Shown here piece after piece: positions 1 through 64,000 of a DNA stretch of 64,000 bases. Under the pieces are notes generated by a model, which was not told the DNA's origin, did no database searches, and saw only the letters and a list, made by a program, of their open reading frames with translations. A program made the translations under genes and the position numbers. Every line of letters begins with the position of its first letter. The first letter of the stretch is position 1. The DNA is from Acaryochloris sp. CCMEE 5410 (GTDB lineage: Bacteria > Cyanobacteriota > Cyanobacteriia > Thermosynechococcales > Thermosynechococcaceae), in contig NZ_AFEJ02000001.1 in the NCBI RefSeq assembly GCF_000238775.2, positions 2,170,001 through 2,234,000 on the forward strand. Reading direction: 5' to 3'.

Positions 1-561
1 GCCTGGCCAGGTGTTATGACACTTGACACAGCTCGGTTCCATTTGGACGGCTTCGGCATAGCGAAACAAAAGGTGATCCTTCTCCTTTGCTTTTTGGTAG
101 TAGAAGCCAGTCGGGTTTCGCTGTAAATACTTCAGCGCCTTCTGTTCAAATATATTTTGGGGTCCCCCTGACCCTTGGCGATTGGGAAAGGGGTAATTAC
201 TAAACAAGCGAAAAGATAGACCACTTTCCGATTGGCTGACCCGTTCTCCCAACTCAATCGTGAAAGTCGCAGGCACTGGAACACCACCTGCCATTTGATG
301 GTATTCAGGACTTGCCGTCACATTATCTACATCGTCCAAACGCCCCACCACAGACTGGCTGTAAAGGAGCCAAGCTTCCTTAACCGTATTCACAGAAACC
401 CGCGCATGTTGAAGTGCTTGGGCATCCACTAAATCTGCCGATAACTCAAAGGTGCCCGAGAGGGCAACCCCCGTCCCCATACAGAGCAGCAGCACCAGAA
501 TCAGTGCTATCCGTTGATACAACCAAAGTGTTAGCTTTCGAAATCGCTGCAAATTAGACAA
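1..561 (-). CDS. Partial membrane-anchored c-type haem sensor-like protein (Tll0287-like/DUF3365)
   Basis: Only the N-terminal ~187 codons are present; the gene runs off the left edge. The product starts with a short basic stretch and a hydrophobic anchor (about residues 12-35), followed by a soluble domain with segments such as ARVSVNTVKEAW and FRLFSNYPFPNR. Exactly at the window edge is a CVKCH haem-attachment motif (codons at 30..16). This order is that of the Tll0287-like (DUF3365) haem domain, a periplasmic haem-binding sensor module that is often fused to HAMP and kinase or chemotaxis domains; the fused part, if any, lies outside the window. The start is uncertain: TTG at 561 is only one base from a GGGGG tract, while TTG at 552 has a normal spacing of about 10. 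No ATG offers a better choice. Family call is good; the full architecture is unknown. Confidence 0.75.
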   Translation of the reverse strand, partial: MSNLQRFRKLTLWLYQRIALILVLLLCMGTGVALSGTFELSADLVDAQALQHARVSVNTVKEAWLLYSQSVVGRLDDVDNVTASPEYHQMAGGVPVPATFTIELGERVSQSESGLSFRLFSNYPFPNRQGSGGPQNIFEQKALKYLQRNPTGFYYQKAKEKDHLLFRYAEAVQMEPSCVKCHNTWPG

Positions 562-1017
562 GCCCCCAAAAGTTCAGCCTGCAGAGATAGCAAAGACAAA
601 CCTCAGCTCAGTGATGACACCAAACTTTTCCGATTTACAGCAATCACATAAGGGAAAATAATGCAGAGTACAACCAATCGTTCGCTGCTAGATTAAGCAT
701 CGTAGCCTTTAGTTGTTACTGCCTAAAAAAATAGCAGGATAACACCCAGACTAGAGATCAAACAGTTCCTCAATGGTTAGATATAAAGCTCACCTGTTAA
801 TACCCATTAATTATAAAGACCGATTCGCCCAAATGGCCCGTCATACAGAGAAATTAGCGAATAAATATACCCCGTTCTTTCTGTCTAGAAATTAAAATAT
901 TTGAGACTCAAGATTTACTTCTCTCGAAAAAATTGAATCGCCATCGAGTTCACAGACAGGTTCAACATTGCCACGTTAGGCTATAGCAGTATCAGCACCG
1001 GATATTTTGGAGACCTC
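562..1017. other. Intergenic region between divergent genes
   Basis: About 456 bp, fairly AT-rich, between the leftward haem-sensor gene and the rightward methyltransferase gene. It must hold both promoters. I see no convincing coding frame, RNA gene or long inverted repeat in it. Confidence 0.5.
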
Positions 1018-1827
1018 ATGGCAGCGAAACCTAACGTTTTTTCTAACGTTCTCTCACCCTTTGCATGGCGATCTCGAATCTCTCGTCTCGCAACGGTATT
1101 AGCAGGGCTATGGGTTCTCGGTACTGTCCTATGGAGTCTGATTGGCCTCAATGCGGAAGCTCTAGCCGGGGTAGGCTTTACGGATCCCGCCCTTTACCAA
1201 GAGAAATCAGGATATAGCCTGGATGGGATTGGCAAAGTCTACATGGGCAGAGAAATCGCCCAAGTTATGGGCCACCAAGGCGCAGGATGGCTAGAGCGCT
1301 CAGGACGGGCTAGCAGTGAACAACCTCGGCGATTGGTGGAAGCCCTCAACTTAAGCCCGACGGACGTCGTCGCTGATATTGGGGCAGGAACGGGGTATAT
1401 GAGTTTTCGGATGACTCCCTTCCTACCTGAAGGAAAGGTTTTAGCAGTCGATATTCAGCCTGAGATGGTAGAAATCCTCAATTATTTCAAAGAAGAACGG
1501 CAGGTTGATAATTTAGACGCAATTTTAGGCAATGAGCAGAATCCTAACTTACCTGAGCAAAGTGTGGACTTAGTGCTGATGGTGGATGCTTACCACGAGT
1601 TTGAGTTTCCCAACGAAATGATGACGGGCATCGTTAAAGCTCTCAAACCCGGCGGCAGAGTTGTTTTAGCCGAGTATCGGGCCGAAAATCCCCTGGTGAT
1701 GATTAAGCCCTTACACAAGATGACGCAAAAGCAGGTCCGTAAAGAGATGCTCAAGGTCGGATTGGTATGGAAAGAGACCAAAAACCTATTGCCCCAGCAA
1801 CATTTGATGTTTTTTGAAGCCGCTTAG
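1018..1827 (+). CDS. Membrane-anchored or exported class I SAM-dependent methyltransferase
   Basis: A 269-residue protein with a basic N-terminus and one hydrophobic segment (about residues 25-43) followed by an AEALA site, so it is either tethered to the membrane or secreted. The rest is a Rossmann methyltransferase: motif I DIGAGTGYMSF begins at D120, the acidic ribose-binding residue follows in AVDIQPEM, motif IV is in LVLMVDAYHEF, and LKPGGRVVLAEYR is the post-motif strand. A substrate cannot be read from the sequence. Similar Sec-signal methyltransferases are common in bacteria and mostly unassigned. A long imperfect hairpin lies between this gene and the next one, which is on the same strand, so read-through is possible but not shown. 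Confidence 0.8.
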   Translation: MAAKPNVFSNVLSPFAWRSRISRLATVLAGLWVLGTVLWSLIGLNAEALAGVGFTDPALYQEKSGYSLDGIGKVYMGREIAQVMGHQGAGWLERSGRASSEQPRRLVEALNLSPTDVVADIGAGTGYMSFRMTPFLPEGKVLAVDIQPEMVEILNYFKEERQVDNLDAILGNEQNPNLPEQSVDLVLMVDAYHEFEFPNEMMTGIVKALKPGGRVVLAEYRAENPLVMIKPLHKMTQKQVRKEMLKVGLVWKETKNLLPQQHLMFFEAA

Positions 1828-1850
1828 GATCTTCTCTAAGGCAACCGTTA

Positions 1851-1925
1851 TCTCAGCCCATCTTGCCCCTGGATGTGATCCCAACCATGACGTTGGCCCA
1901 GAGACGTGCCAAGATGGTGCTGAGA
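1851..1925. terminator. Long imperfect hairpin between two genes
   Basis: TCTCAGC (1851-1857) pairs with GCTGAGA (1919-1925), and after a small bulge CATCTTG (1859-1865) pairs with CAAGATG (1910-1916). The loop holds a further CCAA/TTGG pairing. There is no T-run after it, so it may be an mRNA structure or attenuator rather than a simple intrinsic terminator. Confidence 0.4.
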
Positions 1926-1947
1926 GTCGGGCTTTGGAGTCTCCTGT

Positions 1948-3234
1948 ATGCGTCTAAAAGTTCAGTGGCTATGGGTTGGGATTGGCATTGTGCTAGGGGC
2001 ACAATCGGTATCGGCTGAGTCCGCCATCCCCAATGGATCGGCCGTACAGCAAGCTATTCCGAGCATAACCCAGCTGAGAGCCCAAGGTCCTGATGGACTG
2101 GTTCAGTTTTTGAAAGATCATGGCCAGGCACTCAAGTCCACCGAGCTGCCTAATCCACACCTGAGAACACAACTAGATGCCCTCTGTAAGCAGCGAGATT
2201 GTCACGCTTCTCAGCTGTATTGGCATACGGATCTAGCTAAGGCACAAGCAGAAGCCCGAGCCAGCAATAAGCCCATATTGTCTTTACGATTATTGGGCAA
2301 TTTAGATGAAGAGCTGAGCTGCGCCAATAGTCGATTCTTCCGAGTCGCCCTCTATCCCAATGCCGAGGTGTCTCAATATTTGCGCGAACGGTATGTCTTG
2401 CACTGGGAGTCCGTGCGTCCTGCCCCCGTCATGACCATTGATTTTGGTGATGGTCGCCAGCTCAAACGCACCGTCACGGGCAACAGTATCCACTATGTGC
2501 TGGATGCCAGTGGCCGTCCCCTGGAAGCGTTGCCTGGACTCTATGGCCCTCAAGCTTTTCTTCAGCATTTACAGCGGGCAGAGAGACTTTGGAAGCAAAC
2601 GGCTCGTCTACAAGAGGGCGAATACCAACAAGCCCTGCAAACCTATCATCAGCAGCGGTTAGAAGCCATTCAAACGAATTGGACTCAAGACCTACAAACA
2701 GCAGGGATCAAGGATATTCCTGAACTACAGGCACTACCCGATAGCACAACGCCGAATGCAGTAGATGCTGCGCCCATTGCCCTCACTAAGGCACTCGTGG
2801 AGATCCCTTTGGTGTCTTCGTCTATGAGTCTATCGACTTTGGCCAACCAAAACCGCGATCAACTCAATGAAGCCACTCAGCCTCAGACCTGGGGGAAATT
2901 AGCTGAATTTCAGGCAGATCAAGCAAAGCTGGATGAGAACAGCAAATCTCTGATGCGAAGTAAGCACAGTGCCTACCGTGCCCCTAAAACGCTAGCCAAA
3001 ACCGTCAAAAGCTTTGAGCAGGCCATGGCCATTGATACAGTCCGCAATGAATACCTTCTCCATTCGCGCATCCACCAGTGGTTTGTAGAACGCAACCAAA
3101 CTGGAACGATATATCAACTGAATGAGAAGGTGTATGCCGACTTATTTCTAACGCCGAGGTCTGATCCCTGGTTGGGGTTGGTATCGCCGGATATCTACAG
3201 TGCTATTGAGGGGGATGGGATCGAGGTTCAGTAG
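1948..3234 (+). CDS. Exported protein with thioredoxin-like region, function unknown
   Basis: A 428-residue protein. The first ~24 residues form a Sec signal (VGIGIVLGAQSVSAESA). Residues about 95-215 read like a thioredoxin-fold domain of the type that starts with a tryptophan/histidine stretch and KPILSLRLLG; it contains a C-A-N-S segment (ELSCANSRFF) but no CxxC, so redox activity by the classical mechanism is unlikely. A further Cys pair (CKQRDC, about residues 69-74) precedes it. The C-terminal half is Gln-rich and helical. GGAG lies 8 bases before the ATG. The 3' end overlaps the 3' end of the convergent downstream gene by 87 bp. The thioredoxin-like call is inference from pattern only. 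Confidence 0.65.
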   Translation: MRLKVQWLWVGIGIVLGAQSVSAESAIPNGSAVQQAIPSITQLRAQGPDGLVQFLKDHGQALKSTELPNPHLRTQLDALCKQRDCHASQLYWHTDLAKAQAEARASNKPILSLRLLGNLDEELSCANSRFFRVALYPNAEVSQYLRERYVLHWESVRPAPVMTIDFGDGRQLKRTVTGNSIHYVLDASGRPLEALPGLYGPQAFLQHLQRAERLWKQTARLQEGEYQQALQTYHQQRLEAIQTNWTQDLQTAGIKDIPELQALPDSTTPNAVDAAPIALTKALVEIPLVSSSMSLSTLANQNRDQLNEATQPQTWGKLAEFQADQAKLDENSKSLMRSKHSAYRAPKTLAKTVKSFEQAMAIDTVRNEYLLHSRIHQWFVERNQTGTIYQLNEKVYADLFLTPRSDPWLGLVSPDIYSAIEGDGIEVQ

Positions 3235-3612
3235 GGTATCTACTTTAGGGGGCCGCAACATCATCAAGCCCTGCCAACAATAGCTCACGATAGCCAAGAC
3301 GGTTTGTCTCATGCTGTGAGGATGGAAACCCGCCCAAGCATTGAAGCTCAAACACACAACGGCAATGGTGAACAGAATATAGGTGGGAGCCATAATCACG
3401 CCAATGATCAGCCAGGACAGATCGTGGAGCGCTAGCAGAACTGCCGCTAGGCTAGAAAATCCAATGCTGGCGCGGATAGATCCAGGGGAATGATCTCGAC
3501 TAACTTTATAAACCGTTAAGGCGGTAGACAGAATATTGATGGGGACTAAGGATGCACAAATGCCAACGCAGTTGCATCGGGAAAAGTCGAGAAGGGCGTT
3601 AAGACTTAGCAT
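3148..3612 (-). CDS. Small integral membrane protein, conserved cyanobacterial type
   Basis: A 154-residue product starting with MLSLNALLDFSRCNCVGICA at 3612, a start chosen because the residues upstream of it look unlike a conserved N-terminus. It has about four hydrophobic segments: residues 13-32, 45-62, 65-85 and 95-115. Small cyanobacterial membrane proteins beginning with a similar N-x-C-V-x-I-C-A helix are familiar to me, but no function is known. Its C-terminal 29 codons overlap antisense to the end of the thioredoxin-like gene. A longer frame to 3669 exists but adds a non-conserved N-terminus. Moderate confidence. Confidence 0.55.
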   Translation of the reverse strand: MLSLNALLDFSRCNCVGICASLVPINILSTALTVYKVSRDHSPGSIRASIGFSSLAAVLLALHDLSWLIIGVIMAPTYILFTIAVVCLSFNAWAGFHPHSMRQTVLAIVSYCWQGLMMLRPPKVDTLLNLDPIPLNSTVDIRRYQPQPGIRPRR

Positions 3613-3725
3613 GTCCCCCGTTCTATCATGTTTAGGAGATCGATGCGGCGAATTGCAAAAGCTAGGCAATAATACTTAATCTGCTTTGATTCCCATTGCC
3701 CTAAATTCCAGTGAGGTCATTCCTG

Positions 3726-4103
3726 ATGAGTTCGTCCCCAACGTTAGGCCCTATCCATCCCCTTGTCCCCGCTGGGGAGGATTTGGAACCTGCGATCGCA
3801 TTTTACGAACAAAAACTCGGATTCAAGGTCATCCACCGGGAAGGGGATCCTCTGAGACTAGCCATTGTCCAGCGAGATATGGCCGTTATCTATCTGTGCA
3901 AAAACAGCTACCAAAATTTGGGCAGTCCCACCAGCATCCGTATTCAGGTCAACGAGATTGACCAGCTGTTTGCTGAATATGAAGCAAAAGACGACAGAAT
4001 TGTCCAAGAAAAATTGGCACAAAAACCCTGGGGACCGAAAGAATTTGTGGTGACTGACCCAGTCGGTGGCTGTCTAACCTTTTTCACAATACCTGGTTCA
4101 TGA
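3726..4103 (+). CDS. VOC superfamily (glyoxalase/bleomycin-resistance-like) protein
   Basis: A 125-residue single-domain protein. The fold signature is clear: a first strand followed by AIAFYEQKLGFKVIHREGD, a middle strand with AIVQRDMAVIYL, then IRIQVNEIDQLFAEYEAK and a final PWGPKEFVVTDPVGGCLTFF. The last motif, with D-P-x-G-x-x-x-x-F, is typical of bleomycin-resistance-like members. The HPL near residue 12 and the missing usual C-terminal Glu make a metal site uncertain, so it may be a binding protein rather than an enzyme. A HIP1 site lies inside the gene near 3795. An ATG five codons upstream (3711) is an alternative start. A strong hairpin lies about 140 bp downstream. Confidence 0.75.
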   Translation: MSSSPTLGPIHPLVPAGEDLEPAIAFYEQKLGFKVIHREGDPLRLAIVQRDMAVIYLCKNSYQNLGSPTSIRIQVNEIDQLFAEYEAKDDRIVQEKLAQKPWGPKEFVVTDPVGGCLTFFTIPGS

Positions 4104-4242
4104 ATAGGCTTCTTATAAAATTTAGCTAATAATATGGTGACAGATAAAAAAATCAGGTCAAATCTCACCATTTATTAAGTTAGTAGCGCATCATAAAACT
4201 GATACTGCAAGAGGTCTATTCCTAACCTAATGTGATTCGAGC

Positions 4243-4277
4243 TAAAGCAAGTGCCAACAAAGTTGGCACTTGCTTTA
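4243..4277. terminator. Perfect 16-bp hairpin with AAA loop
   Basis: TAAAGCAAGTGCCAAC (4243-4258) is followed by an AAA loop and the exact reverse complement (4262-4277). The 3' arm ends in CTTTA, so it can act as an intrinsic terminator for the VOC gene; it lies in the 290-bp space before the interrupted gene. Confidence 0.65.
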
Positions 4278-4794
4278 ATCTGAAGGATGAATTATCACAG
4301 GGATGCTACCAGAAGTAACTGAGAAGTTGGTTTTGAAATATGGTTTAAAAAAGAAATATCTGAGTTTTTGAAAGCTAGAAAATCATGGAGTTACAGTATG
4401 GCAATGTCATCTTCAAAGAAATTTAATCCTCTTCAATTCATAAAAGATTTTGGTGAACCTATAGCAGCAGTTATCACTGTAGCCATTCTTGCTTATCAAA
4501 TCTTCCTCTTATTTCCTCAACAATCTAAAACCTTAGACACGCAGAAAAAAACATTGGATGAGCAGGATAAAAAATTAGCCAGTATAAAAAATGACCTACA
4601 AAAACGTGATGTGTTTTCGGATAGAATATTTAAGTCAATTAATTTCCTAGGAGATGTTGATGATAATAAAAAAAGTTTAGCTAAGGCTACAATGACTTTA
4701 ATGGCTCTAGATCTACATGCTGATGATGAAAAAGATCGTAAAAAAATTGTATCTCTAGTTCTAGCTACTGAAAATTCTAATTTAGTTAAATTAC

Positions 4795-5402
4795 CTCCGG
4801 CAGAGCCGGAGGCTTATCATTGTTAGCCCCTGAAAGGGGCCAGTGGATTAGCCCCAAAGGGGCACTCCTGTATCATCAACTCATCGGTAGGTTTAACTGC
4901 TCTATTCGCTCATCCTCTATCTCTTGGTTCCGAATGTAGGCACGAACTACTCCTTCATCCAAACCAACAGTCGACACATAATAACCATGCGCCCAAAAGC
5001 TCTCGCCTGAATAATTCCGACGCTTTCCCATAAATTGACGCGCTATCGCTATGGCACTCTTACCCTTCATAAAACCCACCACCCCTGAGACCGGATGCTT
5101 TGGTGGAATACTCATACACATGTGAACATGATCTGGCAACAAATGACCTTCCAAAATTTCAACACCACGTTGTTCCGCCAGCTCCCGAAATAAAACGCCT
5201 AAGCGAATGCGAAGACTACCATATATAACTTTCCGACGACGCTTAGGAATGAATACAATGTGATATTTGCAATCCCAAGTCGTATGATTTAGCTTTTTAG
5301 GTGACATTTCTTTCTCCTTGCGAGAAAACTGCAAGGAGAATTTTCTACCGTTGCACCCGGTCAAACCTACGAGAGTCTCCCCGGCAGAGCCGGGGGCTTA
5401 CC
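4795..5402 (-). mobile_element. IS200-type insertion element (IS200/IS605 family)
   Basis: About 608 bp with one Y1 transposase gene and no long terminal inverted repeats, as expected for IS200. Both ends carry the subterminal hairpins of the family: CCTCCGGC-AGA-GCCGGAGG around 4794-4812 at the left and CCCCGGC-AGA-GCCGGGG around 5379-5396 at the right. Left flank reads TTAC and the right end GGCTTACC, so the exact cleavage positions are ambiguous by a few bases; the limits given are those that restore the host reading frame. Two more small GC hairpins (about 4825-4839 and 4852-4864) lie between the left end and the transposase stop. Confidence 0.85.
4876..5307 (-). CDS. tnpA: IS200/IS605-family Y1 transposase TnpA
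   Basis: A 143-residue HUH/Y1 transposase, the normal size for the family. It has the opening CKYHIVFIPKRRRKVIYG, the metal-binding HUH motif as HVHM in LPDHVHMCMSIPPKH, and the catalytic tyrosine in FWAHGYYVSTVG. Start at 5307 is supported by GGAGAAAG directly upstream; a longer frame to 5364 would read through the right IS end. These enzymes cut and rejoin single-stranded DNA at the hairpin ends. All key residues are present, so the element may be active. It is transcribed against the gene it interrupts. Confidence 0.92.
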   Translation of the reverse strand: MSPKKLNHTTWDCKYHIVFIPKRRRKVIYGSLRIRLGVLFRELAEQRGVEILEGHLLPDHVHMCMSIPPKHPVSGVVGFMKGKSAIAIARQFMGKRRNYSGESFWAHGYYVSTVGLDEGVVRAYIRNQEIEDERIEQLNLPMS

Positions 5403-6121
5403 AATATTTAGTTATTGCCCTTTTTAAGGCATTTGCTAAGGATAGTAAATACGCTGAACTGTTTAAAGACGATAAAATCAAAAACCTTCTATCTCGGCAA
5501 AAAAACTTAGAGGCGGCCACAAAAAACGCGTCAGAAAATGATTCTGCGAAATCTAAGAATGAGACGATAGAAACGAAACAACCAAATGAAGATTTACAAA
5601 CATCTGCATTGGCAATTGCTGCTAAAGAGGTTTCTGAGGGTTGGATTTATTTAGGACATACCGCAGAACCTGGGACAGAAATATTATTACCTAGAACTAA
5701 AACCATAGAAGTAACTGGCCTGCCTAAAAACGGTGATGAGTTAAGAGCAATCACTAATATTAACTTTCGAAATAATTCTCCTGCAATCACCGGAAAACTT
5801 GGTGACATTATTGGTGTCATTAAGAAAGGAGAAAGAGTTAAGATTTTGGAGGTTAATAAATCTACTTCTACTGCTAAAGGTTATGATGCCTATTGGGCAA
5901 GGATAAAATTATTAACTGAGTAGTGGAGCTTCAATGACCTCACCCACTTACCATATCGCGCAATCAATTATGCAAGAGGTCTAATTTCCTTAGTCAGTTT
6001 CAAAATCAGAAAATATCACAAGCCAATAATTAATGCTCTCAAGAGGCCATTAGGGATAAGCCACATGACTTGATCCCAGACAGTGTTAAACGGACTCGAT
6101 TGCTAGAGATAAAAGGGCCGC

Positions 6122-6730
6122 ATGCTAGGTATATCGCTGATCCATTGGTTAGTAATCCTCAGTGTACTGATTAGTACAGCTGGGGCCTTCGCCTATATTC
6201 GCGATACCCTCGCGGGTAAGACGAAGCCCAACCGGGTGTCCTGGTCCACGTGGGCCTTATCCCCCTTGATTAGTACCGCAGCTGCACTCTCAGCAGGGGC
6301 AGCTGGTTGGCCTACTTTGCGCGTTTTTATTGCGGGTTTACTGCCCCTTTTAATTTTTTTAGCCTCATTTGTTAATAAACGCAGCTACTGGGAAATGGGA
6401 GTCTTTGACTTAAGCTGTGGGGCGTTCTCGTTGCTGGCGGTGATTTTATGGGCTGTGATCGCATCTCCGCAACTAGCCATCCTCTGTGCCATCATCGGCG
6501 ATATTTTTGCCTCTTTCCCGACCTTAATCAAAACCTGGAAATATCCAGATACCGAGACAGGTGCGATGTTTTTTGCCAGTCTTCTCAGCGTGCTATTGGT
6601 TCTGCCCTCCATTCCCGTCTGGAATATTGCTAATGCCGCCTTTCAGGTTCATTTATTGATTATGAGTTCACTGCTGCTATTTGCCGTCTACCGCAAACCG
6701 ATTCAGAGACGGTTTCACTTTTCCAAGTAA
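6122..6730 (+). CDS. Multi-pass membrane protein with two PQ-loop/SemiSWEET-like halves
   Basis: A 202-residue protein with about seven hydrophobic segments. Two stretches look like related half-units: AYIRDTLAGKTKPNRVSWSTW in the first half and FPTLIKTWKYPDTETGAMFF in the second, each a short helix-break-helix with a P-T/K-P-N/P-D turn followed by a transmembrane helix. That layout is reminiscent of PQ-loop/SemiSWEET small-solute transporters, but the classical PQ pair is replaced by KP and FP, so this is inference. Its end is convergent with the beta-lactamase gene, with a small CCCTG/CAGGG hairpin in the 51-bp gap (6732-6746). Confidence 0.65.
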   Translation: MLGISLIHWLVILSVLISTAGAFAYIRDTLAGKTKPNRVSWSTWALSPLISTAAALSAGAAGWPTLRVFIAGLLPLLIFLASFVNKRSYWEMGVFDLSCGAFSLLAVILWAVIASPQLAILCAIIGDIFASFPTLIKTWKYPDTETGAMFFASLLSVLLVLPSIPVWNIANAAFQVHLLIMSSLLLFAVYRKPIQRRFHFSK

Positions 6731-6781
6731 ACCCTGGGGAACAGGGCTGACTCGCGTTCGAGACTCGGAGAGGAGAAAAGA

Positions 6782-7633
6782 CTACAGCAGATTTAAAGCT
6801 TTCAAACTGCGACGCGTTACTTCTGCCCGAGCGGGTAAATCTTTCTGATCACCGATATCGAGATTGGTGGCAAAGAAATAGACATTGTCATTTTGCTCGA
6901 CATAGCCGACATACCAACCAATGCCAGGCTGCAGTGCCCAACCCGTCTTCGCTCGGATCGTATATTCGGGTGTTTGCTCCACAATCATGATCTGTTTCAC
7001 CGTTGCGATCGCAGATTCTGAAAAGGGTAGTTCATTGCCATACAAACGCTGGAGAAACTGAATCTGTTCCGTCGGTGAAATCCGCAACTCCCCCGTCAAC
7101 CAAAAGGTATCTATCTCATCGGCCTTGCCAATGGATTGATTGCCGTAGCCAACTTTAGTCACCCATTGCTGCATCCGCTGAAAGCCAATGCGACGCGCTA
7201 ATACCTGGTAAAACCAGACCGCCGATACCTTAAACGCGGTTTGCAAATTCAGGTCTCGATTCCAGGTGGGGAAACTGCGTTCTACCCCATCCCAGGTCAG
7301 AAGGGCGAGGTCGTTGGCAATCACCCCTGTTTCTAGGGCAATCAGGGAGTTGAGAATTTTGAAGGTGGATGCAGGTAAAAACGGCTGGGTATTACGGGCC
7401 GGATTGTACTGATAGGTACGGTTGCGTTTGAGGTCGTAAATCAAAATCGAGCCGTTGACCTTGAGATCTTGAAAAGGCTGGGCCAGGGAAATAGTCTGCT
7501 GGGCCAACTTGGGGGGAGCTGCAACAGACGATTCGCCCCAGAGGATGGCGGTTAAAGATAAACTTGCGATTGCCAAACACCGGGCAACACAATACCCCAG
7601 TTTTTTATCGACGTGGTTAACCATCTTCTCCAT
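6782..7633 (-). CDS. Class D (OXA-type) beta-lactamase or homologue
   Basis: A 283-residue serine hydrolase with a Sec signal ending near AVA-APPK (residue ~40). All class D motifs are visible in order: the nucleophile tetrad STFK at 89-92, SAV at 137-139, YGN at 163-165, a W at 178 in DTFWLTGEL, and KTG at 229-231 followed by WYVGYVE. These enzymes hydrolyse beta-lactams in the periplasm through a carboxylated lysine (K92). A minority of homologues act instead as signal sensors or penicillin-binding relatives, but the complete motif set and single-domain size favour an enzyme. It is followed downstream by a convergent gene and preceded by the S9 peptidase on the same strand with a 65-bp gap. 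No resistance-type mobile context (integron, transposon) is visible, so it looks chromosomal. Confidence 0.88.
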   Translation of the reverse strand: MEKMVNHVDKKLGYCVARCLAIASLSLTAILWGESSVAAPPKLAQQTISLAQPFQDLKVNGSILIYDLKRNRTYQYNPARNTQPFLPASTFKILNSLIALETGVIANDLALLTWDGVERSFPTWNRDLNLQTAFKVSAVWFYQVLARRIGFQRMQQWVTKVGYGNQSIGKADEIDTFWLTGELRISPTEQIQFLQRLYGNELPFSESAIATVKQIMIVEQTPEYTIRAKTGWALQPGIGWYVGYVEQNDNVYFFATNLDIGDQKDLPARAEVTRRSLKALNLL

Positions 7634-7698
7634 GACCTACATTCAAAGAACTGCGGGGCTAGGCCGATTCAGTTTCTTGCCCCTCATGCGAATGGCCC

Positions 7699-9726
7699 TT
7701 ACTGTACCGTCTTAATATCCACCGTCAGAGCTTCAATATTGGTTTGCAGCTCAGGAGACAGCTCCTTCTGATAGCGGCCGCCGAGATGCTGGGCAAAAAA
7801 GCGTTCCAGAGAGGCAGTCATGGTTAACAGATTGATCTCTTTCCGAAAACCATGGCCTTCATCTGGGGCAATCAGATAGTCCACAGGGCGACCGAGGTCT
7901 CTTAAGGCCGCTACGATCTGATCTGACTCGGCCTGTTTCACCCGAGGGTCATTGGCACCTTGAATCACTAACAGCGGCGCTTGAATATTCTGAGCCGAAA
8001 ACAGCGGCGACTGAGCTTTCAAACGGTCTTGATCGGCTGGATCCTTTGGATCACCGACCCGGAGGGCAAACATAGATTTCATCGGCGCCCAGTAGGGAGG
8101 AATGGAATTGAGCAGGGTCATGATATTAGAGGGACCAACTACCGAAGCCCCTGCTGCATACAGTTCAGGGGTAAAGGCCAACCCAGCCAACGTCGCATAG
8201 CCCCCATAGGAAGTCCCGGTAATGCCGACCCGCTTTGGATCCGCAATGCCCTGGTCAATCAGATACTGGACGCCATCCGTCAGATCATGCTGCATAATGC
8301 CGGTTCCCCATTGCTCATTGCCCGCATTGAGAAACGCCTTACCATAGCCCGTCGACCCGCGAAAGTTAGGCTGCAAAATGGCATAGCCGCGATTGGCCAA
8401 GAACTGGGCGGCACCGTCATAACCCCAGTAATCCCGCGCCCAAGGGCCACCGTGGGGAAACACAATCACTGGGAGATTCTTGGGCTCAACACCTTTGGGT
8501 AAGGTCAGATAGGCTGGAATCTCTTGGCCATCGCGGCCTTGGTAGCGAATCGGTTGGCGAGGGGCTAAGTGTTGACTGGGCAGCTCTGGGCGAACATCAT
8601 AGAGCTTTTTCAGGCTTTGAGCCTGGCGGTCAAACAGATAGGTGGTTCCGGGATTTACATCACTTTGGGCATTAATCAGTGCCAATCGATCATCCCGAGT
8701 GACCGACCCAATGGATAGCTCCAGCTTAGGCAGTTGCTGGCGCAAAAACTTCAAATCCGCAGTGAGCTGATCTGTTTTGGGATAGACGCGACGACGATCG
8801 CCCACGTAATAGGTGGCAACCAGCTCGTCCGTGGCCTGGGAGAATAATGCACCCCCAAAATCCACCTGATTTTCAGGATCGGATTCGACGGGTTGGCTCT
8901 GCTGAGTGTCCACATTGAGCAGCTCCAGTCGGGTAAAATTCACATTTCGATTGGTGCGCAGATAAACCCGCTGGCCGTCTGGGTGAAAGCGAATCGGGGC
9001 ACAGGTCTCTTCAACCTTGCAGGAATACAGGGGGGTGAGCTTGCCGTTTTCAACCTTGAGAAGTTCATTGCCGTTCTCAAGGGTTTGGCGAGCCGCCAGG
9101 CGAACCTTGCCCTCTAAGTCCGTGACCCAGCCCGCAATATTCTGATCGTTTTGGATCAGGAGGGTCCGCTCTCCCGTGGTGAGATTGAGGCGATAGACAT
9201 CATGGACCTGTGGATTACGATCATTGAGGCCAATAATCACTTCATTGGGGGTCCGTTTCGGCACGGCATAAACCTGGGCCGTCACCCCCTCAAACGGGGT
9301 GAGGTCGCGAGCTTGGGTTTGGCCACCGACAGTTTTGGGGTCAACGGCATAGAGCCGGAAATTTTCATTGCCCCCTTTATCCTGACCGTAGAGAATATAG
9401 CGACCGTCCGCACTCCAGAAATAGATCATAATCGGGCGGGTAGCATCGGCCGTTACAGGGCGAGCAGCAGACATCGGTTCGTTAATGCCTTTGACCCAGA
9501 CATTAATCACCCCCTTCAGGGGTTTTTGGAAGGCCAGAAATTGACCATCCGGGGACAGTTGGGCACCGGAAATCTCTGGATCGGAGAAAAACAGCTCGCG
9601 GTCGATCAGGGGAGGAAGGCTGGTCTGAGGGCTGGGGCTTTCCGCCGCGAAGCCGACAGAAGTGGGGGTCAGTCCTATAAAGCTAGCCATAAACATTAGG
9701 CTAACGGTGCGCGGTAAGGGATGCAT
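7699..9726 (-). CDS. Exported S9-family prolyl oligopeptidase-like (acylaminoacyl-peptidase type) peptidase
   Basis: A 675-residue protein. Start at 9726 is supported by GGAG 9 bases upstream and by the Sec signal that follows (TVSLMFMASFIGLTPTSVGFAA). The first ~390 residues form a beta-propeller-like region with repeated SPDG/SADGRYI strands; the last ~270 are an alpha/beta hydrolase. Catalytic triad candidates are S506 in GTSYGGY, Asp in GANDPRVKQAES and His in DEGHGFRKEIN. FPHGGPWARDYWG is the oxyanion-hole region. The enzyme should cleave short peptides in the periplasm or outside the cell. It sits upstream of the beta-lactamase on the same strand. A longer frame to 9798 lacks a signal at its N-terminus and is not preferred. 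Confidence 0.88.
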   Translation of the reverse strand: MHPLPRTVSLMFMASFIGLTPTSVGFAAESPSPQTSLPPLIDRELFFSDPEISGAQLSPDGQFLAFQKPLKGVINVWVKGINEPMSAARPVTADATRPIMIYFWSADGRYILYGQDKGGNENFRLYAVDPKTVGGQTQARDLTPFEGVTAQVYAVPKRTPNEVIIGLNDRNPQVHDVYRLNLTTGERTLLIQNDQNIAGWVTDLEGKVRLAARQTLENGNELLKVENGKLTPLYSCKVEETCAPIRFHPDGQRVYLRTNRNVNFTRLELLNVDTQQSQPVESDPENQVDFGGALFSQATDELVATYYVGDRRRVYPKTDQLTADLKFLRQQLPKLELSIGSVTRDDRLALINAQSDVNPGTTYLFDRQAQSLKKLYDVRPELPSQHLAPRQPIRYQGRDGQEIPAYLTLPKGVEPKNLPVIVFPHGGPWARDYWGYDGAAQFLANRGYAILQPNFRGSTGYGKAFLNAGNEQWGTGIMQHDLTDGVQYLIDQGIADPKRVGITGTSYGGYATLAGLAFTPELYAAGASVVGPSNIMTLLNSIPPYWAPMKSMFALRVGDPKDPADQDRLKAQSPLFSAQNIQAPLLVIQGANDPRVKQAESDQIVAALRDLGRPVDYLIAPDEGHGFRKEINLLTMTASLERFFAQHLGGRYQKELSPELQTNIEALTVDIKTVQ

Positions 9727-9915
9727 AGGGCGTACTCCAAAATAGGTTAGTTCGGGTCTGATTGAATGTGGTCTATGGGGTGCGATCGCACGCTCCAATA
9801 CAGATGCGATAGATATTCAAGGGCGGATGTTCTAAGATCGAAAGGCTATTGTCCAAAGAGTCCAAACCGTCACAGCTGCCCCAAATTTATTTTCTGGTCT
9901 AGGTATGAAGGGGGT

Positions 9916-9943
9916 TGAATCAATCGGTCACAACCTTGATTCA
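9916..9943. promoter_or_regulatory. Inverted repeat in the divergent promoter region
   Basis: TGAATCAA (9916-9923) and TTGATTCA (9936-9943) are perfect arms separated by 12 bases, in the 488-bp region between the leftward peptidase gene and the rightward LuxR gene. The geometry suits a dimeric regulator, possibly the adjacent LuxR protein itself; this is inference. I see nothing else in this intergenic stretch. Confidence 0.3.
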
Positions 9944-10214
9944 GAAGATCGGAAAAACGCAACGGTTTCTCGCCGATACAGGGTTGATGAGGAGTCTACA
10001 GCCTGATTAGAGAAATCATCGGGAAGCGGTCTCCATTGAAATACGCCGGTTTGGAGGCGTTCTCCTTTTCCTTCTATCCCCCCGTCACCTGCAGTTCTGG
10101 CATAGGACATGGACGACAAGAAATCGGACTTCCCCATGATTGCCCCACCGTTCCCCTCGCATTGATATCTGTTGCTTCCTGTTCTCACACAATTTGGATT
10201 AGACATTTTTCTAC

Positions 10215-11609
10215 ATGCTTGAAAATGCAACATTGGTCTGGGACCTAGAGCAAGCCAATAAGGTTGCGCTAGGGTTTTCCACCTCATTGGACCCTGAGAC
10301 CATTGCCCGTCTCGCCACAGATGGCTTCGTGGAACAGTTTAACTGTGCCTTTGCCCGCATCTGGCTAGTGGAGCCGGATCAGACAATGCTGAAGCTAGTG
10401 GCTTCTTCTGGACTCTATACCCGCACTGACGGCACATTCAGCCGCATTCCCATGGGGGAATTTAAGATTGGCAAAATTGCTCAAAATCGAGTTTCTCTCC
10501 TGAGCAATAATTTGGCCAAGGAATCCTGGGTCAGAAATCCAGATTGGGCGATCGCCAACAATATCAACGGCTTTGCGGGTTACCCCTTAGCCCATGGAGA
10601 TAAGGTAATTGGCGTCTTGGCTGTTTTTAGTCATGACGCTATCCGTCCAGAGTTTCTGAAGATTTTATCCAGTCTCTGTACAACCCTGACCGTGGCTTTA
10701 GAAATGGCATCTCTGCACCAGTCAGAACAGCAGGTGCCCGCAGGCATGGACACCCAACGGATATTGGCCAATCTGTCTCTATCGGATGCAATGGCCCATA
10801 TCTTAGGGCAAGCAACGGTGTTGGTATTGGGGACTGAACGATGCCTAGACGTGTCCAAAACCCATCTCTTTTTGCGGACTGCTGAAACCCTTAAGGATCT
10901 CGATTGCAGCTACTGCCGCCTGACCTACGGCGAAGAAGCGGTAACCTTAGAAGCCATTGCTGCTGCCCCTGTTGAACCCGAACGGAACGCCTGGGAGCGA
11001 ACCACCTTTGGTCGTTTATCTTTGATGGCTTCATGTTTTAATGGCAGCTTCAAAATCAGTTCAGAACCTAATATCAAGGCTATTCAAGTGGCCTTAACCT
11101 TTCCTGTGGCCGTTCAAGGGACTTGTGTGCGCATTCAGTGTGCGTCTCCTTTAGTGCAAACGGGACTGATGCACCTGGCCTCTGGAGCTGGACTACAGGT
11201 TTGCGTCAACAGCGATCCTCAAATCCCTCTACTAACGGATCAAGTGGACCTCCTCGAAACCAGTCACTATCCGCTGTGGGTCAGCCATAGCTCAGCCATA
11301 ACGCCCAAAAGCGCCAAGGCAGACCTCCAGCTTTCAATCACTGCTGAGCAATTACGGGAAGCGGTGGCATCTGTCATGCAAGGGGAAACCTGGGGACTAG
11401 ATCAAGGCGAACAGCAGCTTTCTGCCCGCGAACGGGACGTTCTGGCGTTATTAGTCCAGGGCTTTCGTGATCGCGATATCGCTGAGCAGCTCTTTATCAG
11501 CGATAGTACGGTTAAATTTCATATCAACAATATCCTCGTTAAACTGAACGCGAAAACCCGGCTACAAGCTCTCTATAATTTGATGTCCCTCCAGGGGCAT
11601 GAGATTTAG
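10215..11609 (+). CDS. GAF domain-containing LuxR-family transcriptional regulator
   Basis: A 464-residue regulator. Residues about 10-165 form a GAF domain (LDPETIARLATDGFVEQF, ARIWLVEPD, GFAGYPLAHGDKVIGVLAVFS). A middle region of about 220 residues has no clear family; it reads like a degenerate second sensory domain. The last ~65 residues are a LuxR/NarL helix-turn-helix: LSARERDVLALLVQGFRDRDIAEQL, then STVKFHINNILVKLNAKTR. No receiver domain is present, so input is probably a small ligand or redox signal bound by the GAF domain. The gene is divergent from the S9 peptidase, a natural target candidate. The nested ATG at 10215 gives the complete GAF fold. A hairpin follows the stop. Confidence 0.85.
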   Translation: MLENATLVWDLEQANKVALGFSTSLDPETIARLATDGFVEQFNCAFARIWLVEPDQTMLKLVASSGLYTRTDGTFSRIPMGEFKIGKIAQNRVSLLSNNLAKESWVRNPDWAIANNINGFAGYPLAHGDKVIGVLAVFSHDAIRPEFLKILSSLCTTLTVALEMASLHQSEQQVPAGMDTQRILANLSLSDAMAHILGQATVLVLGTERCLDVSKTHLFLRTAETLKDLDCSYCRLTYGEEAVTLEAIAAAPVEPERNAWERTTFGRLSLMASCFNGSFKISSEPNIKAIQVALTFPVAVQGTCVRIQCASPLVQTGLMHLASGAGLQVCVNSDPQIPLLTDQVDLLETSHYPLWVSHSSAITPKSAKADLQLSITAEQLREAVASVMQGETWGLDQGEQQLSARERDVLALLVQGFRDRDIAEQLFISDSTVKFHINNILVKLNAKTRLQALYNLMSLQGHEI

Positions 11610-11615
11610 AGAACG

Positions 11616-11855
11616 TCAAAAGGCGATAATACGTCTTTTATCCTGGCCACATTTTGAGACCGTCTCAGTCACCGGTTGGATAGACGGTCTCTCTACAGCA
11701 GGCTTGAGTCGCCTGCGCATCATACTCAAACTCAGCAAGTACAAAAAGAACACAATCAGTGATAGATGAATGCTGGCTTTAACGGCCAGCCAAGGGATAC
11801 GGTTAGGCATGCGCTTATCAAGGGTATCGACAGTAAGAGCGGCATCTAGCACCAC
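11616..11855 (-). CDS. Possible small single-pass membrane protein (weak)
   Basis: A 79-codon frame with one hydrophobic segment (SIHLSLIVFFLYLLSLSMMRRR, about residues 28-49) followed by a basic tail. Positive-inside charge distribution would put the C-terminus in the cytoplasm. The only support is the hydrophobic helix; no family is recognised, the start is unclear, and the LuxR terminator-like hairpin lies inside it. It may be spurious. Confidence 0.25.
   Translation of the reverse strand: MVLDAALTVDTLDKRMPNRIPWLAVKASIHLSLIVFFLYLLSLSMMRRRLKPAVERPSIQPVTETVSKCGQDKRRIIAF
11656..11691. terminator. Hairpin downstream of the LuxR gene
   Basis: GAGACCGTCT (11656-11665) and AGACGGTCTC (11682-11691) form a perfect 10-bp stem with a 16-base loop, 47 bases after the LuxR stop codon. 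It is followed by TCTAC rather than a clean T-run. It would lie inside the weak leftward frame described at 11616-11855. Confidence 0.45.
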
Positions 11856-12432
11856 TAGTCTCGTTTCTATGTTCAGGGCAGATCAGTGATGCCAATGAGA
11901 GCGGAATAGAGAGCAGATATCTTGTGAATGTTGACGGTGCGATTGGACTTAAGAATGACCTCAAAAAACGAACAAAGTTCAGTTAAGTTTTAAAAAATTC
12001 TGCGGAATTTTTAACTAATACACTTCGATAATTCTTCTACAGTTTATGAGGTCAGATCAGCTCTCGTAACTCTATATTCAAAGAGGACTTTAGCTAGATA
12101 ATCCAAACTTATTTCCCAAAGCAAGAATTTTGCTAAAACCCATACACAGAGAAACTTTAGGAGGCAAATCAGCTATCCTACCCAGCCATATTCTGTTGAG
12201 TCAACCTATTGATATCCTTAGGTCATGAATCAAATTATTTTATAGGGGATGGCAGGTAAAAATAGGAAAGCTATTAGTTTGTACAGGCATTATTTCTAAT
12301 AGTATTGCCAGCTTGATAAAACCGAGTTAAAAACACTAGGATCTTAGAGTGCGTTGCGTGTTGCACCATCGTTTTTGCAATGCTACGACATCAGCGTTCA
12401 ATCCTTGATCAAATTCAGATGGGAGATGAAAT
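11856..12432. other. AT-rich intergenic region
   Basis: About 577 bp with no supported gene. It holds an AT-rich hairpin AAAAATTC-TGCG-GAATTTTT near 11993-12012. The last 90 bp become GC-balanced before the SnoaL-like gene. Nothing else recognised. Confidence 0.45.
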
Positions 12433-12831
12433 ATGAGGCGGGAGCACCCCAATATCTCTATATTTAGACGATTAGACCCAAGTAACCTGGCTGCAGATCC
12501 AATGCTGTTTGCCCCTGGTTTTGTTTGGCATTTTTTCAATCCCCACCTCCCCGATATTGAGGGGGACTATGTGGGGTTGGCGGGCCTGCAAGCCTTCTTT
12601 GAAACGTTGGAGAAGCTGACGGCAGGAACCTTTCAGGTTGAACCCATCTCCGTTACGGCAGTGGGCGATGAGCTGATCGTTACCCATGTCAAAGATCGGA
12701 TGATGTTGAACGGGCAACCCATCGAGCTAGACGCTGTTGTGGTGTGGCGAATGGTCAATGGCTGTATTGCTGAAGCCTGGGATATCCCATCGGTGTATAC
12801 AAAGAACTCCCCGCTTCCACAAGTTGCTTAA
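12433..12831 (+). CDS. SnoaL-like/NTF2-like small protein
   Basis: A 132-residue protein of the NTF2-like superfamily in its SnoaL/ketosteroid-isomerase-like form. Signature segments are FVWHFFNPHLPDIEGDYVGLAGLQAFFETLEKLTAGTFQVE, then a strand with AVGDELIVTHVKDR and a final strand DAVVVWRMVNGCIAEAWDI. The WHF...G-D-Y-x-G-x-x-A pattern is typical of the family. The cone-shaped fold binds small hydrophobic ligands; catalytic function cannot be inferred. A methyltransferase gene begins 82 bp downstream on the same strand, so the two may act on one small molecule. Start at 12433 is the first ATG; the first ~20 residues look non-conserved, so a later start is possible. Confidence 0.7.
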   Translation: MRREHPNISIFRRLDPSNLAADPMLFAPGFVWHFFNPHLPDIEGDYVGLAGLQAFFETLEKLTAGTFQVEPISVTAVGDELIVTHVKDRMMLNGQPIELDAVVVWRMVNGCIAEAWDIPSVYTKNSPLPQVA

Positions 12832-12912
12832 CTCAGCCAGATATTCCATCGTTCCCCATTCCGACTCGTAGCCACCGAACCGCGTTCTCATCGAATAACC
12901 AAGGAGATGCTT

Positions 12913-13557
12913 ATGACTCAGTCGATGCAGTTTTGGGACAAAGTTGCTGATAGCTATGCCAAGCAGCACATTGCCGATCAGGCCACTTACGAAAAAAAGC
13001 TAGAAGTGACGCAAAAGTATCTGCAGCCAGATATGGAGGTCTTAGAGTTTGGCTGTGGCACCGGCTCTACTGCTTTGATTCATGCGTCCCATGTGAAGCA
13101 TATTCGGGCGATTGATTTTTCAGCAAACATGATAAAAATCGCCCGGTCCAAAGCCGAGGCCCAGAACATCCAAAACGTCACCTTTGAGCAAGCCAGCATT
13201 GACGAGTTGAGCCTCCCTGATCAAAGTATTGATGTGGTGCTGGGACTCAACGTTTTGCATTTGCTGAAAGATAAGGAAGCCGAAATTGCTAAGGTCCATA
13301 ACATACTCAAACCGGGGGGACGGTTTATTACGAGTACGGTGTGCCTAGGAGGGACGATGGATTGGCTGAAGGTGATTGCCCCCATTGGCAAATTTCTGCG
13401 GCTATTTCCACTGGTCAGAGTCTTTTCGGTCCAAGAGTTGGAGCAAAGTTTGACGGATGCGGGCTTTGAGGTTGAACAACCCTGGCAACCCAGTGAGTTC
13501 ACCTGGCAGCTCGGCTCGGGAAAGGTCGCATTTATTGTGGCAACCAAAGCAGCTTAG
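12913..13557 (+). CDS. Class I SAM-dependent methyltransferase
   Basis: A 214-residue cytosolic methyltransferase. AAGGAG at 12901-12906 fits the ATG at 12913 better than the overlapping ATG at 12907. Motif I is VLEFGCGTGSTAL (about residues 43-55), the acidic strand-2 end is AIDFSANMIKIAR, motif IV is DVVLGLNVLHLLKD and motif VI KPGGRFITSTVC. The family (Methyltransf_11/25-like) methylates small molecules, lipids or quinones; the hydrophobic stretch after motif VI (DWLKVIAPIGKFLRLFPLV) is seen in members with lipophilic substrates. It follows the SnoaL-like gene with 82 bp between, a plausible two-gene unit. Confidence 0.85.
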   Translation: MTQSMQFWDKVADSYAKQHIADQATYEKKLEVTQKYLQPDMEVLEFGCGTGSTALIHASHVKHIRAIDFSANMIKIARSKAEAQNIQNVTFEQASIDELSLPDQSIDVVLGLNVLHLLKDKEAEIAKVHNILKPGGRFITSTVCLGGTMDWLKVIAPIGKFLRLFPLVRVFSVQELEQSLTDAGFEVEQPWQPSEFTWQLGSGKVAFIVATKAA

Positions 13558-13728
13558 ACAAAGAAACGCATGACACAGTGGATAACAATTTTCGGAACGA
13601 GCAGTGGCAGGAGAACACCCCTTAGCCGTGACGTGCTCAGCAGATCGGGGTATGTTTATGAGGTCGCACTGGCATTCAAAGCCAACTGAGTCTACGCTAC
13701 TATTGACACGCTTTCTATCATTGAAGCT

Positions 13729-14589
13729 ATGCCTATCCCTGCGTACCAAGATCCTGTAGCCCAACTCCTCACTCTAGGATATCCAGAAGATTTAAATAGC
13801 CCCGAGGCTATTGATTATCTCCAAAACTTTGGATTTACAGACGTTCATATCCCTGAACTCAGTCGGCTCGCTGCTGAAGAAGACTTGAACTGGGATGATG
13901 AGGGAGAGGGCTACTCCCCCATGCATGCTTGTCGTGCACTAGGTCAACTCAAAACCGAGAAAGCGATTCAAGCACTGTTGACTCTCTTTGATAGTGAGTA
14001 TGACTTTTTAAGAGAAGAGTTGCCCACGATCTTGGGAAAAATAGGCCCAACCTGTATTCCCATACTCTCGGGTTATCTAGCTGAGGGGGAACGTCCTTGG
14101 CTGGGGATCTCTACGGCCGCTTCAGGACTCACCAAAATTGCTCAACTAAACCCTGATTATCGCCAAGAATGCATTGATGAATTAACGACAGCGCTAGCTC
14201 GTCATAAGGAACAAGCAGCGGAGACGAATGGAAGTTTAGTTGTCGAGTTAATCAACTTAAAAGCGACTGGAGCCGTCAGTGTGATTGAACGGGCTTACAA
14301 GGAAGGTCCCATGGACGAAATGTTTTGTGGCAGTTGGGCAAAAGTGCAGATTGCGTTAGGACTGGCAACAGAAGCAGACTTTTCTCCAGAAGAACTTCAG
14401 CATCAGGAACCAGAGTGGATGGAGCAAATCCGTCGATTGGCAAATATGACCACTGAGTTGGCACGGGAACAGAGCAAATTACCCGACTTTAGCAAAGGTG
14501 CTTTATCCCAGAACCGGAAAAAGTCAGGGAAGAAAACGACGGGGTTTGGGGCTGTGAAGCCCAAGAACAAAAAACGCAAGAAAAAGTGA
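13729..14589 (+). CDS. HEAT-repeat-like protein with basic C-terminal tail
   Basis: A 286-residue, helix-rich protein without signal or membrane segment. The core (residues ~40-200) reads as alpha-alpha repeats: MHACRALGQLKTEKAIQALLTLF, LREELPTILGKIGPTCIPILSGYL, and VELINLKATGAVSVIERAY, in the manner of HEAT/PBS-lyase-like or DUF1186 proteins. The last ~35 residues are strongly basic and Lys-rich (KNKKRKKK at the end), suggesting nucleic-acid or ribosome contact. It is a scaffold-type protein of unknown role. No SEC-C zinc motif is visible at the C-terminus although that domain accompanies related HEAT-like proteins. No operon partner is evident, since the downstream region is decayed. Confidence 0.7.
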   Translation: MPIPAYQDPVAQLLTLGYPEDLNSPEAIDYLQNFGFTDVHIPELSRLAAEEDLNWDDEGEGYSPMHACRALGQLKTEKAIQALLTLFDSEYDFLREELPTILGKIGPTCIPILSGYLAEGERPWLGISTAASGLTKIAQLNPDYRQECIDELTTALARHKEQAAETNGSLVVELINLKATGAVSVIERAYKEGPMDEMFCGSWAKVQIALGLATEADFSPEELQHQEPEWMEQIRRLANMTTELAREQSKLPDFSKGALSQNRKKSGKKTTGFGAVKPKNKKRKKK

Positions 14590-14683
14590 TCGATCGGTCT
14601 ATCCAGGGAACGGATGCGTCTTTGACAGAATGGTCCCGTCTATAAAAGTGAAGCCATCAAGCAGTTAGCCCTGGAGATCAAAC

Positions 14684-14851
14684 AATGTCTCGCATCCAAC
14701 TCGCCCTTAATGTCCAAGACCTGGAAGCGGCTACTCATTTTTACAGCAAACTATTTGCCACTTAACCAGCAAAGCGCCGACCTGGGTATACCAACTTTGC
14801 GATCTCAAACCCGCCTCTCAAACTGATGTTATTCGAAAATCCCACCGCCAG
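14684..14851 (+). pseudogene. Remnant of an ArsI/CadI-like VOC lyase gene
   Basis: From ATG 14684 the frame reads [26 protein letters not shown], then a TAA at 14762-14764, then continues in the same frame with [26 protein letters not shown]. The two halves are contiguous parts of the N-terminus of ArsI/CadI-type VOC proteins (C-As lyase / cadmium-inducible family): first metal-ligand strand, then the F-A-I-x-x-P-P-L-K-L strand. The stop is probably a single nonsense change. After FENP the similarity stops abruptly and a transposase remnant starts in the same frame. The rest of the lyase is missing. GGAG is present upstream. The gene is dead. Confidence 0.75.
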
Positions 14852-15013
14852 ACGATTATTGATCAGTTCAAGAATATTTCACAAATCGAACATTCCAGAC
14901 ATCGTAGTCCCGTCAACTTCTTTGTCAATATGGTCTGTGGACTGATTGCTTAGTGCCACCAACCCAAGAAGCCTTCTCTATCCATTGCTGAGTATTTACT
15001 CCCAGCCGCTTAA
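14852..15013 (+). pseudogene. C-terminal remnant of a DDE transposase (IS982-like by pattern)
   Basis: The frame starting at 14852 reads [33 protein letters not shown], a TAG, then CHQPKKPSLSIAEYLLPAA and a stop at 15011-15013. Q[14 protein letters not shown] with the G-L-I-A-Y-x-x-Q-P-K-K-P-S block is a known C-terminal signature of a DDE transposase group; the internal TAG replaces the Tyr codon of G-L-I-A-Y. Only the last ~50 codons remain. It joins the ArsI-like remnant directly, so the element or a deletion next to it destroyed that gene. IS982 assignment is from memory of the motif and not certain. Confidence 0.65.
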
Positions 15014-15335
15014 ACCGAACTCAGGTTAGATGGACTACGATACCAACACCTTGATGGCTTATTAACCCAAATTGGGGTGTCTAGTCGCAGAAGGTGTCAA
15101 CAATCAAGCTTGACGCTTAGTTTGCTATCAAGCTTGATTCCTTATTCAATGGCTTCACTTCATGAAGTGTAATTAAAGCCTGACCCGCTCAAATTCAGGT
15201 TACTTGATCCACTGACAACCGCAATAAGTTCATCAGTGCCAGGTGTTTTAAGGAAAATAGCCTGTCCAGAAGGAGTGCCTGTTGGTGATGAACCCAAACT
15301 ATACTCACTGGCAAACCCATGCAAAAGGATGCGAT

Positions 15336-16498
15336 GGGAGCGTGTCACTTTTTCAGGAGAAAAATAGAGTCAAGTTGTCGATTGAGATAGGCACAGCGAT
15401 GAGCTAGGACTTTGGGGATATGTTTTTCTTGCCATTGCGCACCTGAAATCTTTGTCCTTCGGTCAATTTGCTTAACAAGCGACTCAACGGCACCAGAGCC
15501 AATGGGTATTCCCTCAGCTTGATAGTAACCATAGTTGGGAATCCGCTCTCGGTGGTCTCGCAAATACTGACAGAACCGTTTAGCCTGAGGTTTGCTCAAA
15601 CCACAGAACAAATCGATGGCCTCATCAATCTTCCCTCTCCACAAAAGGTTTCAGCTTGCTGCAGCCGTTTGAGTGACCCACCGACTTTATGTAAATTCTC
15701 CATCAAGTGGAACCAGTCTAGGATCTGCTCCTGTTGAGTTGGCAGTCTCATCTGTCGGTAAAGCTTCCAAATCCCAACATGACCATCCCCAAGACAGTAA
15801 ACCCTTGCAGCAAATCTGAAGCGGTTCACCGCCAGGCAGAGGGAAGTATGGTCTTGATAGTAGGCCAAGCCAACCCTATCGCCATTGATGCGAACTGCTT
15901 TATAACCACGCCAGTGGCAGGGTTCCCCTTTTGGAGTAATCAACCGAATATTGCCCCCATCTAAGCTGAGCTGAGTGACTCCTTGCGTCAAAGAGGGTGG
16001 ACTGAAGGTTTGACGATGAACGAGACGCTGCTGCGTTTTGGAGCTGACTGTGATACCCGTTAAAACTGCTAGATCCTCTGATGCATGGGCATAGGAAACA
16101 TTGGCACTAATACGCAGGGCGCACATCTCTAAGTAGGGGCTTAACTGACTGTTGGGCTTGACCTTGAGGGCTGTTGCTTGGGTCCGAGTGAGGTTGAGTT
16201 TGCCCAGAATGCTTTTTAAGGTCCGTCGATATTCTCCGACATCTGGCGGGCTAACTTGGTCGATAAAAAAAGACCCATTTGAGGCGACACATGAGTTTGC
16301 AGTTGAGTCCGAACGGTGCATTCAATCTCTGCCAAAGTATTCATGGGCAGAGACTGGGATTGGGAGTCTTGATACAGCAGTTCTGAAATGCGTGTGACGC
16401 AAGCATTGAATTCTTGTTCTTCTTCTGGTGTCATAGTCAATAAGAGGGATCATCTAAGATCAATTATCATTTTCCTCTCAAAGAAGTGACACGCTCCC
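15336..16498 (-). mobile_element. ISKra4-like insertion sequence, 1163 bp, with 8-bp target duplication
   Basis: The left end begins GGGAGCGTGTCACTT and the right end is its reverse complement (AAGTGACACGCTCCC ending at 16498), so the terminal inverted repeats match for at least 15 bp. GATGCGAT flanks both sides (15328-15335 and 16499-16506). One transposase gene, in three overlapping frames, fills the element on the same strand as the host gene. The family call rests on the transposase. Confidence 0.85.
15345..16440 (-). CDS. ISKra4-like transposase, in three frames (one possible programmed, one probable disabling shift)
   Basis: Three successive minus frames make one protein: 16440-16216 (TPEEEQEFNACVTRISELL to VSPQMGLF), 16321-15596 (IDQVSPPDVGEYRRTLKSI, LSLDGGNIRL, GDGHVGIWKLY, ILDWFHLMENL) and 15644-15345 (GLSKPQAKRFCQYL, IPIGSGAVESLVKQIDRR). 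The SLDGG, GDG, DWFHLMENL and GSGAVES motifs are those of ISKra4-type DDE transposases. The first junction lies on a T7 run giving a T_TTT_TTA heptamer in frame (16270-16264), a classical -1 slippery site. The second junction, near ACCTTTTGTGG at about 15640, also needs a -1 step but has no canonical heptamer, so it looks like a one-base loss. Together these suggest a recently inactivated copy. Confidence 0.8.
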
Positions 16499-17698
16499 GA
16501 TGCGATCCCCTTCAGCAACCTTAAATCCCTCAATATGGGCGTAATCTCCCTTACCAAGGGTATTATTTCTGCCGTCATCATAAAACGATTGAGATTGGTT
16601 GCCTAGAATATACAAATCCCCACCAGGGCCGCCCTTGAGTTTATCTATCTGAGATTTAGAAGTACTTGAATTGGTTGCTATACCAGTCAAGACATCACGA
16701 CCATTGCCTCCATAAAGGGAGTCATTGCCCAGGCCGCCAAACATTGTGTCATTCCCTTTATGGCCGACCAATTTGTCGCGACCAGAGCCTCCATATAGCC
16801 GATCATTACCATCTCTACCGAGCAGCAGATCATTATCACCATCGCCATAAAGAGAATCATTACCTTGAGCACCATCGAGCGTGTCTCGATTACTTCCACC
16901 TCGAAGCCGATCCTTGCCAATCTCTCCAAACAGCCGATCCTTGCCTGCTCCTCCTTCTAAATAATCGTTTCCGTTGCCCCCTCTAATCAGATCGTTGCCT
17001 AATTCCCCTTTCAGCCGATCATTTCCCTCCCCGCCATTGAGGAGATCATTTCCGGCTTGACCGTAGATAGAATCGGAACCGTTCCCTCCAGATAAAGTAT
17101 CAGCCCCATTCGCACCTTTAATCGTGTCATTTCCTGCCAAACCTGCTATGTTGTCAGGCTTATTCGTCCCATTTAGTAAATCATTGCCTGCGGTAGCAGT
17201 ATTTGTAGAAGGTCGGCTGTTTGACGGAGGATTGGTTTGACTATCTGTTTGCGCAACATAGTTGCCTGGATTAGCGCCCGCACCAAAGACTTGGGTCCAA
17301 TAATGAGAATAATTTACGCTTCCCTTATCGTTATTCAAAGCGTGGTACCCCAGCCCCATATGGGTAAAGCTGGAGTTGAGGATATTCGCTCGATGTCCTG
17401 AACTGCGCATCCATCCTTGAAAGACAGCTTCAGGCGTAGTCTGCCCTGCAGCAATATTTTCACCCCATGTAGACCATCCTGTATATCCAGCAGCCTCAAT
17501 CCGATCTCCTGCACTCGTTCCTGTTTGCGGATCGGTATGACTGAAGAAATCACCCGTCGCCATGCGGGTAGAGTGCCCATCCGCTGCTTGATCTAATTTC
17601 TGACTTAAAGATAAGGTATTCAACCCGGCTTTAGATCGTTCCTGATTAACCAGACTCAAAATCTTCTGGTCAAATTTGTCTCGATTTAAGATCGCCAT

Positions 17699-18181
17699 GT
17701 TGTTCTGTTTAATTAGTCAACATTGACAAACTATTACTACTATGTGAAGATGCGGTGAAACACGAATTTAATTAACTTTTAAATACGCTTTTTTCTGTAT
17801 AAAATAAATAATTTATATTGGTTTATTATATTTTTTTGATTAAAAAATATTGCTGAGGCAATGGATGCAATCTTCTGTTGAATTAAGTATTTAGAGGATT
17901 TACAGGCTGAATATAACATTAGACTTAGATGAAAATATGATATTTGAAGTGCTTCCCAGTATTAAAATTGTGTGTTTACTGAAATCTAGGATAGATCTAA
18001 TCAAAAAAATATTCTGTTTTTAATTTACTGAAGGTAAAGTATCGATATTCGCTAGGCTGTTAAAATAGTATATCTCAATAAAAACTCAATCTTCTTGGAT
18101 ATCTGACACAACTTATAAATATCCTGATATCAATAGAGCAAAAATCAATAGGATTCAGATCTGAACTAATAGGACCCAACC
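17699..18181. other. AT-rich intergenic region upstream of the CAP-RTX gene
   Basis: About 483 bp, very AT-rich with long A/T runs. It should contain the leftward CAP-RTX promoter. No gene or strong hairpin is seen. The right end meets the ISAs1-type element. Confidence 0.45.
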
Positions 18182-19346
18182 CAGGGTTGTTTTACGTTCC
18201 TCCTAGAAAAAATAGGATGGTTCTACTGACCAACAGTAGAGAGACCGATGAGCCATCTAATTGATACATTGAAGCAAGTCCCTGATTTCCGCAGTGCCCG
18301 TGGCCGTACTCATCCGTTATGGCTGCTGTTGCTGTTGATGGTGATGGGTATGCTTGCTGGATACCAGGGATATCGCCCCTTAGAAACCTTTACGAGCGAT
18401 TATCGCCAGCCTTTAAGTGAGCTATTGGGGCTTGAGAGCCTCGAAGTTCCGTCTCACTGTACCTTTCGTCGAGTGATGAAGGGTCTTGACTTCCAAGCGT
18501 TGAGCCACCAATTTGAAGCATGGATGCTCTCGAAAGCCCAGACTCACTCTCCCGATAATTATGCAGCCTCCATTGATGGCAAACGGATTCGTCAGGGGCT
18601 GACAGATGCCAAGGGGAAGCAGCGTTTTGTAGGGTTGGTGAGTTTATTTGCGGTGGAAGCAGGCATCACCCTCAAGCTCGAAGCCCTCACTCAGGAGGAT
18701 AATAGCGAAATCAAAGTCGTCCAGGCACTGTTGGAAACCCTTCAACTCGATGGCTTGCTGATTACCATGGATGCCTTACACGCCCAAAAAACACTTGAGA
18801 AGATTGTGGCCTCGGGTAACGACTATCTTGTGGCGGTCAAATCCAATCAGGGAAGACTTTACGACCACCTCCAGACTTACTTTGAGTGTCTTAAACCCAT
18901 GGCTGAGCACATCCACTCCGCCCAAAGTAGAGGACGAGATGAACATCGGTGTATACAGGTTTATGAGCCTGTCGGCATAGCCCTACAAGAATGGGAGGCA
19001 ATTCGCTCTGTGCTTTGTGTCCAACGATGGGGCACTCGCAAAGGAAAGGAGTATCACAATACGGCCTATTACATCAGTTCAGCTGCCACCTCACCCCAGC
19101 ATTGGCAATCTCTGGTCCGAGAACATTGGGGCATTGAAAATCGGTTGCATTGGCCGAAGGATGTTGTTTTTGGCGAAGATGATTATCGACTCGAAGATGA
19201 ACAAGCACTGCTCAATTGGTCAGTGCTTAGAACTATTGGGATTAATATCCTGCGGCTAAACGACTATCAATCCCTCAAAACCGCGATGACTAAGCTGGCT
19301 AATCGGGTCGATATTATTTTTTCGCTGCTAACTTAAAACAGCCCTG
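18182..19346 (+). mobile_element. ISAs1-family element, copy 1 (intact), 1165 bp
   Basis: Left end CAGGGTTGTTTTA and right end TAAAACAGCCCTG are inverted repeats with one mismatch. The transposase gene fills the element. Length is identical to copy 2 at 39025-40189. No matching direct repeat is found at its flanks: left flank ends GGACCCAACC, right flank begins GCTTGGTCCCT. Confidence 0.9.
18248..19336 (+). CDS. ISAs1-family transposase (intact)
   Basis: A 362-residue DDE transposase of the ISAs1 (H-repeat-associated) family. Features: N-terminal MSHLIDTLKQVPDFRSARGR with the hydrophobic LLLLLMVMGMLAGYQGYRP; F-R-R-V-M; the first catalytic Asp in SIDGKRIRQG; the second in LITMDALHAQK; the N-D-Y-L-V-A-V-K-S-N-Q strand; and the C-terminal REHWGIENRLHWPKDVVFGEDD with the catalytic Glu and the Y-R-x-E-like block. 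Length is normal. No break is seen, so the element may be mobile. Because copy 2 carries frameshifts, this copy is the only local source of transposase. Confidence 0.93.
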   Translation: MSHLIDTLKQVPDFRSARGRTHPLWLLLLLMVMGMLAGYQGYRPLETFTSDYRQPLSELLGLESLEVPSHCTFRRVMKGLDFQALSHQFEAWMLSKAQTHSPDNYAASIDGKRIRQGLTDAKGKQRFVGLVSLFAVEAGITLKLEALTQEDNSEIKVVQALLETLQLDGLLITMDALHAQKTLEKIVASGNDYLVAVKSNQGRLYDHLQTYFECLKPMAEHIHSAQSRGRDEHRCIQVYEPVGIALQEWEAIRSVLCVQRWGTRKGKEYHNTAYYISSAATSPQHWQSLVREHWGIENRLHWPKDVVFGEDDYRLEDEQALLNWSVLRTIGINILRLNDYQSLKTAMTKLANRVDIIFSLLT

Positions 19347-19644
19347 GCTTGGTCCCTAGTATCAAACGCTTAAAGCTGTTTTATGGAAATAAGACACGAT
19401 CCCTATTGCTGAGTTTGTTGTGCTTGCGGTTGCAGGAAGAAAGGGTTTACTGAGCTGGGAGGAGATTGAGTAATCTACACAATACTTGATCTAGGAGTAA
19501 TGGCAATCAGACTGCCTATCAACCAGCGAGTCGATTCTTCTGACACACTAATTTGCAAGCTAAATGCTGGCTTCTTCGTTTGGCTTTTCATTGAATATTA
19601 CTAGTAATTCCTATTTCAAGCATTATGAGAGTCTTCAGGTGTTT
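19347..19644. other. Intergenic region after ISAs1 copy 1
   Basis: About 298 bp. A short open stretch (19377-19451) with Leu-rich reading is not recognised as any gene. Nothing else supported. Confidence 0.35.
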
Positions 19645-22195
19645 CTATTTGTCGATTTTTCGCCTTATGGATGGCAGTCCTAGATTATCTAAAGGAATCT
19701 GGATATAGTTAGCTAAAATTAATTCCAATACTTCCTGCACCATACGCAGTTGGATATACCAACTGGGTCTTTGCTCACTTTTCATTCGTTTTTTGAGCAG
19801 AACTAGATTTGCTACATACTCTTCTGGGAAAACAACAATAAGTTGTCCTGTTAATGAGATATTGAGTGGACTACGGGATTTGAGAAGAACAAGTAAGAAG
19901 ATACCTGCTGAAACGGTCGGGATGAGTAGATAGATCAATTCCCATTGCAGATGTGTTGTTGTGATGCGGGAAGCAACAATGATTTCTAATTTTTGGCGTG
20001 TTTGCTGCAGAATCGCCTGTGCAATTTTGGGGTCATTGATTTGAGCAAATGCGGCTGCAACCTCTCTCAGAGCATAGGATTTGTAACTTGGGTTATCAAT
20101 TTTTTCGGCAACGGTTAGGGCATTTTTCAAGCCTTCCTGGGCGAGTTTCGGGTCATTGATTTGAGCAAATGCGGCTGTAATCTCTCTTAGGGCATCGGAT
20201 TTGATACTTGGGTTATCAATTTTTTCGGCGACGGTTAGGGCATTTTTCAAGCCTTCATGGGCGAGTTTCGGGTCATTGATTTGACCATAGGCGGCTGTAA
20301 TCTCTCTTAGGGCATCGGATTTGGAATACAGGTTATCAATCTTTTCGGCGACGGCTAGGGCATTTTTCAAGCCTTCCTGGGCGAGTTTCGGGTCATTGAT
20401 TTGACCATAGGCGGCTGCAATCGCTCTCAGGGAAGAGGATTTGTAACTTGGGTTATCAATTTTTTCAGCGACGGCTAGGGCATTTTTTAATCCTTCCTGG
20501 GCGAGTTTGGGGTCATTGATTTGACCATAGGTGTCTGCAATCATGCTCAGGGCAGAGGTTTGGGAACTTGGGTTATCAATCTTTTCGGCGACGGTTAGAG
20601 CATTTTTCAAGACTTTCTGGGCGAGTTTGAGGTCATTGATTTGACCATAGGCGGCTGCAATCGCACTCAGGGCATAGGATTGGGAACTTGGGTTGTCAAT
20701 TTTTCGGCGACGGTTAGAGCATTTTCAAGACTTTCTGGGCGAGTTTGGGGTCATTGATTTGACCATAGGCGGCTGCAATCGCTCTCAGGGCATAGGATTG
20801 GGAACTTGGGTTGTCAATTTTTTCGGCGACGGTTAGAGCATTTTTCAAGACTTTCTGGGCGAGTTTGGGGTCATTGATTTGACCATAGGCGGCTGCAATC
20901 GCTCTCAGGGCATCGGATTGGGAACTTGGGTTGTCAATTTTTTCAGCGACGGCTAGGGCATTTTTTAATCCTTCCTGGGCGAGTTTGAGGTCATTGATTT
21001 GACCATAGTCGGCTGCAATCGCTCTCAGGGCATCGGATTGGGAACTTGGGTTGTCAATTTTTTCGGCGACGGTTAGAGCATTTTTCAATCTTTCCTGGGC
21101 GAGTTTGGGGTTATTGATTTGACCATAGGCGGCTGCAATCGCTCTCAGGGCATCGGATTTGATACTTGGGTCATCAATTTTTTCGGTGACGGTTAGGGTA
21201 TTTTTTAATCCTTCCTGGGCGAGTTTGGGGTCATTGATTTGACCATAGGCGGCTGCAATCGCTCTCAGGGAATAGGATTGAGAACTTGAGTCATCAATTT
21301 TTTCGGCGACGGTTAGGGCATTTTTCAAGCCTTCATGGGCGAGTTTGGGGTCATTGATTTGACCATAGGCGGCTGCAATCGCTCTCAGGACATCGGATTT
21401 AGAAGACGGGTTATCAATTTTTTCGGTGACGGTTAGGGTATGTTTTAATCCTTCCTGGGCGAGTTTGGGGTCATTGATTTGACCATAGGCGGCTGCAATC
21501 GCGCTCAGGGTAGAGAATTTGGAATATGAGTCATGAATTTTTTCGGTGACGGTTAGGGTATGTTTTAATCCTTCCTGGGCGAGTTTGGGGTCATTGATTT
21601 GACCATAGGCGGCTGCAATCACACTCAGGGTAGAGGATTTGGAATATGAGTCATGAATTTTTTCGGTGACGGTTAGGGTATTTTTCAAGCCTTCATGGGC
21701 GAGTTTGGGGTCATTGATTTGACCATAGGCGGCTGCAATCGCGCTCAGGGTAGAGGGTTTGGAATATGGGTCATCAATTTTTTCGGCGACGGTTAGGGTA
21801 TTTTTCAACCCTTCATGGACGAGTTTGGGGTCATTGATTTGACCATAGGCAGCTGCAATCGCGCTCAGGGCATCGGATTTGGAACTTGGGTCATCAATTT
21901 TTTCTACTTGCTGGAGCGCTTGCTGAAATATCTCCTGTATATGCTGATAATCCCCAAGATTAACCTCTTCTAGCAATCCTTTAATTCTAAGTTCTTGAAA
22001 GCGTGAAGAAAGTCGCGATAGCTCTTCCTGACGTTCAATTTGCTCTTGATATGTAGAATGTTGCTTCCACTGATTCTGAAACGCATATATGCGAAGAACG
22101 GAACAGCTAAGCGCAATAACTCCCCCAGCAGTTAACAACCCTCGCTTTAACCAGAATCTCCTAAGCATCTTTCTCTGTTCACATATGTTTTTCAT
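19645..22195 (-). pseudogene. Membrane protein of sixteen tandem 40-residue helical repeats, broken by two 1-base deletions
   Basis: Reading from ATG 22195: a hydrophobic N-terminal segment (GLLTAGGVIALSCSVLRIYAF), a coiled segment, then repeats of the form ID(D/N)PSSKSDALRAIAAAYGQ / INDPKLAQEGLKNALTVAEK, sixteen in all, then a transmembrane helix (LIYLLIPTVSAGIFLLVLL) and a basic C-terminal domain. The repeats are helix-turn-helix units resembling TPR. Two T-runs, at 20700-20704 (5 instead of 6) and 20722-20725 (4 instead of 5), have each lost a base relative to the other units; the first deletion met by the ribosome gives a stop after KVLKML. Restoring both yields 2553 bp, an exact 850-residue frame. 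It lies directly behind the PadR gene. Role unknown; a membrane-bound scaffold is inference. An assembly error in homopolymers is possible. Confidence 0.8.
19981..21898 (-). repeat. Sixteen tandem 120-bp coding repeats
   Basis: The array is 1918 bp, exactly 16 x 120 minus the two missing bases. Units are very similar at DNA level, including silent positions, for instance the recurring GGGTCATTGATTTGACCATA on the plus strand. Units 3-4 and 8-10 are closest to each other. This points to recent amplification or ongoing gene conversion rather than old divergence. Confidence 0.9.
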
Positions 22196-22217
22196 GTTCA
22201 AACCACCCCTAGACAAG

Positions 22218-22562
22218 CTATCCCTGACCCGATCGCTGAGCCAACCTTAACCGATATTGCTGGATTCCACTGAGGGTATTGGCCCCCACCCCTGTAACCT
22301 TGTAATACTTGCGACGAGCACCACCAGAGTCATCCACCTCATCCCCCCATCGCCAGGAGATTAAGCCCTTCTTCTCCAGACGGTTTAGAGCTGGATATAA
22401 ACTACCGAAACTTAGCGTGATCGGCCTGCCCTGATTCAGTTCATCCAAAATCTCTAAGCCATAGAACTCTCGCCCCAAAAGAACCGTGAGGATATCTTCA
22501 TCGATTGCAGACAATCGCACAGGCTTTTCTGTTTGCGGTTTATCTTTGCGCTTTTGTGCCAT
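22218..22562 (-). CDS. PadR-family transcriptional regulator
   Basis: A 114-residue winged-helix protein. After a basic N-terminus, LSAIDEDILTVLLGREFYGLEILDELNQ is helices 1-2, then the PadR hallmark FGSLYPALNRLEKKGLISWRW with the recognition helix and wing, and RRKYYKVTGVGANTL. The long C-terminal dimerisation helix is short here, as in PadR subfamily 2. The repeat-protein gene follows 22 bases behind its stop, a common PadR layout in which the regulator controls a membrane protein in its own transcript. The inducer is unknown. All domain features are intact although the partner gene is broken. Confidence 0.87.
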   Translation of the reverse strand: MAQKRKDKPQTEKPVRLSAIDEDILTVLLGREFYGLEILDELNQGRPITLSFGSLYPALNRLEKKGLISWRWGDEVDDSGGARRKYYKVTGVGANTLSGIQQYRLRLAQRSGQG

Positions 22563-22777
22563 TAGTTTCTTCGATCACTCGAAATCTATTTTTTTCAACT
22601 ATTATATATTTTTATAGTAGTTGGCGTTACTCTAACACATTTCTCAGAAGTTGGTGGCAAGTCCTCCTATAAAGTCACCCAAATTTGGCATCAACCAGCA
22701 AGCAGCGCCAGCTTAACTGCACCCAGCTTCAATAAAAAGAAAGAGTAAAAGCTTTTCTGTATAAGAGATTGAGAGTT

Positions 22778-23809
22778 CTATTTACTCGTATCCGGATGGT
22801 TTTGTAGACTCTGCAAATCCAAAGCTAAAAACCGATCCAATGGTCGGTACATCCAATACATCGAACTCGTCGAATCTAGACTTGTCTTTTGAAAACCCAA
22901 CATCACCCCCATCTTTTCGTATAGGGGGTGAATGACTAAGGTATGTAGGTCACAGAGATTTGGAAAATCCTGTTGCATGCGCCGCAAGGTTTCTTGGGTA
23001 TCGATTAGAAACGGGATTTGATAGTGGTCCCAATAAAGCGGGTCAATCATCCAGCTGCGCACATACACCGACACACAGTTTGAATCGCCCGGCGTTGCCA
23101 TTTGGAATGGATCGACCTCCGTCAGGGTACTCAAATGCAGACCCTTACTGGGTGCTGAAAAGAAATTGATATCAGATTCACTATCCGTTGGGTATAGCAA
23201 ATAAAAGCCCACTGGATTCAGGGTATTCACCTGCCGCAACACCCTCATCCCGGTTCCATACTGCTTGGCCCATTGCCGAAGTCTCAACATAATTCGGTGT
23301 GGTGCCGTTTCCGAGTTTTGGTTCATCCAGTTGTAGTTCCGGGCCAGCAAGTTCGCCACTGGAATCGCATCACAGCGAGGGTCAAAATCATCAGTTTTTA
23401 GCTCGACGGTTTCTTCTGAGGTATCCCACCCTTCTGGCATCGGCTGAATTTCGATCCAGGTAGTATTGCCATCAAACTGCTTTTGGACCAAACCGAGGGC
23501 TGCAAGCTTATCCAGCATCATCCCAGCAGCGCGATCGCTCCCTTGGTCCTTATCAAAGTAAAACAAGTCTGCCGCTTGTCGATGGGTACAAATGACTTTT
23601 TGAGTGGGCAAGACCAAATCTTTCAGGGGAGGCCGCAAACGGGGTTGGTCCGCCAGTTGCTCCTGCACTAGGGCATAAATCCAGAGGCGGACAAAGCTCT
23701 CAGCCCGCACCCGTGTCAGACCGACTCGCTGAATCAATTTCTCCACGGTTTGCTGTTGTTGTTCAGGGGGCCACCACTGATCTAGATCTTCAGTATTCAA
23801 GGACTTCAC
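22778..23809 (-). CDS. Uncharacterised cytosolic protein with winged-helix-like N-terminal half
   Basis: A 343-residue soluble protein I do not recognise. Residues ~15-125 are helical and contain a segment that reads like a winged helix (ICTHRQAADLFYFDKDQGSDRAAGMMLDKLAALGLVQK). Residues ~165-330 are alpha/beta, with GTGMRVLRQV, FYLLYPTDS, and a final MGVMLGFQKTSLDSTSSMYWMYRPLDRFLALDL; the latter could be a GNAT-like acyltransferase domain, but the usual R/Q-x-x-G-x-G/A loop is not evident, so this is only a suggestion. No membrane segment. It stands alone: the neighbour on the left is 215 bp away and the right neighbour is divergent. A HIP1 site lies inside near 23530. Confidence 0.6.
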   Translation of the reverse strand: MKSLNTEDLDQWWPPEQQQQTVEKLIQRVGLTRVRAESFVRLWIYALVQEQLADQPRLRPPLKDLVLPTQKVICTHRQAADLFYFDKDQGSDRAAGMMLDKLAALGLVQKQFDGNTTWIEIQPMPEGWDTSEETVELKTDDFDPRCDAIPVANLLARNYNWMNQNSETAPHRIMLRLRQWAKQYGTGMRVLRQVNTLNPVGFYLLYPTDSESDINFFSAPSKGLHLSTLTEVDPFQMATPGDSNCVSVYVRSWMIDPLYWDHYQIPFLIDTQETLRRMQQDFPNLCDLHTLVIHPLYEKMGVMLGFQKTSLDSTSSMYWMYRPLDRFLALDLQSLQNHPDTSK

Positions 23810-23940
23810 CTCACTTCACCCTACTTCAGTATAGTTCTTGGCCCTGATATTGCTTCAAAGCTCTACGGTGCAGTCATTGTGGCCTCACCAGCGCAGAAGC
23901 CAGAATGCAATTAATCAAATCAAGCCCAACGGAGGCCATC

Positions 23941-24237
23941 ATGAGCGACAAACAAATCACCACCCCCACAGTTCACACCAGTGCTTGGATTGCTCAAACC
24001 TGGATTTCTTTTACTGTTTCTATTGCCGCTACCGCCATCGGTATTGTCTATATGCCCGTTAACCCTTGGATGAAGGGCTACTTGGGCATGGGCACCTTAT
24101 TCTCCATCGGCTCCACCATCAGCTTGTCCAAGACTATCCGCGACGTGGAAGAGTCGAAGCGGGTGCTCAGCCGTCTGGATGAAGCCAAGTTGGAAAAGCT
24201 ATTAGCCGAGCATGACCCCTTCAACAAAGTGGTTTAG
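23941..24237 (+). CDS. YiaA/YiaB-like two-helix inner-membrane protein
   Basis: A 98-residue protein; GGAGG precedes the ATG at 23941. The YiaAB two-helix pattern is clear: TSAWIAQTWISFTVSIAATAIGIVYMP, a short loop with W-M-K-G-Y, and LGMGTLFSIGSTISLSKTIRD, followed by a charged helical tail (VEESKRVLSRLDEAKLEKLL). The family's function is not established. It is the first of four same-strand genes (YiaAB-like, Coq4-like, membrane protein, glycosyltransferase) with gaps of 43, 71 and 49 bp. Confidence 0.82.
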   Translation: MSDKQITTPTVHTSAWIAQTWISFTVSIAATAIGIVYMPVNPWMKGYLGMGTLFSIGSTISLSKTIRDVEESKRVLSRLDEAKLEKLLAEHDPFNKVV

Positions 24238-24280
24238 CCTCTTATCTCATTCAAATCAACACTACTACAGGACTTTCAAT

Positions 24281-24937
24281 ATGCTTCTGTCTCACCCCCT
24301 CACGACGTCCCGCAATGTCTTCAGTATTGGTAAGGGCGTTATTTCCCTCCTGCGCAATCCCAGCAATACCCAGTCTGTCTATGACATTGAAGACGGGCTC
24401 TACGGTAGCCAAGCCATGAATTTAGCGGTGGACTTTATTAAGGCTGATGCTAGTACCGCCGAGTTGGTGCAAGACCGTTATATAGCCCCTTCCCCCGATC
24501 TAGAGACGCTGTTGCAGTATCCCCAAGACTCCCTGGGCTATTGCTATGCTGCCTCGTTGACGGAAGCAGGATTTGACCCGGAATTTTACCGTGCGATCGC
24601 AGTTCGAGACGATGCCAGCTACATCCTCCTCCGACTCCGCCAAACCCACGATATTTGGCATCTGATCACCGGATTCGGCACTGATGTGGCGGGGGAACTG
24701 GGCCTGAAAGCCTTTGAACTGGCTCAAACTCGCCGCCCCATGGCTCTGGTCCTGCTCACCTTTGGCTTACTCAAGGCCCTGCTAAAAACCCCTGATGCCC
24801 TGGCCACCCTACTGCCAACCATTTCCCAGGGATATCAGCTAGGACTTCGAACTCAACCGCTGCTATCCCAAAAGTGGGAAGCGCAATGGGAGAAGCCGCT
24901 GCAGCAATGGCAACAAGAGCTGGGCTTCACCGGCTGA
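24281..24937 (+). CDS. Coq4-family protein
   Basis: A 218-residue protein starting at ATG 24281 after AGGA. It carries the Coq4 metal-binding signature HDxxHx11E exactly: HDIWHLITGF, then GTDVAGE. Other family features are the YCYAASLTEAGFDPEFYR region upstream and the helical C-terminus. In proteobacteria and eukaryotes Coq4 acts in ubiquinone biosynthesis, and recent work links it to oxidative C1 decarboxylation of the quinone ring; cyanobacteria use plastoquinone and lack that pathway, so the role here must differ or concern another quinone or isoprenoid. It lies in a same-strand row after the YiaAB-like gene. Family call is strong, pathway unknown. Confidence 0.85.
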   Translation: MLLSHPLTTSRNVFSIGKGVISLLRNPSNTQSVYDIEDGLYGSQAMNLAVDFIKADASTAELVQDRYIAPSPDLETLLQYPQDSLGYCYAASLTEAGFDPEFYRAIAVRDDASYILLRLRQTHDIWHLITGFGTDVAGELGLKAFELAQTRRPMALVLLTFGLLKALLKTPDALATLLPTISQGYQLGLRTQPLLSQKWEAQWEKPLQQWQQELGFTG

Positions 24938-24943
24938 AATCTG

Positions 24944-24973
24944 AGGCAGTCCAACACCAGCCCTGGACTGCCT
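24944..24973. terminator. Perfect 10-bp hairpin after the Coq4-like gene
   Basis: AGGCAGTCCA (24944-24953) and TGGACTGCCT (24964-24973) flank a 10-base loop, directly after the stop codon. No T-run follows, so it may stabilise the upstream message or attenuate rather than end transcription of the row. Confidence 0.45.
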
Positions 24974-25008
24974 GAGGGATTACATCAAGATTTAAGGAGC
25001 GCAAGACT

Positions 25009-25779
25009 ATGAAATATATCGCTTTCGGGCTGTTCGCCTTTCTCGTTTTGATTATTCTGGCTGGATATGGCGCCGTTAGTTGGGTAGATATCGCCACCAT
25101 TCATTTCGTGGATTGGATTATAGGGTTCGCCATCTTTGGGTGGCTGGTGACCATTACCACCGTCCCCTGGAATGTCCATTTTCAGGCCCGCGAAGTGGTG
25201 GCGGAAATCAATCTTTCCCTAGAAAAAGGCATTCCCATTGATCCAGAGCAACGCCAATATGCCGTGATGGTTGGTCGTCGAAGTTTATGGGTTGCTTTAG
25301 CCTTGCATGGGGTCTCTGCCATCGGTCTCTTTGCCTTAGCCTGGTGGCACATTAGCGCCATTGGCTATTTGGGTTCCCTAGCGGCTCTCCTTTTGGCTGT
25401 GCTACGTCCTAGCATCAGAGCTTACGCTTTTCTCGCCCGCCGCCTATCCATGATTCAACGCCAGTGCAAATATCCTCGGGAAGATGTGTTGGAGTTGCGG
25501 GGCCGCATCGCCCTGCAGGAAAAACAGATCGAAAGTTTAGTGCAACGGCTTAATCTGGACGATCCAACCGCCTGGATTAGTGAGCAGCAGCGGCAATGGG
25601 AGTCTATCCGTCAGGATCTCAATCGAATGATGACGGCCCTGGAAACCCTCAAGGTCAATAATCAGGTGGAACATCAGCAGTTAGCGAGGGATACGGAGAG
25701 TGCGATCGCAAGCCTGAGCGAAGATGCTCAATTCCTCAATCAAGTCCGGGAGCTGATCCGCTTTGTTAAAACGGCCTAA
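25009..25779 (+). CDS. Membrane protein with C-terminal coiled coil
   Basis: A 256-residue protein with about four hydrophobic helices: residues 3-22 (IAFGLFAFLVLIILAGYGA), 35-52, 90-110 and 112-128. A short amphipathic stretch PWNVHFQAREVVAEINLSLEKG lies between helices 2 and 3, and a long coiled coil fills residues ~150-256 (LRGRIALQEKQIESLVQRL, then QEQRQWESIRQDLNRMMTALETL-like heptads). AAGGAG precedes the ATG. A HIP1 site is inside near 25702. I do not recognise a family. As the third gene of the row it may form a membrane complex with the YiaAB-like protein; this is inference. Confidence 0.65.
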   Translation: MKYIAFGLFAFLVLIILAGYGAVSWVDIATIHFVDWIIGFAIFGWLVTITTVPWNVHFQAREVVAEINLSLEKGIPIDPEQRQYAVMVGRRSLWVALALHGVSAIGLFALAWWHISAIGYLGSLAALLLAVLRPSIRAYAFLARRLSMIQRQCKYPREDVLELRGRIALQEKQIESLVQRLNLDDPTAWISEQQRQWESIRQDLNRMMTALETLKVNNQVEHQQLARDTESAIASLSEDAQFLNQVRELIRFVKTA

Positions 25780-25828
25780 TCTAGCCCCGTAAGCTATCCT
25801 AAACACCAGTCGCCTCAACTGTCACAGC

Positions 25829-26770
25829 TTGTTTTTTAGCGTTATTATCCCCACCTATAATCGTCTGCCGATCTTGCAAAAATGTTTGGCAGCCCTCTCC
25901 CAGCAGTCTTTAACCGCTCCTCATACCTATGAAGTGGTTGTGGTGGATGATGGCTCTACCGACGACACCGTTTCTTGGTTGCAGGCTCAGGCATTTCCCC
26001 AACTACAGCATTGCTGCCAGGTTCACCAAGGCCCAGCTGCTGCCCGTAATCTCGGACTGCAAAAAGCCCAAGGCGATACCATCGTGTTTATCGATAGTGA
26101 TTTAGTGGTCACCGAGTCCTTCCTACAATCCCATGCTGAGGCAATCCAGGCGGCACAGCAGCGGTTGGGACATGATCGACTGTTCACCTATGGCCGTGTC
26201 ATTCAAACTTGCAACTTCTCGGATCCAACCGCTACCCCCTACAAACTGTCAGACTATTCAGCCGCCTACTTTGCCACCGGGAATGTTGCTATTGGTCGTC
26301 AGTGGCTGGAACAGGCAGGAGGCTTTGATTCCAGTTTTCAGCAATATGGCTGGGAAGATTTAGAGTTAGGCGTGCGGCTCCAACAGCTCGGCCTCAAACT
26401 GATCAAAGCACCCAACGCAGTCGGGTATCACTGGCATCCCCCTTTTAGTCTCGATCAGCTGCCTCAGTTAATCGAACAGGAACAACAGCGGGGGCGAATG
26501 GGCGCTCAGTTTTACCGCAAACACTCCACCCTGACCGTCAAGATGATGGTCCAACTCACTATTTGGCATCGTTTACTCTGGGGGGTATTGACCTTACAAG
26601 GCCACTTAAACGAACAGTCCCTCAACCCACTCCTACAATTTTTGATCCGCCACCATCACCCACAAATTGCCCTAGGCATCGCCCGTATCTTCCTGAACTG
26701 GTATCAGGTGCAAAGCACTCGCCGCGCCTATACTCAGCACAGAGAAACAGATCTTGATAGTCAAAACTGA
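25829..26770 (+). CDS. Family 2 glycosyltransferase (GT-A fold)
   Basis: A 313-residue GT2 enzyme. It opens with FSVIIPTYNRLPILQKCLAAL, has the nucleotide-binding VVVDDGSTDDT, a metal-binding D-x-D in VFIDSDLVV, and the acceptor-side motif GWEDLELGVRLQQLGLK where the catalytic base is expected. After that comes a helical C-terminus without clear membrane helices. The start must be TTG at 25829, as no ATG or GTG lies between the upstream stop and the conserved first strand. The sugar and acceptor are unknown. Fourth in the row that starts at 23941. A bidirectional hairpin follows. Confidence 0.87.
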   Translation: MFFSVIIPTYNRLPILQKCLAALSQQSLTAPHTYEVVVVDDGSTDDTVSWLQAQAFPQLQHCCQVHQGPAAARNLGLQKAQGDTIVFIDSDLVVTESFLQSHAEAIQAAQQRLGHDRLFTYGRVIQTCNFSDPTATPYKLSDYSAAYFATGNVAIGRQWLEQAGGFDSSFQQYGWEDLELGVRLQQLGLKLIKAPNAVGYHWHPPFSLDQLPQLIEQEQQRGRMGAQFYRKHSTLTVKMMVQLTIWHRLLWGVLTLQGHLNEQSLNPLLQFLIRHHHPQIALGIARIFLNWYQVQSTRRAYTQHRETDLDSQN

Positions 26771-26894
26771 TGACCGTTTCAAGACTCCGTTAGCCTTCAC
26801 CCATGAGCCAGCAGGGCAGCCTATCGCCCTAACAGATGATGTAACACCTAGCCTTCCTGCCCGGATGATCAAGTCAATCAAAACGAGCATAATG

Positions 26895-26925
26895 ACCATT
26901 AGGTAGCCCTCACCTATCTAATGGT
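26895..26925. terminator. Bidirectional terminator hairpin between convergent genes
   Basis: ACCATTAGGTAG (26895-26906) pairs with CTATCTAATGGT (26914-26925), 12 bp with one G-U, loop CCCTCAC. It lies between the rightward glycosyltransferase gene and the leftward CPP1-like gene and can serve both. Confidence 0.6.
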
Positions 26926-26947
26926 GCTGGTTATTGTTGAGCATCTG

Positions 26948-27562
26948 CTATCTGAGGAAGCTATCCACCAGCCACAGCATCACGAAGAGCACACAACTCA
27001 AAATAGCTTGAGGTTGGACCGGATCGGTTTGTAAACCGGTTTGCAAAAGGGCAGAACCAATCAAGGCTCCCACTCCAATCGCAGCCAAGGTCAACAGTAA
27101 CGCCCGCCCTAGTTTTTGCTCTTTACGATTCAGCCAGTACAGACTAAAACCAACCCCAAGGGCCAACAGAAATGCCAGGGTATCAACGGATTGGGACAAC
27201 AGGGCAATCCCAGCCAGGGTCGTATAGCAAGCGCCGACAATGGTAATTTCCTGCATGTCGGGCTGATCGATGGACTGCTGCAGCCAGTTGGGTGACGGAT
27301 TCAGTTGGGGCATGCTGAGCTTTGGAGGCTTTTTCTCCGCCAAGCGTTCGGCAAATCGGATGCCTTCAGGGACCTTGATTTTGCCTTCTTGCCGCTTACG
27401 CAAGCGGTCCATCAGTACAGAATCATAGGCCGCTTCTACGGTTTGCCGACATTTCTCGTCTTCTTGGTTCTGTGCAATGATGCGATCTCGGGCATTTTGG
27501 ATATCTTCAAAAGATGCGTTTTCAGCAACTTCCAGGATTTCATAAGGATTTTGCTCGCTCAT
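26948..27562 (-). CDS. CPP1-like (DUF3353) J-like membrane protein
   Basis: A 204-residue protein starting at ATG 27562 (GGAAG upstream). Residues ~4-70 are a degenerate J-domain without HPD: NPYEILEVAENASFEDIQNARDRI, then a VEAAYDSVLMDRL helix. Three or four hydrophobic helices follow (TIVGACYTTLAGIALL, TLAFLLALGVGFSLYWL, GRALLLTLAAIGVGALIGSALL, ILSCVLFVMLWLVDSFL). This is the architecture of CPP1, the chaperone-like protein that in plants stabilises light-dependent protochlorophyllide oxidoreductase; cyanobacterial members are near-universal. The upstream ATGs at 27577 and 27640 are alternatives with poorer spacing. Convergent with the glycosyltransferase gene. Confidence 0.87.
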   Translation of the reverse strand: MSEQNPYEILEVAENASFEDIQNARDRIIAQNQEDEKCRQTVEAAYDSVLMDRLRKRQEGKIKVPEGIRFAERLAEKKPPKLSMPQLNPSPNWLQQSIDQPDMQEITIVGACYTTLAGIALLSQSVDTLAFLLALGVGFSLYWLNRKEQKLGRALLLTLAAIGVGALIGSALLQTGLQTDPVQPQAILSCVLFVMLWLVDSFLR

Positions 27563-27772
27563 GCGTTTTTCTTCCATTGCCCTAAACTCTTGCCGACTCA
27601 CATTCTGGGTTATATCGGGAACGTTAAAAAACGCTCTCATAAGAATCTAACAATAATAGATTCACCTTTACACCCTAATATGCTTAATTTACTCTTGCAC
27701 ACAACTTTCAGATTCTCTTCTAACTCCAGGGGTAAAATCTGGGAATCTGATGCAAAAACTTAACATTTCAGG

Positions 27773-28456
27773 TTAGAAGGGAGCCTCATCGATATTGGCT
27801 TGAGATTGCAAAAAATCTAGGAATTCCAGCAGTTCCTGATCGGTCAAATGTTGACGGGAACGCTTGTTATAGGTTTGTTGCAAATGTTGTCGTCCTTGGG
27901 TGCTGGTCCATCCTAAACGCTTCAGTTCCACATCCGTTTGGGCAATAATATCTGACAAATCGAGGGGGGAGTCTAGGGCTGCTGTATCGACCGAGGGGGA
28001 TCGAGAGGCTTTGCGTTTTGAAGTGGTTGCCTTTGGTTTCTGTCGCCGACTGGCCCCTCGCCGAGGGGGCGCTTCTTCTTCTACAAAGTCTGGAGCTGGC
28101 ATATCTTGCATTTGCAAGCTGGGATCATCCCACTCCGGTGCCGCATCAAGGGCCCGGTTGGCGATGGCCTGCAAGTCTTCCGATAAGGATGCTGGCTGTA
28201 AACGTGCCTGATCCTGTTCCCCCATTAAATGAGCCTGGGTTTCAAAGGTTGCTGCTTCGATGCCCAAAACCACTAATGCTCGAGTCCGGGCATGGTCTTC
28301 TGCCTCTTCAACCGTCGAGGCTGAGGACAGTCCTGTTGCTAAGGTTGTACCTCCCACTTGAATCAAGGCACGAACAATGTAGTGGTCTGGTTCGGCCTTC
28401 AGTAACTCAGAGGTGAGACTCCCTGTCGGATATTGTGACCGGAACTGCGAGTACAT
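27773..28456 (-). CDS. Conserved cyanobacterial protein of unknown function, two short domains
   Basis: A 227-residue protein. GGGAGG six bases before ATG 28456 decides the start. Residues ~1-75 form a compact alpha/beta domain (FRSQYPTGSLTSELLKAEPDHY, VRALIQVGGTTLATGLSSA, EEAEDHARTRALVVLGI) that I have seen in other cyanobacterial proteins. A low-complexity, Pro/Arg/Lys-rich linker (residues ~125-165) leads to a C-terminal helical domain (LDLSDIIAQTDVELKRLGWTSTQG, then LTDQELLEFLDFLQSQ). The first domain resembles in layout the Rad52-like single-strand annealing fold, with the helical tail reminiscent of a helix-hairpin for DNA-repair proteins, but this is only a suggestion. Confidence 0.65.
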   Translation of the reverse strand: MYSQFRSQYPTGSLTSELLKAEPDHYIVRALIQVGGTTLATGLSSASTVEEAEDHARTRALVVLGIEAATFETQAHLMGEQDQARLQPASLSEDLQAIANRALDAAPEWDDPSLQMQDMPAPDFVEEEAPPRRGASRRQKPKATTSKRKASRSPSVDTAALDSPLDLSDIIAQTDVELKRLGWTSTQGRQHLQQTYNKRSRQHLTDQELLEFLDFLQSQANIDEAPF

Positions 28457-28872
28457 CAACTGCCTCCCAGCAATCATCTCGACTGACGAGCATAACGTTA
28501 ACATGAACCGCAAAATTGCGTCTCAGTAGATTCAGACAAGCCAGTAGGGATTACCAGAGTGTGTTTTGAACTACTAAAAAATATGCAGATTTTGCTTAGA
28601 CTTCATATTGGGTTACCCATTACCTCAGTATTGGAGATCCATTCAGAGGATGGATGGAGTCACCACCTTTAACCTGGCCTTTTATGGATATAGCCATTGA
28701 TTTTCCATACTCTTAGAAATTAATTAAAAGCAGCTTGTCAATTGTCATAATTATCTGCTTTCTAAAAGCCAGCCCTAATTGAATGCTGATTTTTAGAAAC
28801 GGGGTAACTTAAAACAATCAATTTAAATCACAAAATCGTTATAAACAGTCGACATCAGTAAATAATAAAGAA
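28457..28872. other. Intergenic region upstream of phoU
   Basis: About 416 bp between divergent genes, AT-rich towards phoU. TTAAAA/TTTAAAT stretches occur at 28807-28830, but their spacing does not match the 11-bp period of a cyanobacterial Pho box, so I do not call one. No gene seen. Confidence 0.4.
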
Positions 28873-29544
28873 ATGTTAATCCAATCGCCTTTGCCCAAAG
28901 TGACAAAACCTATTCGCAGTCAGTTTGAGCGGCAAGTCCAAACTATTCAAGGTGATGTCTTACGCATGGGGGCATTGGTTGAGCAGTCCTGTCGTTTTGC
29001 CCATACCGCTCTGTTTAACCGCAATTTATCGGTGGTGGATACCCTCGCCAAGCAGGATAAGAAGATTGATCGGTTTTATAAACAGATTGAAGTGCAGTGT
29101 CTGCAGTTAATTGCGTTGCAATCTCCGGTGGCCAGTGATTTAAGGTTGATTGGTACGCTGATGCAGCTGATTCGTGACCTAGAGCGGATTGGGGATTATG
29201 CCGAAGATATTGGTGAGGTGGCGGTGAAGCTGTTTCCCTATCCAGTCGCCTCCTACATGCCTGAAATCGAGCATATGTCAGAACTCTGCCAAAGTATGTT
29301 GGCCATGAGTTTGTCCGCTTTAACCCAGCTAGATGCGGAAGTTGGCCTCCAAGTCAAAGTGGAAGATGATGCTGTAGACGATTGCTACGACAATTTATAC
29401 GATGTCCTCGCTAGCCAATCTATTTCTGGCCCCACGGAACCTTTACTGTTGTCGATGTTAGTGATTCGCTCTTTAGAACGGATGGCCGATCATGCCACTA
29501 ATATTGGACAAAGGGTTGCATTTATTGTGACTGGAAAGCGATAA
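28873..29544 (+). CDS. phoU: PhoU-type phosphate signalling regulator
   Basis: A 223-residue all-helical protein made of two three-helix PhoU domains. The first contains IQGDVLRMGALVEQSCRFA and the metal-site helix LIRDLERIGDYAEDIGEVA; the second repeats it as MLVIRSLERMADHATNIGQRV. The E/D-R-x-x-D motif with polynuclear metal ligands is present in both. PhoU couples the Pst transporter to the PhoR-type kinase and represses the phosphate-starvation response. No pst or pho genes are next to it here, which is usual for cyanobacteria where phoU is often alone. The first ~17 residues are a non-conserved extension. Confidence 0.92.
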   Translation: MLIQSPLPKVTKPIRSQFERQVQTIQGDVLRMGALVEQSCRFAHTALFNRNLSVVDTLAKQDKKIDRFYKQIEVQCLQLIALQSPVASDLRLIGTLMQLIRDLERIGDYAEDIGEVAVKLFPYPVASYMPEIEHMSELCQSMLAMSLSALTQLDAEVGLQVKVEDDAVDDCYDNLYDVLASQSISGPTEPLLLSMLVIRSLERMADHATNIGQRVAFIVTGKR

Positions 29545-30029
29545 GGCTCGGCCGTCTCCCAACCTTGAAAAATCGGAAATTGGTATTAGGAACCCATTGA
29601 CAAATTTCGTTTGACAGTTGTTCCCCTGTGAGGAACGATCAATAAAGCATACAATGTTCATAGGGCGCTTCAGGTTTTCATACTCAAGCACTCGATGCTC
29701 TAACTGTTTTGCTGCAGTTCCGTCAACGTCTCAGAGTCAATGCTGCGATCGCAAAAAATGGATCAAGGTCCATTACAAAACCTAATCCTTTTCTAAACGG
29801 CATTCTCTAACTCCTTAAGTTTGCTAGACCATTGCTTAAAGGACCATGAGCTGAGATTTTTTTTGATGGGTATGAGTGTTGGTGACCTAAGCGGTTTGAA
29901 TCATGCTCAATCTTGTCAAGCTATTCCCTCTAGGAGAACAGATGCTCCTGGCATTATGGTGAGAACGATCAACAAGATTGGCACTGAGTTGGAGCCTGGC
30001 CCTAGCCACAATGAAGGACTAAAAGTTGC
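29545..30029. other. Intergenic region upstream of the RNase R-type gene
   Basis: About 485 bp with a HIP1 site near 29745. A frame at 29821-30057 overlaps the start of the next gene and looks spurious. No RNA gene or strong hairpin recognised. Confidence 0.4.
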
Positions 30030-32336
30030 ATGGAATTTTCGATTAGTACTCTGCTGAACAACTTTGCAGATGATAAGTTACTCGCTCCAAAAGCTTTAGA
30101 AAAGAAATTAGATTGCCAGGCTGCTGATGGCATCAGACAATTGCAAATCACCTTAGAGGCCCTAGAAAAAGTCGGTATCCTCACCAAAGAGCGCGGTAAA
30201 TATAAGCGTCTCCCAGAAGAAGGGGTTGTTGAGGGCAAGCTCCGCTGCTCCAGTAAAGGCTTTTGCTTCGCTATCCAAGATCAAGACGATACGGAAGATA
30301 TTTATATTCGAGAGAGCCAGCTGAATACAGCCTGGAATGGTGATCGGGTTCTGGTTAAAGTCACTAAGGAAGGTCGCCGTCGCCGTAGTCCCGAAGGCGA
30401 AGTCCGACTTATTCTGGAGCGCTCCAACCCGTCCGTCATTGCCAGGGTCAAAAAAACAGAAGCAGGGGAATATCGAGCCGTCCCTCTCGATGATCGCCTT
30501 TTATTTGAACTCGCCCTCCATCCAGAAACGGATGGTCCGGACTTGGAAGCGGCGATTGATCAGCTCGTGCATGTGGAGATTGTGCGCTACCCCTTAGGGC
30601 AGCTGTCTCCCCTCGGCCGGGTCACGCAAGTTCTAGGGAGTGATGCCCAATCGGCGGCTGATACAGAGCTTGTCTTTTGTAAGTACGATTTGCCTCGCTC
30701 TTTTCCTGAAGATGTTTTAGCCGAGGCTGAAGCTCTGCCGAAAAAGCTGCGCAAAGCCGATCAGAAGAAGCGGGTGAATCTGCTGAAGGTGCCCACGTTT
30801 ACGATTTGCGATCGCAACCCCAATCCCACCCAACTCGACCATGCCTTTTCCGTCGAAAAATTAAAAGGCAACAAATGGCGAGTGGGCGTTCATGTCACCG
30901 ACTTAGTTTACTACCTAGACCCAGACTCCTCCATCGAACGTCAGGCCAGCCAACGGGGGGCCGCTATGTTCCTGGGGGATACGGCACTGCCCCTCTTCCC
31001 AGAGACCTGCATTGAGCGCATTGGTGCCCTCACCGCAGGCAAAGATCATCTCACTTTTTCCATCTTGATCACCTTGGATAGCGAAGGGGAGGTTCTAGAA
31101 TTTGAAATTCAGCCTTCTGTGATTCATGTCGATCAACACTTGTCCTATGAGCAAGTACAAGACATTCTGGATGGAGACCACAAAGATAAGTCCCTTGCAG
31201 ATGCCATGCAGCTGTTTCAGACGGTCAGTGAGGCCCTGAAAAAGCAACGCTATGATCGCGGTGGCTTTGATCTGTTGCTGTCCACCGTTCCTCCCCAAAT
31301 CATGGGTGACGAAGGGGATTTAGGAGCCGTTATCTTAGCGTCCCCCACCCAAACGCACAGCATCATTGCGGATTTGTTAGTTCTCGCCAATCACCTGGTT
31401 CTTTCCCATCTGCAGGCATTGGCCATTCCAGGGGTCTATCAAATCCAAGCTCCACCCGATGCCCAAGATCTCCAAGATCTGCTCAAGCTGGCTGACAATA
31501 TCCAACTCTCTCTCGGTTTGCAGCAGGAAGATACGGTGCAGCCCCAGGATTTCCAAACCTTTAGCCAGACGTTTCAGACCTCAGAACGCTCAGCCATCCT
31601 ATTTGAGCTGCTGCAATCCACCCTTAAGCCCGTCCAGTACAGTGCGGTGTCAGGGCCACATTTTGGCTTAGCCCTAGTCAACAACTATGGCCATTTCACC
31701 TCTCCCCTCAATCGATACGGCGATTTACTCAATCAGCGCATTTTACATGCGGTCTTTACGGAAGGACGCGATCGACGCACCTCTCGGGCCAAGGAGAAAG
31801 TGAACTTGCGCCATAGCGATTGCCATGGACAAATTAGCTGGAATGTCCTGCCCCCGGAGACCCAGCGGCACTTAGAAGCCTTAATTACGGACGCGATTCC
31901 CCAATTGAATGAGCAAGCCGACCTTGCCCGTCAAGCCTGCCAAGATCTAACGGGGCTGCAAAAGACCAAGCAAATGCAAACCCACACGGGAGAAGTATTA
32001 CAGGGTATTATCACCGGAATTCAGTCCTATGGGTTCTTTGTTCGCATCGAAACCCTAATGGTCGAAGGGTTAGTGCATGTTAGCTCCCTCAAAGACGATT
32101 GGTATGAATATCGGTCTCGCCAACAAACCTTAGTGGGGCGCAAGAATCGCTGTCAGTACCGGTTGGGAGATCGCGTGGATGTTGAGGTCAAAAGCGTTGA
32201 TTACTATCGCCAACAAATCGACTTAATTGTTGTTGGTGGCGGTAGCGAAGCGCCTGAAGATGAAGTGACCGAAGCGCCCATCAAAGTGAATGGTAAAGAT
32301 GAGAGCGATCTCCCCGACGAGACGGAAGAGGAATAG
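30030..32336 (+). CDS. RNase II/R-family (RNB) protein with altered catalytic residues
   Basis: A 768-residue protein with the layout of RNase R: an N-terminal winged helix (LEKVGILTKERGKYKRLPE), a cold-shock-like OB domain (VVEGKLRCSSKGFCFAIQD, DIYIRESQLNTAWNGDRVLVK), the RNB domain (residues ~260-590) and a C-terminal S1 domain (VLQGIITGIQSYGFFVRIETLMVEGLVHVSSL). Normal enzymes carry four Asp in T-I-D-x4-5-D-x-D-D-A. Here the segment reads TICDRNPNPTQLDHAFSVE, so at least two of the four are changed, and the second signature S-P-I-R-R-Y-x-D-L-x-x-H-R reads SPLNRYGDLLNQR. The fold is intact, the catalytic centre is not standard. Cyanobacterial Zam proteins (linked to acetazolamide resistance) are RNB relatives and may be the correct subgroup. 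A HIP1 site lies inside near 30806. Confidence 0.85.
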   Translation: MEFSISTLLNNFADDKLLAPKALEKKLDCQAADGIRQLQITLEALEKVGILTKERGKYKRLPEEGVVEGKLRCSSKGFCFAIQDQDDTEDIYIRESQLNTAWNGDRVLVKVTKEGRRRRSPEGEVRLILERSNPSVIARVKKTEAGEYRAVPLDDRLLFELALHPETDGPDLEAAIDQLVHVEIVRYPLGQLSPLGRVTQVLGSDAQSAADTELVFCKYDLPRSFPEDVLAEAEALPKKLRKADQKKRVNLLKVPTFTICDRNPNPTQLDHAFSVEKLKGNKWRVGVHVTDLVYYLDPDSSIERQASQRGAAMFLGDTALPLFPETCIERIGALTAGKDHLTFSILITLDSEGEVLEFEIQPSVIHVDQHLSYEQVQDILDGDHKDKSLADAMQLFQTVSEALKKQRYDRGGFDLLLSTVPPQIMGDEGDLGAVILASPTQTHSIIADLLVLANHLVLSHLQALAIPGVYQIQAPPDAQDLQDLLKLADNIQLSLGLQQEDTVQPQDFQTFSQTFQTSERSAILFELLQSTLKPVQYSAVSGPHFGLALVNNYGHFTSPLNRYGDLLNQRILHAVFTEGRDRRTSRAKEKVNLRHSDCHGQISWNVLPPETQRHLEALITDAIPQLNEQADLARQACQDLTGLQKTKQMQTHTGEVLQGIITGIQSYGFFVRIETLMVEGLVHVSSLKDDWYEYRSRQQTLVGRKNRCQYRLGDRVDVEVKSVDYYRQQIDLIVVGGGSEAPEDEVTEAPIKVNGKDESDLPDETEEE

Positions 32337-32386
32337 CTCTCCACGGATTGACCGAATGCCCTCCCCTCGATTGAACAAGCGCTAAC

Positions 32387-32977
32387 ATGAATGCCCTAGA
32401 ATTTTTCCAACTCAGCGAAGGCCGGTGGCGGTCCCATCGCATTACTCACCATTTGCTCCTCCGCCGGTCTGAGTCGGGAAATACGGAAATCGAGGTCCAG
32501 GTCTTAGCCCCGGATGATCCCAAAGTCATTGAAATCTGCCAGTTACATAATGCCCAGCCCCACCTAGCCATCGGCGGGTGTTTTGTACAGTGGCGAGGTG
32601 CAATGGCCTGGGATCAAGAGGAGGACGACCCTCATCGGGGGTCAACGGTATTTGTTTTAGTCCCCCATGAAGGTAGTGATAACGCCGGTCAGTTATTGCG
32701 GGAGCGGGGTTATGCTGAGAGCGTTCCCGTCGTGGGTCAGTATCAGGTGGATGCGCAAAATGGCCTCGTTTTAACCACCGAATATGACACCATGAGTTCT
32801 CAAGAGCGGTTTTGGTTTGCCAATCCCAACTTGCGATTGCGCACCACGACGGTCAAAAGCTTTGGTGGATTTAACACCACCTCTTTTTGCGCAGAATCAA
32901 AGTTAGTCAGCGATGGCGTGGTCACCTCTTCAGAGGCTCCTCAGCTTCTCTCCACCCCTTCTTGGTTAGGGTGGTAA
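32387..32977 (+). CDS. CpcS/CpeS-type phycobiliprotein chromophore lyase
   Basis: A 196-residue member of the S-type bilin lyases, a lipocalin-like ten-stranded barrel that attaches phycocyanobilin to Cys-84-type sites of phycobiliproteins. Diagnostic blocks are EFFQLSEGRWRSHRITHHLLLRRSE at the N-terminus (read in parts), VQWRGAMAWDQEED, GSTVFVLVP, LLRERGYAESVPVVGQY, LTTEYDTMSSQERFWFANPNLR and the end strand GGFNTTSFCAESKL. The W-R-S-x-R-x-x-H-H-L opening and E-R-F-W-F are hallmark. Whether it is the CpcS or the CpcU partner cannot be decided from sequence reading alone. It follows the RNB gene by 50 bp and converges on nblS with only 5 bp between stops. It shows that the organism builds phycobilisomes or phycobiliprotein aggregates. 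Confidence 0.88.
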   Translation: MNALEFFQLSEGRWRSHRITHHLLLRRSESGNTEIEVQVLAPDDPKVIEICQLHNAQPHLAIGGCFVQWRGAMAWDQEEDDPHRGSTVFVLVPHEGSDNAGQLLRERGYAESVPVVGQYQVDAQNGLVLTTEYDTMSSQERFWFANPNLRLRTTTVKSFGGFNTTSFCAESKLVSDGVVTSSEAPQLLSTPSWLGW

Positions 32978-32982
32978 TTGAC

Positions 32983-34911
32983 CTAGGCTTGGGCCGGAAT
33001 TTCCAAAGAGTCTGCTTCATCTGCCGCATTCTTGGCTAGGTCATCACGATAGACGTTGAGGTCAAACCAGAAGGTCGTACCGACCCCTGACTCACTGATT
33101 AAATTGACGCTTGCATGGTGCTTGTCCAGGATATTTCTGACAATCGAGAGTCCTAAGCCTGTACCTTCCAAGGTATGGACGCGATTCTCAACCCGATAAA
33201 ACCGATCGAAAATAGCGGCTTGATCATCCGGCTCAATCCCAATTCCCGTATCCGCAACCTCTACTCGTACTTGATTGGTATGTTCCGCTAGGGGATAAGC
33301 CCGAATCATCACCTTTCCACCCTTAAGCGTAAATTTCAAGGCATTGCCAATGAGGTTGGTGAGGACTTGCAGGAGCAAATCATAATTGCCCCAAATGGGC
33401 GAGAGATTGGTTGTGATATCGTAGCTGAGCTCGATCCCTTGATCTCGGGCCGTCAGCTGATAGGTTCTCAGGGTTTGCTCTACGGGTTGTAGTAAATCAA
33501 CCGCTTCAAAGCGATATTGCTTGCCCGACTCCAATCGCGATAGATCGAGCACATCATTCACGAGGCGAGTCAAGCGATCCGTTTCACGATTCGCCGTATC
33601 CAAAAACTCTTGGCGATCTTCGGCACTTAAGTCATCGCCGTAGTCATGGAGGGTTTCGATAAAGGATTTGATATTGAATAAAGGCGTTCTCAGCTCATGG
33701 GAGATATTGCTAATAAATTGGCTCTTGGCTTCGTTTAGCTCCACTTCTCGAGTAATGTCCTGAACCGTCATGGCGATTCCTTTGACCTTCTCCCGTTGCT
33801 GATCCAGAACGGTTGTCAGCAAGATACGTACCGTTCGGGGGGTGGGTCCAGTCAGGGTAATTCGAAATTCACTGCCTTCTTGCCCCGCTGCGCTTTGATA
33901 GAGGGGACGGGTCAACTCAATTTGTACAGGCTCTGGTAAATGGTTGAGGACATTTTTGCTGACGACTTCGCTATCCCAGTTAAATAAGCGGCGAGCTGTA
34001 GGGTTCGCCAAAATCACTGCTAAATCTGTATCCAGGAGCACCGCTCCATCGGCAATGGTTGAGACTAGGGTTTCTAGCTTGGCTTTCTGGGCCGTCAGCT
34101 CCTCAATATTTTGCTCCTGATAGCGCTCTAGCCGTTCCGCCATATCGTTAAAACTGAGAATAAGTTCCCCCAATTCTCCGCCAAACGGGAGGTCAACGCG
34201 TTTTTTGAAGTTACCGGAGGCGATGGTTTTTACCCCCACCACCAACTCTTTAATGGGGTTGGTAATAATCAGGGCATTAAACACGGCCCCCAGGATTACC
34301 ATCACCCAAATGGTGATAAACACAGCAATGGTGACATCGCGAGTTAAATGGGAGGAAGTCACTGCCGTGGGGTTGGGATTGATGCCAATGGCCAACACGC
34401 CCAAGTATTGTTCATCCTGCAATAGAGGAACAAATACATCCGTCACTTCACCGTCAGGGGTTGAATGCTCCCGCACCATCACCGATCCAGCAGTCGGGAT
34501 AAAGTTCTCTGGCAATTGCATCAACCGCCGCAAGGTCAAGGAACTATTGACCTGGGTTTCAGAATAGGGGATGCCGTAATAGATACTGCCTTCTTCATCA
34601 GCATAGATCATGTAGCGAATGCTAGAGGTGCGGCTATAAAACTCCCGCGATAGTTTGGCCAAATCTCCATAATTATGGTCTGCTACCAACGGAGCTACAT
34701 TGGATGATAAAAGTAACCCTAAGTCCCGGCCAAATCGATTGTCCTGCAGGCGAGCATCTTGCTGAATGCTATTCACAGCCCAAAATGTCAGGGAACTCAT
34801 CAGCAAAGACACCACAAGGGTTGCAGCGACCATAAGCCGAGTTTGGATATTGGAGTCGGCCCACCAACTCACAATAATTTTTCTGAATCTTTCAAACAAG
34901 AGCTGAATCAA
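32983..34911 (-). CDS. nblS: NblS/Hik33 (DspA)-type sensor histidine kinase
   Basis: A 642-residue membrane kinase. Order of parts: helix TM1 (~27-48, AATLVVSLLMSSLTFWAV), a ~150-residue periplasmic sensor region (NRFGRDLGLLLSSNVAPL, YMIYADEEGSIYYGIPYSE), TM2 (~205-225), HAMP (NPIKELVVGVKTIASGNF), a coiled linker, a PAS domain (STIADGAVLLDTDLAVILAN), the phosphoacceptor block NISHELRTPLFNIKSFIETL, and the ATPase with NLIGNALKFT, DTGIGI and GTGLGLSIV. This order and the sequence of the sensor region are those of NblS/Hik33, the essential cyanobacterial kinase controlling high-light, cold, nutrient-stress and phycobilisome-degradation responses. All catalytic motifs are intact. It lies tail-to-tail with a bilin lyase gene. 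Confidence 0.93.
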   Translation of the reverse strand: MIQLLFERFRKIIVSWWADSNIQTRLMVAATLVVSLLMSSLTFWAVNSIQQDARLQDNRFGRDLGLLLSSNVAPLVADHNYGDLAKLSREFYSRTSSIRYMIYADEEGSIYYGIPYSETQVNSSLTLRRLMQLPENFIPTAGSVMVREHSTPDGEVTDVFVPLLQDEQYLGVLAIGINPNPTAVTSSHLTRDVTIAVFITIWVMVILGAVFNALIITNPIKELVVGVKTIASGNFKKRVDLPFGGELGELILSFNDMAERLERYQEQNIEELTAQKAKLETLVSTIADGAVLLDTDLAVILANPTARRLFNWDSEVVSKNVLNHLPEPVQIELTRPLYQSAAGQEGSEFRITLTGPTPRTVRILLTTVLDQQREKVKGIAMTVQDITREVELNEAKSQFISNISHELRTPLFNIKSFIETLHDYGDDLSAEDRQEFLDTANRETDRLTRLVNDVLDLSRLESGKQYRFEAVDLLQPVEQTLRTYQLTARDQGIELSYDITTNLSPIWGNYDLLLQVLTNLIGNALKFTLKGGKVMIRAYPLAEHTNQVRVEVADTGIGIEPDDQAAIFDRFYRVENRVHTLEGTGLGLSIVRNILDKHHASVNLISESGVGTTFWFDLNVYRDDLAKNAADEADSLEIPAQA

Positions 34912-34964
34912 AACAGAACCTAAATGGACTTAAACAATTAAGGCACATTCCTCAGAGCGTTCAT

Positions 34965-35147
34965 GTGGAGGGTATTCATTCCTATGTTTGTGCGATTGGA
35001 ATGATGATCCCATGTATTTTATTTTGGCATGATCTTCAACATCCCTGGCGAATCGCTGAACCGCGATCGATGATTGAAGAAGTTGTTTGGGATTTATATC
35101 TGCCAGAAATTCCAGTAGAAATTCGCAAATTGACCTATTTGCAATAA
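34965..35147 (+). CDS. Possible 60-residue protein upstream of the SirB1-like gene
   Basis: A GTG-started frame ending 15 bp before the GTG of the next gene. It reads with balanced composition (WRIAEPRSMIEEVVWDLYLPEIPVEIRKLTY) and a hydrophobic start (SYVCAIGMMIPCILFWHDL), which is more protein-like than most short frames. The frame stays open upstream to about 34911, into the nblS promoter region. Tight spacing with the next gene suggests coupling. I recognise no family, and the opposite strand is also open here, so confidence is low. Confidence 0.35.
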   Translation: MEGIHSYVCAIGMMIPCILFWHDLQHPWRIAEPRSMIEEVVWDLYLPEIPVEIRKLTYLQ

Positions 35148-35162
35148 TTCCGAGGTAACATC

Positions 35163-35993
35163 GTGAATACGATGAAGTTCTCGGTCTCTCGTCAACAGCT
35201 CTATCATTTGCTCCGTCAACCGTCTGAGCCAGATTTGGCTGCGGCTGCACTTTATATTGCTCAGGAAGAGTATCCCGCTTTAGCGGTTGATGAATATCTC
35301 AATGCCTTGGACACGATGGCGGGAGAGGTCGAAGAACGACTGCCTGCTGATCCATACCCATTAAAAGTCCTGCAAACCCTGAATCGTTATTTGTATGAAG
35401 ATCTTGGCTTTACGGGCAACAGTCAACATTACTACGATCCCCGCAATAGCTTCCTCAATGATGTCTTGGATCGGCGGTTAGGCATTCCCATTACCCTATC
35501 GTTGGTCTATATGGAAATTGCCCGTCGAATCAACTTCCCGATGGAAGGAATTAACTTTCCAGGGCATTTTCTTATTCGCCCTACTCGGGATGACATGAAT
35601 ATTTTTGTGGATCCTTTTTATCAGGGGGAGATTTTGTTTGAGCAGGATTGCCGCGATCGCATCACCCAGGTTTTTGGGCATCCGATGGAGATGAGACCTG
35701 AATTCTTTCAGGTGGTTAGTCCCCAGCAGTTTCTGGTGCGGCTACTAAACAATCTGAAACAGATTTATCTCAATGAAAACCAGCTGGAAAAATGTCTCAG
35801 CACATCTGAACAGATTCTGCTCGTTGATCCGAAGTGTTATAGTGAGCTGCGAGATCGGGGTATCTTGTACTATCATGTAGGCCGTTGGTCCGAAGCCCGA
35901 CAAGATTTACAAGATTTTTTAGCCCAAAACCCTTCTCCTGAACATATTTCTTTGGTTCATAAGTTGCTTAACCAAATGAGTGATTTTCCCTAA
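35163..35993 (+). CDS. SirB1-type transglutaminase-like protein with C-terminal TPRs
   Basis: A 276-residue cytosolic protein. GAGG 7 bases before GTG 35163 supports that start over the ATG at 35172. Residues ~30-170 are the SirB1/transglutaminase-like domain: LNRYLYEDLGFTGNSQHYYDPRNSFLNDVLDRRLGIPITLSLVYMEIARR (read in parts) with G-H-F-L-I-R and FVDPFYQGEILF. The usual catalytic Cys of transglutaminases is not evident in the NDVLDRRLGIPITLS segment, so it is probably a non-enzymatic or differently acting member. Residues ~185-270 hold TPR-like helices (NLKQIYLNENQLEKCLSTSEQIL, then LYYHVGRWSEARQDLQDFL). Function unknown. It contains a HIP1 site near 35651. Confidence 0.85.
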   Translation: MNTMKFSVSRQQLYHLLRQPSEPDLAAAALYIAQEEYPALAVDEYLNALDTMAGEVEERLPADPYPLKVLQTLNRYLYEDLGFTGNSQHYYDPRNSFLNDVLDRRLGIPITLSLVYMEIARRINFPMEGINFPGHFLIRPTRDDMNIFVDPFYQGEILFEQDCRDRITQVFGHPMEMRPEFFQVVSPQQFLVRLLNNLKQIYLNENQLEKCLSTSEQILLVDPKCYSELRDRGILYYHVGRWSEARQDLQDFLAQNPSPEHISLVHKLLNQMSDFP

Positions 35994-36093
35994 CATGGCG
36001 AAGAGTCTTTTACAATAGGTATTGTTTCTTACTTCACGAATCGGTTCCCATTTTTCGGATATAAACGATTCACCTAACCTCTGACCTCCTCTG

Positions 36094-36429
36094 ATGCAAC
36101 ACGTTTGTTCTACCTCTCCTGAACTAGTTTTCGCTGGTTTCCATGCCCTCGCTGACCCTCTCCGTACCCACGTTTTAGAGCTTTTACGCCACCGAGAACT
36201 CTGTGTGGGTGAGTTATGTGAGTCTTTAGATATCAATCAGTCCAAGCTCTCATTCCATTTAAAAGTCCTCAAAGACGCGGAATTGGTCCATACTCGTCAT
36301 GAAGGGCGCTGGATTTACTACAGTCTAAATTTGGCTCAGTTCGTTGTCCTGGAGCAGTACTTGGCTGAATATCGCCGCAACTCAGAAATTATGCCCCCTC
36401 GAATGTACGCGTCTCCCACTACGTCGTAG
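36094..36429 (+). CDS. ArsR/SmtB-family metal(loid)-responsive repressor
   Basis: A 111-residue winged helix with the ArsR pattern: FHALADPLRTHVLELLRHRELCVGELCESL, recognition helix QSKLSFHLKVLKDAELVHTRHEGRWIYYSL. In classical ArsR the metal site is E-L-C-V-C-D-L-C; here it is ELCVGELC, so the middle Cys is missing, while an extra Cys sits at residue 5 (QHVCSTSP). Arsenite binding by a rearranged Cys set is possible. No arsenic-resistance genes are adjacent; an ArsI-like gene remnant lies 21 kb to the left. It is preceded by a normal 100-bp gap after the SirB1-like gene. Confidence 0.85.
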   Translation: MQHVCSTSPELVFAGFHALADPLRTHVLELLRHRELCVGELCESLDINQSKLSFHLKVLKDAELVHTRHEGRWIYYSLNLAQFVVLEQYLAEYRRNSEIMPPRMYASPTTS

Positions 36430-36672
36430 ATAGATCAATTCCCTGCAATCCGTTAATCCAAATGTGGGAATCAATTCTGCGTCACCTATGGTCACGTCAG
36501 CTCACAATACGCTTCAACTTCAGTGACTGACTGCTCTTCAATCTATTTCCCCACTCTCTAAACAATCTCTTCACCTTCAGTGGTATCGCATTTCTGTTGA
36601 GGGATACGCCTTCTGCAGGCACCTGCAACAAGTACAGTAACCTGAAAAAATGTTTCTTACCGAGTCCGTAAG
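36430..36672. other. Intergenic region after arsR-like gene
   Basis: About 243 bp plus the terminator hairpin that follows. It holds a small palindrome GCAGG-CA-CCTGC near 36614-36625. No gene seen. Confidence 0.4.
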
Positions 36673-36720
36673 CACAACCCGTTCGCGCTAAGACTCGGGA
36701 GTCTAGTCAAACGGGTTGTG
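36673..36720. terminator. Two-tier hairpin at the 3' end of the VWA gene
   Basis: CACAACCCGTT (36673-36683) pairs perfectly with AACGGGTTGTG (36710-36720). Inside the loop AGACT-CGGG-AGTCT (36691-36704) forms a second hairpin. It begins 9 bp after the stop of the leftward VWA gene and is a good terminator or 3' stabiliser. Confidence 0.6.
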
Positions 36721-36729
36721 GAAAGAACG

Positions 36730-38793
36730 TTAGGGAGATAATTGAGCTTTTGGCTTTTCAGTTCGGGTTTTGGCTTGCTGCAAGGTTTGGCTACGTTCTA
36801 CCAGCTGCATAAAGGCCGTGCGATAACCTTGCGGATCTTTCCCTTTGGCCTGCTCTGCTAAGTCCAGAACTTGGTTAAAGGTGGCTTCACCTCTGTAGTC
36901 TGAATCCCTTAGGACCATGCCATACATGGCAACGGCGGCGGAGAATTTGAGGTTGTCGGTGGCAGATTGGATCGAGCGGTTTTTATCTGCGATCGCAGTA
37001 CTGATCAGCTGGCTCTTACTGCCCGTGGGCTGCTTATACCGCAACTTCAGGTTCATCAGATCTGAACTATTGTTGCTGGCGGTCGGCTTTTGGAACTTCA
37101 GCGGATCAATATTAGGAAGCTCGACATTACTGTTCACGCCAGTGGGTATCACCTCGTAGAGAGCCGTAATGGTATGCCCAGAGCCTATTTCACCCGCATC
37201 TTTCCGATCATCATTGAAATCCTGATCGCGCAGCAAGCGATTTTCATAGCCAATCAGGCGATAGGCCTGGACTTTTTCAGGGTTAAATTCCACCTGAATT
37301 TTGACGTCCTTAGCAATGGTGAATAGGGTTCCTCGCAAGTCATTGACGAGCACTTTCTGGGCTTCTAGGAGAGTATCGATATAGGCATAGTTCCCATTGC
37401 CTTTGTTCGCTAACAGCTCCATTTTGTTGTCTTTATAATTGCCCGTGCCATAGCCTAAGACCGTGAGAAATACTCCTCGATCTCGCTTTTGCTCGATCAG
37501 ACGCTCTAATTCAGCATCACTGGATTGGCCGACATTAAAGTCGCCATCCGTCGCTAAGATCACTCGATTATTGCCATTCTTGAGGAAGTGGCGTTCGGCC
37601 ATATCGTAGGCCATCTTAATGCCAGCTGCCCCTGCAGTGGATCCACCGGCTTCTAGCCGATCGATGGCGTTCATAATCGTGGCTTTTTGGGTGCCCGGTG
37701 TGGACGGTAAAACAATGCCAGCCCGTCCGGCATAGACCACTAAACTGACCCGATCTTCAGGCTTCAGCTGATGAACCAGTAAGCAGAGGGATTTCTTGAC
37801 CAGGGCCAGTTTGTTGGGGCGTTTCATGGACCCCGACACGTCAATCAAAAACACCAAATTGCTGGGCTGTTCTTTTTCTAGCTCCTTCCCTTTGAGGCCG
37901 ATATGTACGAGCTTATGCTGGCTGTTCCAAGGGGCAGTGGCAATCTCAGTACTGACGGAGAACGGCTGATCGCCTTTGGGAGAGGCATAGTCGTAGTCGA
38001 AGTAGTTAATCAGTTCTTCTAGACGCACGGCATCTTTGGGTGGGAGTTGTCCTTGGCGGATAAAACGCCGCACATTGCTATAGGAGGCCGTATCCACATC
38101 AATGGAAAAGGTGGACAAGGGGGTGCGCTGAGGTAAGAAGAACGGGTTCTCGTTGATGCGTTTGTAGTCTTCAGTGTTGAACGTTCCGGGTAGATGATGG
38201 CGATCCTTGTCCTGGAATCGAGGTTCAGGTGCAGGGGGCGCAATGCTAGCAGGGGGCACAATCGACTTCATCCGTCCACTTTGGTCACGGCTGAATTGGG
38301 ATTGAGCAACGGTTTCATTCGCCGGGGCGGGCTTTGCTCTTGTAAGGGCTGGTGGCAGACCAGTCGGCCGGGGACGTGGGGCTGAAAATCCAAACCGTCG
38401 ATTCCCCTGCTTACGAGGTTGATCCACCTGACTCAGCTCTGTTGCATAGTCTTGCTGTAGGCGTTTGAGCAGAGCTGCATCTGCAGAACTCAAAGACTTA
38501 TCCTGTGAACGCTCTAAACTACGAGTAAGCTGGGCCAAACTTTGAGCAAACTCAGAACGGGACAGCCCTAACTCAATCTCTACGGGAGTGCGCCCCAGAT
38601 ACTGTTCATACAGATTACGCAATGCCTCGACATCTTTATGGGCAGGCAGCAGTAGCGACTCAGCATTGCAACCCTTGATTCTGGTTTGGGGTTGCGATTT
38701 CGCTTGGGCAATATTGAGTGGTTGGCAAGCACTCATGGTCATCAGTAGGGCGGCGGATAGTGCACCAGACCGCTGCCAATTAAACTGCTTCAT
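36730..38793 (-). CDS. Lipoprotein with von Willebrand factor A domain (YfbK-like, DUF3520 C-terminus)
   Basis: A 687-residue protein; GAGGAGAAGG precedes ATG 38793. A lipobox LMTMSAC ends the signal near residue 24. Then come a Pro/Gln-rich region, a VWF_N-like segment (FFLPQRTPLSTFSIDVDTASYSNVRRFI), the VWA domain (residues ~285-460) with an intact MIDAS site DVSGSMK, T in the loop, and D in ATDGDFN, and a C-terminal DUF3520 region (ISTAIADKNRS, LKFSAAVAMYGMVLRDS). YfbK-type proteins are envelope lipoproteins of unknown function, presumably adhesion or assembly scaffolds that bind a divalent metal. A HIP1 site lies near 36990. No operon partner. Confidence 0.88.
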   Translation of the reverse strand: MKQFNWQRSGALSAALLMTMSACQPLNIAQAKSQPQTRIKGCNAESLLLPAHKDVEALRNLYEQYLGRTPVEIELGLSRSEFAQSLAQLTRSLERSQDKSLSSADAALLKRLQQDYATELSQVDQPRKQGNRRFGFSAPRPRPTGLPPALTRAKPAPANETVAQSQFSRDQSGRMKSIVPPASIAPPAPEPRFQDKDRHHLPGTFNTEDYKRINENPFFLPQRTPLSTFSIDVDTASYSNVRRFIRQGQLPPKDAVRLEELINYFDYDYASPKGDQPFSVSTEIATAPWNSQHKLVHIGLKGKELEKEQPSNLVFLIDVSGSMKRPNKLALVKKSLCLLVHQLKPEDRVSLVVYAGRAGIVLPSTPGTQKATIMNAIDRLEAGGSTAGAAGIKMAYDMAERHFLKNGNNRVILATDGDFNVGQSSDAELERLIEQKRDRGVFLTVLGYGTGNYKDNKMELLANKGNGNYAYIDTLLEAQKVLVNDLRGTLFTIAKDVKIQVEFNPEKVQAYRLIGYENRLLRDQDFNDDRKDAGEIGSGHTITALYEVIPTGVNSNVELPNIDPLKFQKPTASNNSSDLMNLKLRYKQPTGSKSQLISTAIADKNRSIQSATDNLKFSAAVAMYGMVLRDSDYRGEATFNQVLDLAEQAKGKDPQGYRTAFMQLVERSQTLQQAKTRTEKPKAQLSP

Positions 38794-39024
38794 TGCATCC
38801 TTCTCCTCAATTCCAAGGGTTTCCAGCACAAGGCTGGAGTGACTTCATCCTAATCGCTGAATTTAGGATGACCTATCTCGTTTCCAAAATTGAAATGGCT
38901 GAGGATACCACTGTCTAACGTTGAAGTGCAAAAGACCTGCGACTCCTCGTCTGGGATGCTACAACTACCAATCCCAGAATGAAACAGAACGAGCTATTTC
39001 ATGATGTTTGGTCAAGGCCTTAGT

Positions 39025-40189
39025 CAGGGTTGTTTTACGTTCCTCCTAGAAAAAATAGGATGGTTCTACTGACCAACAGTAGAGAGACCGATGAGCCATC
39101 TAATTGATACATTGAAGCAAGTCCCTGATTTCCGCAGTGCCCGTGGCCGTACTCATCCGTTATGGCTGCTGTTGCTGTTGATGGTGATGGGTATGCTTGC
39201 TGGATACCAGGGATATCGCCCCTTAGAAACCTTTACGAGCGATTATCGCCAGCCTTTAAGTGAGCTATTGGGGCTTGAGAGCCTCGAAGTTCCGTCTCAC
39301 TGTACCTTTCGTCGAGTGATGAAGGGTCTTGACTTCCAAGCGTTGAGCCACCAATTTGAAGCATGGATGCTCTCGAAAGCCCAGACTCACTCTCCCGATA
39401 ATTATGCAGCCTCCATTGATGGCAAACGGATTCGTCAGGGGCTGACAGATGCCAAGGGGAAGCAGCGTTTTGTAGGGTTGGTGAGTTTATTTGCGGTGGA
39501 AGCAGGCATCACCCTCAAGCTCGAAGCCCTCACTCAGGAGGATAATAGCGAAATCAAAGTCGTCCAGGCTTTGTTGGAAACCCTTCAACTCGATGGCTTG
39601 CTGATTACCATGGATGCCTTACACGCCCAAAAAACACTTGAGAAGATTGTGGCCTCGGGTAACGACTATCTTGTGGCGGTCAAATCCAATCAGGGAAGAC
39701 TTTACGACCACCTCCAGACTTACTTTGAGTGTCTTAAACCCATGGCTGAGCACATCCACTCCGCCCAAAGTAGAGGACGAGATGAACATCGGTGTATACA
39801 GGTTTATGAGCCTGTCGGCATAGCCCTACAAGAATGGACAGCAATTCGCTCTGTGCTTTGTGTCCAACGATGGGGCACAAAGCAAAGGAAAGGAGTATCA
39901 CAACACCGCCTATTACATCAGTTCAGCTGCCACCTCACCCCATCATTGGCAATCTCTGGTCCGAGAACATTGGGGCATTGAAAATCGGTTGCATTGGCCG
40001 AAGGATGTTGTTTTGGCGAAGATGATTATCGACTCGAAGATGAACAAGCACTGCTCAATTGGTCAGTGCTTAGAACTATTGGGATTAATATCCTGCGGCT
40101 AAACGACTATCAATCCCTCAAAACCGCGATGACTAAGCTTGCTAATCGGGTCGATATTATTTTTTCGCTGCTAACTTAAAACAGCCCTG
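39025..40189 (+). mobile_element. ISAs1-family element, copy 2 (decayed), 1165 bp
   Basis: Same ends as copy 1 (CAGGGTTGTTTTA at 39025, TAAAACAGCCCTG ending at 40189), same orientation and same length, nearly identical sequence. One base has been gained and one lost, so the lengths are equal. The left flank ends GGCCTTAGT and the right begins AGGGACCAAGC; they do not form a direct repeat. Confidence 0.9.
39091..40179 (+). pseudogene. ISAs1-family transposase, copy 2, disabled by two frameshifts
   Basis: Identical to copy 1 up to about residue 265. Near 39879 the sequence has GGCACAAAGCAAAGG where copy 1 has GGCACTCGCAAAGG, a one-base gain that shifts the frame to a stop at 39979-39981. Near 40012 a T is lost (GTTGTTTTGGCG against GTTGTTTTTGGCG), which restores the frame for the last ~55 residues (GEDDYRLEDEQALLNWSVL). 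About 45 codons in between are out of frame, including the REHWGIENR block with the catalytic Glu. The gene is dead. Substitutions elsewhere are very few, so decay is recent. Confidence 0.9.
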
Positions 40190-40205
40190 AGGGACCAAGC
40201 TCCCA

Positions 40206-40268
40206 TAGCAATATCAATCTGAGCTTTAACCCTGTATAACCAGAATTCCGTTTGGCAGGAGAATAAGC
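40206..40268 (+). promoter_or_regulatory. Near-copy of the argG promoter/leader segment
   Basis: TAGCAAT...CAATCTGAGCTTTAACCCTGTATAAC...GTTTGGCAGG...AAGC here (read in parts) matches TAGCAAT-CTGACCTTTAACCCTGCATAAT...GTTTTGCAGGG...AAGC at 42623-42680 just before argG, at roughly three of four positions with small gaps. Both contain a -10-like hexamer (TATAAC at 40235, CATAAT at 42647). No rightward gene follows this copy. Similarity ends after AAGC. Confidence 0.5.
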
Positions 40269-40704
40269 AACATAGGATTTGCTGAAGAAATTTGTAGCTT
40301 ATTCTGACAACGCTCTCAGAGTAGTCAGTGTAAGCAGATCTTCTTATACTACATTTAGCACTTTTCTAGAGGTTTCCATCCAGTTGACTAAGACTTCAAA
40401 TTCCTTATGCGCGAGTTGCTGATCGCGTTCTTGAAAAGCAAACTCAAGGTCTTTATGTTCAAATTTCACCTTGGTTGTAGTCCCCACTAGGCGCTCATAA
40501 AGCCACTGGCTGCAGGTTTGCCAATTATCTCGATTGATTTCGATATTTAGAAGACTACTGCTGCTTTCTGCGGAACAGTGTTCAGTTGAATCAGCCTGAC
40601 TAGGCAACTGAGCAGGGGTAACAACAGCATTTTGACGTTCTAGATCCATCGCTAGATGAGCCAGAAAATCGATGATTTTTTCATCTTTTGCTTGAGTATC
40701 TTGC

Positions 40705-42015
40705 CTGACTGCCTGACAGAAGTATCTCAAAGCCTTTATTTTCATAGTCTTTGAGAAAAGAGTGGAGCGACATGTGAAGCTAGATTTAAGCACAAATCAG
40801 CGTTACTCAAATGTCAGGCTCCACCCAAATTTATCGTCAACTGTTCTCCTTTTTACGTCAACACAGCCATTATCGAGATTTGCGTCATCTCATGACCCTG
40901 GGATGGATGGTGAGCGCCTTAATCTGCAGTGAACGATTATGCTTATCTGCTTGGGAATCCTATGTCCCCTGCCGAGCAAAAAAGCCCAAAGTGTCGAGCG
41001 TCGCTGGCAACGCTTTCTGTGCAATCCGCTCATTGATGTCCACAAACTGTATGTCCCTTTGGTCCTTCTAGCGCTTAAGAACTGGCGAACCCATCGCCTT
41101 TACCTAGCGATGGATACCACGGTTTTATGGAATGAATACTGCATGATTCATGTATCCGTTGTCTGCTGTGGCAGAGCAGTACCGTTGTTATGGAAAGTAT
41201 TAGAGCACAAGAGTGCGGCGGTTGCTTTTGAGGAATATCAACCGCTATTGCGTCAGGCCCGTTGGTTATTACGGCAGCATCCAGATGTCATGTTGTTAGC
41301 AGATCGTGGGTTCGCGAACCATCAACTGATGAGCTGGTTACAGCAGAGCCGTTGGCATTACTGTCTGCGTATCCCATGTGATGTCCTTCTCCATGGCCCC
41401 CGTCAATGTCCAAGAGAAGTCCGTAGGTTATGGCCATCCAAAGGAGAAGCTCTCCTCTACCGTAATGTCGGGCTTTGGGATGATGGCCTCTATCGGTGCA
41501 ATTTGGTACTGGCGAATATCCGAGGCGTAAAAGAACCATGGGCAGTGATTACAGATGAATCACCCTCGTTACAAACCTTGTGGCAATACGCCTTGAGGTT
41601 TCGGGTGGAAGAATTATTCCTCGATAGTAAATCTGGTGTGTTTGAGCTTGAAGAGTCGAAAATTCGCTGTGCTGATGCTCTGGAGAGGCTGTACCTGATT
41701 GCTGCTGTGGCACTGCTATACAGCACGGCTCAGGGGATGGCTGTTCATATTAAAGGGCTACGCCAACAGGTTGATCCCCATTGGCACAGAGGCATTAGCT
41801 ATCTCAAGATTGGATTGCGGTGGCTCAAGGGGGTGGTCCATAAAGGACGGGAGTTGTTGATGCCAGTCCCCTTATTCACCAAGGATCCGCAACCGTGTTT
41901 TGCCTCTAAAAAAGCTCAAAAGAAACACTACAACAAAATCTGGTTCTCTCGTATCCGCTCTCTACAGTGCAAAGCTTTATGAGCTATGGAATACAAAGAT
42001 CTGTCAGGCAGTCAG
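40705..42015 (+). mobile_element. IS4-like insertion sequence, 1311 bp, with 9-bp target duplication
   Basis: Left end CTGACTGCCTGACAGA (40705-40720) and right end TCTGTCAGGCAGTCAG (42000-42015) are perfect 16-bp inverted repeats. GTATCTTGC flanks both sides (40696-40704 and 42016-42024). One transposase gene on the plus strand, opposite to the host gene. A 9-bp duplication fits IS4-group elements. Confidence 0.9.
40811..41982 (+). CDS. IS4-like DDE transposase encoded in two frames with an A_AAA_AAG slippery site
   Basis: Frame A starts at ATG 40811 (SGSTQIYRQLFSFLRQ, LMTLGWMVSALICSERLCL, WESYVPCRAKK); frame B continues as AQSVERRWQRFLCNP, LYLAMDTTVLWNEYCM (first catalytic Asp), VMLLADRGFANHQLM (second) and RFRVEELFLDSKSGVFELEES with the YREK-like Glu region. 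The switch is a -1 step. At 40978-40984 the sequence is A_AAA_AAG in the zero frame (GCA AAA AAG), the classical slippery heptamer of dnaX and many IS. A -1 slip there gives a joined protein of about 390 residues with no missing residue. A short AGCGT/ACGCT stem lies 15-30 bases downstream. Either a programmed shift or, less likely, a simple one-base mutation. Confidence 0.85.
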
Positions 42016-42056
42016 GTATCTTGCACTGAAATTTGAAACTCGATTAAGTTAACCAT

Positions 42057-42622
42057 AAAAATGACTTCTGAAGATTTTTAATAAATATCTATAAATTGAG
42101 GCAGTAAGAGTTGCGTATTGATTTTATTTTTTTATCAATCCTATTGCTCGACTGAATCTGACTCAATAAGGGCTGATTATTCTACATCTATAGTCCTGAA
42201 GTTGATGCCAGCAGATATAGAAAGTACTATGTAAGTCAATATTTTTCTATACTTGATTTTAATAGTGCTTCATCCCTGTACCCTTAATCTACTCAAGAAG
42301 TATGAGAGGCTAGTGATGTTTATCTGAATCAACTATTGAAGTCAGCTGAGATTTTTGTGAGATTTTCATGAGAAAAATGAGAATTATGAAGCTTGCAGAA
42401 AAAATAAGCTAACTGTTTAGAAGATTGGATTTTTAGTGATTTGAATTTTTGCTAGGAAAATTCAGATTCACTTCTTGATATAGTCAAAATCTAACTGATC
42501 TTGCAAGCAAGAATTGCCACAAAACTTCTTTAGCATCTTTATGAAAATGGGCACTGAGCGGGACTGACCATTGCACCCTCTCCAGTACACTACGAGTTAG
42601 TGTCATCAATTACTGGTACTTG
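42057..42622. other. AT-rich intergenic region
   Basis: About 566 bp upstream of the argG leader, strongly AT-rich in its first 470 bp. It should contain the promoter of the interrupted 130-residue gene. No other gene, repeat or RNA gene recognised. Confidence 0.45.
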
Positions 42623-42680
42623 GTAGCAATCTGACCTTTAACCCTGCATAATAGGGAACGCAGTTTTGCAGGGAAAAAAG
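42623..42680 (+). promoter_or_regulatory. argG promoter and leader, with CCCTGCA/TGCAGGG stem
   Basis: A -10-like CATAAT (42647-42652) follows a weak -35-like TAGCAA 17 bp upstream. CCCTGCA (42642-42648) can pair with TGCAGGG (about 42667-42673), placing a 7-bp stem over the presumed transcription start and the ribosome-binding GGGAAAAAAG. A near-copy lies at 40206-40268. The role in regulation is inference. Confidence 0.45.
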
Positions 42681-42685
42681 CGATC

Positions 42686-43885
42686 ATGGGGCGCGCTAAA
42701 AAAGTTGTGTTGGCCTATTCTGGAGGCGTTGACACCTCCGTTTGTATTCCGTATCTCAAGCACGAATGGGGCGTTGAAGAAGTCATCACCCTAGCTGCAG
42801 ACTTAGGCCAAGGAGACGAGCTAGAACCCATTCGCAAAAAAGCCCTAGATGCAGGAGCTGCCCAATCTTTAATTGCCGATGGCACCCAAAGCTTTATTAC
42901 CGACTATGCCTTTCCTGCCATTCAGGCCAATGCCCTCTACGAAAATCGATATCCCCTCTCGACGGCCTTAGCCCGCCCCTTAATTGCCAAACTGCTGGTG
43001 GAAGCTGCTGAGACCCACGGTGCCGATGCCGTTGCCCACGGCTGTACAGGGAAAGGCAATGATCAGGTGCGCTTTGACGTGTCTATTACCGCTCTTAATC
43101 CCGACATCAAAGTGCTAGCTCCTGCTCGTGAATGGGGTATGAGCCGGGAAGAGACCATTGCCTATGGCGAAAAGTATGGCGTGCAGTCCCCCGTCAAAAA
43201 ATCTTCCCCCTACAGTATTGACCGCAATTTGTTAGGGCGGAGTGTGGAAGCCGGCCCCTTGGAAGATCCTTGGGTCGAACCATTAGAAGAGGTCTATGAT
43301 CTAACGAAGGCCATTGCCGATACCCCTGATCAGCCCGAGTACGTTGATATTGATTTTGCCCACGGTCTTCCTACCCAGCTAAATGGCCAGGCCCTAAGCC
43401 CTGTTGCTTTAGTCGAACAGCTCAATCAAATCGTCGGCAATCATGGGGTGGGCCGTATCGATATGGTGGAAAATCGCCTGGTCGGCATTAAATCTCGGGA
43501 AATCTATGAAGCCCCTGCCCTGCTGGTACTGATTCAAGCACATCGGGAACTAGAGAGCCTTGCCCTGACCGCAGATGTCACCCATTACAAGCGAGGCATT
43601 GAAGAAACCTATAGCCAACTCGTCTATAACGGCCTTTGGTTTAGCCCTCTCAAAGATGCCCTAGACGCCTTTATTCAGCAAACACAAAAACAGGTGACCG
43701 GTATGGTACGGGTGAAGCTATTTAAGGGGTCGGCAACAGTGGTGGGTCGCCAATCCCCTCATTCCCTCTATACGCCAGATTTGGCAACCTATGGCGCTGA
43801 AGATGCCTTCGATCATAAAGCTGCTGAAGGATTTATCTACGTTTGGGGGTTACCGACTCGGGTCTGGTCGCAACAACAGCGATAA
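42686..43885 (+). CDS. argG: Argininosuccinate synthase
   Basis: A 399-residue enzyme of full family length. It joins citrulline and aspartate with ATP to argininosuccinate in arginine biosynthesis, in the cytosol. The ATP PP-motif is [16 protein letters not shown] at the N-terminus; the citrulline/aspartate site blocks are [28 protein letters not shown] and [23 protein letters not shown] (read in parts), and the family end is [10 protein letters not shown]-like. All motifs are intact. It stands alone with its own leader; the neighbour downstream is convergent. Confidence 0.97.
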
Positions 43886-43905
43886 GGACTGACCTGCGTA
43901 GCGTC

Positions 43906-44385
43906 TCAGCAACCACTCCTGAAGTATGCATGGAGGTGAGAGGTGCGCCGCCACATTAACGCCGTTAGCCAAAACAGAAAGAGTTGAATTAAGACACCAA
44001 TTTCAGGTGAACAATGTAATTTAGCTTTGCGGTTCACAAAAGAGTTGGGGCGAATGTCTCCTAGCAGAGTACCATCTTGCCGATGAATGGTGAGTGCTGT
44101 GCCCCCAAAGCGTCCTGATCGCAAAGAAAGGCGTTGATGTCCGTAGGTAACCTCAAAACTATGGGTATTCGACCCGAACCTGCAGGCGGATGCTTGAACC
44201 GTATTGTTGGCTAACAATCGCCACTCTCCAGACTGCGAATCCTGTTGGATGGCATAGGCTGTAGACCCCAGAACAATTTGGCCTGAGTCCTTGCCAACGT
44301 TAAATTCAATCGCACCAATGACATCTTGCTCTGCAACCCAATAGTTCCAAGTGAACAATGATTGAGGCGAAAAGGTCAGTCTCAT
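43906..44385 (-). CDS. Uncharacterised beta-rich protein
   Basis: A 159-residue protein with alternating strands (VIGAIEFNVGKDSGQIVLGSTAYAIQQ, HSFEVTYGHQRLSLRSG, GTALTIHRQDGTLLGDI) and one hydrophobic segment near the C-terminus (IGVLIQLFLFWLTALMW, about residues 128-145). The barrel-like strand pattern is reminiscent of LURP-one/tubby-like folds, which sit at membranes, but I would not assign a family. GGAG-like GTGGAG... is not obvious upstream; the ATG is preceded by GGAGGACTCC on the opposite strand. Its 3' end converges on argG with 20 bp between. Confidence 0.6.
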   Translation of the reverse strand: MRLTFSPQSLFTWNYWVAEQDVIGAIEFNVGKDSGQIVLGSTAYAIQQDSQSGEWRLLANNTVQASACRFGSNTHSFEVTYGHQRLSLRSGRFGGTALTIHRQDGTLLGDIRPNSFVNRKAKLHCSPEIGVLIQLFLFWLTALMWRRTSHLHAYFRSGC

Positions 44386-44426
44386 GGAGGACTCCAGAAC
44401 ACGGTTACAAGAAAGGATTCAAAGTG

Positions 44427-44463
44427 ACCCTTGACGGACAGACGAAGATTGACCGTCAAGGGT
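44427..44463. promoter_or_regulatory. Perfect 11-bp inverted repeat between divergent genes
   Basis: ACCCTTGACGG (44427-44437) and CCGTCAAGGGT (44453-44463) with a 15-base spacer, followed by AAAAGG. It lies in the 300-bp region between the leftward beta-rich gene and the rightward MlaE-type gene, so it is more likely an operator or leader structure than a terminator. Nothing else seen in this region. Confidence 0.4.
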
Positions 44464-44685
44464 AAAAGGCTGCTCTAGCTGCTCTTGGTCTGCATTCTAA
44501 GCATTGAAAATGGCTTAAGCTGTGATTTACTTCTACGGGAAGTGGTTTTTGGTATCACAATTCTTCAGTGCCAAAGTAGTATGTTGTTGGTGGTTTGTCG
44601 CCAGTTACTCGTTTAGCGATGAGACAGTATGATTGATATCCCCCAAACCCTGCCTTCTGTTCCCTGTTGCGAAAGCCCAGGTTAG

Positions 44686-45489
44686 GTGTTTGTGAAATCT
44701 TTACTGGCCTGGACGGGATTCAATATTTGGAGCCGTCGCTTGGTTGCAGCCATATTTCTAGGCGGGCAAGTGGTGGTGCATTTGCTTAGGGGCAAAATTC
44801 ATCGCCGCAATACCATTGAGCAGATGGCGATTGTGGGACCCGAGTCTTTGCTGGTTGCCCTATTGACCGCTAGCTTTGTGGGCATGGTATTTACCATTCA
44901 AGTCGCTAGAGAGTTTATTGCCTTTGGTCTAGTGCAGACCGTGGGGGGCGTGTTGGCCCTCGCCCTCACCCGAGAATTGGCCCCGGTGCTAACCGCCGTG
45001 ATTATTACAGGGCGAGTTTGCTCGGCCTTCGCGGCTGAAATTGGGACGATGCGGGTGACAGAACAGATCGATGCCCTACAAATGCTGGATACGGATCCAG
45101 TGGATTATTTAGTTGTACCTCGGCTATTAGCTTGTACTTTGATGTTGCCGATTTTGACTTTAATTTCGCTGGTGGCGGGGGTAACAGGTGGCATGGTGGT
45201 GGCTTCTGTTCTTTATGACATTCCCTACAGCGTTTTCTTAGATTCAGTCCACAGCTTTTTGGGGGTTTGGGATATCTGGAACTCCATGATAAAGGCCGCT
45301 ATTTTTGGTGGCATTATCGCCATTGTTGGCTCTAGCTGGGGGTTAACCACCTATGGTGGAGCCAAAGGGGTGGGACAATCTACCACCGCAGCGGTGGTGA
45401 CGGCCCTAGTGATGGTGTTTATGACCAACTTTTTCTTGTCTTGGGTGATGTTTCAAGGGGCAGGAGGAACAGCCTTACAAAACTTGTGA
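44686..45489 (+). CDS. MlaE-family lipid ABC transporter permease (TGD1-like)
   Basis: A 267-residue permease with about five membrane helices. Family blocks: VGPESLLVALLTASFVGMVFTIQVAREFIAFG (read in parts), ALALTRELAPVLTAVIITGRVCSAFAAEIGTMRVTEQIDAL (read in parts), and LVVPRLLACTLMLPILT, with E-x-x-T/A-L at the cytoplasmic coupling helix. MlaE and plant TGD1 move phospholipids between membranes with an MCE substrate-binding protein and an ATPase. Those partners are not adjacent here, as is usual in cyanobacteria. GTG at 44686 or 44692 can start it. It overlaps nothing but is followed 51 bp later by the DUF3119 gene, likely co-transcribed. Confidence 0.9.
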   Translation: MFVKSLLAWTGFNIWSRRLVAAIFLGGQVVVHLLRGKIHRRNTIEQMAIVGPESLLVALLTASFVGMVFTIQVAREFIAFGLVQTVGGVLALALTRELAPVLTAVIITGRVCSAFAAEIGTMRVTEQIDALQMLDTDPVDYLVVPRLLACTLMLPILTLISLVAGVTGGMVVASVLYDIPYSVFLDSVHSFLGVWDIWNSMIKAAIFGGIIAIVGSSWGLTTYGGAKGVGQSTTAAVVTALVMVFMTNFFLSWVMFQGAGGTALQNL

Positions 45490-45539
45490 AGCAGAACCCC
45501 TTAGAATGGAAAACAGTTTGCTCACCCTATGAATGCGAA

Positions 45540-45926
45540 ATGGCTGTTTCTCAGGTTTCTGATACACAATCAACGGTAGTTTTAACCCCCCGCTATTGGG
45601 TGCCGATCGGAGTTGCGATCTCAGGCACGATCCTCACCGTCCTCACCCCTTGGGCGGGTGTTCCGGTCATCTTACTAGGGTGTTTTCTGGGCTTCCAGGC
45701 CGCCACCGTGCAGGTCCAATTTACCGCTACAGCCTTTGAGCTTTACCGAGGCGAGAAACAGTTGCGTCAGTTTCCCTTTGCCGACTGGCAAGACTGGCTG
45801 ATTTTATTGCCCCCTGTTCCCATCTTGTTCTTTTTCAAAGAGGTCAAAAGTATTCACTTCATGCCCATGCTCTTTGATGCCCGAGCCCTATTGGCCTGTC
45901 TAGAGGAGCGATGCCCCAGATCTTAA
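45540..45926 (+). CDS. DUF3119 family protein
   Basis: A 128-residue protein with two close hydrophobic segments (WVPIGVAISGTILTVLTPWAGVPVILLGCFLGFQA, about residues 20-55, read in parts) and a PH-like strand region: VQVQFTATAFELYRGEKQLRQFPF, then DWLILLPPVPILFFFKEVKSIHFMPMLFD. This matches the cyanobacterial/plastid DUF3119 family, small membrane-attached proteins of unknown function. Position between the MlaE-type permease and the DUF3086 gene is a recurrent same-strand order and suggests a role in lipid transfer or envelope work; that is inference. Confidence 0.8.
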   Translation: MAVSQVSDTQSTVVLTPRYWVPIGVAISGTILTVLTPWAGVPVILLGCFLGFQAATVQVQFTATAFELYRGEKQLRQFPFADWQDWLILLPPVPILFFFKEVKSIHFMPMLFDARALLACLEERCPRS

Positions 45927-45974
45927 GGTATTCTGCTCAACGGCCATCGTTTTACTGATTCAAATGGATTTAAC

Positions 45975-47081
45975 GTGACTGATTCTTCCGGTATCGCCAA
46001 CAACACCCCCTCTGTGGAACAACTTCAAAAAGACGCTCAGACCCTGCGGGCGGAAATTGCTGAACTGCGAGGGACGAAAGCCAAGCTCCTGGAACAGCAG
46101 CTCTCGGCCACCCAAACCGCCTTAGAACGGTTTGCCAACGACCACCTCAAAACCTTGGAAGAGCGCAAGCAAACCCTACAGATTGCTGTCGATCAGCTCG
46201 AGCGTCGTCAAGAGCGGGTCCAGGCGGAAATGCGCCAAAGCTTTGCGGGCGTGTCCCAGGATTTAGCGATTCGGATCCACGGCTTCCATGACTATCTCGT
46301 CACCAGTTTGCAGGACCTCGTGATCGCGGCGGAGAAATTAGAGCTGGCCCCTAAAGAAACAGCGAAGCCTCAGACTCCAGCGCCGCAGGTAGCCCCTACT
46401 CCTCGCCCAGAACCAGCAGCGGAACGGCGGCCTGTAGAACAGCGCCCCCCTCGTTCAGGTCCCCCTCGGCAATCTCGTCCCCCTCAACAGCGGTCTGCCC
46501 CGCCTCAGCGAGGCCCTAAGTTTGCCACCCAGGAATTTGAGGAAGAGACCCGACAGATACGCCAAATTCTCGATCAATACCGCACAAATCCCAATTACTA
46601 TGGCCCGCCTTGGCAGCTGCGCCGAACCTTTGAACCCATTCATGCAGAGCGAGTCGCCAGCTGGTTCTTTACCTTTGGCGGCCGAGGCGCATTACGCACT
46701 TTAAGCAGTCGCCTACAAAATATTTTGGTGGCCTCAGCCACCATCTCGATTTTGCGCCAGCTTTACGGCAATAGTGTTCGCACCTTGATTTTGGCAAATT
46801 CCCCAGAACGGCTAGGGGATTGGCGGCGGGGTCTACAGGACTGTCTTGGCATTGATCGCTCGGATTTTGGTCCAGAGCGAGGTTTAATTTTGTTTGAATC
46901 TCCGGATGCCCTGGCTCAAAAAGCGGATCGGCTCGTCAAAGAACAACAGCTCCCCTTAATTTTGATTGATGATGCGGAAGAGGAAGTCAGTCTATCGATT
47001 CTACAATTTCCGCTCTGGTTAGCTTTTGCGCCAGAACCGCAGCTTCGTAAAGAACGAGCCACGTTTGACTGGTTTGAATAG
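45975..47081 (+). CDS. DUF3086 family protein
   Basis: A 368-residue cytosolic protein from GTG 45975. The first ~120 residues form a long coiled coil (LQKDAQTLRAEIAELRGTK, RKQTLQIAVDQLERRQERVQ), followed by a Pro/Arg-rich linker (~135-185), and a conserved alpha/beta domain: QYRTNPNYYGPPWQLRRTFE, ERVASWFFTFGGRGALRTL, LQNILVASATISILRQLYG, and a Rossmann-like end (LILANSPERLGDWRRGLQDCLG, LPLILIDDAEEEVSLSI). This is the cyanobacterial DUF3086 family; function unknown. No catalytic residues can be pointed to. Same-strand spacing of 48 bp with the DUF3119 gene. Confidence 0.85.
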   Translation: MTDSSGIANNTPSVEQLQKDAQTLRAEIAELRGTKAKLLEQQLSATQTALERFANDHLKTLEERKQTLQIAVDQLERRQERVQAEMRQSFAGVSQDLAIRIHGFHDYLVTSLQDLVIAAEKLELAPKETAKPQTPAPQVAPTPRPEPAAERRPVEQRPPRSGPPRQSRPPQQRSAPPQRGPKFATQEFEEETRQIRQILDQYRTNPNYYGPPWQLRRTFEPIHAERVASWFFTFGGRGALRTLSSRLQNILVASATISILRQLYGNSVRTLILANSPERLGDWRRGLQDCLGIDRSDFGPERGLILFESPDALAQKADRLVKEQQLPLILIDDAEEEVSLSILQFPLWLAFAPEPQLRKERATFDWFE

Positions 47082-47234
47082 AGATCCTGAATAATTCGCT
47101 GTAGTGGGAAAAAGACCGCTAGACTAAGCAAGGAATTGAGTGATCTCACAAGGGTTTAACCTGACATTTCTTTAGACAATATCGGGGACTTTATCTGCAT
47201 TAAAGATATTTAGGTGTCTAGGAGGTATTAGGAG

Positions 47235-48263
47235 TTGGGTCCGTTAAATCATTTATCCCACGGCATTGGCATTGATCTGGGCACTGTAAATACCCTCATC
47301 TTTCTCAGCGATCAAGGCATTGTGCTCCGAGAACCCTCAGTGGTTGCTCTGGATCAAACCAGTCGGTCTTTGCTCGCCATTGGCAGCGAAGCAGAAGCCA
47401 TGATGCGGCGTAATCCCGCAAGCATTGATGTAAACCGGCCCCTGTCAGATGGGGTGATTGTGGGGTTTGATACGGCCCGGTTAATGCTCAAGCATTTTAT
47501 TCAGCAGGTCCAGAAGGGCCAGACCCTGCTGTATCCTCGGGTAATCATTAGTAGTCCTGTGGGTTCTACCAGTATTGAAAAAAGGGCTTTATCCGAAGTC
47601 GCTGCCCAAGCTGGGGCGCGGGAAGTCTATCTGATTGACGAACCCGTCGCCGCTGCCATCGGGGCCGATCTACCTGTAGAAGAACCGATTGGCAATATGG
47701 TGGTGGATATTGGTGGCGGCACCACTGAAATTGCCGTGGTCAGCTATATGGGCACGGTGGTAACGGAATCTCTGCGGGTGGCAGGCAACAAGTTTGACGA
47801 TATTATTTGCCGTCATGTCAAAAAGAATCATGATCTGCTGATCGGAGAAAGAACGGCAGAAACCGTAAAGATGAAGATTGGCACAGTCTATCCCCATCCT
47901 GAGCATGATGAAGCAGAGCTTGAAATTTCAGGCCTGCGGCTCCTGTCTGGTTTACCGGGGAGTGTGGTACTTCAGGGATCAGAAATTCGGGAAGCGTTGT
48001 CCGAGTCTTTAGCTCGGATTATTTCGGCGATTAAACGGGTCTTGGAAAAAATCCCTCCCGAGTTGGCGGCAGACCTCATTGACCGAGGCATTGTGATTAC
48101 GGGCGGTGGCGCTAAGCTGCGAGGTCTAGATGCCCTGATCAGTTATGAAACGGGATTGGTCGTGCATGTTCCCCCTGATCCCCTCAGTTGCGTGGCCTTA
48201 GGGACGGGTAAGGTATTGGAAAATTTTAAAACCTTAGAGCGGGTCCTGCAAAAACGTTTGTAA
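47235..48263 (+). CDS. mreB: MreB-family actin-like protein
   Basis: A 342-residue bacterial actin. ATP-binding phosphate-1 loop GIDLGTVNTLIF, phosphate-2 DIGGGTTEIAVV, adenosine motif TGGGAKLRGLDALI, and the family segments DEPVAAAIGADLP and VAGNKFDDIICRHVKKNHDLLIG are all present. It should form membrane-bound filaments that position cell-wall synthesis. Start is TTG at 47235 behind GGAGG/AGGAG; no ATG fits. mreC and mreD do not follow, plsY does, so this is a stand-alone copy; many cyanobacteria carry mreB with mreC elsewhere, and this one may be a second paralogue (Mbl-like). Confidence 0.92.
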   Translation: MGPLNHLSHGIGIDLGTVNTLIFLSDQGIVLREPSVVALDQTSRSLLAIGSEAEAMMRRNPASIDVNRPLSDGVIVGFDTARLMLKHFIQQVQKGQTLLYPRVIISSPVGSTSIEKRALSEVAAQAGAREVYLIDEPVAAAIGADLPVEEPIGNMVVDIGGGTTEIAVVSYMGTVVTESLRVAGNKFDDIICRHVKKNHDLLIGERTAETVKMKIGTVYPHPEHDEAELEISGLRLLSGLPGSVVLQGSEIREALSESLARIISAIKRVLEKIPPELAADLIDRGIVITGGGAKLRGLDALISYETGLVVHVPPDPLSCVALGTGKVLENFKTLERVLQKRL

Positions 48264-48327
48264 CCTCTGTAGCCTGAGTTGCTCGACATGGAACAATAGA
48301 GGTAAGCATGTTCAGGACGGTTGGGTT

Positions 48328-49005
48328 ATGGCTCTCTGGTTACTGTGTAACGGTGTACTGTTAATCGTTGCCTATTTTTTGGGTTCTTTTCCCACGGGCT
48401 ATTTGCTGGGTAAAATCCTGCAAGGCATCGATATCCGGGAACATGGGTCGAAATCGACCGGGGCCACCAATGTTTTACGGACACTGGGCAAGGGACCGGG
48501 ATTAACTACGTTGGTGGTGGATATACTCAAAGGCGCAGGAGCCGTCGCGCTAGTGCGATGGGCCTATGCAAATCCTGCGTTTTTGAGTCAGGCACCCGAG
48601 GCAATCGAGACGGCTCTATGGCTATCTCTGTTTGTGATTATGGCGGGGCTAATGGCGATTTTGGGCCATAGTAAATCCATTTGGCTGAATTTTACGGGCG
48701 GAAAGTCTGTGGCGACGGGATTAGGCGTACTTTTGGTGATGAGCTGGACGGTGGGTCTTGCAGCTTTAGGGATTTTTGCTTTGGTGGTGTCTCTGTCACG
48801 AATTGTCTCCCTCAGTTCAATTAGTGCAGCGATTTCCCTACCCGTCTTGATGTTTGTTGCCAAAGAACCGTTGGCTTATGTGCTCTTTAGCATTACGGCA
48901 GGGGTCTATGTGATATGGCGGCATTGGGCCAATATTCAACGGTTATTGGCAGGGACTGAACCCCGGTTGGGTCAGAAGAAAGCAGTGTCTACTGATGTCA
49001 CCTAA
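48328..49005 (+). CDS. plsY: Acyl-phosphate:glycerol-3-phosphate acyltransferase
   Basis: A 225-residue integral membrane enzyme with about six helices. It shows the three PlsY loops: GSFPTGYLLGK and DIREHGSKSTGATNVLRTLG (loop 1), GHSKSIWLNFTGGKSVATGLGVL (loop 2, read in parts) and the final WRHWANIQRLLAGTEPR. It transfers acyl from acyl-phosphate to glycerol-3-phosphate, the first step of phospholipid synthesis. All Ser/Asn/Gly positions of the active loops look intact. It follows mreB by 64 bp on the same strand. A trailing hydrophilic tail of ~15 residues is not conserved. Confidence 0.95.
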   Translation: MALWLLCNGVLLIVAYFLGSFPTGYLLGKILQGIDIREHGSKSTGATNVLRTLGKGPGLTTLVVDILKGAGAVALVRWAYANPAFLSQAPEAIETALWLSLFVIMAGLMAILGHSKSIWLNFTGGKSVATGLGVLLVMSWTVGLAALGIFALVVSLSRIVSLSSISAAISLPVLMFVAKEPLAYVLFSITAGVYVIWRHWANIQRLLAGTEPRLGQKKAVSTDVT

Positions 49006-49274
49006 TCTAGAATTATGAGTAAAGAACTGGTTATTTTTTGAATTTAAACTTTTGGAAAATATTATTATTTTAAGCGCTCTGCTTGGGTATCAACTTAAGG
49101 CGGGACAGTCTGTACAGCAAGGATTTTAGCTTTCTAGTTTATGAGCCAATGCTACAGCTATTTCAGCTAGGTAAGGATTGCCCTAAAGTATCCTACTTTA
49201 CGTTGCTACCCGATGATTCACATAAATACAGTAGTAATTTTATACTAGTATTTGTATGATGCTTTTGTCACAAA

Positions 49275-49715
49275 CTATTGCAGAGACACTAATGGGTTCG
49301 TACTTGCTAGATCCTGAAATCGATTAAAGTCTCGGTCTGCAGTCCAGAGTGTAGCAACACCATGCAATTTACATAAAGCAGCAATGCGAGCATCATGTAC
49401 TTGGGGACCTTTGACTCGACTCGTCTCTAACAAACTACTCAGTACTTCCCAATAGCCGAGCCCTTCCCCTAGCAAATGTAACGTTGGGGATTCCAACCAG
49501 CAATCAATCTGCGCACTTGCATCTGCTGAGGGAGTCGGTGGAGCATAAATGCGAGGATGAGTGACGATAGCAAAAAACTCATGGATGCAAGGCCAAGGAA
49601 TTGCCCACGGAGTCCCAGCTTCTGCCAGTTCTGTAAGACATTGATCAGCCGCAAGATGCCATTCTGAATCTTCTCGATGGGCATAAACCAAAATATTGGT
49701 ATCGACCGCAATCAT
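49275..49715 (-). CDS. vapC: PIN-domain toxin (VapC-like)
   Basis: A 146-residue PIN nuclease. Acidic active-site residues: D at the start in MIAVDTNILVYAHRED, E in CIHEFFAIVTHP, and D in VHDARIAALCKLHGVATLWTADRDF, where both Asp of the PIN core lie. VapC toxins cleave specific RNAs, commonly initiator tRNA or rRNA loops. Start at 49715 overlaps the antitoxin stop by ATGA, the classical translationally coupled arrangement. All core residues are present, so the toxin is probably functional. Confidence 0.88.
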   Translation of the reverse strand: MIAVDTNILVYAHREDSEWHLAADQCLTELAEAGTPWAIPWPCIHEFFAIVTHPRIYAPPTPSADASAQIDCWLESPTLHLLGEGLGYWEVLSSLLETSRVKGPQVHDARIAALCKLHGVATLWTADRDFNRFQDLASTNPLVSLQ

Positions 49716-49972
49716 CCACCCCGGCCTTCGTAGATACTGTCTCGAATGGTGCTCCAATCGCCTTCAACCTTGCCCGTCTGGAGCCCACTGCCACGAAACG
49801 TATGTTTGCGCAATTTGAAAGGAGATCTACTTTCAGCATGAGTCTCCAAAAATTGCCTTAATGCAGCTTCTAGAACGCTTTTGAGTGTTCCTTGCTGCTT
49901 CGCCGCTAGCTGCTTAGCCTGCAGTAAAAGCGTGTCATTAATATCTACCGTTGTTTTCATATGGGCACCCAT
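49712..49972 (-). CDS. vapB: VapB-type antitoxin
   Basis: An 86-residue antitoxin. The first ~45 residues form a ribbon-helix-helix-like DNA-binding unit (MKTTVDINDTLLLQAKQLAAKQQ, then LKSVLEAALRQFLETH), and the C-terminal half is a flexible, basic-then-acidic toxin-binding arm (FKLRKHTFRGSGLQTG, WSTIRDSIYEGRG). The W-S-x-I-R-D-x-I-Y-E-G-R-G ending is familiar from VapB partners of this PIN group. ATG at 49972 or 49960 may start it. The pair should bind its own promoter just upstream and autoregulate. Confidence 0.85.
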   Translation of the reverse strand: MGAHMKTTVDINDTLLLQAKQLAAKQQGTLKSVLEAALRQFLETHAESRSPFKLRKHTFRGSGLQTGKVEGDWSTIRDSIYEGRGG

Positions 49973-50036
49973 ATTGTACTGCCCATCTATACAGGCATTG
50001 CTTACAATGTATCAAAAATTGCCAATAGATTCGGCT

Positions 50037-51959
50037 TTACTCATCCACGGTGGTGCGAAAACGGAACAACCCATAGGAATCATTCGGGGCTCCTGCCCCA
50101 GTCGAGTTCGGGAGATTAGGGAGATTTGGCATACCCGTTCCCGTATTGCCCGTTAAATTGAGGACAAATGTCCCATTGCCATTGGGGCCAGCAAGATTAC
50201 ACTCACTTGGTATCGCTGTATTGGGAGCGGCATACAGGGCGCGATCACTACTGTCGTTTACTGCAGTTAACGGTATGACTGCACTGGTTCCTAGCTGAAA
50301 TTCTGCATCTCCACTGGATAGGAATGAAACGGGTTGAAAGGTTTGGAACGGCTGTAAGCGATCGCAGATGGTTACGTCAAAGGCAGGACGCCCCCCAGCA
50401 TTGAGAAAGTAAATCGTATATTCAATTTCGTCACCAGGGCGGACTAACCCTGCAGAGAAGGCACCTGTTAAGTAGTTATTCGGCCAGCCTGCCTCATTGT
50501 CATTGGTCGTGACATCATCCACAAACTGGTTCAGCACCGTATTGTCATTGGGATTAATAGTCCGATTGCCATTGATCGCCGTAATCCGTTTGACGAGAAC
50601 CAGTTTTGGCGGTGGGAGGGTTGTGGTCTTGGTAATGGACAAGGTTTTGTTATTGGTTGGATCAACTTGCTGATCCATAAAAGAGGTCGCTTGAATCTCG
50701 GTGACATCCGATGCATTCGCGCCTGCTAGAGGGGTAACCCGCAAAATAAAACTTTGGGTTTGATTCGGGTTTAGAATCCCCGTATCGAGCTGGCCATCAC
50801 CATCCGTATCGGTCAAAGCATTGCCGCTAGCATCCAGCAACTGGACCGTATAGTTAGCATTGGTGCCCACGGGATTGAGGTTGATAATGTCTGTGGTTAG
50901 AAATTCATTCGTCACGGAAAAAGGATGATCAACCGCTACACCAATCGTTGTTGATAGGGTCGTATCCGGGGTAATTGTAAAATCCCCCGCCCGAGTCGGT
51001 GGTTCGTTATAGAGAACTAGACGATCTCCCGTTCCCGTATTTGCCTCCACAATCATTTGGTTGTTTCTGGATAGATTATTAACTCTGAGACCCCATAACC
51101 CAGCGTCAGATAGAGTTAAGCCAGGTATGGTATCACCTCCGGTATTGAGGTTCCCACCGTTATTCCAACGACCATTGCCAGAGTTAGTACCCGCTATCGT
51201 CGATCCATTGGGGCGGGTATAGGTTAATGTACCGTTGTTATCGATATCAAAGTTGCGGAGAAACAGACTCCCTGTGCCGGGGCCTACCAAAAAATAGAAC
51301 GGAATAGTTAAGGTGCCCCCCGCATTATGTTGGACAGTCCCCTGATACTGCCCCACTAAGCCTTGGGAGGCCGGGGGCAGACCAGGGGCATCGGGGATAT
51401 TAATCCGAAAGCTATTATCATCGTTATTCAGAGCAGTGGTATTATCGCCAAAGATCGGTCCTGCACCGGTTTCACTCGTAATTTGGTATGTGCCTGAAGT
51501 TGTGATCGTAAAGTTAACCGTGGTGTTATCAGGACTGCCAGAATTGACGGTTTGAGATTGTAGAACCGTATTTCCATCTGCTGTCCGCAGCTGAAACCGA
51601 GTCGGGTCACCAGCACCTGAGACTTCATCAATCGCACCATTACTTTCAGCATCTTCAACACTAACCGTAACGCTACCCCCCATGGCCGTAATCATCTCAG
51701 GGGTGATATCGACGACAAATCGATGAATTCTATCGGTACTGGTGGTGGCTGCACCGTTGCAAGCTCCGCCACCACTGCTACCATTCGTGGTGTACCAGTC
51801 TCCAATATTTGCACAACGCAAAGGACCACTGGTTTGGAACCGCAAGCCGTTGGTAACGGGGAGAGTTGTAGCTGTAGCGATAGGAGTGGCTGTTACCCAA
51901 GTCAGCAGGGACAATCCTAACCCAACTACAGATTGGAAGTGTTGTCGTCTCTTGTTCAT
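50037..51959 (-). CDS. Large secreted beta-rich surface protein
   Basis: A 640-residue exported protein. Sec signal residues 1-31 (VVGLGLSLLTWVTATPIATATT). Residues ~35-190 form a strand-rich domain of pre-peptidase/lectin look (HRFVVDITPEMITAMGGSVTVSVEDAESNGAIDEV, read in parts). Residues ~200-330 and ~335-450 are Ig-like/beta-sandwich stretches (TPDTTLSTTIGVAVDHPFSVTNEF, LTDTDGDGQLDTGIL with a calcium-type D-x-D-x-D loop), and ~460-580 resembles DUF11-type repeats (LVKRITAINGNRTINP, RPGDEIEYTIYFLNAGGRPAFDVTICDRL). A short N/P/L repeat (MPNLPNLPNS) lies near the end. No cell-wall anchor is visible. It is likely an extracellular matrix or cell-surface protein. Composition is Asn/Thr/Gly rich. 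Confidence 0.75.
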   Translation of the reverse strand: MNKRRQHFQSVVGLGLSLLTWVTATPIATATTLPVTNGLRFQTSGPLRCANIGDWYTTNGSSGGGACNGAATTSTDRIHRFVVDITPEMITAMGGSVTVSVEDAESNGAIDEVSGAGDPTRFQLRTADGNTVLQSQTVNSGSPDNTTVNFTITTSGTYQITSETGAGPIFGDNTTALNNDDNSFRINIPDAPGLPPASQGLVGQYQGTVQHNAGGTLTIPFYFLVGPGTGSLFLRNFDIDNNGTLTYTRPNGSTIAGTNSGNGRWNNGGNLNTGGDTIPGLTLSDAGLWGLRVNNLSRNNQMIVEANTGTGDRLVLYNEPPTRAGDFTITPDTTLSTTIGVAVDHPFSVTNEFLTTDIINLNPVGTNANYTVQLLDASGNALTDTDGDGQLDTGILNPNQTQSFILRVTPLAGANASDVTEIQATSFMDQQVDPTNNKTLSITKTTTLPPPKLVLVKRITAINGNRTINPNDNTVLNQFVDDVTTNDNEAGWPNNYLTGAFSAGLVRPGDEIEYTIYFLNAGGRPAFDVTICDRLQPFQTFQPVSFLSSGDAEFQLGTSAVIPLTAVNDSSDRALYAAPNTAIPSECNLAGPNGNGTFVLNLTGNTGTGMPNLPNLPNSTGAGAPNDSYGLFRFRTTVDE

Positions 51960-52981
51960 CGTTCAAAAGAGATGGTGTTGTGCTTGCAATGACAGGTAGA
52001 AGCCTTAGTATCTGTAGGCCGTTTGCAGGCCATAGCTACCCAGTCTCAAGCTGGAGCAGATCATTCTGGGCAGCAAAAGCGATGGCTGAAACCCCCTTAA
52101 AGCCAAAGCCATATTTATCTAGCAGTAGGCTAGATTAAAAAAATTTAGATTTATAAAATAAGCGAGCAAAACAATCTATTTTGCTCACCCCCCTCTGTTA
52201 CATGATTTTTATGTTTGGCGAACAACAATGATTATTGTTCAACTGCCATATTTTTCTGCAACTACCCTTAGTATGCTCAATATCAGTGATTTATAAATCA
52301 CAGAAAATACTGATTTTATTAGGGTCGCAAATAATTTATTTAAAAGCGCATAGCAAATACCCCAAGCCATGCCATCCCAGAAAACACGGAATTTCTGAGA
52401 TGCGATCCTGCTGCTTAGTCAATCCGCAACCAGGAAGGTACGGATGTCGAGACCATTCTTCAGTTGATGGAGGCATCGCCTAGGGCATCGAACTCTGGTG
52501 TAGCGGAGTAAACCGTTCTAACTCGGGGGTGAAAGAAAGAACAAGTTCAAGAGAGAGGCCTAGAGCGTTACTTGTATAGAGAGACCAATGCAGTCTGTCT
52601 AACTCTCTAACAGTATGACCAGGGTTTGTATACAAACCTGTTTTATTTACGATTTAAATCTGTATATCTTTGAATGTTAATTCTAAAAATTGGTAATCAC
52701 AAATAAATAATAGAAGAATCAACTGGATAAGGTGACGTCCATAAATAGTAACTGTGCATAACTTTCCCAATGACGGGTATTCATACTGTCGATCATCGAG
52801 TGTATTGTGAGATTATCTACTCCCTTGAACCGGATCAAGGGAGCAAGGTTTACCCCTAATGCGAATAACTTTATAGGGATTATTTCTATGCGGAAGCAGC
52901 TCCTCTTCATATCTTGCCGAAGCTGAAACCAACAGGGTTCTGTCCTCAAGCAAGAGAAACCCAGCGGAACACGAGGCTGTT
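51960..52981. other. 1-kb region without a supported gene
   Basis: Contains the promoter of the leftward surface-protein gene. A GC-balanced block at about 52385-52620 stands out from AT-rich flanks and may be a decayed gene or RNA element. A 16-bp perfect palindrome lies at 52623-52638. Frames at 52235-52483 and 52719-52949 have no protein-like features. Confidence 0.4.
52623..52638. repeat. Perfect 16-bp palindrome
   Basis: GGTTTGTATACAAACC, followed by TGTTTTATTTAC. It could be an operator for a dimeric regulator or a weak hairpin. It marks the right edge of the GC-balanced block. Confidence 0.4.
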
Positions 52982-54475
52982 CTATGGCCCCTCTAGGAAA
53001 GGTTGAAGATTGAGATAGGGGGCGATGGCATCGGTGACTTGGTCCAGCATCTGGTCTCGATAGACGTCATAATCTGGAATTTCAAGGGAAAGCGGAGGTA
53101 AATTTTTCTGGGCTCGCAACTGATTCAACCAAACACGTCGCCATGGCCCATTATTAAAAATCCCATGTAAATAGGTTCCTAAGGTGTGATGGTTGCAACT
53201 CGCCACGCCTAAAGCCGGATCATCGAACCACTGTTGCACTGCTTTTGGTTGTAATACCTGGGTTTGCCCTTGATGTATTTCATAGCCCTGGATGGTTTTC
53301 GCCGCATTGCCTAAAGCGGAACAGTAGGTCGGCAAGATGATTTGGGCTTGGCGTTGGCGAGTAATCTTGTCCCCAGTCATGGCGGTCTGGAGGGGGAGCA
53401 GCCCTAGCCCCGACAACTGCCCCGGGGGACCTTCAGTGCCCTGTGGATCTGCAATGGTTTGACCCAGCATTTGGAAACCGCCACAGATCCCTAAGACCAT
53501 GCCTCCTGCTTGGCTATAGGCCCGAAGCTGATCCGCCATACCTGAGACTTGGAGCTGCTGTAGGTCTGCAATAGTGGTTTTAGACCCTGGCACAATGACG
53601 GCATCGGGCTGGCCTAAGGGTTGATTTGGGCCAACAAACTGTAAACGCACTGAGGGTTCAGCTTCCAGTGGATCGAAATCCGTGAAATTCGAGATGCGCG
53701 ATAGACGGATAACCACAATGGTTACTTCGGCATTGGGTTTGGTTCGACGTCGTTCAAATAGATCTAAGGAATCTTCGGCTGGTAAAGAATGCTCTAGCCA
53801 GGGAATCACGCCCACTACAGGAATACCAGTTCGCTCTTCCAACCAGGTAATGCCAGATTCCAGTAGCGATCGCTGTCCACGAAATTTATTAATTACAAAT
53901 CCTTTAATCAGAACGCGCTCATCGGGGTCCAGCAATTCCAGAGTGCCGACGATATGGGCAAACACACCGCCCCGATCAATATCTGCGACTAAAAGGGTGG
54001 GGGCATGGAGATGTTTGGCAACCCGCATATTCGTGAGATCGCGATGTTTGAGATTAATCTCAGCGGGACTACCGGCTCCTTCGCAGACAATCCAGTCAAA
54101 TTCTTGCTGGAGGGTGGCTAATGCGATTGTAATGGCTTGCCAACCCCGATCAAAATAATCCCGGTAGTAATCAGCTGCCTGGGTTCGACCAACGGCTTTG
54201 CCATTGAGGATCACCTGGGAGGTCATATCTCCTTGGGGTTTCAGCAAAATGGGGTTCATTTCTACCCGAGGTTCAAGACCGGCAGCCCAGGCTTGTACGG
54301 CTTGGGCATGGCCAATTTCATCCCCAGCATGGGTGACGTAGGCATTGAGGGCCATATTTTGCCCTTTAAAGGGGGTGACTTGATAGCCCTGACGTTTGAG
54401 CATTCGGCAAATCACCGCCGCCATAATCGATTTCCCAGCATGGGAGGTGGTCCCGACCACCATGATGGCACTCAT
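52982..54475 (-). CDS. cobQ: Cobyric acid synthase (CobQ)
   Basis: A 497-residue amidotransferase of cobalamin biosynthesis that amidates adenosylcobyrinic a,c-diamide at four side chains. The N-terminal dethiobiotin-synthase-like ATP-binding domain shows MVVGTTSHAGKSIMAAVICR, KGQNMALNAYVT and VCEGAGSPAEINLKHRDLTNM (read in parts). The C-terminal glutaminase domain carries the nucleophile in GICGGFQMLG and the final His region GTYLHGIFNNG. Start at 54475 overlaps the stop of the upstream winged-helix gene (TAATG), so the two are translationally coupled. Two HIP1-like sites occur in the upstream gene. All motifs intact; cyanobacteria mostly make pseudocobalamin. Confidence 0.95.
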   Translation of the reverse strand: MSAIMVVGTTSHAGKSIMAAVICRMLKRQGYQVTPFKGQNMALNAYVTHAGDEIGHAQAVQAWAAGLEPRVEMNPILLKPQGDMTSQVILNGKAVGRTQAADYYRDYFDRGWQAITIALATLQQEFDWIVCEGAGSPAEINLKHRDLTNMRVAKHLHAPTLLVADIDRGGVFAHIVGTLELLDPDERVLIKGFVINKFRGQRSLLESGITWLEERTGIPVVGVIPWLEHSLPAEDSLDLFERRRTKPNAEVTIVVIRLSRISNFTDFDPLEAEPSVRLQFVGPNQPLGQPDAVIVPGSKTTIADLQQLQVSGMADQLRAYSQAGGMVLGICGGFQMLGQTIADPQGTEGPPGQLSGLGLLPLQTAMTGDKITRQRQAQIILPTYCSALGNAAKTIQGYEIHQGQTQVLQPKAVQQWFDDPALGVASCNHHTLGTYLHGIFNNGPWRRVWLNQLRAQKNLPPLSLEIPDYDVYRDQMLDQVTDAIAPYLNLQPFLEGP

Positions 54476-54852
54476 TAGACGGGGATGCGGACCCAGCGCT
54501 GACAAAGGTTTTGGAATCGATCTGATAGGGAAGGTTTTGGAATATCTTTACCCTGGTGCTGCCATTGATCAATGAGTTGGCGGCCCAAGGGCGTGAGGCG
54601 AAAACTGTCCGTCAGGCCCTGGCCATCCACTTCTCGACGCAGAAGCCCCACCTGGATCAGCCACAGTAAGGTATCTTCGGCCTGCCGTTCAGAGAGGGCT
54701 GTTTGGGTATAACCTGCGGTAACGCCACTGCGATCGCACATGTCTTGTAGGGATACACTTTGCGATCGCATCGTTATCAATAAATGAATCGTAAAGGGAC
54801 TGCAAGCCACAGCCCGAACAGCGCGGTTAATTGTAGAACGGGGATAATGCAT
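54475..54852 (-). CDS. Small winged-helix-like protein (Npun_F0494-type)
   Basis: A 125-residue protein with a winged-helix reading: YPRSTINRAVRAVACSPFTIHLL, MRSQSVSLQDMCDRSGV, QAEDTLLWLIQVGLLRREVDGQGLTDSFRLTPLGRQLI (read in parts). The last block is a typical recognition-helix/wing followed by T-P-L-G-R. I recognise it as the cyanobacterial Npun_F0494 family, of unknown function. Coupling to cobQ by a TAATG overlap is notable, but a regulatory link to cobalamin is only inference. Two HIP1 sites lie inside at about 54732 and 54764. Confidence 0.8.
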   Translation of the reverse strand: MHYPRSTINRAVRAVACSPFTIHLLITMRSQSVSLQDMCDRSGVTAGYTQTALSERQAEDTLLWLIQVGLLRREVDGQGLTDSFRLTPLGRQLIDQWQHQGKDIPKPSLSDRFQNLCQRWVRIPV

Positions 54853-54891
54853 GAATAGAGCGGACAGACTATTCCTTAACTGTAATCCGAA

Positions 54892-56127
54892 TTAGGTAGA
54901 AGACAATTCAGGATTCGCTGGGTCAGTAGCCGGTTCGCTAGTTTCTGGGGCAACGAAAGCTGTAGGTAACCCTTCCGTCAGAGCAGATGCGTTGTCTATT
55001 ACACCTGCTGTATCCGTTGAATCTAACTGCTGCTTGGCTGCTTGCCATAAAGCTTCTAATTCTTCAAAAGAATGCTCTGCCAGAGGCTTGGTCGCTTGCG
55101 ACTCAATATTAGCGATGCGGTCAATCAACTTCTTATTCGTACTCCGCAGAGCAGAGGTGGGATCGAGCTGGCACCACCGCGCCACATTTACCAGGGTAAA
55201 GAAGAGATCTCCCAACTCCGAGAGCTGATGTTCTGTATCGCTTTGCAGCAAAGATTCCTGAAATTCAGCCAGTTCCTCGTAGAACTTTGTCCAAACATCA
55301 TTAAGATCTTGCCATTCTAGTCCAGCGGCGGCGGCCTTCTCGGACAGTTTTAACCCTGCCATTAAAGGCGGCAAGCTACGGGTATATCGCTGCATCTTGT
55401 CACTCAACGCCTGGGGTTGATCAGCCGATTCACCTTTTTCTGCAGCTTTGATCTCTTCCCAATTGGCCCGCACTTCCTCAATGCTATTAGCTTCCACATC
55501 CGCGAAGACATGGGGATGGCGACGAATCAGCTTTTTGGTAATGCCTTGGGCAATCTCTTCTAGACTAAACTGATCTTGCTCGCAAGCAATTTGGGCTTGT
55601 AGAACCACCTGCAAAAGTAAATCGCCTAACTCTTCGGTAATGGCCTCTGTACTGCCGGACTGAATGGCGTCGATAGTTTCGTAAGCTTCTTCAATAATAT
55701 AGGGAGTGAGACTTTGAGGCGTTTGCTCTAGATCCCAGGGGCAGCCTCCATCGGGAGACCTTAGCTTAGCCACCACTTCCACCAGCTGCTGAACGGCGAT
55801 GGTCACTGCAGAGACCTGGGCAGGCAAGTACACATTGGCTGGGTAGGAAATGCCCTTCTTCTCACCAATCTGCTCTAGGGTCGTTTGCGACAGTTGCGGC
55901 TCTTCAGCCGTTAGCTCGCCCACAATACTGACGGGATAATCTAAAGGGAACGCGGCTTGCAAGGCAGCATGTAGCGTTCGCATCATCGAGGCAGACTCAA
56001 CCTGAGTAATTAGTATGGGAACGTGGAGCTGGACACCCTCAGTCAAGACACTGGCTGCCGTGACGATTTGCAATCTGGCTGGAGTTTCGGGACTAGGCAT
56101 GGCATCACAATTGTGAGGGCTAACCAT
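54892..56127 (-). CDS. mazG: Nucleoside triphosphate pyrophosphohydrolase MazG
   Basis: A 411-residue protein with two MazG domains. The first, active, domain has the E-E-x-x-E...E-x-x-D metal site: IIEEAYETIDAIQSG with EELGDLLLQVVLQA. The second reads KFYEELAEFQESLLQ with SELGDLFFTLVNVARW. The ~115 residues before them (VTAASVLTEGVQLHVPILIT, MMRTLHAALQAAFPLDYPVSIVG, TTLEQIGEKKG) resemble the C-terminal part of tetrapyrrole methylases; fusions of the two families (YabN type) are known, so this is probably a remnant. The C-terminal ~40 residues are Thr/Ala/Pro-rich. MazG hydrolyses (d)NTPs, including damaged ones, to NMP. Start uncertain between 56127 and 56100. Confidence 0.9.
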   Translation of the reverse strand: MVSPHNCDAMPSPETPARLQIVTAASVLTEGVQLHVPILITQVESASMMRTLHAALQAAFPLDYPVSIVGELTAEEPQLSQTTLEQIGEKKGISYPANVYLPAQVSAVTIAVQQLVEVVAKLRSPDGGCPWDLEQTPQSLTPYIIEEAYETIDAIQSGSTEAITEELGDLLLQVVLQAQIACEQDQFSLEEIAQGITKKLIRRHPHVFADVEANSIEEVRANWEEIKAAEKGESADQPQALSDKMQRYTRSLPPLMAGLKLSEKAAAAGLEWQDLNDVWTKFYEELAEFQESLLQSDTEHQLSELGDLFFTLVNVARWCQLDPTSALRSTNKKLIDRIANIESQATKPLAEHSFEELEALWQAAKQQLDSTDTAGVIDNASALTEGLPTAFVAPETSEPATDPANPELSST

Positions 56128-56205
56128 ATGATGCGTTATTTACCAGTTATATAGCCAGTAATTCAAGTGAAGTGATAAAGATTACTGACAACGAAGGTGA
56201 AAACA

Positions 56206-56721
56206 CTACAGTTTGAGCCGTTTTAAGGTTGACTTGCATAGCGATCCAAGGCCATCACTAAAAGAATGGCTCATGGCTCCTATTTCTAGTCCGAGTAAAA
56301 TAGCCAGTCCTTCGGATAGATATTGCTGACGATACAACTCTGCCTGTTGCAAGAGTTGTTGACGGTTCACAGGGATGCCCCAAACTTGGGTGAGCAAGAG
56401 TCCTGCTAGTATAGCCCCCAACCCGAGCCAGATGCCTAGATAAAGCAATCTTAGTATCGTGCCAATAATGGGGCCATGAGATAGCCAGGATCGATGATGT
56501 AATACCTTGCGGTAGGGTAACCAAATAACGCGCAGCCATCCCCACCGTTTGTATTGGATGGAGTAGATATCGAGATCCGGGCCAAACATCAATCCACTGA
56601 ATAGAAAGGCACCACTGAGACTGAGGGTCAGGCTTGCACTCCGACTCAAAACTAGGGTAACAATAGCAATACCAGGAAGCATCCCTAAGGTGATTTGATC
56701 ATGGGTGCGGCCAGAGGGCAT
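56206..56721 (-). CDS. DUF2227-type putative membrane metal-binding protein
   Basis: A 171-residue protein with four or five hydrophobic helices and conserved polar motifs: MPSGRTHDQITL at the N-terminus, GLMFGPDLDIYSIQYKRWGWLRVIWLPYRKVLHHRSWLSHGPIIGT (read in parts), and GLEIGAMSHSFSDGLGS. The His and Asp clusters H-D, D-L-D, H-H-R-S-x-x-S-H-G and S-H-x-x-S-D are the presumed metal ligands of this family, a relative of membrane-bound hydrolases (YdjM-like). Function unknown. tRNA-Val lies divergently 106 bp away. Confidence 0.85.
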   Translation of the reverse strand: MPSGRTHDQITLGMLPGIAIVTLVLSRSASLTLSLSGAFLFSGLMFGPDLDIYSIQYKRWGWLRVIWLPYRKVLHHRSWLSHGPIIGTILRLLYLGIWLGLGAILAGLLLTQVWGIPVNRQQLLQQAELYRQQYLSEGLAILLGLEIGAMSHSFSDGLGSLCKSTLKRLKL

Positions 56722-56827
56722 AGGAGAAAACGGAGCAAAGTTGCATCCATTATGCTGGATTTGTTGGATTTGTGGGTAAACCTGGCAACAGTCTGCTACA
56801 ATACATTTTCGATTGCTTCAATCGTAA

Positions 56828-56900
<73 letters not shown>

Positions 56901-57396
56901 TTTAATTGAAAGCTTAAACCTTCTAAGAGTTCTATTTAGTTTCTAACGGGGCTGTTTGGCATAAATCTCATTGAAGTTGTCTTCGCTGGGGATTATGTTT
57001 ACGAGAAAACAATGTCGTGGCTAGCGTACTAGTGACCCCCAAGAACTAGAAATAGCACCTCAGGTTGCCTGAAATATCAATGTTGGTGATTGTTTGTGTG
57101 CAGACAAAGCATACATATTAGGGAAAATACCAACAAAATTGCCCTGATGTTTGTGGTTCCTCTTGGTTCGGAACAAGCATTAAACTCAAACATGCTAGAG
57201 ACGATATTTTTTCTGCATTTATAAGTAAAAAATCTCATAAATCAACATCATCAAAATTCAGAGAATTTGATCGAACAAAAAAATTCAAACCTGGGAGCAA
57301 TGCTTTGACAACCTATCTTGGTGTTGCAAGTGTTAACTGTCATGATTGGAATTCTGAAATATTGAGGGATGAAAATTTTTGATACTTAGAAGAAAA

Positions 57397-57440
57397 ATCT
57401 TCTATATCTGACCCTATTTAAATTGACTGATATAGAAGAT
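57397..57440. repeat. Perfect 12-bp inverted repeat
   Basis: ATCTTCTATATC (57397-57408) and GATATAGAAGAT (57429-57440), spacer 20 bases. AT-rich. Function unknown. Confidence 0.5.
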
Positions 57441-57836
57441 GTAATTAAATTTTAGACTTCATATTTTTATGTGGTTGTCTAGCGCTCTCTTCTGAATAGA
57501 TGGGAATATCTCTAAAGAAATAATTGGGAATAAAAGGAACCGTAAAATAAATGCTTTTATTATAGAAAAATTTATACTGTGAAGTTATACAAAAAAATCC
57601 ATAAGTTATACCAATCAGTGTTGTTCTTAAACATTATCTCAGACAGGGTGTTGCCATACTGATTCACAGAAGAAAGTTTAGCTGCTTTTGATTGTGAGAT
57701 TGGTGGCTGGAAGCTATATGCTCTAAAGTCATCAGCATATATGATCATGGATTGACTAAGCTATATAGGGGAATAGGTCTAGATATGTTTGTAGATAATT
57801 AATTTCTAAAGAATGAATGAATCATCTCAAATCTAT

Positions 57837-57878
57837 CCTTAAAAATTAATTTCATATGAATGAAATTAATTTTTAAGG
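57837..57878. repeat. Perfect 19-bp stem with ATGA loop
   Basis: CCTTAAAAATTAATTTCAT (57837-57855), loop ATGA, and its exact reverse complement (57860-57878), followed by TCTTTGCC. Stable despite AT content. Could be a terminator, a small RNA end or part of a lost mobile element. Confidence 0.55.
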
Positions 57879-58877
57879 TCTTTGCCGAAGCTATTAGTTT
57901 ATGATTCTATCCGCTTTTACTTTAAGTTTATAAATGAGCAGATCTGCTAGAAACTTTTCTTTCTTTTTCTGAGGAATATCTATAGAACCATAAGTAATAA
58001 GGTACTATATGGCTGGCAATCATCATTCAACTCTTCAAAGCAATAATCGTTTCCAAAAATGTTCAAGAAGTAACAGTAATCTAAAAGTAATTAGGTGTTC
58101 AGGCATAGAGATAGTCTTCATCCAACAGTCTATGTCAGCGCTTCAATCTCAATCTTTGATGCCTAGCCTTCCTAGGCTGTACTCAGCCTATACACAGATA
58201 TAACGCCAAGAGCTAACCGTGCCGAGGGGCTTAGACATTGAACATAGTGCCTGCGGCTATCACCTAGTTGAGTACAAAGCTTCAATGCTCCTGCTAGATC
58301 AGGGACTGCATTTTTAAACGGCTCATATTGCCATCAAGATAGTTGGAGTTGCCCTCAACATGGGTTGGAGTAATGTAAGTCCGACTCTTAAATGCCCAGA
58401 TCTCTGATCAAAAATGGCATCACTATTCCTTGTAATAATACAAGTTTTCAGTTGTCGGTTGCCTGCACAATCTTTCTGAAATTTTTTTGGTGTCAGTAGA
58501 CTTCCTTTGACACTTCAAGTTCTTAGATTGAGCATCAGCAATTTTATTCTCCATTGATGCAAAAACTATTTCAGTAGTGGTTGATGAGATGAAGAATTGA
58601 AAGATAAATCTAGACAATACCCTAACTAGAGCTATATGGAGTACCAAAACAATAATATTCTCAAGAAAAATATTTTGTGATTAGGGAATTTAAATGTCAA
58701 CTCAAAATCTATTGATCTAGTCAGTAGATGCAAATAGATAATCTTCCTCGCTATATCGGTATCCTGAATTACTTCACAGGTGTATCAACTATATGATAAA
58801 ACCTCTAAGGATATACGGATTTAAAGGGGGAGCTTATGTCTCTAAAACTTGTAAGTTACTGATCCTTAGGAGGATAT

Positions 58878-60620
58878 ATGCGTCAATCATTTCAGCTTAA
58901 TTTTGAGCATGAGTTGGAATCTCCAATTGAAAGCTTGAATGACCTGAAAGTTGGTTCAACCTCACAAGCATCTGTCGATATCAAAAGTGACAATATTGAT
59001 ATTGCCCCACAGCAAATCCTAGAACTCTCTGAGTTAGGTACTAAAGTCAATCTTCCTGATATTCAGACTTTCATCTCGATACCACTTTTTTCGGCTGAGC
59101 CATCCACACAAGACACTACATTAGAGAAAAATGTGGGAACTCCAGCTCCAAAGACGCTAGAAAGTGGTTATTGCTGTTTATGTACTGCTTGCGGAACTGC
59201 ACATAGCCATGGTGCAAGGTTTCAGACAGGTGGATCGTTTGCTCAATTTAATGACAGTAATGGGCGATTCAAATGGAACCAGCCTGGAGGAAGCGGGAAC
59301 GCAGTCAATATTACATACAGTTTTGCACCTAGTTTTCAATTAAATGGGTTATCAGATAGCCAGGCGAAATCTCTCTTCCGCGAGGCTCTGGGTGTTTGGG
59401 CAGATTATGCTCCATTAAATTTCCGAGAAGTTCAAGATCCTGGGAATGGCAGCGACGTTGATATCCGGGTCGGAGCTGAGTTTATTGATGGTCGTAGTGG
59501 TACCTTGGCTTTCGCATTTTTCCCGCGAGGCGGTGATCAAACCTACGATACTGGCGAAACTTGGAATGCTGGCTTATTTCTAGAAACCGCTGTTCATGAA
59601 ACGGGCCATAGTCTCGGCCTTGGGCATGAATCTGGAGTGGATGCGATTATGAATCCCTCGATTCAACGGCGGTTTAGTGGGGCGGGCACTGCGTTCTTGC
59701 TACAGGATGATATCAATGGAATTCGCAGTCTTTATGGCAGTGGTACTGGGTCTGTTAGTCCCTTATCACCTTCTCCGACTCCAACCCCAGCTCCAGCCCC
59801 AGCCCCGGCTCCAGCCCCAGCTCCGGCCCCAGCCCCGGCTCCGGTGCCAACGCCCACTCCTACTCCAACACCAACTCCGACACCGACTCCAACACCAACT
59901 CCATCACCAAGCCCAACACCAACTCCATCACCGAGTCCTACGCCTGGTGACAACCGGATTGATGGCACTAATCGGAATGATGTCTTACGTGGTGGATCCC
60001 GTAATGATGTGATTCGGGGATTTGGTGGTAATGATTTGATCAGTGGTCGAAGGGGAAATGATCGCCTGTTTGGGGGAAGTGGCAACGATCGTATGTTTGG
60101 TGGCTCGGGTAACGATGTGATGTCTGGCGATGGTGGTAGCGATCGTATGAGTGGTGGCTCGGGTAATGACCGTATGTTTGGCGGCTCAGGCAATGACCGT
60201 ATCGACGGCGACTCGGGCAACGATGTATTGAATGGTGGCTCAGGCAATGACTCTCTATTTGGGGGAAATGGCCGCGATCGATTAATTGGTGTCAATACCA
60301 GTGATGCTAAACCCGGTGTCGGAGAGATTGATTTCCTGCGAGGGGGAAGAGATGCAGATGTCTTTGTCTTGGGAGATAGCCAAAAGGTTTATTATGCTGA
60401 CGGTCCAGCAACCAGTAATTATGCAGTGGTACAAGACTTCACACCCAATCAGGGAGATGTATTGCAACTGAATGGCTCAGCCAGCGATTATTCATTAGGG
60501 GTTTCACAGTCCAGTGGAACGGCCCTGATTTATGAAGGGGGGAGTTCTCGTGAAGTCATCGCGATTATCCAAGGCACGACTAACTTTAGTCTGAACAGTA
60601 GTGCAGTCCGGTACGTGTAG
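58878..60620 (+). CDS. Matrixin-type metalloprotease with RTX repeats, probably type I secreted
   Basis: A 580-residue protein; GGAGG precedes the ATG and there is no Sec signal. Residues ~95-108 hold a Cys/His cluster ([15 protein letters not shown]) that could act as a cysteine switch or metal site. The metzincin catalytic domain (~115-290) has [14 protein letters not shown] with three zinc His and the Glu, followed by the Met-turn VDAIMNPS, and NGIRSLYG at its end. A long Pro-Ala then Pro-Thr/Ser linker (~297-355) follows, then ten or so RTX nonapeptides (GGSGNDRMF type), and a C-terminal domain ([52 protein letters not shown]) shared with the broken CAP-RTX protein. Predicted role: calcium-activated extracellular protease. 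Confidence 0.92.
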
Positions 60621-60742
60621 GTAATCGCCGATAGGGGCCATCGGGTCTCGATTCAGTAAGGCTAGCTGGAGTAGCGAATCTTATACATTGGTTTGCTACT
60701 CCAGCAATATGGATAGCTTGTGGAAATGTTTACCCCCTGTGA

Positions 60743-60774
60743 AAGACGGGCTCTGATAGAGCCGGGAGGGTCTT
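60743..60774. terminator. Two-part hairpin after the matrixin-RTX gene
   Basis: Inner stem GGCTCT-GAT-AGAGCC (60749-60763) and outer arms AAGAC (60743-60747) with GTCTT (60770-60774). Followed by a second small AT hairpin ATAAG...CTTAT. It may terminate the protease transcript; the GC hairpin also resembles the subterminal hairpins of IS200/IS605 elements, so a remnant end is possible. Confidence 0.4.
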
Positions 60775-61113
60775 CATAAGATTTTCTTATAAGCTTTGGT
60801 CTTGACCTTCAAGGTAACTTTAACGATTAACTTGTGTATACGTTCTGTTCAAGAACTGATGGGTTCCCCGACTGAGATAGCACCTTGTCATGAAAAAACC
60901 AACAGTTCACCCCCATGCTTCTGTCAAAAATCCTCTATGGTCTGATTTAGATCGATACTGTGCATCGTTGAGTATGGTTAGTGCTCTTGCTGTGATCATT
61001 TTGGCTCCTGTAACCTGTGGTGGCCCTACAGCCACGCTTGTGTTTTCTGGCGAGACGACGAGTCCTCCAATCAGAAACCTTAAAATATGAGTCTTTGCAG
61101 TATCCCCAGCTTA
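60775..61113. other. Intergenic region between convergent genes
   Basis: About 339 bp. A 66-codon rightward frame at 60890-61090 has a hydrophobic middle (MVSALAVIILAPVTC) but no ribosome-binding site or recognisable family, so it is not called a gene. Confidence 0.35.
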
Positions 61114-61977
61114 TTAGGAATGGACTGAGGATTTAGAAGATGACACCTCGTCCCCACTACTTAGCAAGGGTGAATACATCATGAGTGCGTGGTTCTCAGT
61201 AATAAATTCATCTGGGAAAACCTCATCGGTCAATACATGACGTTTTTTCCGAAAAATCTGGTTGTGGCGCATATATCGACCAGCAACAGGACCCGTAATT
61301 TGGTGATTGCGCTCCAAGATGTCGTAATGATAGGGACATTTTGTATCCGATCGCAGCTCGCCACATAGGTCTGTGTCCGTTAACCAGAGACATAGTTGAA
61401 AGGGTTGGTGAGTGTTGTTTTCTAGCTGTAAATCAATATAGTTATAGGCGACCGTTGCCCCACTGCCAAAGGGAAGGGAACGATTGAGATCGGGAAAGAC
61501 ATCATAGCTGTGTCGCCAGCGTTCTTTAATGGTTAGGGGAGAATGTAGAGCCATCCAATATATCAGATTGGCTAACTGGCACAGTCCACCTCCATACCCT
61601 GATTTCACTTGGCCATTGTTCAAGGTCATACCCAATTTGAATCCGCGTCGTTTGGTGGGATTGCCGACTAAATACCAAAAGGAGAAAACCTCTCCGGGAT
61701 AAATGATGACTGGGTTGATGCAATTAATGGCTAGCTGTAAATTAGTGACTTTGTTGTGCTGCAGCCACATGTCTACGTCTTTAAGTTGGCGTAGTAAAAA
61801 AGACTGATGGGAAAATACTGTGATAGGTAAGCGATTGGCCCCCTTGGGGACTGCAAACTTTGTCCCTGAAAACTGCCATTCCCACTTTCGTTTTTGAATG
61901 TAATATTGTCGACCTAGCAATAATCTCAGGCGAGTGCGTTGCTGAGGCTGGGGCTGTTGAAGGTAGATCACAGGCAA
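61114..61977 (-). CDS. VanW family protein
   Basis: A 287-residue protein without a Sec signal. The VanW core is clear: LQLAINCINPVIIYPGEVFSFWYLVG, then FKLGMTLNNGQVKSGYGGGLCQLANLIYWMALHSPLTIKERWRHSYDVFPD (read in parts), with the invariant G-x-G-G-G-L-C-Q and H-S, and GSGATVAYNYIDLQLEN. This fold is named after a vancomycin-resistance accessory protein but is widespread outside resistance clusters; its activity is not established. Related domains bear a peptidoglycan-linked L,D-type layout, but no such catalytic claim is made. Alone here, convergent with the protease gene. C-terminal ~40 residues are non-conserved. Confidence 0.9.
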   Translation of the reverse strand: MPVIYLQQPQPQQRTRLRLLLGRQYYIQKRKWEWQFSGTKFAVPKGANRLPITVFSHQSFLLRQLKDVDMWLQHNKVTNLQLAINCINPVIIYPGEVFSFWYLVGNPTKRRGFKLGMTLNNGQVKSGYGGGLCQLANLIYWMALHSPLTIKERWRHSYDVFPDLNRSLPFGSGATVAYNYIDLQLENNTHQPFQLCLWLTDTDLCGELRSDTKCPYHYDILERNHQITGPVAGRYMRHNQIFRKKRHVLTDEVFPDEFITENHALMMYSPLLSSGDEVSSSKSSVHS

Positions 61978-62095
61978 GTTTCGCGATTGAAATCTTGTCT
62001 TAGTGATAGCAAGGCTAGGGTGGGTTAGCTGTGATCTTTAACAGCAAGATATAGATCAGCACTTTTTTGACAATGGCTGCTCCTATCGTCTGACG

Positions 62096-62893
62096 TTACT
62101 GTCCTAGATAGGCTTCTAGCACTTCTTTGTTGGCTTGGATCTCTGCGGGGGTGCCTTCGGCTAGATTTTGTCCCTCGGCCAATACCCAGACGCGATCGCA
62201 CAGGGACATAATCACATCCATATTGTGCTCAATAATCAAGAAGGTAATGCCGTTGTCATTCCACCGATTGATATGGCCACAGATTTGCTGAATTAGGGTG
62301 GGGTTCACTCCTGCAGCAGGCTCATCCAACAACATCAGCTTGGGATCCGCCATTAGACCTCGGGCCATTTCCAGCAGCTTGCGCTGACCACCAGAGAGGG
62401 CACCCGCATAGTCATTCACTTTGGCGGCTAGGCCCACGGATTCCAGAATGATATGGGCTTTTTCCTTTAGCTCTTTTTCTTGCCGACGGATGATATGGGC
62501 TTGGAAAAAGGTATTTTGCAATTTTTCCCCGGTTTGGTGGGGGGCGGCCAGCAGCATGTTCTCTAAGACCGAGAGCCGAGACAGAACGCGAGCTACTTGA
62601 AAGGTACGAATCATGCCCTGGAGGGCAATTTTATGGGGCTGCAGACGCTCGATGGGCTTCCCGTTGAAAATAATCCGACCGTGGTCTGGGGGAATGAAGT
62701 TACAGAGCAAATTAAATAGAGTGGTTTTCCCGGCGCCGTTAGGACCGATTAACCCGATAATCTTGCCTTCGGGGACATGGAGTTCAGCATTATTAACAGC
62801 TTGGATACCGCCAAAGGCTTTGGAGAGTCCCTGGGCGGTCAACAGCATTTTTTCTGGCTGGACTGGAGGGGCGGGCTGGCGCTTATCTTCCAA
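62096..62893 (-). CDS. livG: Branched-chain/neutral amino-acid ABC transporter ATPase (LivG/NatA type)
   Basis: A 265-residue ATPase. Walker A GLIGPNGAGKTTLFNLL, Q-loop in GMIRTFQVARVL, signature ALSGGQRKLLEMARGLM, Walker B LMLLDEPAAGVNP, and switch His in LIIEHNMDVIM. The LivG group is marked by the A-A-G-V-N-P after Walker B and the long insert between Q-loop and signature. In cyanobacteria such proteins serve the N-I (Nat) transporter for neutral and acidic amino acids. Its start overlaps the end of the permease gene by 11 bp, so the two are translated together. The LivF, LivH and binding-protein genes are not in the window. Confidence 0.93.
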   Translation of the reverse strand: MEDKRQPAPPVQPEKMLLTAQGLSKAFGGIQAVNNAELHVPEGKIIGLIGPNGAGKTTLFNLLCNFIPPDHGRIIFNGKPIERLQPHKIALQGMIRTFQVARVLSRLSVLENMLLAAPHQTGEKLQNTFFQAHIIRRQEKELKEKAHIILESVGLAAKVNDYAGALSGGQRKLLEMARGLMADPKLMLLDEPAAGVNPTLIQQICGHINRWNDNGITFLIIEHNMDVIMSLCDRVWVLAEGQNLAEGTPAEIQANKEVLEAYLGQ

Positions 62894-64000
62894 GGGTGAG
62901 TTCCTCCTTTTTACCCAGCAGACCTTGGGGTCGCCACATCATCAAAACAATCAACATCAGGCCAATCACCATGACCCGAAAAGCCCCCAATCGCGCATCA
63001 TCTAGGGGCAGGATATTGGGCAAGATAAACCGAGTCACCTCATTGTAGGCCCAGAAAATTCCAGCTCCCAGCAGGGTGCCCACGTTATTGCCTGCGCCTC
63101 CAGCCACAATAATAATCCAGGCTTGGAAGGTGAGGAGGGGAATAAAGCCATCGGGATTGATAAAGGTGAGCTGCCAGGCATAAAAGGATCCGGCAATACC
63201 TGCGATCGCACCGCCTAACATAAAGGACTGTAGCTTATAGCGAAAGACATCTTTCCCCAGGGCTTTGGCAACTTCCTCATCTTCTCGAATCGAGGTTAAT
63301 ACGCGACCCCAGGGCGAATTGACCCAGCGCTCCAACTGCCAAAAGACCAAGGCAATAGTCAAAATCAGCAGCCATAGCAGTCCCGCTTTGTAGGTGTAGT
63401 CGATAATGCCCATGATGTGAACCCCAAAAAACATCACCACTAATCCCATTCCCATGGAAACGGCGAGTAGGCTGAGGTGGGTCCCCATGGACTGGGTGCG
63501 GAGTTGCTGCAAGGGTCGCCGACAGGACGCATAGACCAGAATAACCCCCACAATTCCTAAAGGCGCGACCATGGCGAACCGCATCACCAGCAAGACGATT
63601 TCCTGTAAAGCCGACGGCAGCTCAACGGTGAGGCTGAGGGAAAAGGAAAACCACCAGCAGGCGGCAACGCCAACTAAACAGATGACATAGCCGACAAATA
63701 GAGGGAGAGACAAGGGGGGACGTCCCTCTCGTTGAGGTTGCTGTAGGAGCCATTGCCACAGTCGCCACAGGGCCAGACCCAAGACCAGGACTAAGGAGGC
63801 AATCATCCCTCCTTGAATCACTAAATTAGGCTCTAGTTTCTCTAAGGGGAGGGGATAGTTAAAGACGCCTCGCGGTCCTCGGGTCAGCCATTCTTCATTG
63901 ACGGCTACCAAGCGAACCACTTCCGAGACGCCAATGGTGACAATGGAGAGGTAATCTTCCCGAAGTCGTAGCGTACTGGTGCCGATGGCTAATCCCAGTA
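62883..64000 (-). CDS. livM: Partial branched-chain/neutral amino-acid ABC transporter permease (LivM/NatC type)
   Basis: The 3' ~372 codons are present; the reading frame continues past the right edge, where the in-frame residues are LGLAIGTSTLRLREDYLSIVT. About eight hydrophobic segments follow, ending with the LivM coupling region GRVLTSIREDEEVAKALGKDVFRYKLQSFMLGGAIAGIAGSF (read in parts) and WIIIVAGGAGNNVGTLLGA. The T-L-R-L-R-x-D-Y-L-S-I-V-T block is near the start of the LivM core, so perhaps 60-120 residues are missing. Partner of the LivG-type ATPase directly downstream. A HIP1 site lies inside near 63203. Confidence 0.92.
   Translation of the reverse strand, partial: LGLAIGTSTLRLREDYLSIVTIGVSEVVRLVAVNEEWLTRGPRGVFNYPLPLEKLEPNLVIQGGMIASLVLVLGLALWRLWQWLLQQPQREGRPPLSLPLFVGYVICLVGVAACWWFSFSLSLTVELPSALQEIVLLVMRFAMVAPLGIVGVILVYASCRRPLQQLRTQSMGTHLSLLAVSMGMGLVVMFFGVHIMGIIDYTYKAGLLWLLILTIALVFWQLERWVNSPWGRVLTSIREDEEVAKALGKDVFRYKLQSFMLGGAIAGIAGSFYAWQLTFINPDGFIPLLTFQAWIIIVAGGAGNNVGTLLGAGIFWAYNEVTRFILPNILPLDDARLGAFRVMVIGLMLIVLMMWRPQGLLGKKEELTLGR

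Follow-up and report, generated by a model that had tools for sequence, protein, structure and literature searches.

A gene on the forward strand of the window (the whole 64,000-nucleotide stretch of Acaryochloris sp. CCMEE 5410 DNA that was analysed) encodes Zam, a cyanobacterial branch of the RNB proteins. The Zam family and its degenerate catalytic site are already in print (PMC9145284, 2022), and the finding is real but ordinary; what is added here is scale, in the form of a wide census of Zam loci and a per-column analysis of selection on the protein. The best explanation of the evidence as a whole, which we regard as probable, is that Zam forms a lineage within the RNase R/II (RNB) family, in the cyanobacterial class, that has lost its 3'-5' exonuclease chemistry, has kept its RNA-binding frame and acts as a redox-gated scaffold. 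The pseudonuclease part of this reading is supported by the loss of three of the four catalytic Asp residues and the Arg, by the erosion of the site throughout the class and by the frozen state of the CSD1 and S1 domains. The initial annotation had described an RNase R-type protein with changed catalytic Asp residues and had pointed to cyanobacterial Zam-like proteins. Both statements were correct; the reading frame was exact and the two motifs quoted for it were found.

Domain architecture and catalytic site

The zam open reading frame (ORF) starts with ATG, encodes 768 amino acids and contains no internal stops. Its features and its nearest neighbours are as follows.

28873..29544, forward strand: phoU, the upstream neighbour (profile match)
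30030..32336, forward strand: zam, RNase R-type protein with a degenerate catalytic site (768 aa)
30234..30407, forward strand: CSD1 (OB_RNB) domain, residues 69-126, carrying the near-invariant LRCSSKGFCFA with C73 and C79 (Pfam)
30546..30707, forward strand: CSD2 domain, residues 173-226 (Pfam)
30771..31760, forward strand: RNB domain, residues 248-577, its fold kept in the predicted model (Pfam and model)
30801..30848, forward strand: degenerate catalytic loop TICDRNPNPTQLDHAF, residues 258-273, with C260 at Asp201, Q268 at Asp207, D270 at Asp209 (kept) and H271 at Asp210 (alignment)
31701..31739, forward strand: second signature SPLNRYGDLLNQR, residues 558-570, with N561 at the Arg500 equivalent (alignment)
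31986..32225, forward strand: S1 domain, residues 653-732, strongly conserved (Pfam)
32387..32977, forward strand: CpeS-like gene, about 50 bases downstream of zam (profile match)

The domain order of Zam, CSD1-CSD2-RNB-S1, is present in the protein by Pfam. A winged helix, which the initial annotation had counted among the intact binding domains, had no Pfam match in the 768-aa protein at E values up to 0.001, and residues 1-60 of the predicted model form three helices and two strands, consistent with a winged helix.

The predicted model of the zam product has a mean pLDDT of 87 and a pTM of 0.82. The closest solved structures by sequence are RNase R chains (8cdu, E value of 5e-85; 5xgu, E value of 2.5e-66), and the same two entries are the best matches when the model is compared with solved folds by Foldseek. 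In VIA-align, RNase R chains gave Z scores of 40.7 to 44.3, with an rmsd of 3.4 to 12.4 over 432 to 632 residues, and Dis3L2 and exosome chains were close behind, with Z scores from 39.5 downward, which means that the fold alone cannot place the protein.

The active site of RNase II is formed by four Asp residues and Arg500, of which Asp209 is reported as the most critical in the available text of PMC3293843. In the numbering of E. coli RNase II, three of the four metal ligands are changed in the zam product (C260, Q268 and H271), and the one ligand retained is Asp209, in register as D270. The claim that the metal site had been replaced thus holds for three positions and fails for the fourth. 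The ligand set of active RNase R (Asp 272, 278, 280, and 281 in E. coli) is not found, and an alignment with E. coli RNase II, RNase R and Zam, in which all four Asp residues in register were sought, did not reveal them. The catalytic loop is also two residues longer than that of E. coli RNase R, with 8 steps from C260 to Q268 versus 6 from Asp272 to Asp278. The change described in the second signature is confirmed by N561, which occupies the position of Arg500 (Arg571 in E. coli RNase R); Tyr253 is replaced by F314, and Tyr313 is retained (Y373). Residues 261-270 of the eroded loop have a mean pLDDT of 64, the lowest of any ten-residue block ahead of the C-terminal tail, and a strand starts at residue 271 of the predicted model. 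A sequencing error at the loop is unlikely, since its QLDHAF is common to all seven genomes of the genus that were examined.

Against the NCBIfam model for RNase R (TIGR02063), the zam product scored 439.4 bits and did not reach the curated cut-off of 597.85 bits, a cut-off that is weak evidence because no genome among 386 from the phylum reached it, against 8 of 14 control genomes, and because the near-canonical Rnb of the same genome (L001, below) scored 189.2 bits. Against TIGR02062 (RNase II, rnb), the zam product scored 98.4 bits and L001 scored 143.5 bits, both below the cut-off of 641.9 bits.

Other RNB genes, Zam identity and gene neighbourhood

The genome (8.09 Mb in 23 contigs) contains four RNB genes: zam, L001, L002 and L004. 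The check for another canonical RNB gene that the initial annotation had proposed thus yielded three canonical or near-canonical ones. L001 is the cyanobacterial RNase II (Rnb/Sll1290-type). It shares the RNB domain with Zam but keeps D, E, D, D and the Arg at the site columns, and its N-terminus, with a CSD-like barrel, a winged helix and a double HTH, is unlike that of Zam. L002 (856-3342 of contig C6) and L004 (505-2766 of contig C5) combine RNB with a double-stranded-RNA-binding motif and have an intact catalytic motif. The closest matches to L002 in the plasmid collection are proteins encoded by three Acaryochloris sp. 'Moss Beach' plasmids (85% to 88% identity), and some match to it occurs in 177 plasmid records.

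According to PMC9145284, Zam forms a cyanobacterial branch of the RNB proteins that is akin to RNase R; its active site is lost, and its CSD1 carries two redox-active cysteines, C73 and C79. Both cysteines of the zam product lie at the published numbers, in GKLRCSSKGFCFA. Its identity to full-length Zam orthologues is 47% to 60% in most matched families of the class and 30% to 37% in family f19, while its E value against the genome's own Rnb is 4e-17. The grouping with Zam and apart from Rnb is drawn from similarity, because the tree of 107 Zam proteins described below held no Rnb and had long branches.

In the window and in five of the six other genomes of the genus (L197-L200 and L202; absent at L201 and L204, the loci of G293), a cpeS match is adjacent to zam. 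It is absent from L244 of the same family, and none was found at the 80 other loci within flanks of up to about 5 kb per side, shorter at contig ends. A conserved zam-cpeS operon, tempting as deletion of zam lowers phycocyanin, was therefore rejected in favour of a local arrangement in the genus. Visual inspection of the window and of the eight largest clusters of small ORFs did not reveal the ribosomal-protein operon that we presumed to lie upstream of zam. In 43 of 80 loci, zam is followed on its own strand by a gene for a UbiX-type flavin prenyltransferase, a median of 28 bases downstream; the family was assigned from one member, the neighbour in L117 (L117:6370-6999). Upstream, a gene of the slr1353 family was found in 32 or 33 of the 80 loci, the higher count adding L072 at a greater distance.

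Diversity and selection of Zam

Zam was found across the cyanobacterial class. Matches were obtained in 147 of the 292 genomes searched in the phylum. Of these, 139 share the class of the window or a lower rank, and the 20 non-matching genomes listed were outside the class. The census comprised 176 Zam loci, namely, the window, 80 loci from the 139 class genomes (hand-picked to spread over families), five of the six genus relatives, 80 mostly Nostocales loci (the best 80 of 524 confirmed loci) and 10 further class genomes; L006-L034 and L208-L237 were left out. L202, L203 and L204, which are fragments of two genus loci, were dropped before the count, together with one L098 piece out of two and a short second S1-like piece in L050. 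The 176 loci include the incomplete L098 and L170, and at least three genomes are counted twice (L053/L173, L248/L167, and L253/L179).

Consistent with the published finding that no Zam carries the canonical catalytic site, none of the 176 loci has all four Asp residues, though zam is annotated as an exoribonuclease in many genomes (PMC9145284). No catalytic Asp is present in 151 loci, one in 16, two in 6 and three in 3. The three best-preserved proteins (L038, L040, and L041) keep Asp201, Asp209 and Asp210, have Ala at the Asp207 column and all fall within one eight-row clade (support of 88 in the quick tree). Among the mostly Nostocales loci, 79 of 80 have no catalytic Asp and L192 has one. 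The strict motif D-x5-D-x-DD occurs in both E. coli enzymes (RNase R and RNase II), in L002, L004 and the sister-lineage proteins L239-L243, and in the RNB region of 0 Zam proteins of the set. It also matched six Zam proteins (L054, L079, L175, L176, L178, and L187), all at residues 764-777, in an acidic C-terminal tail outside RNB, and it misses L001, taken as active, because of the Glu that this protein carries in the Asp207 column. The length of the loop varies greatly between Zam lineages. In family f11 (L050, L085, L086, L112, and L113), a long insert of up to about 40 residues was observed at the former catalytic loop.

Both CSD1 cysteines are present in 171 of the 176 loci. Of the remaining five, L044 has C79 changed to G, L251 has C73 changed to S, L097 lacks both, L098 is a split gene that lacks both in its first piece, and L170 lies at a contig end. 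L044 and L251 are full-length Zam proteins that each miss one of the two 'invariant' cysteines. In family f18 (L097:5001-7076 and L098:5001-7060), the CSD1 cysteines are lost, and in L098, one of the two genomes examined for this family, zam is broken up into two frames that overlap. Eight matched genomes were outside the class, and six of these, from sister lineages, were examined. The Cys pair was absent in alignment from all six proteins; five (L239-L243) carry the strict motif and L238, a 490-aa frame, carries D-x5-D-x-D-Q.

Selection was followed in a tree that comprised 107 Zam proteins (12 of the 80 mostly Nostocales loci among them) and E. coli RNase R. The tree came from a quick search with SH-aLRT support only and excluded the catalytic loop; long branches were flagged for E. 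coli RNase R, L097 and L106, and the order near the root was not relied on. Over columns at least 90% filled, the median of the fewest changes per column is 3 in CSD1, 4 in S1, 14 in CSD2 and 29 in RNB. R72 and S74 do not vary among the 107 Zam proteins, and C73 and C79 are each present in 105. At the Asp201 column 51 changes were counted, which places it at the 96th percentile of RNB columns, and at the Asp207 column 34 (65th percentile). The Asp209 and Asp210 columns, in which Glu and Asn are the commonest letters, have 8 changes (9th percentile) and 17 changes (25th percentile), respectively, and compared with the RNB median they are not simply free. Their slowness may be read as a structural constraint at the start of the strand that the model predicts at residue 271.

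Within the genus, the mean pN of five full-length genes is 0.005 in CSD1, 0.006 in S1 and 0.142 in RNB. The pN/pS ratio of these genes is below 1 in every domain (0.19 in RNB, 0.007 in CSD1, and 0.41 in the C-terminus), and as pS is near saturation (0.71 to 0.80), only the differences between domains were used. These patterns show that purifying selection is strong on CSD1 and S1 and suggest that these domains are the working parts of Zam. D270-H271, like the surrounding QLDHAF, is common to 7 of 7 genus genomes, whereas at the Asp201 position three of them have G, two have C, one has R and one has S, which indicates that C260 of the first motif has no conserved meaning. A Cys-Asp-His metal site (C260, D270, and H271) was considered and rejected, as the Cys is present in only two of the seven.

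Function of Zam and comparison with known systems

It is very likely that the zam product is not a Mg-dependent exonuclease. The initial annotation had proposed an RNA-binding protein that no longer degrades RNA, or one of modified activity. The sequence evidence argues for this reading; its second branch is weakened, since the first ligand position differs among close relatives and is among the fastest columns, and one protein called Zam and reported as active, Alr1240 of Anabaena, keeps it alive.

Zam responds to redox in Synechococcus PCC 7002, where its cysteines are required for function, and mutation of either C73 or C79 to Ser gives the deletion phenotype; deletion of zam reduces phycocyanin synthesis and alters photosystem ratios (PMC9145284). 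For purified Zam, no nuclease activity was found and no RNA binding either (the latter as 'data not shown'), and the authors caution on aggregation (PMC9145284). An Anabaena protein that binds RNase E was identified as Zam (Alr1240) in the same study, and the available text of a review reports that Alr1240 both binds and stimulates RNase E in Anabaena (PMC10989914). In the scaffold reading, CSD1, CSD2 and S1 would bind RNA and/or RNase E, and the C73/C79 pair would adjust this binding with the redox state of the cell. RNA turnover or translation might thereby be matched to photosynthesis, and the exonuclease work would be done by the other RNB genes of the genome. For such a redox-gated mechanism acting on RNA or RNase E, the balance tips slightly in favour.

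A possible but less likely alternative is that Zam is an Ssd1-like regulator of translation or mRNA fate, which binds transcripts directly and not via RNase E. The pattern of fungal Ssd1, a dead RNB site with conserved cold-shock domains (available texts of PMC8097288 and PMC8934651), the slow evolution of CSD1 and S1 and the fall in phycocyanin synthesis upon zam deletion are all in line with it. However, RNase E is the only Zam interaction that we found reported in PMC9145284 and in the available text of PMC10989914, and RNA binding was not observed for the purified protein (PMC9145284). Moreover, S1 is about as frozen as CSD1, whereas the emphasis for Ssd1 in the available text of PMC8097288 is on the cold-shock domains.

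That Zam retains a remodelled nuclease, with substituted ligands (Asp and His in the zam product, Glu and Asn in Nostocales) or with another metal, is very unlikely. The main point for it comes from Anabaena. Alr1240, named as Zam in PMC9145284, appears in the available text of PMC10989914 next to All4450, in the row that also contains Sll1290 and Sll1910, and is described there as an exonuclease that degrades unstructured RNA. The retention of D270, the D270-H271 pair of all seven genus genomes and the Glu-Asn that replaces Asp209-Asp210 in many lineages, at columns slower than most of RNB, point in the same direction. Against a remodelled site, the first ligand varies even within the genus and belongs to the fastest columns, so that a Cys/Asp/His site is not conserved; the Arg500 equivalent is N561; the loop differs widely in length between lineages; and the active site is not discussed in the available part of the review (PMC10989914).

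The report on Alr1240 conflicts with the 79 of 80 mostly Nostocales Zam proteins that lack any catalytic Asp, a set (the best 80 of 524) in which the Zam of PCC 7120 is not included. Either Nostocales Zam has an unusual chemistry or the activity of Alr1240 came from elsewhere, and the second is far more likely. It is very improbable, slightly more so than a remodelled nuclease in Zam at large, that Nostocales Zam still hydrolyses RNA through a site with Glu-Asn at the Asp209-Asp210 columns and no catalytic Asp, as reported for Alr1240. If this were true, Zam would be an RNB nuclease without the 'invariant' Asp set, and the lineage of the window would be further down the same path. What hangs on this is the make-up of cyanobacterial degradosomes, which would contain either a second exonuclease or a regulatory pseudonuclease.

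A decaying zam without function is highly improbable: the RNB domain evolves fast and the frame is split in one related genome (L098), but the five full-length genus genes have an unbroken frame and no domain with a pN/pS as high as 1 (with pS near saturation), and Zam is present across the class. An ordinary active RNase R whose site was misaligned in the initial annotation can be dismissed almost entirely, since, although the best relatives by sequence and fold are RNase R, pairwise HMMER and multiple alignments concur in the absence of three Asp residues and Arg500 and the scan of the RNB region revealed no acidic motif.

The pseudonuclease scaffold that we prefer is close to known systems. 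Compared by published description, the zam product shares CSD1-CSD2-RNB-S1, the degenerate site and C73 and C79 at the same numbers with Zam of Synechocystis PCC 6803 (Sll1910) and Synechococcus PCC 7002 (A1543) (PMC9145284), and it appears to differ only in the eroded loop, QLDHAF here, and in the local gene order, with cpeS downstream here. E. coli RNase R (5xgu; 8cdu) is the best neighbour in sequence and fold and has the same domain order, but the zam product is without three of the four Asp residues and the Arg500 equivalent, and the CSD1 cysteines are absent from the E. coli enzyme. The fungal pseudonucleases Ssd1 and Sts5, of the Dis3L2 branch, resemble Zam in an RNB domain without the catalytic Asp set, in conserved cold-shock domains and in a regulatory role, as described in the available texts of PMC8097288 and PMC8934651. 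The zam product is far nearer to RNase R (5e-85) than to Ssd1 (4.5e-9), and descent from the Dis3L2 branch is not indicated by sequence. Ssd1 is thus the nearest working parallel of Zam, with a likeness that appears to lie in the way of working and an origin that is probably independent.
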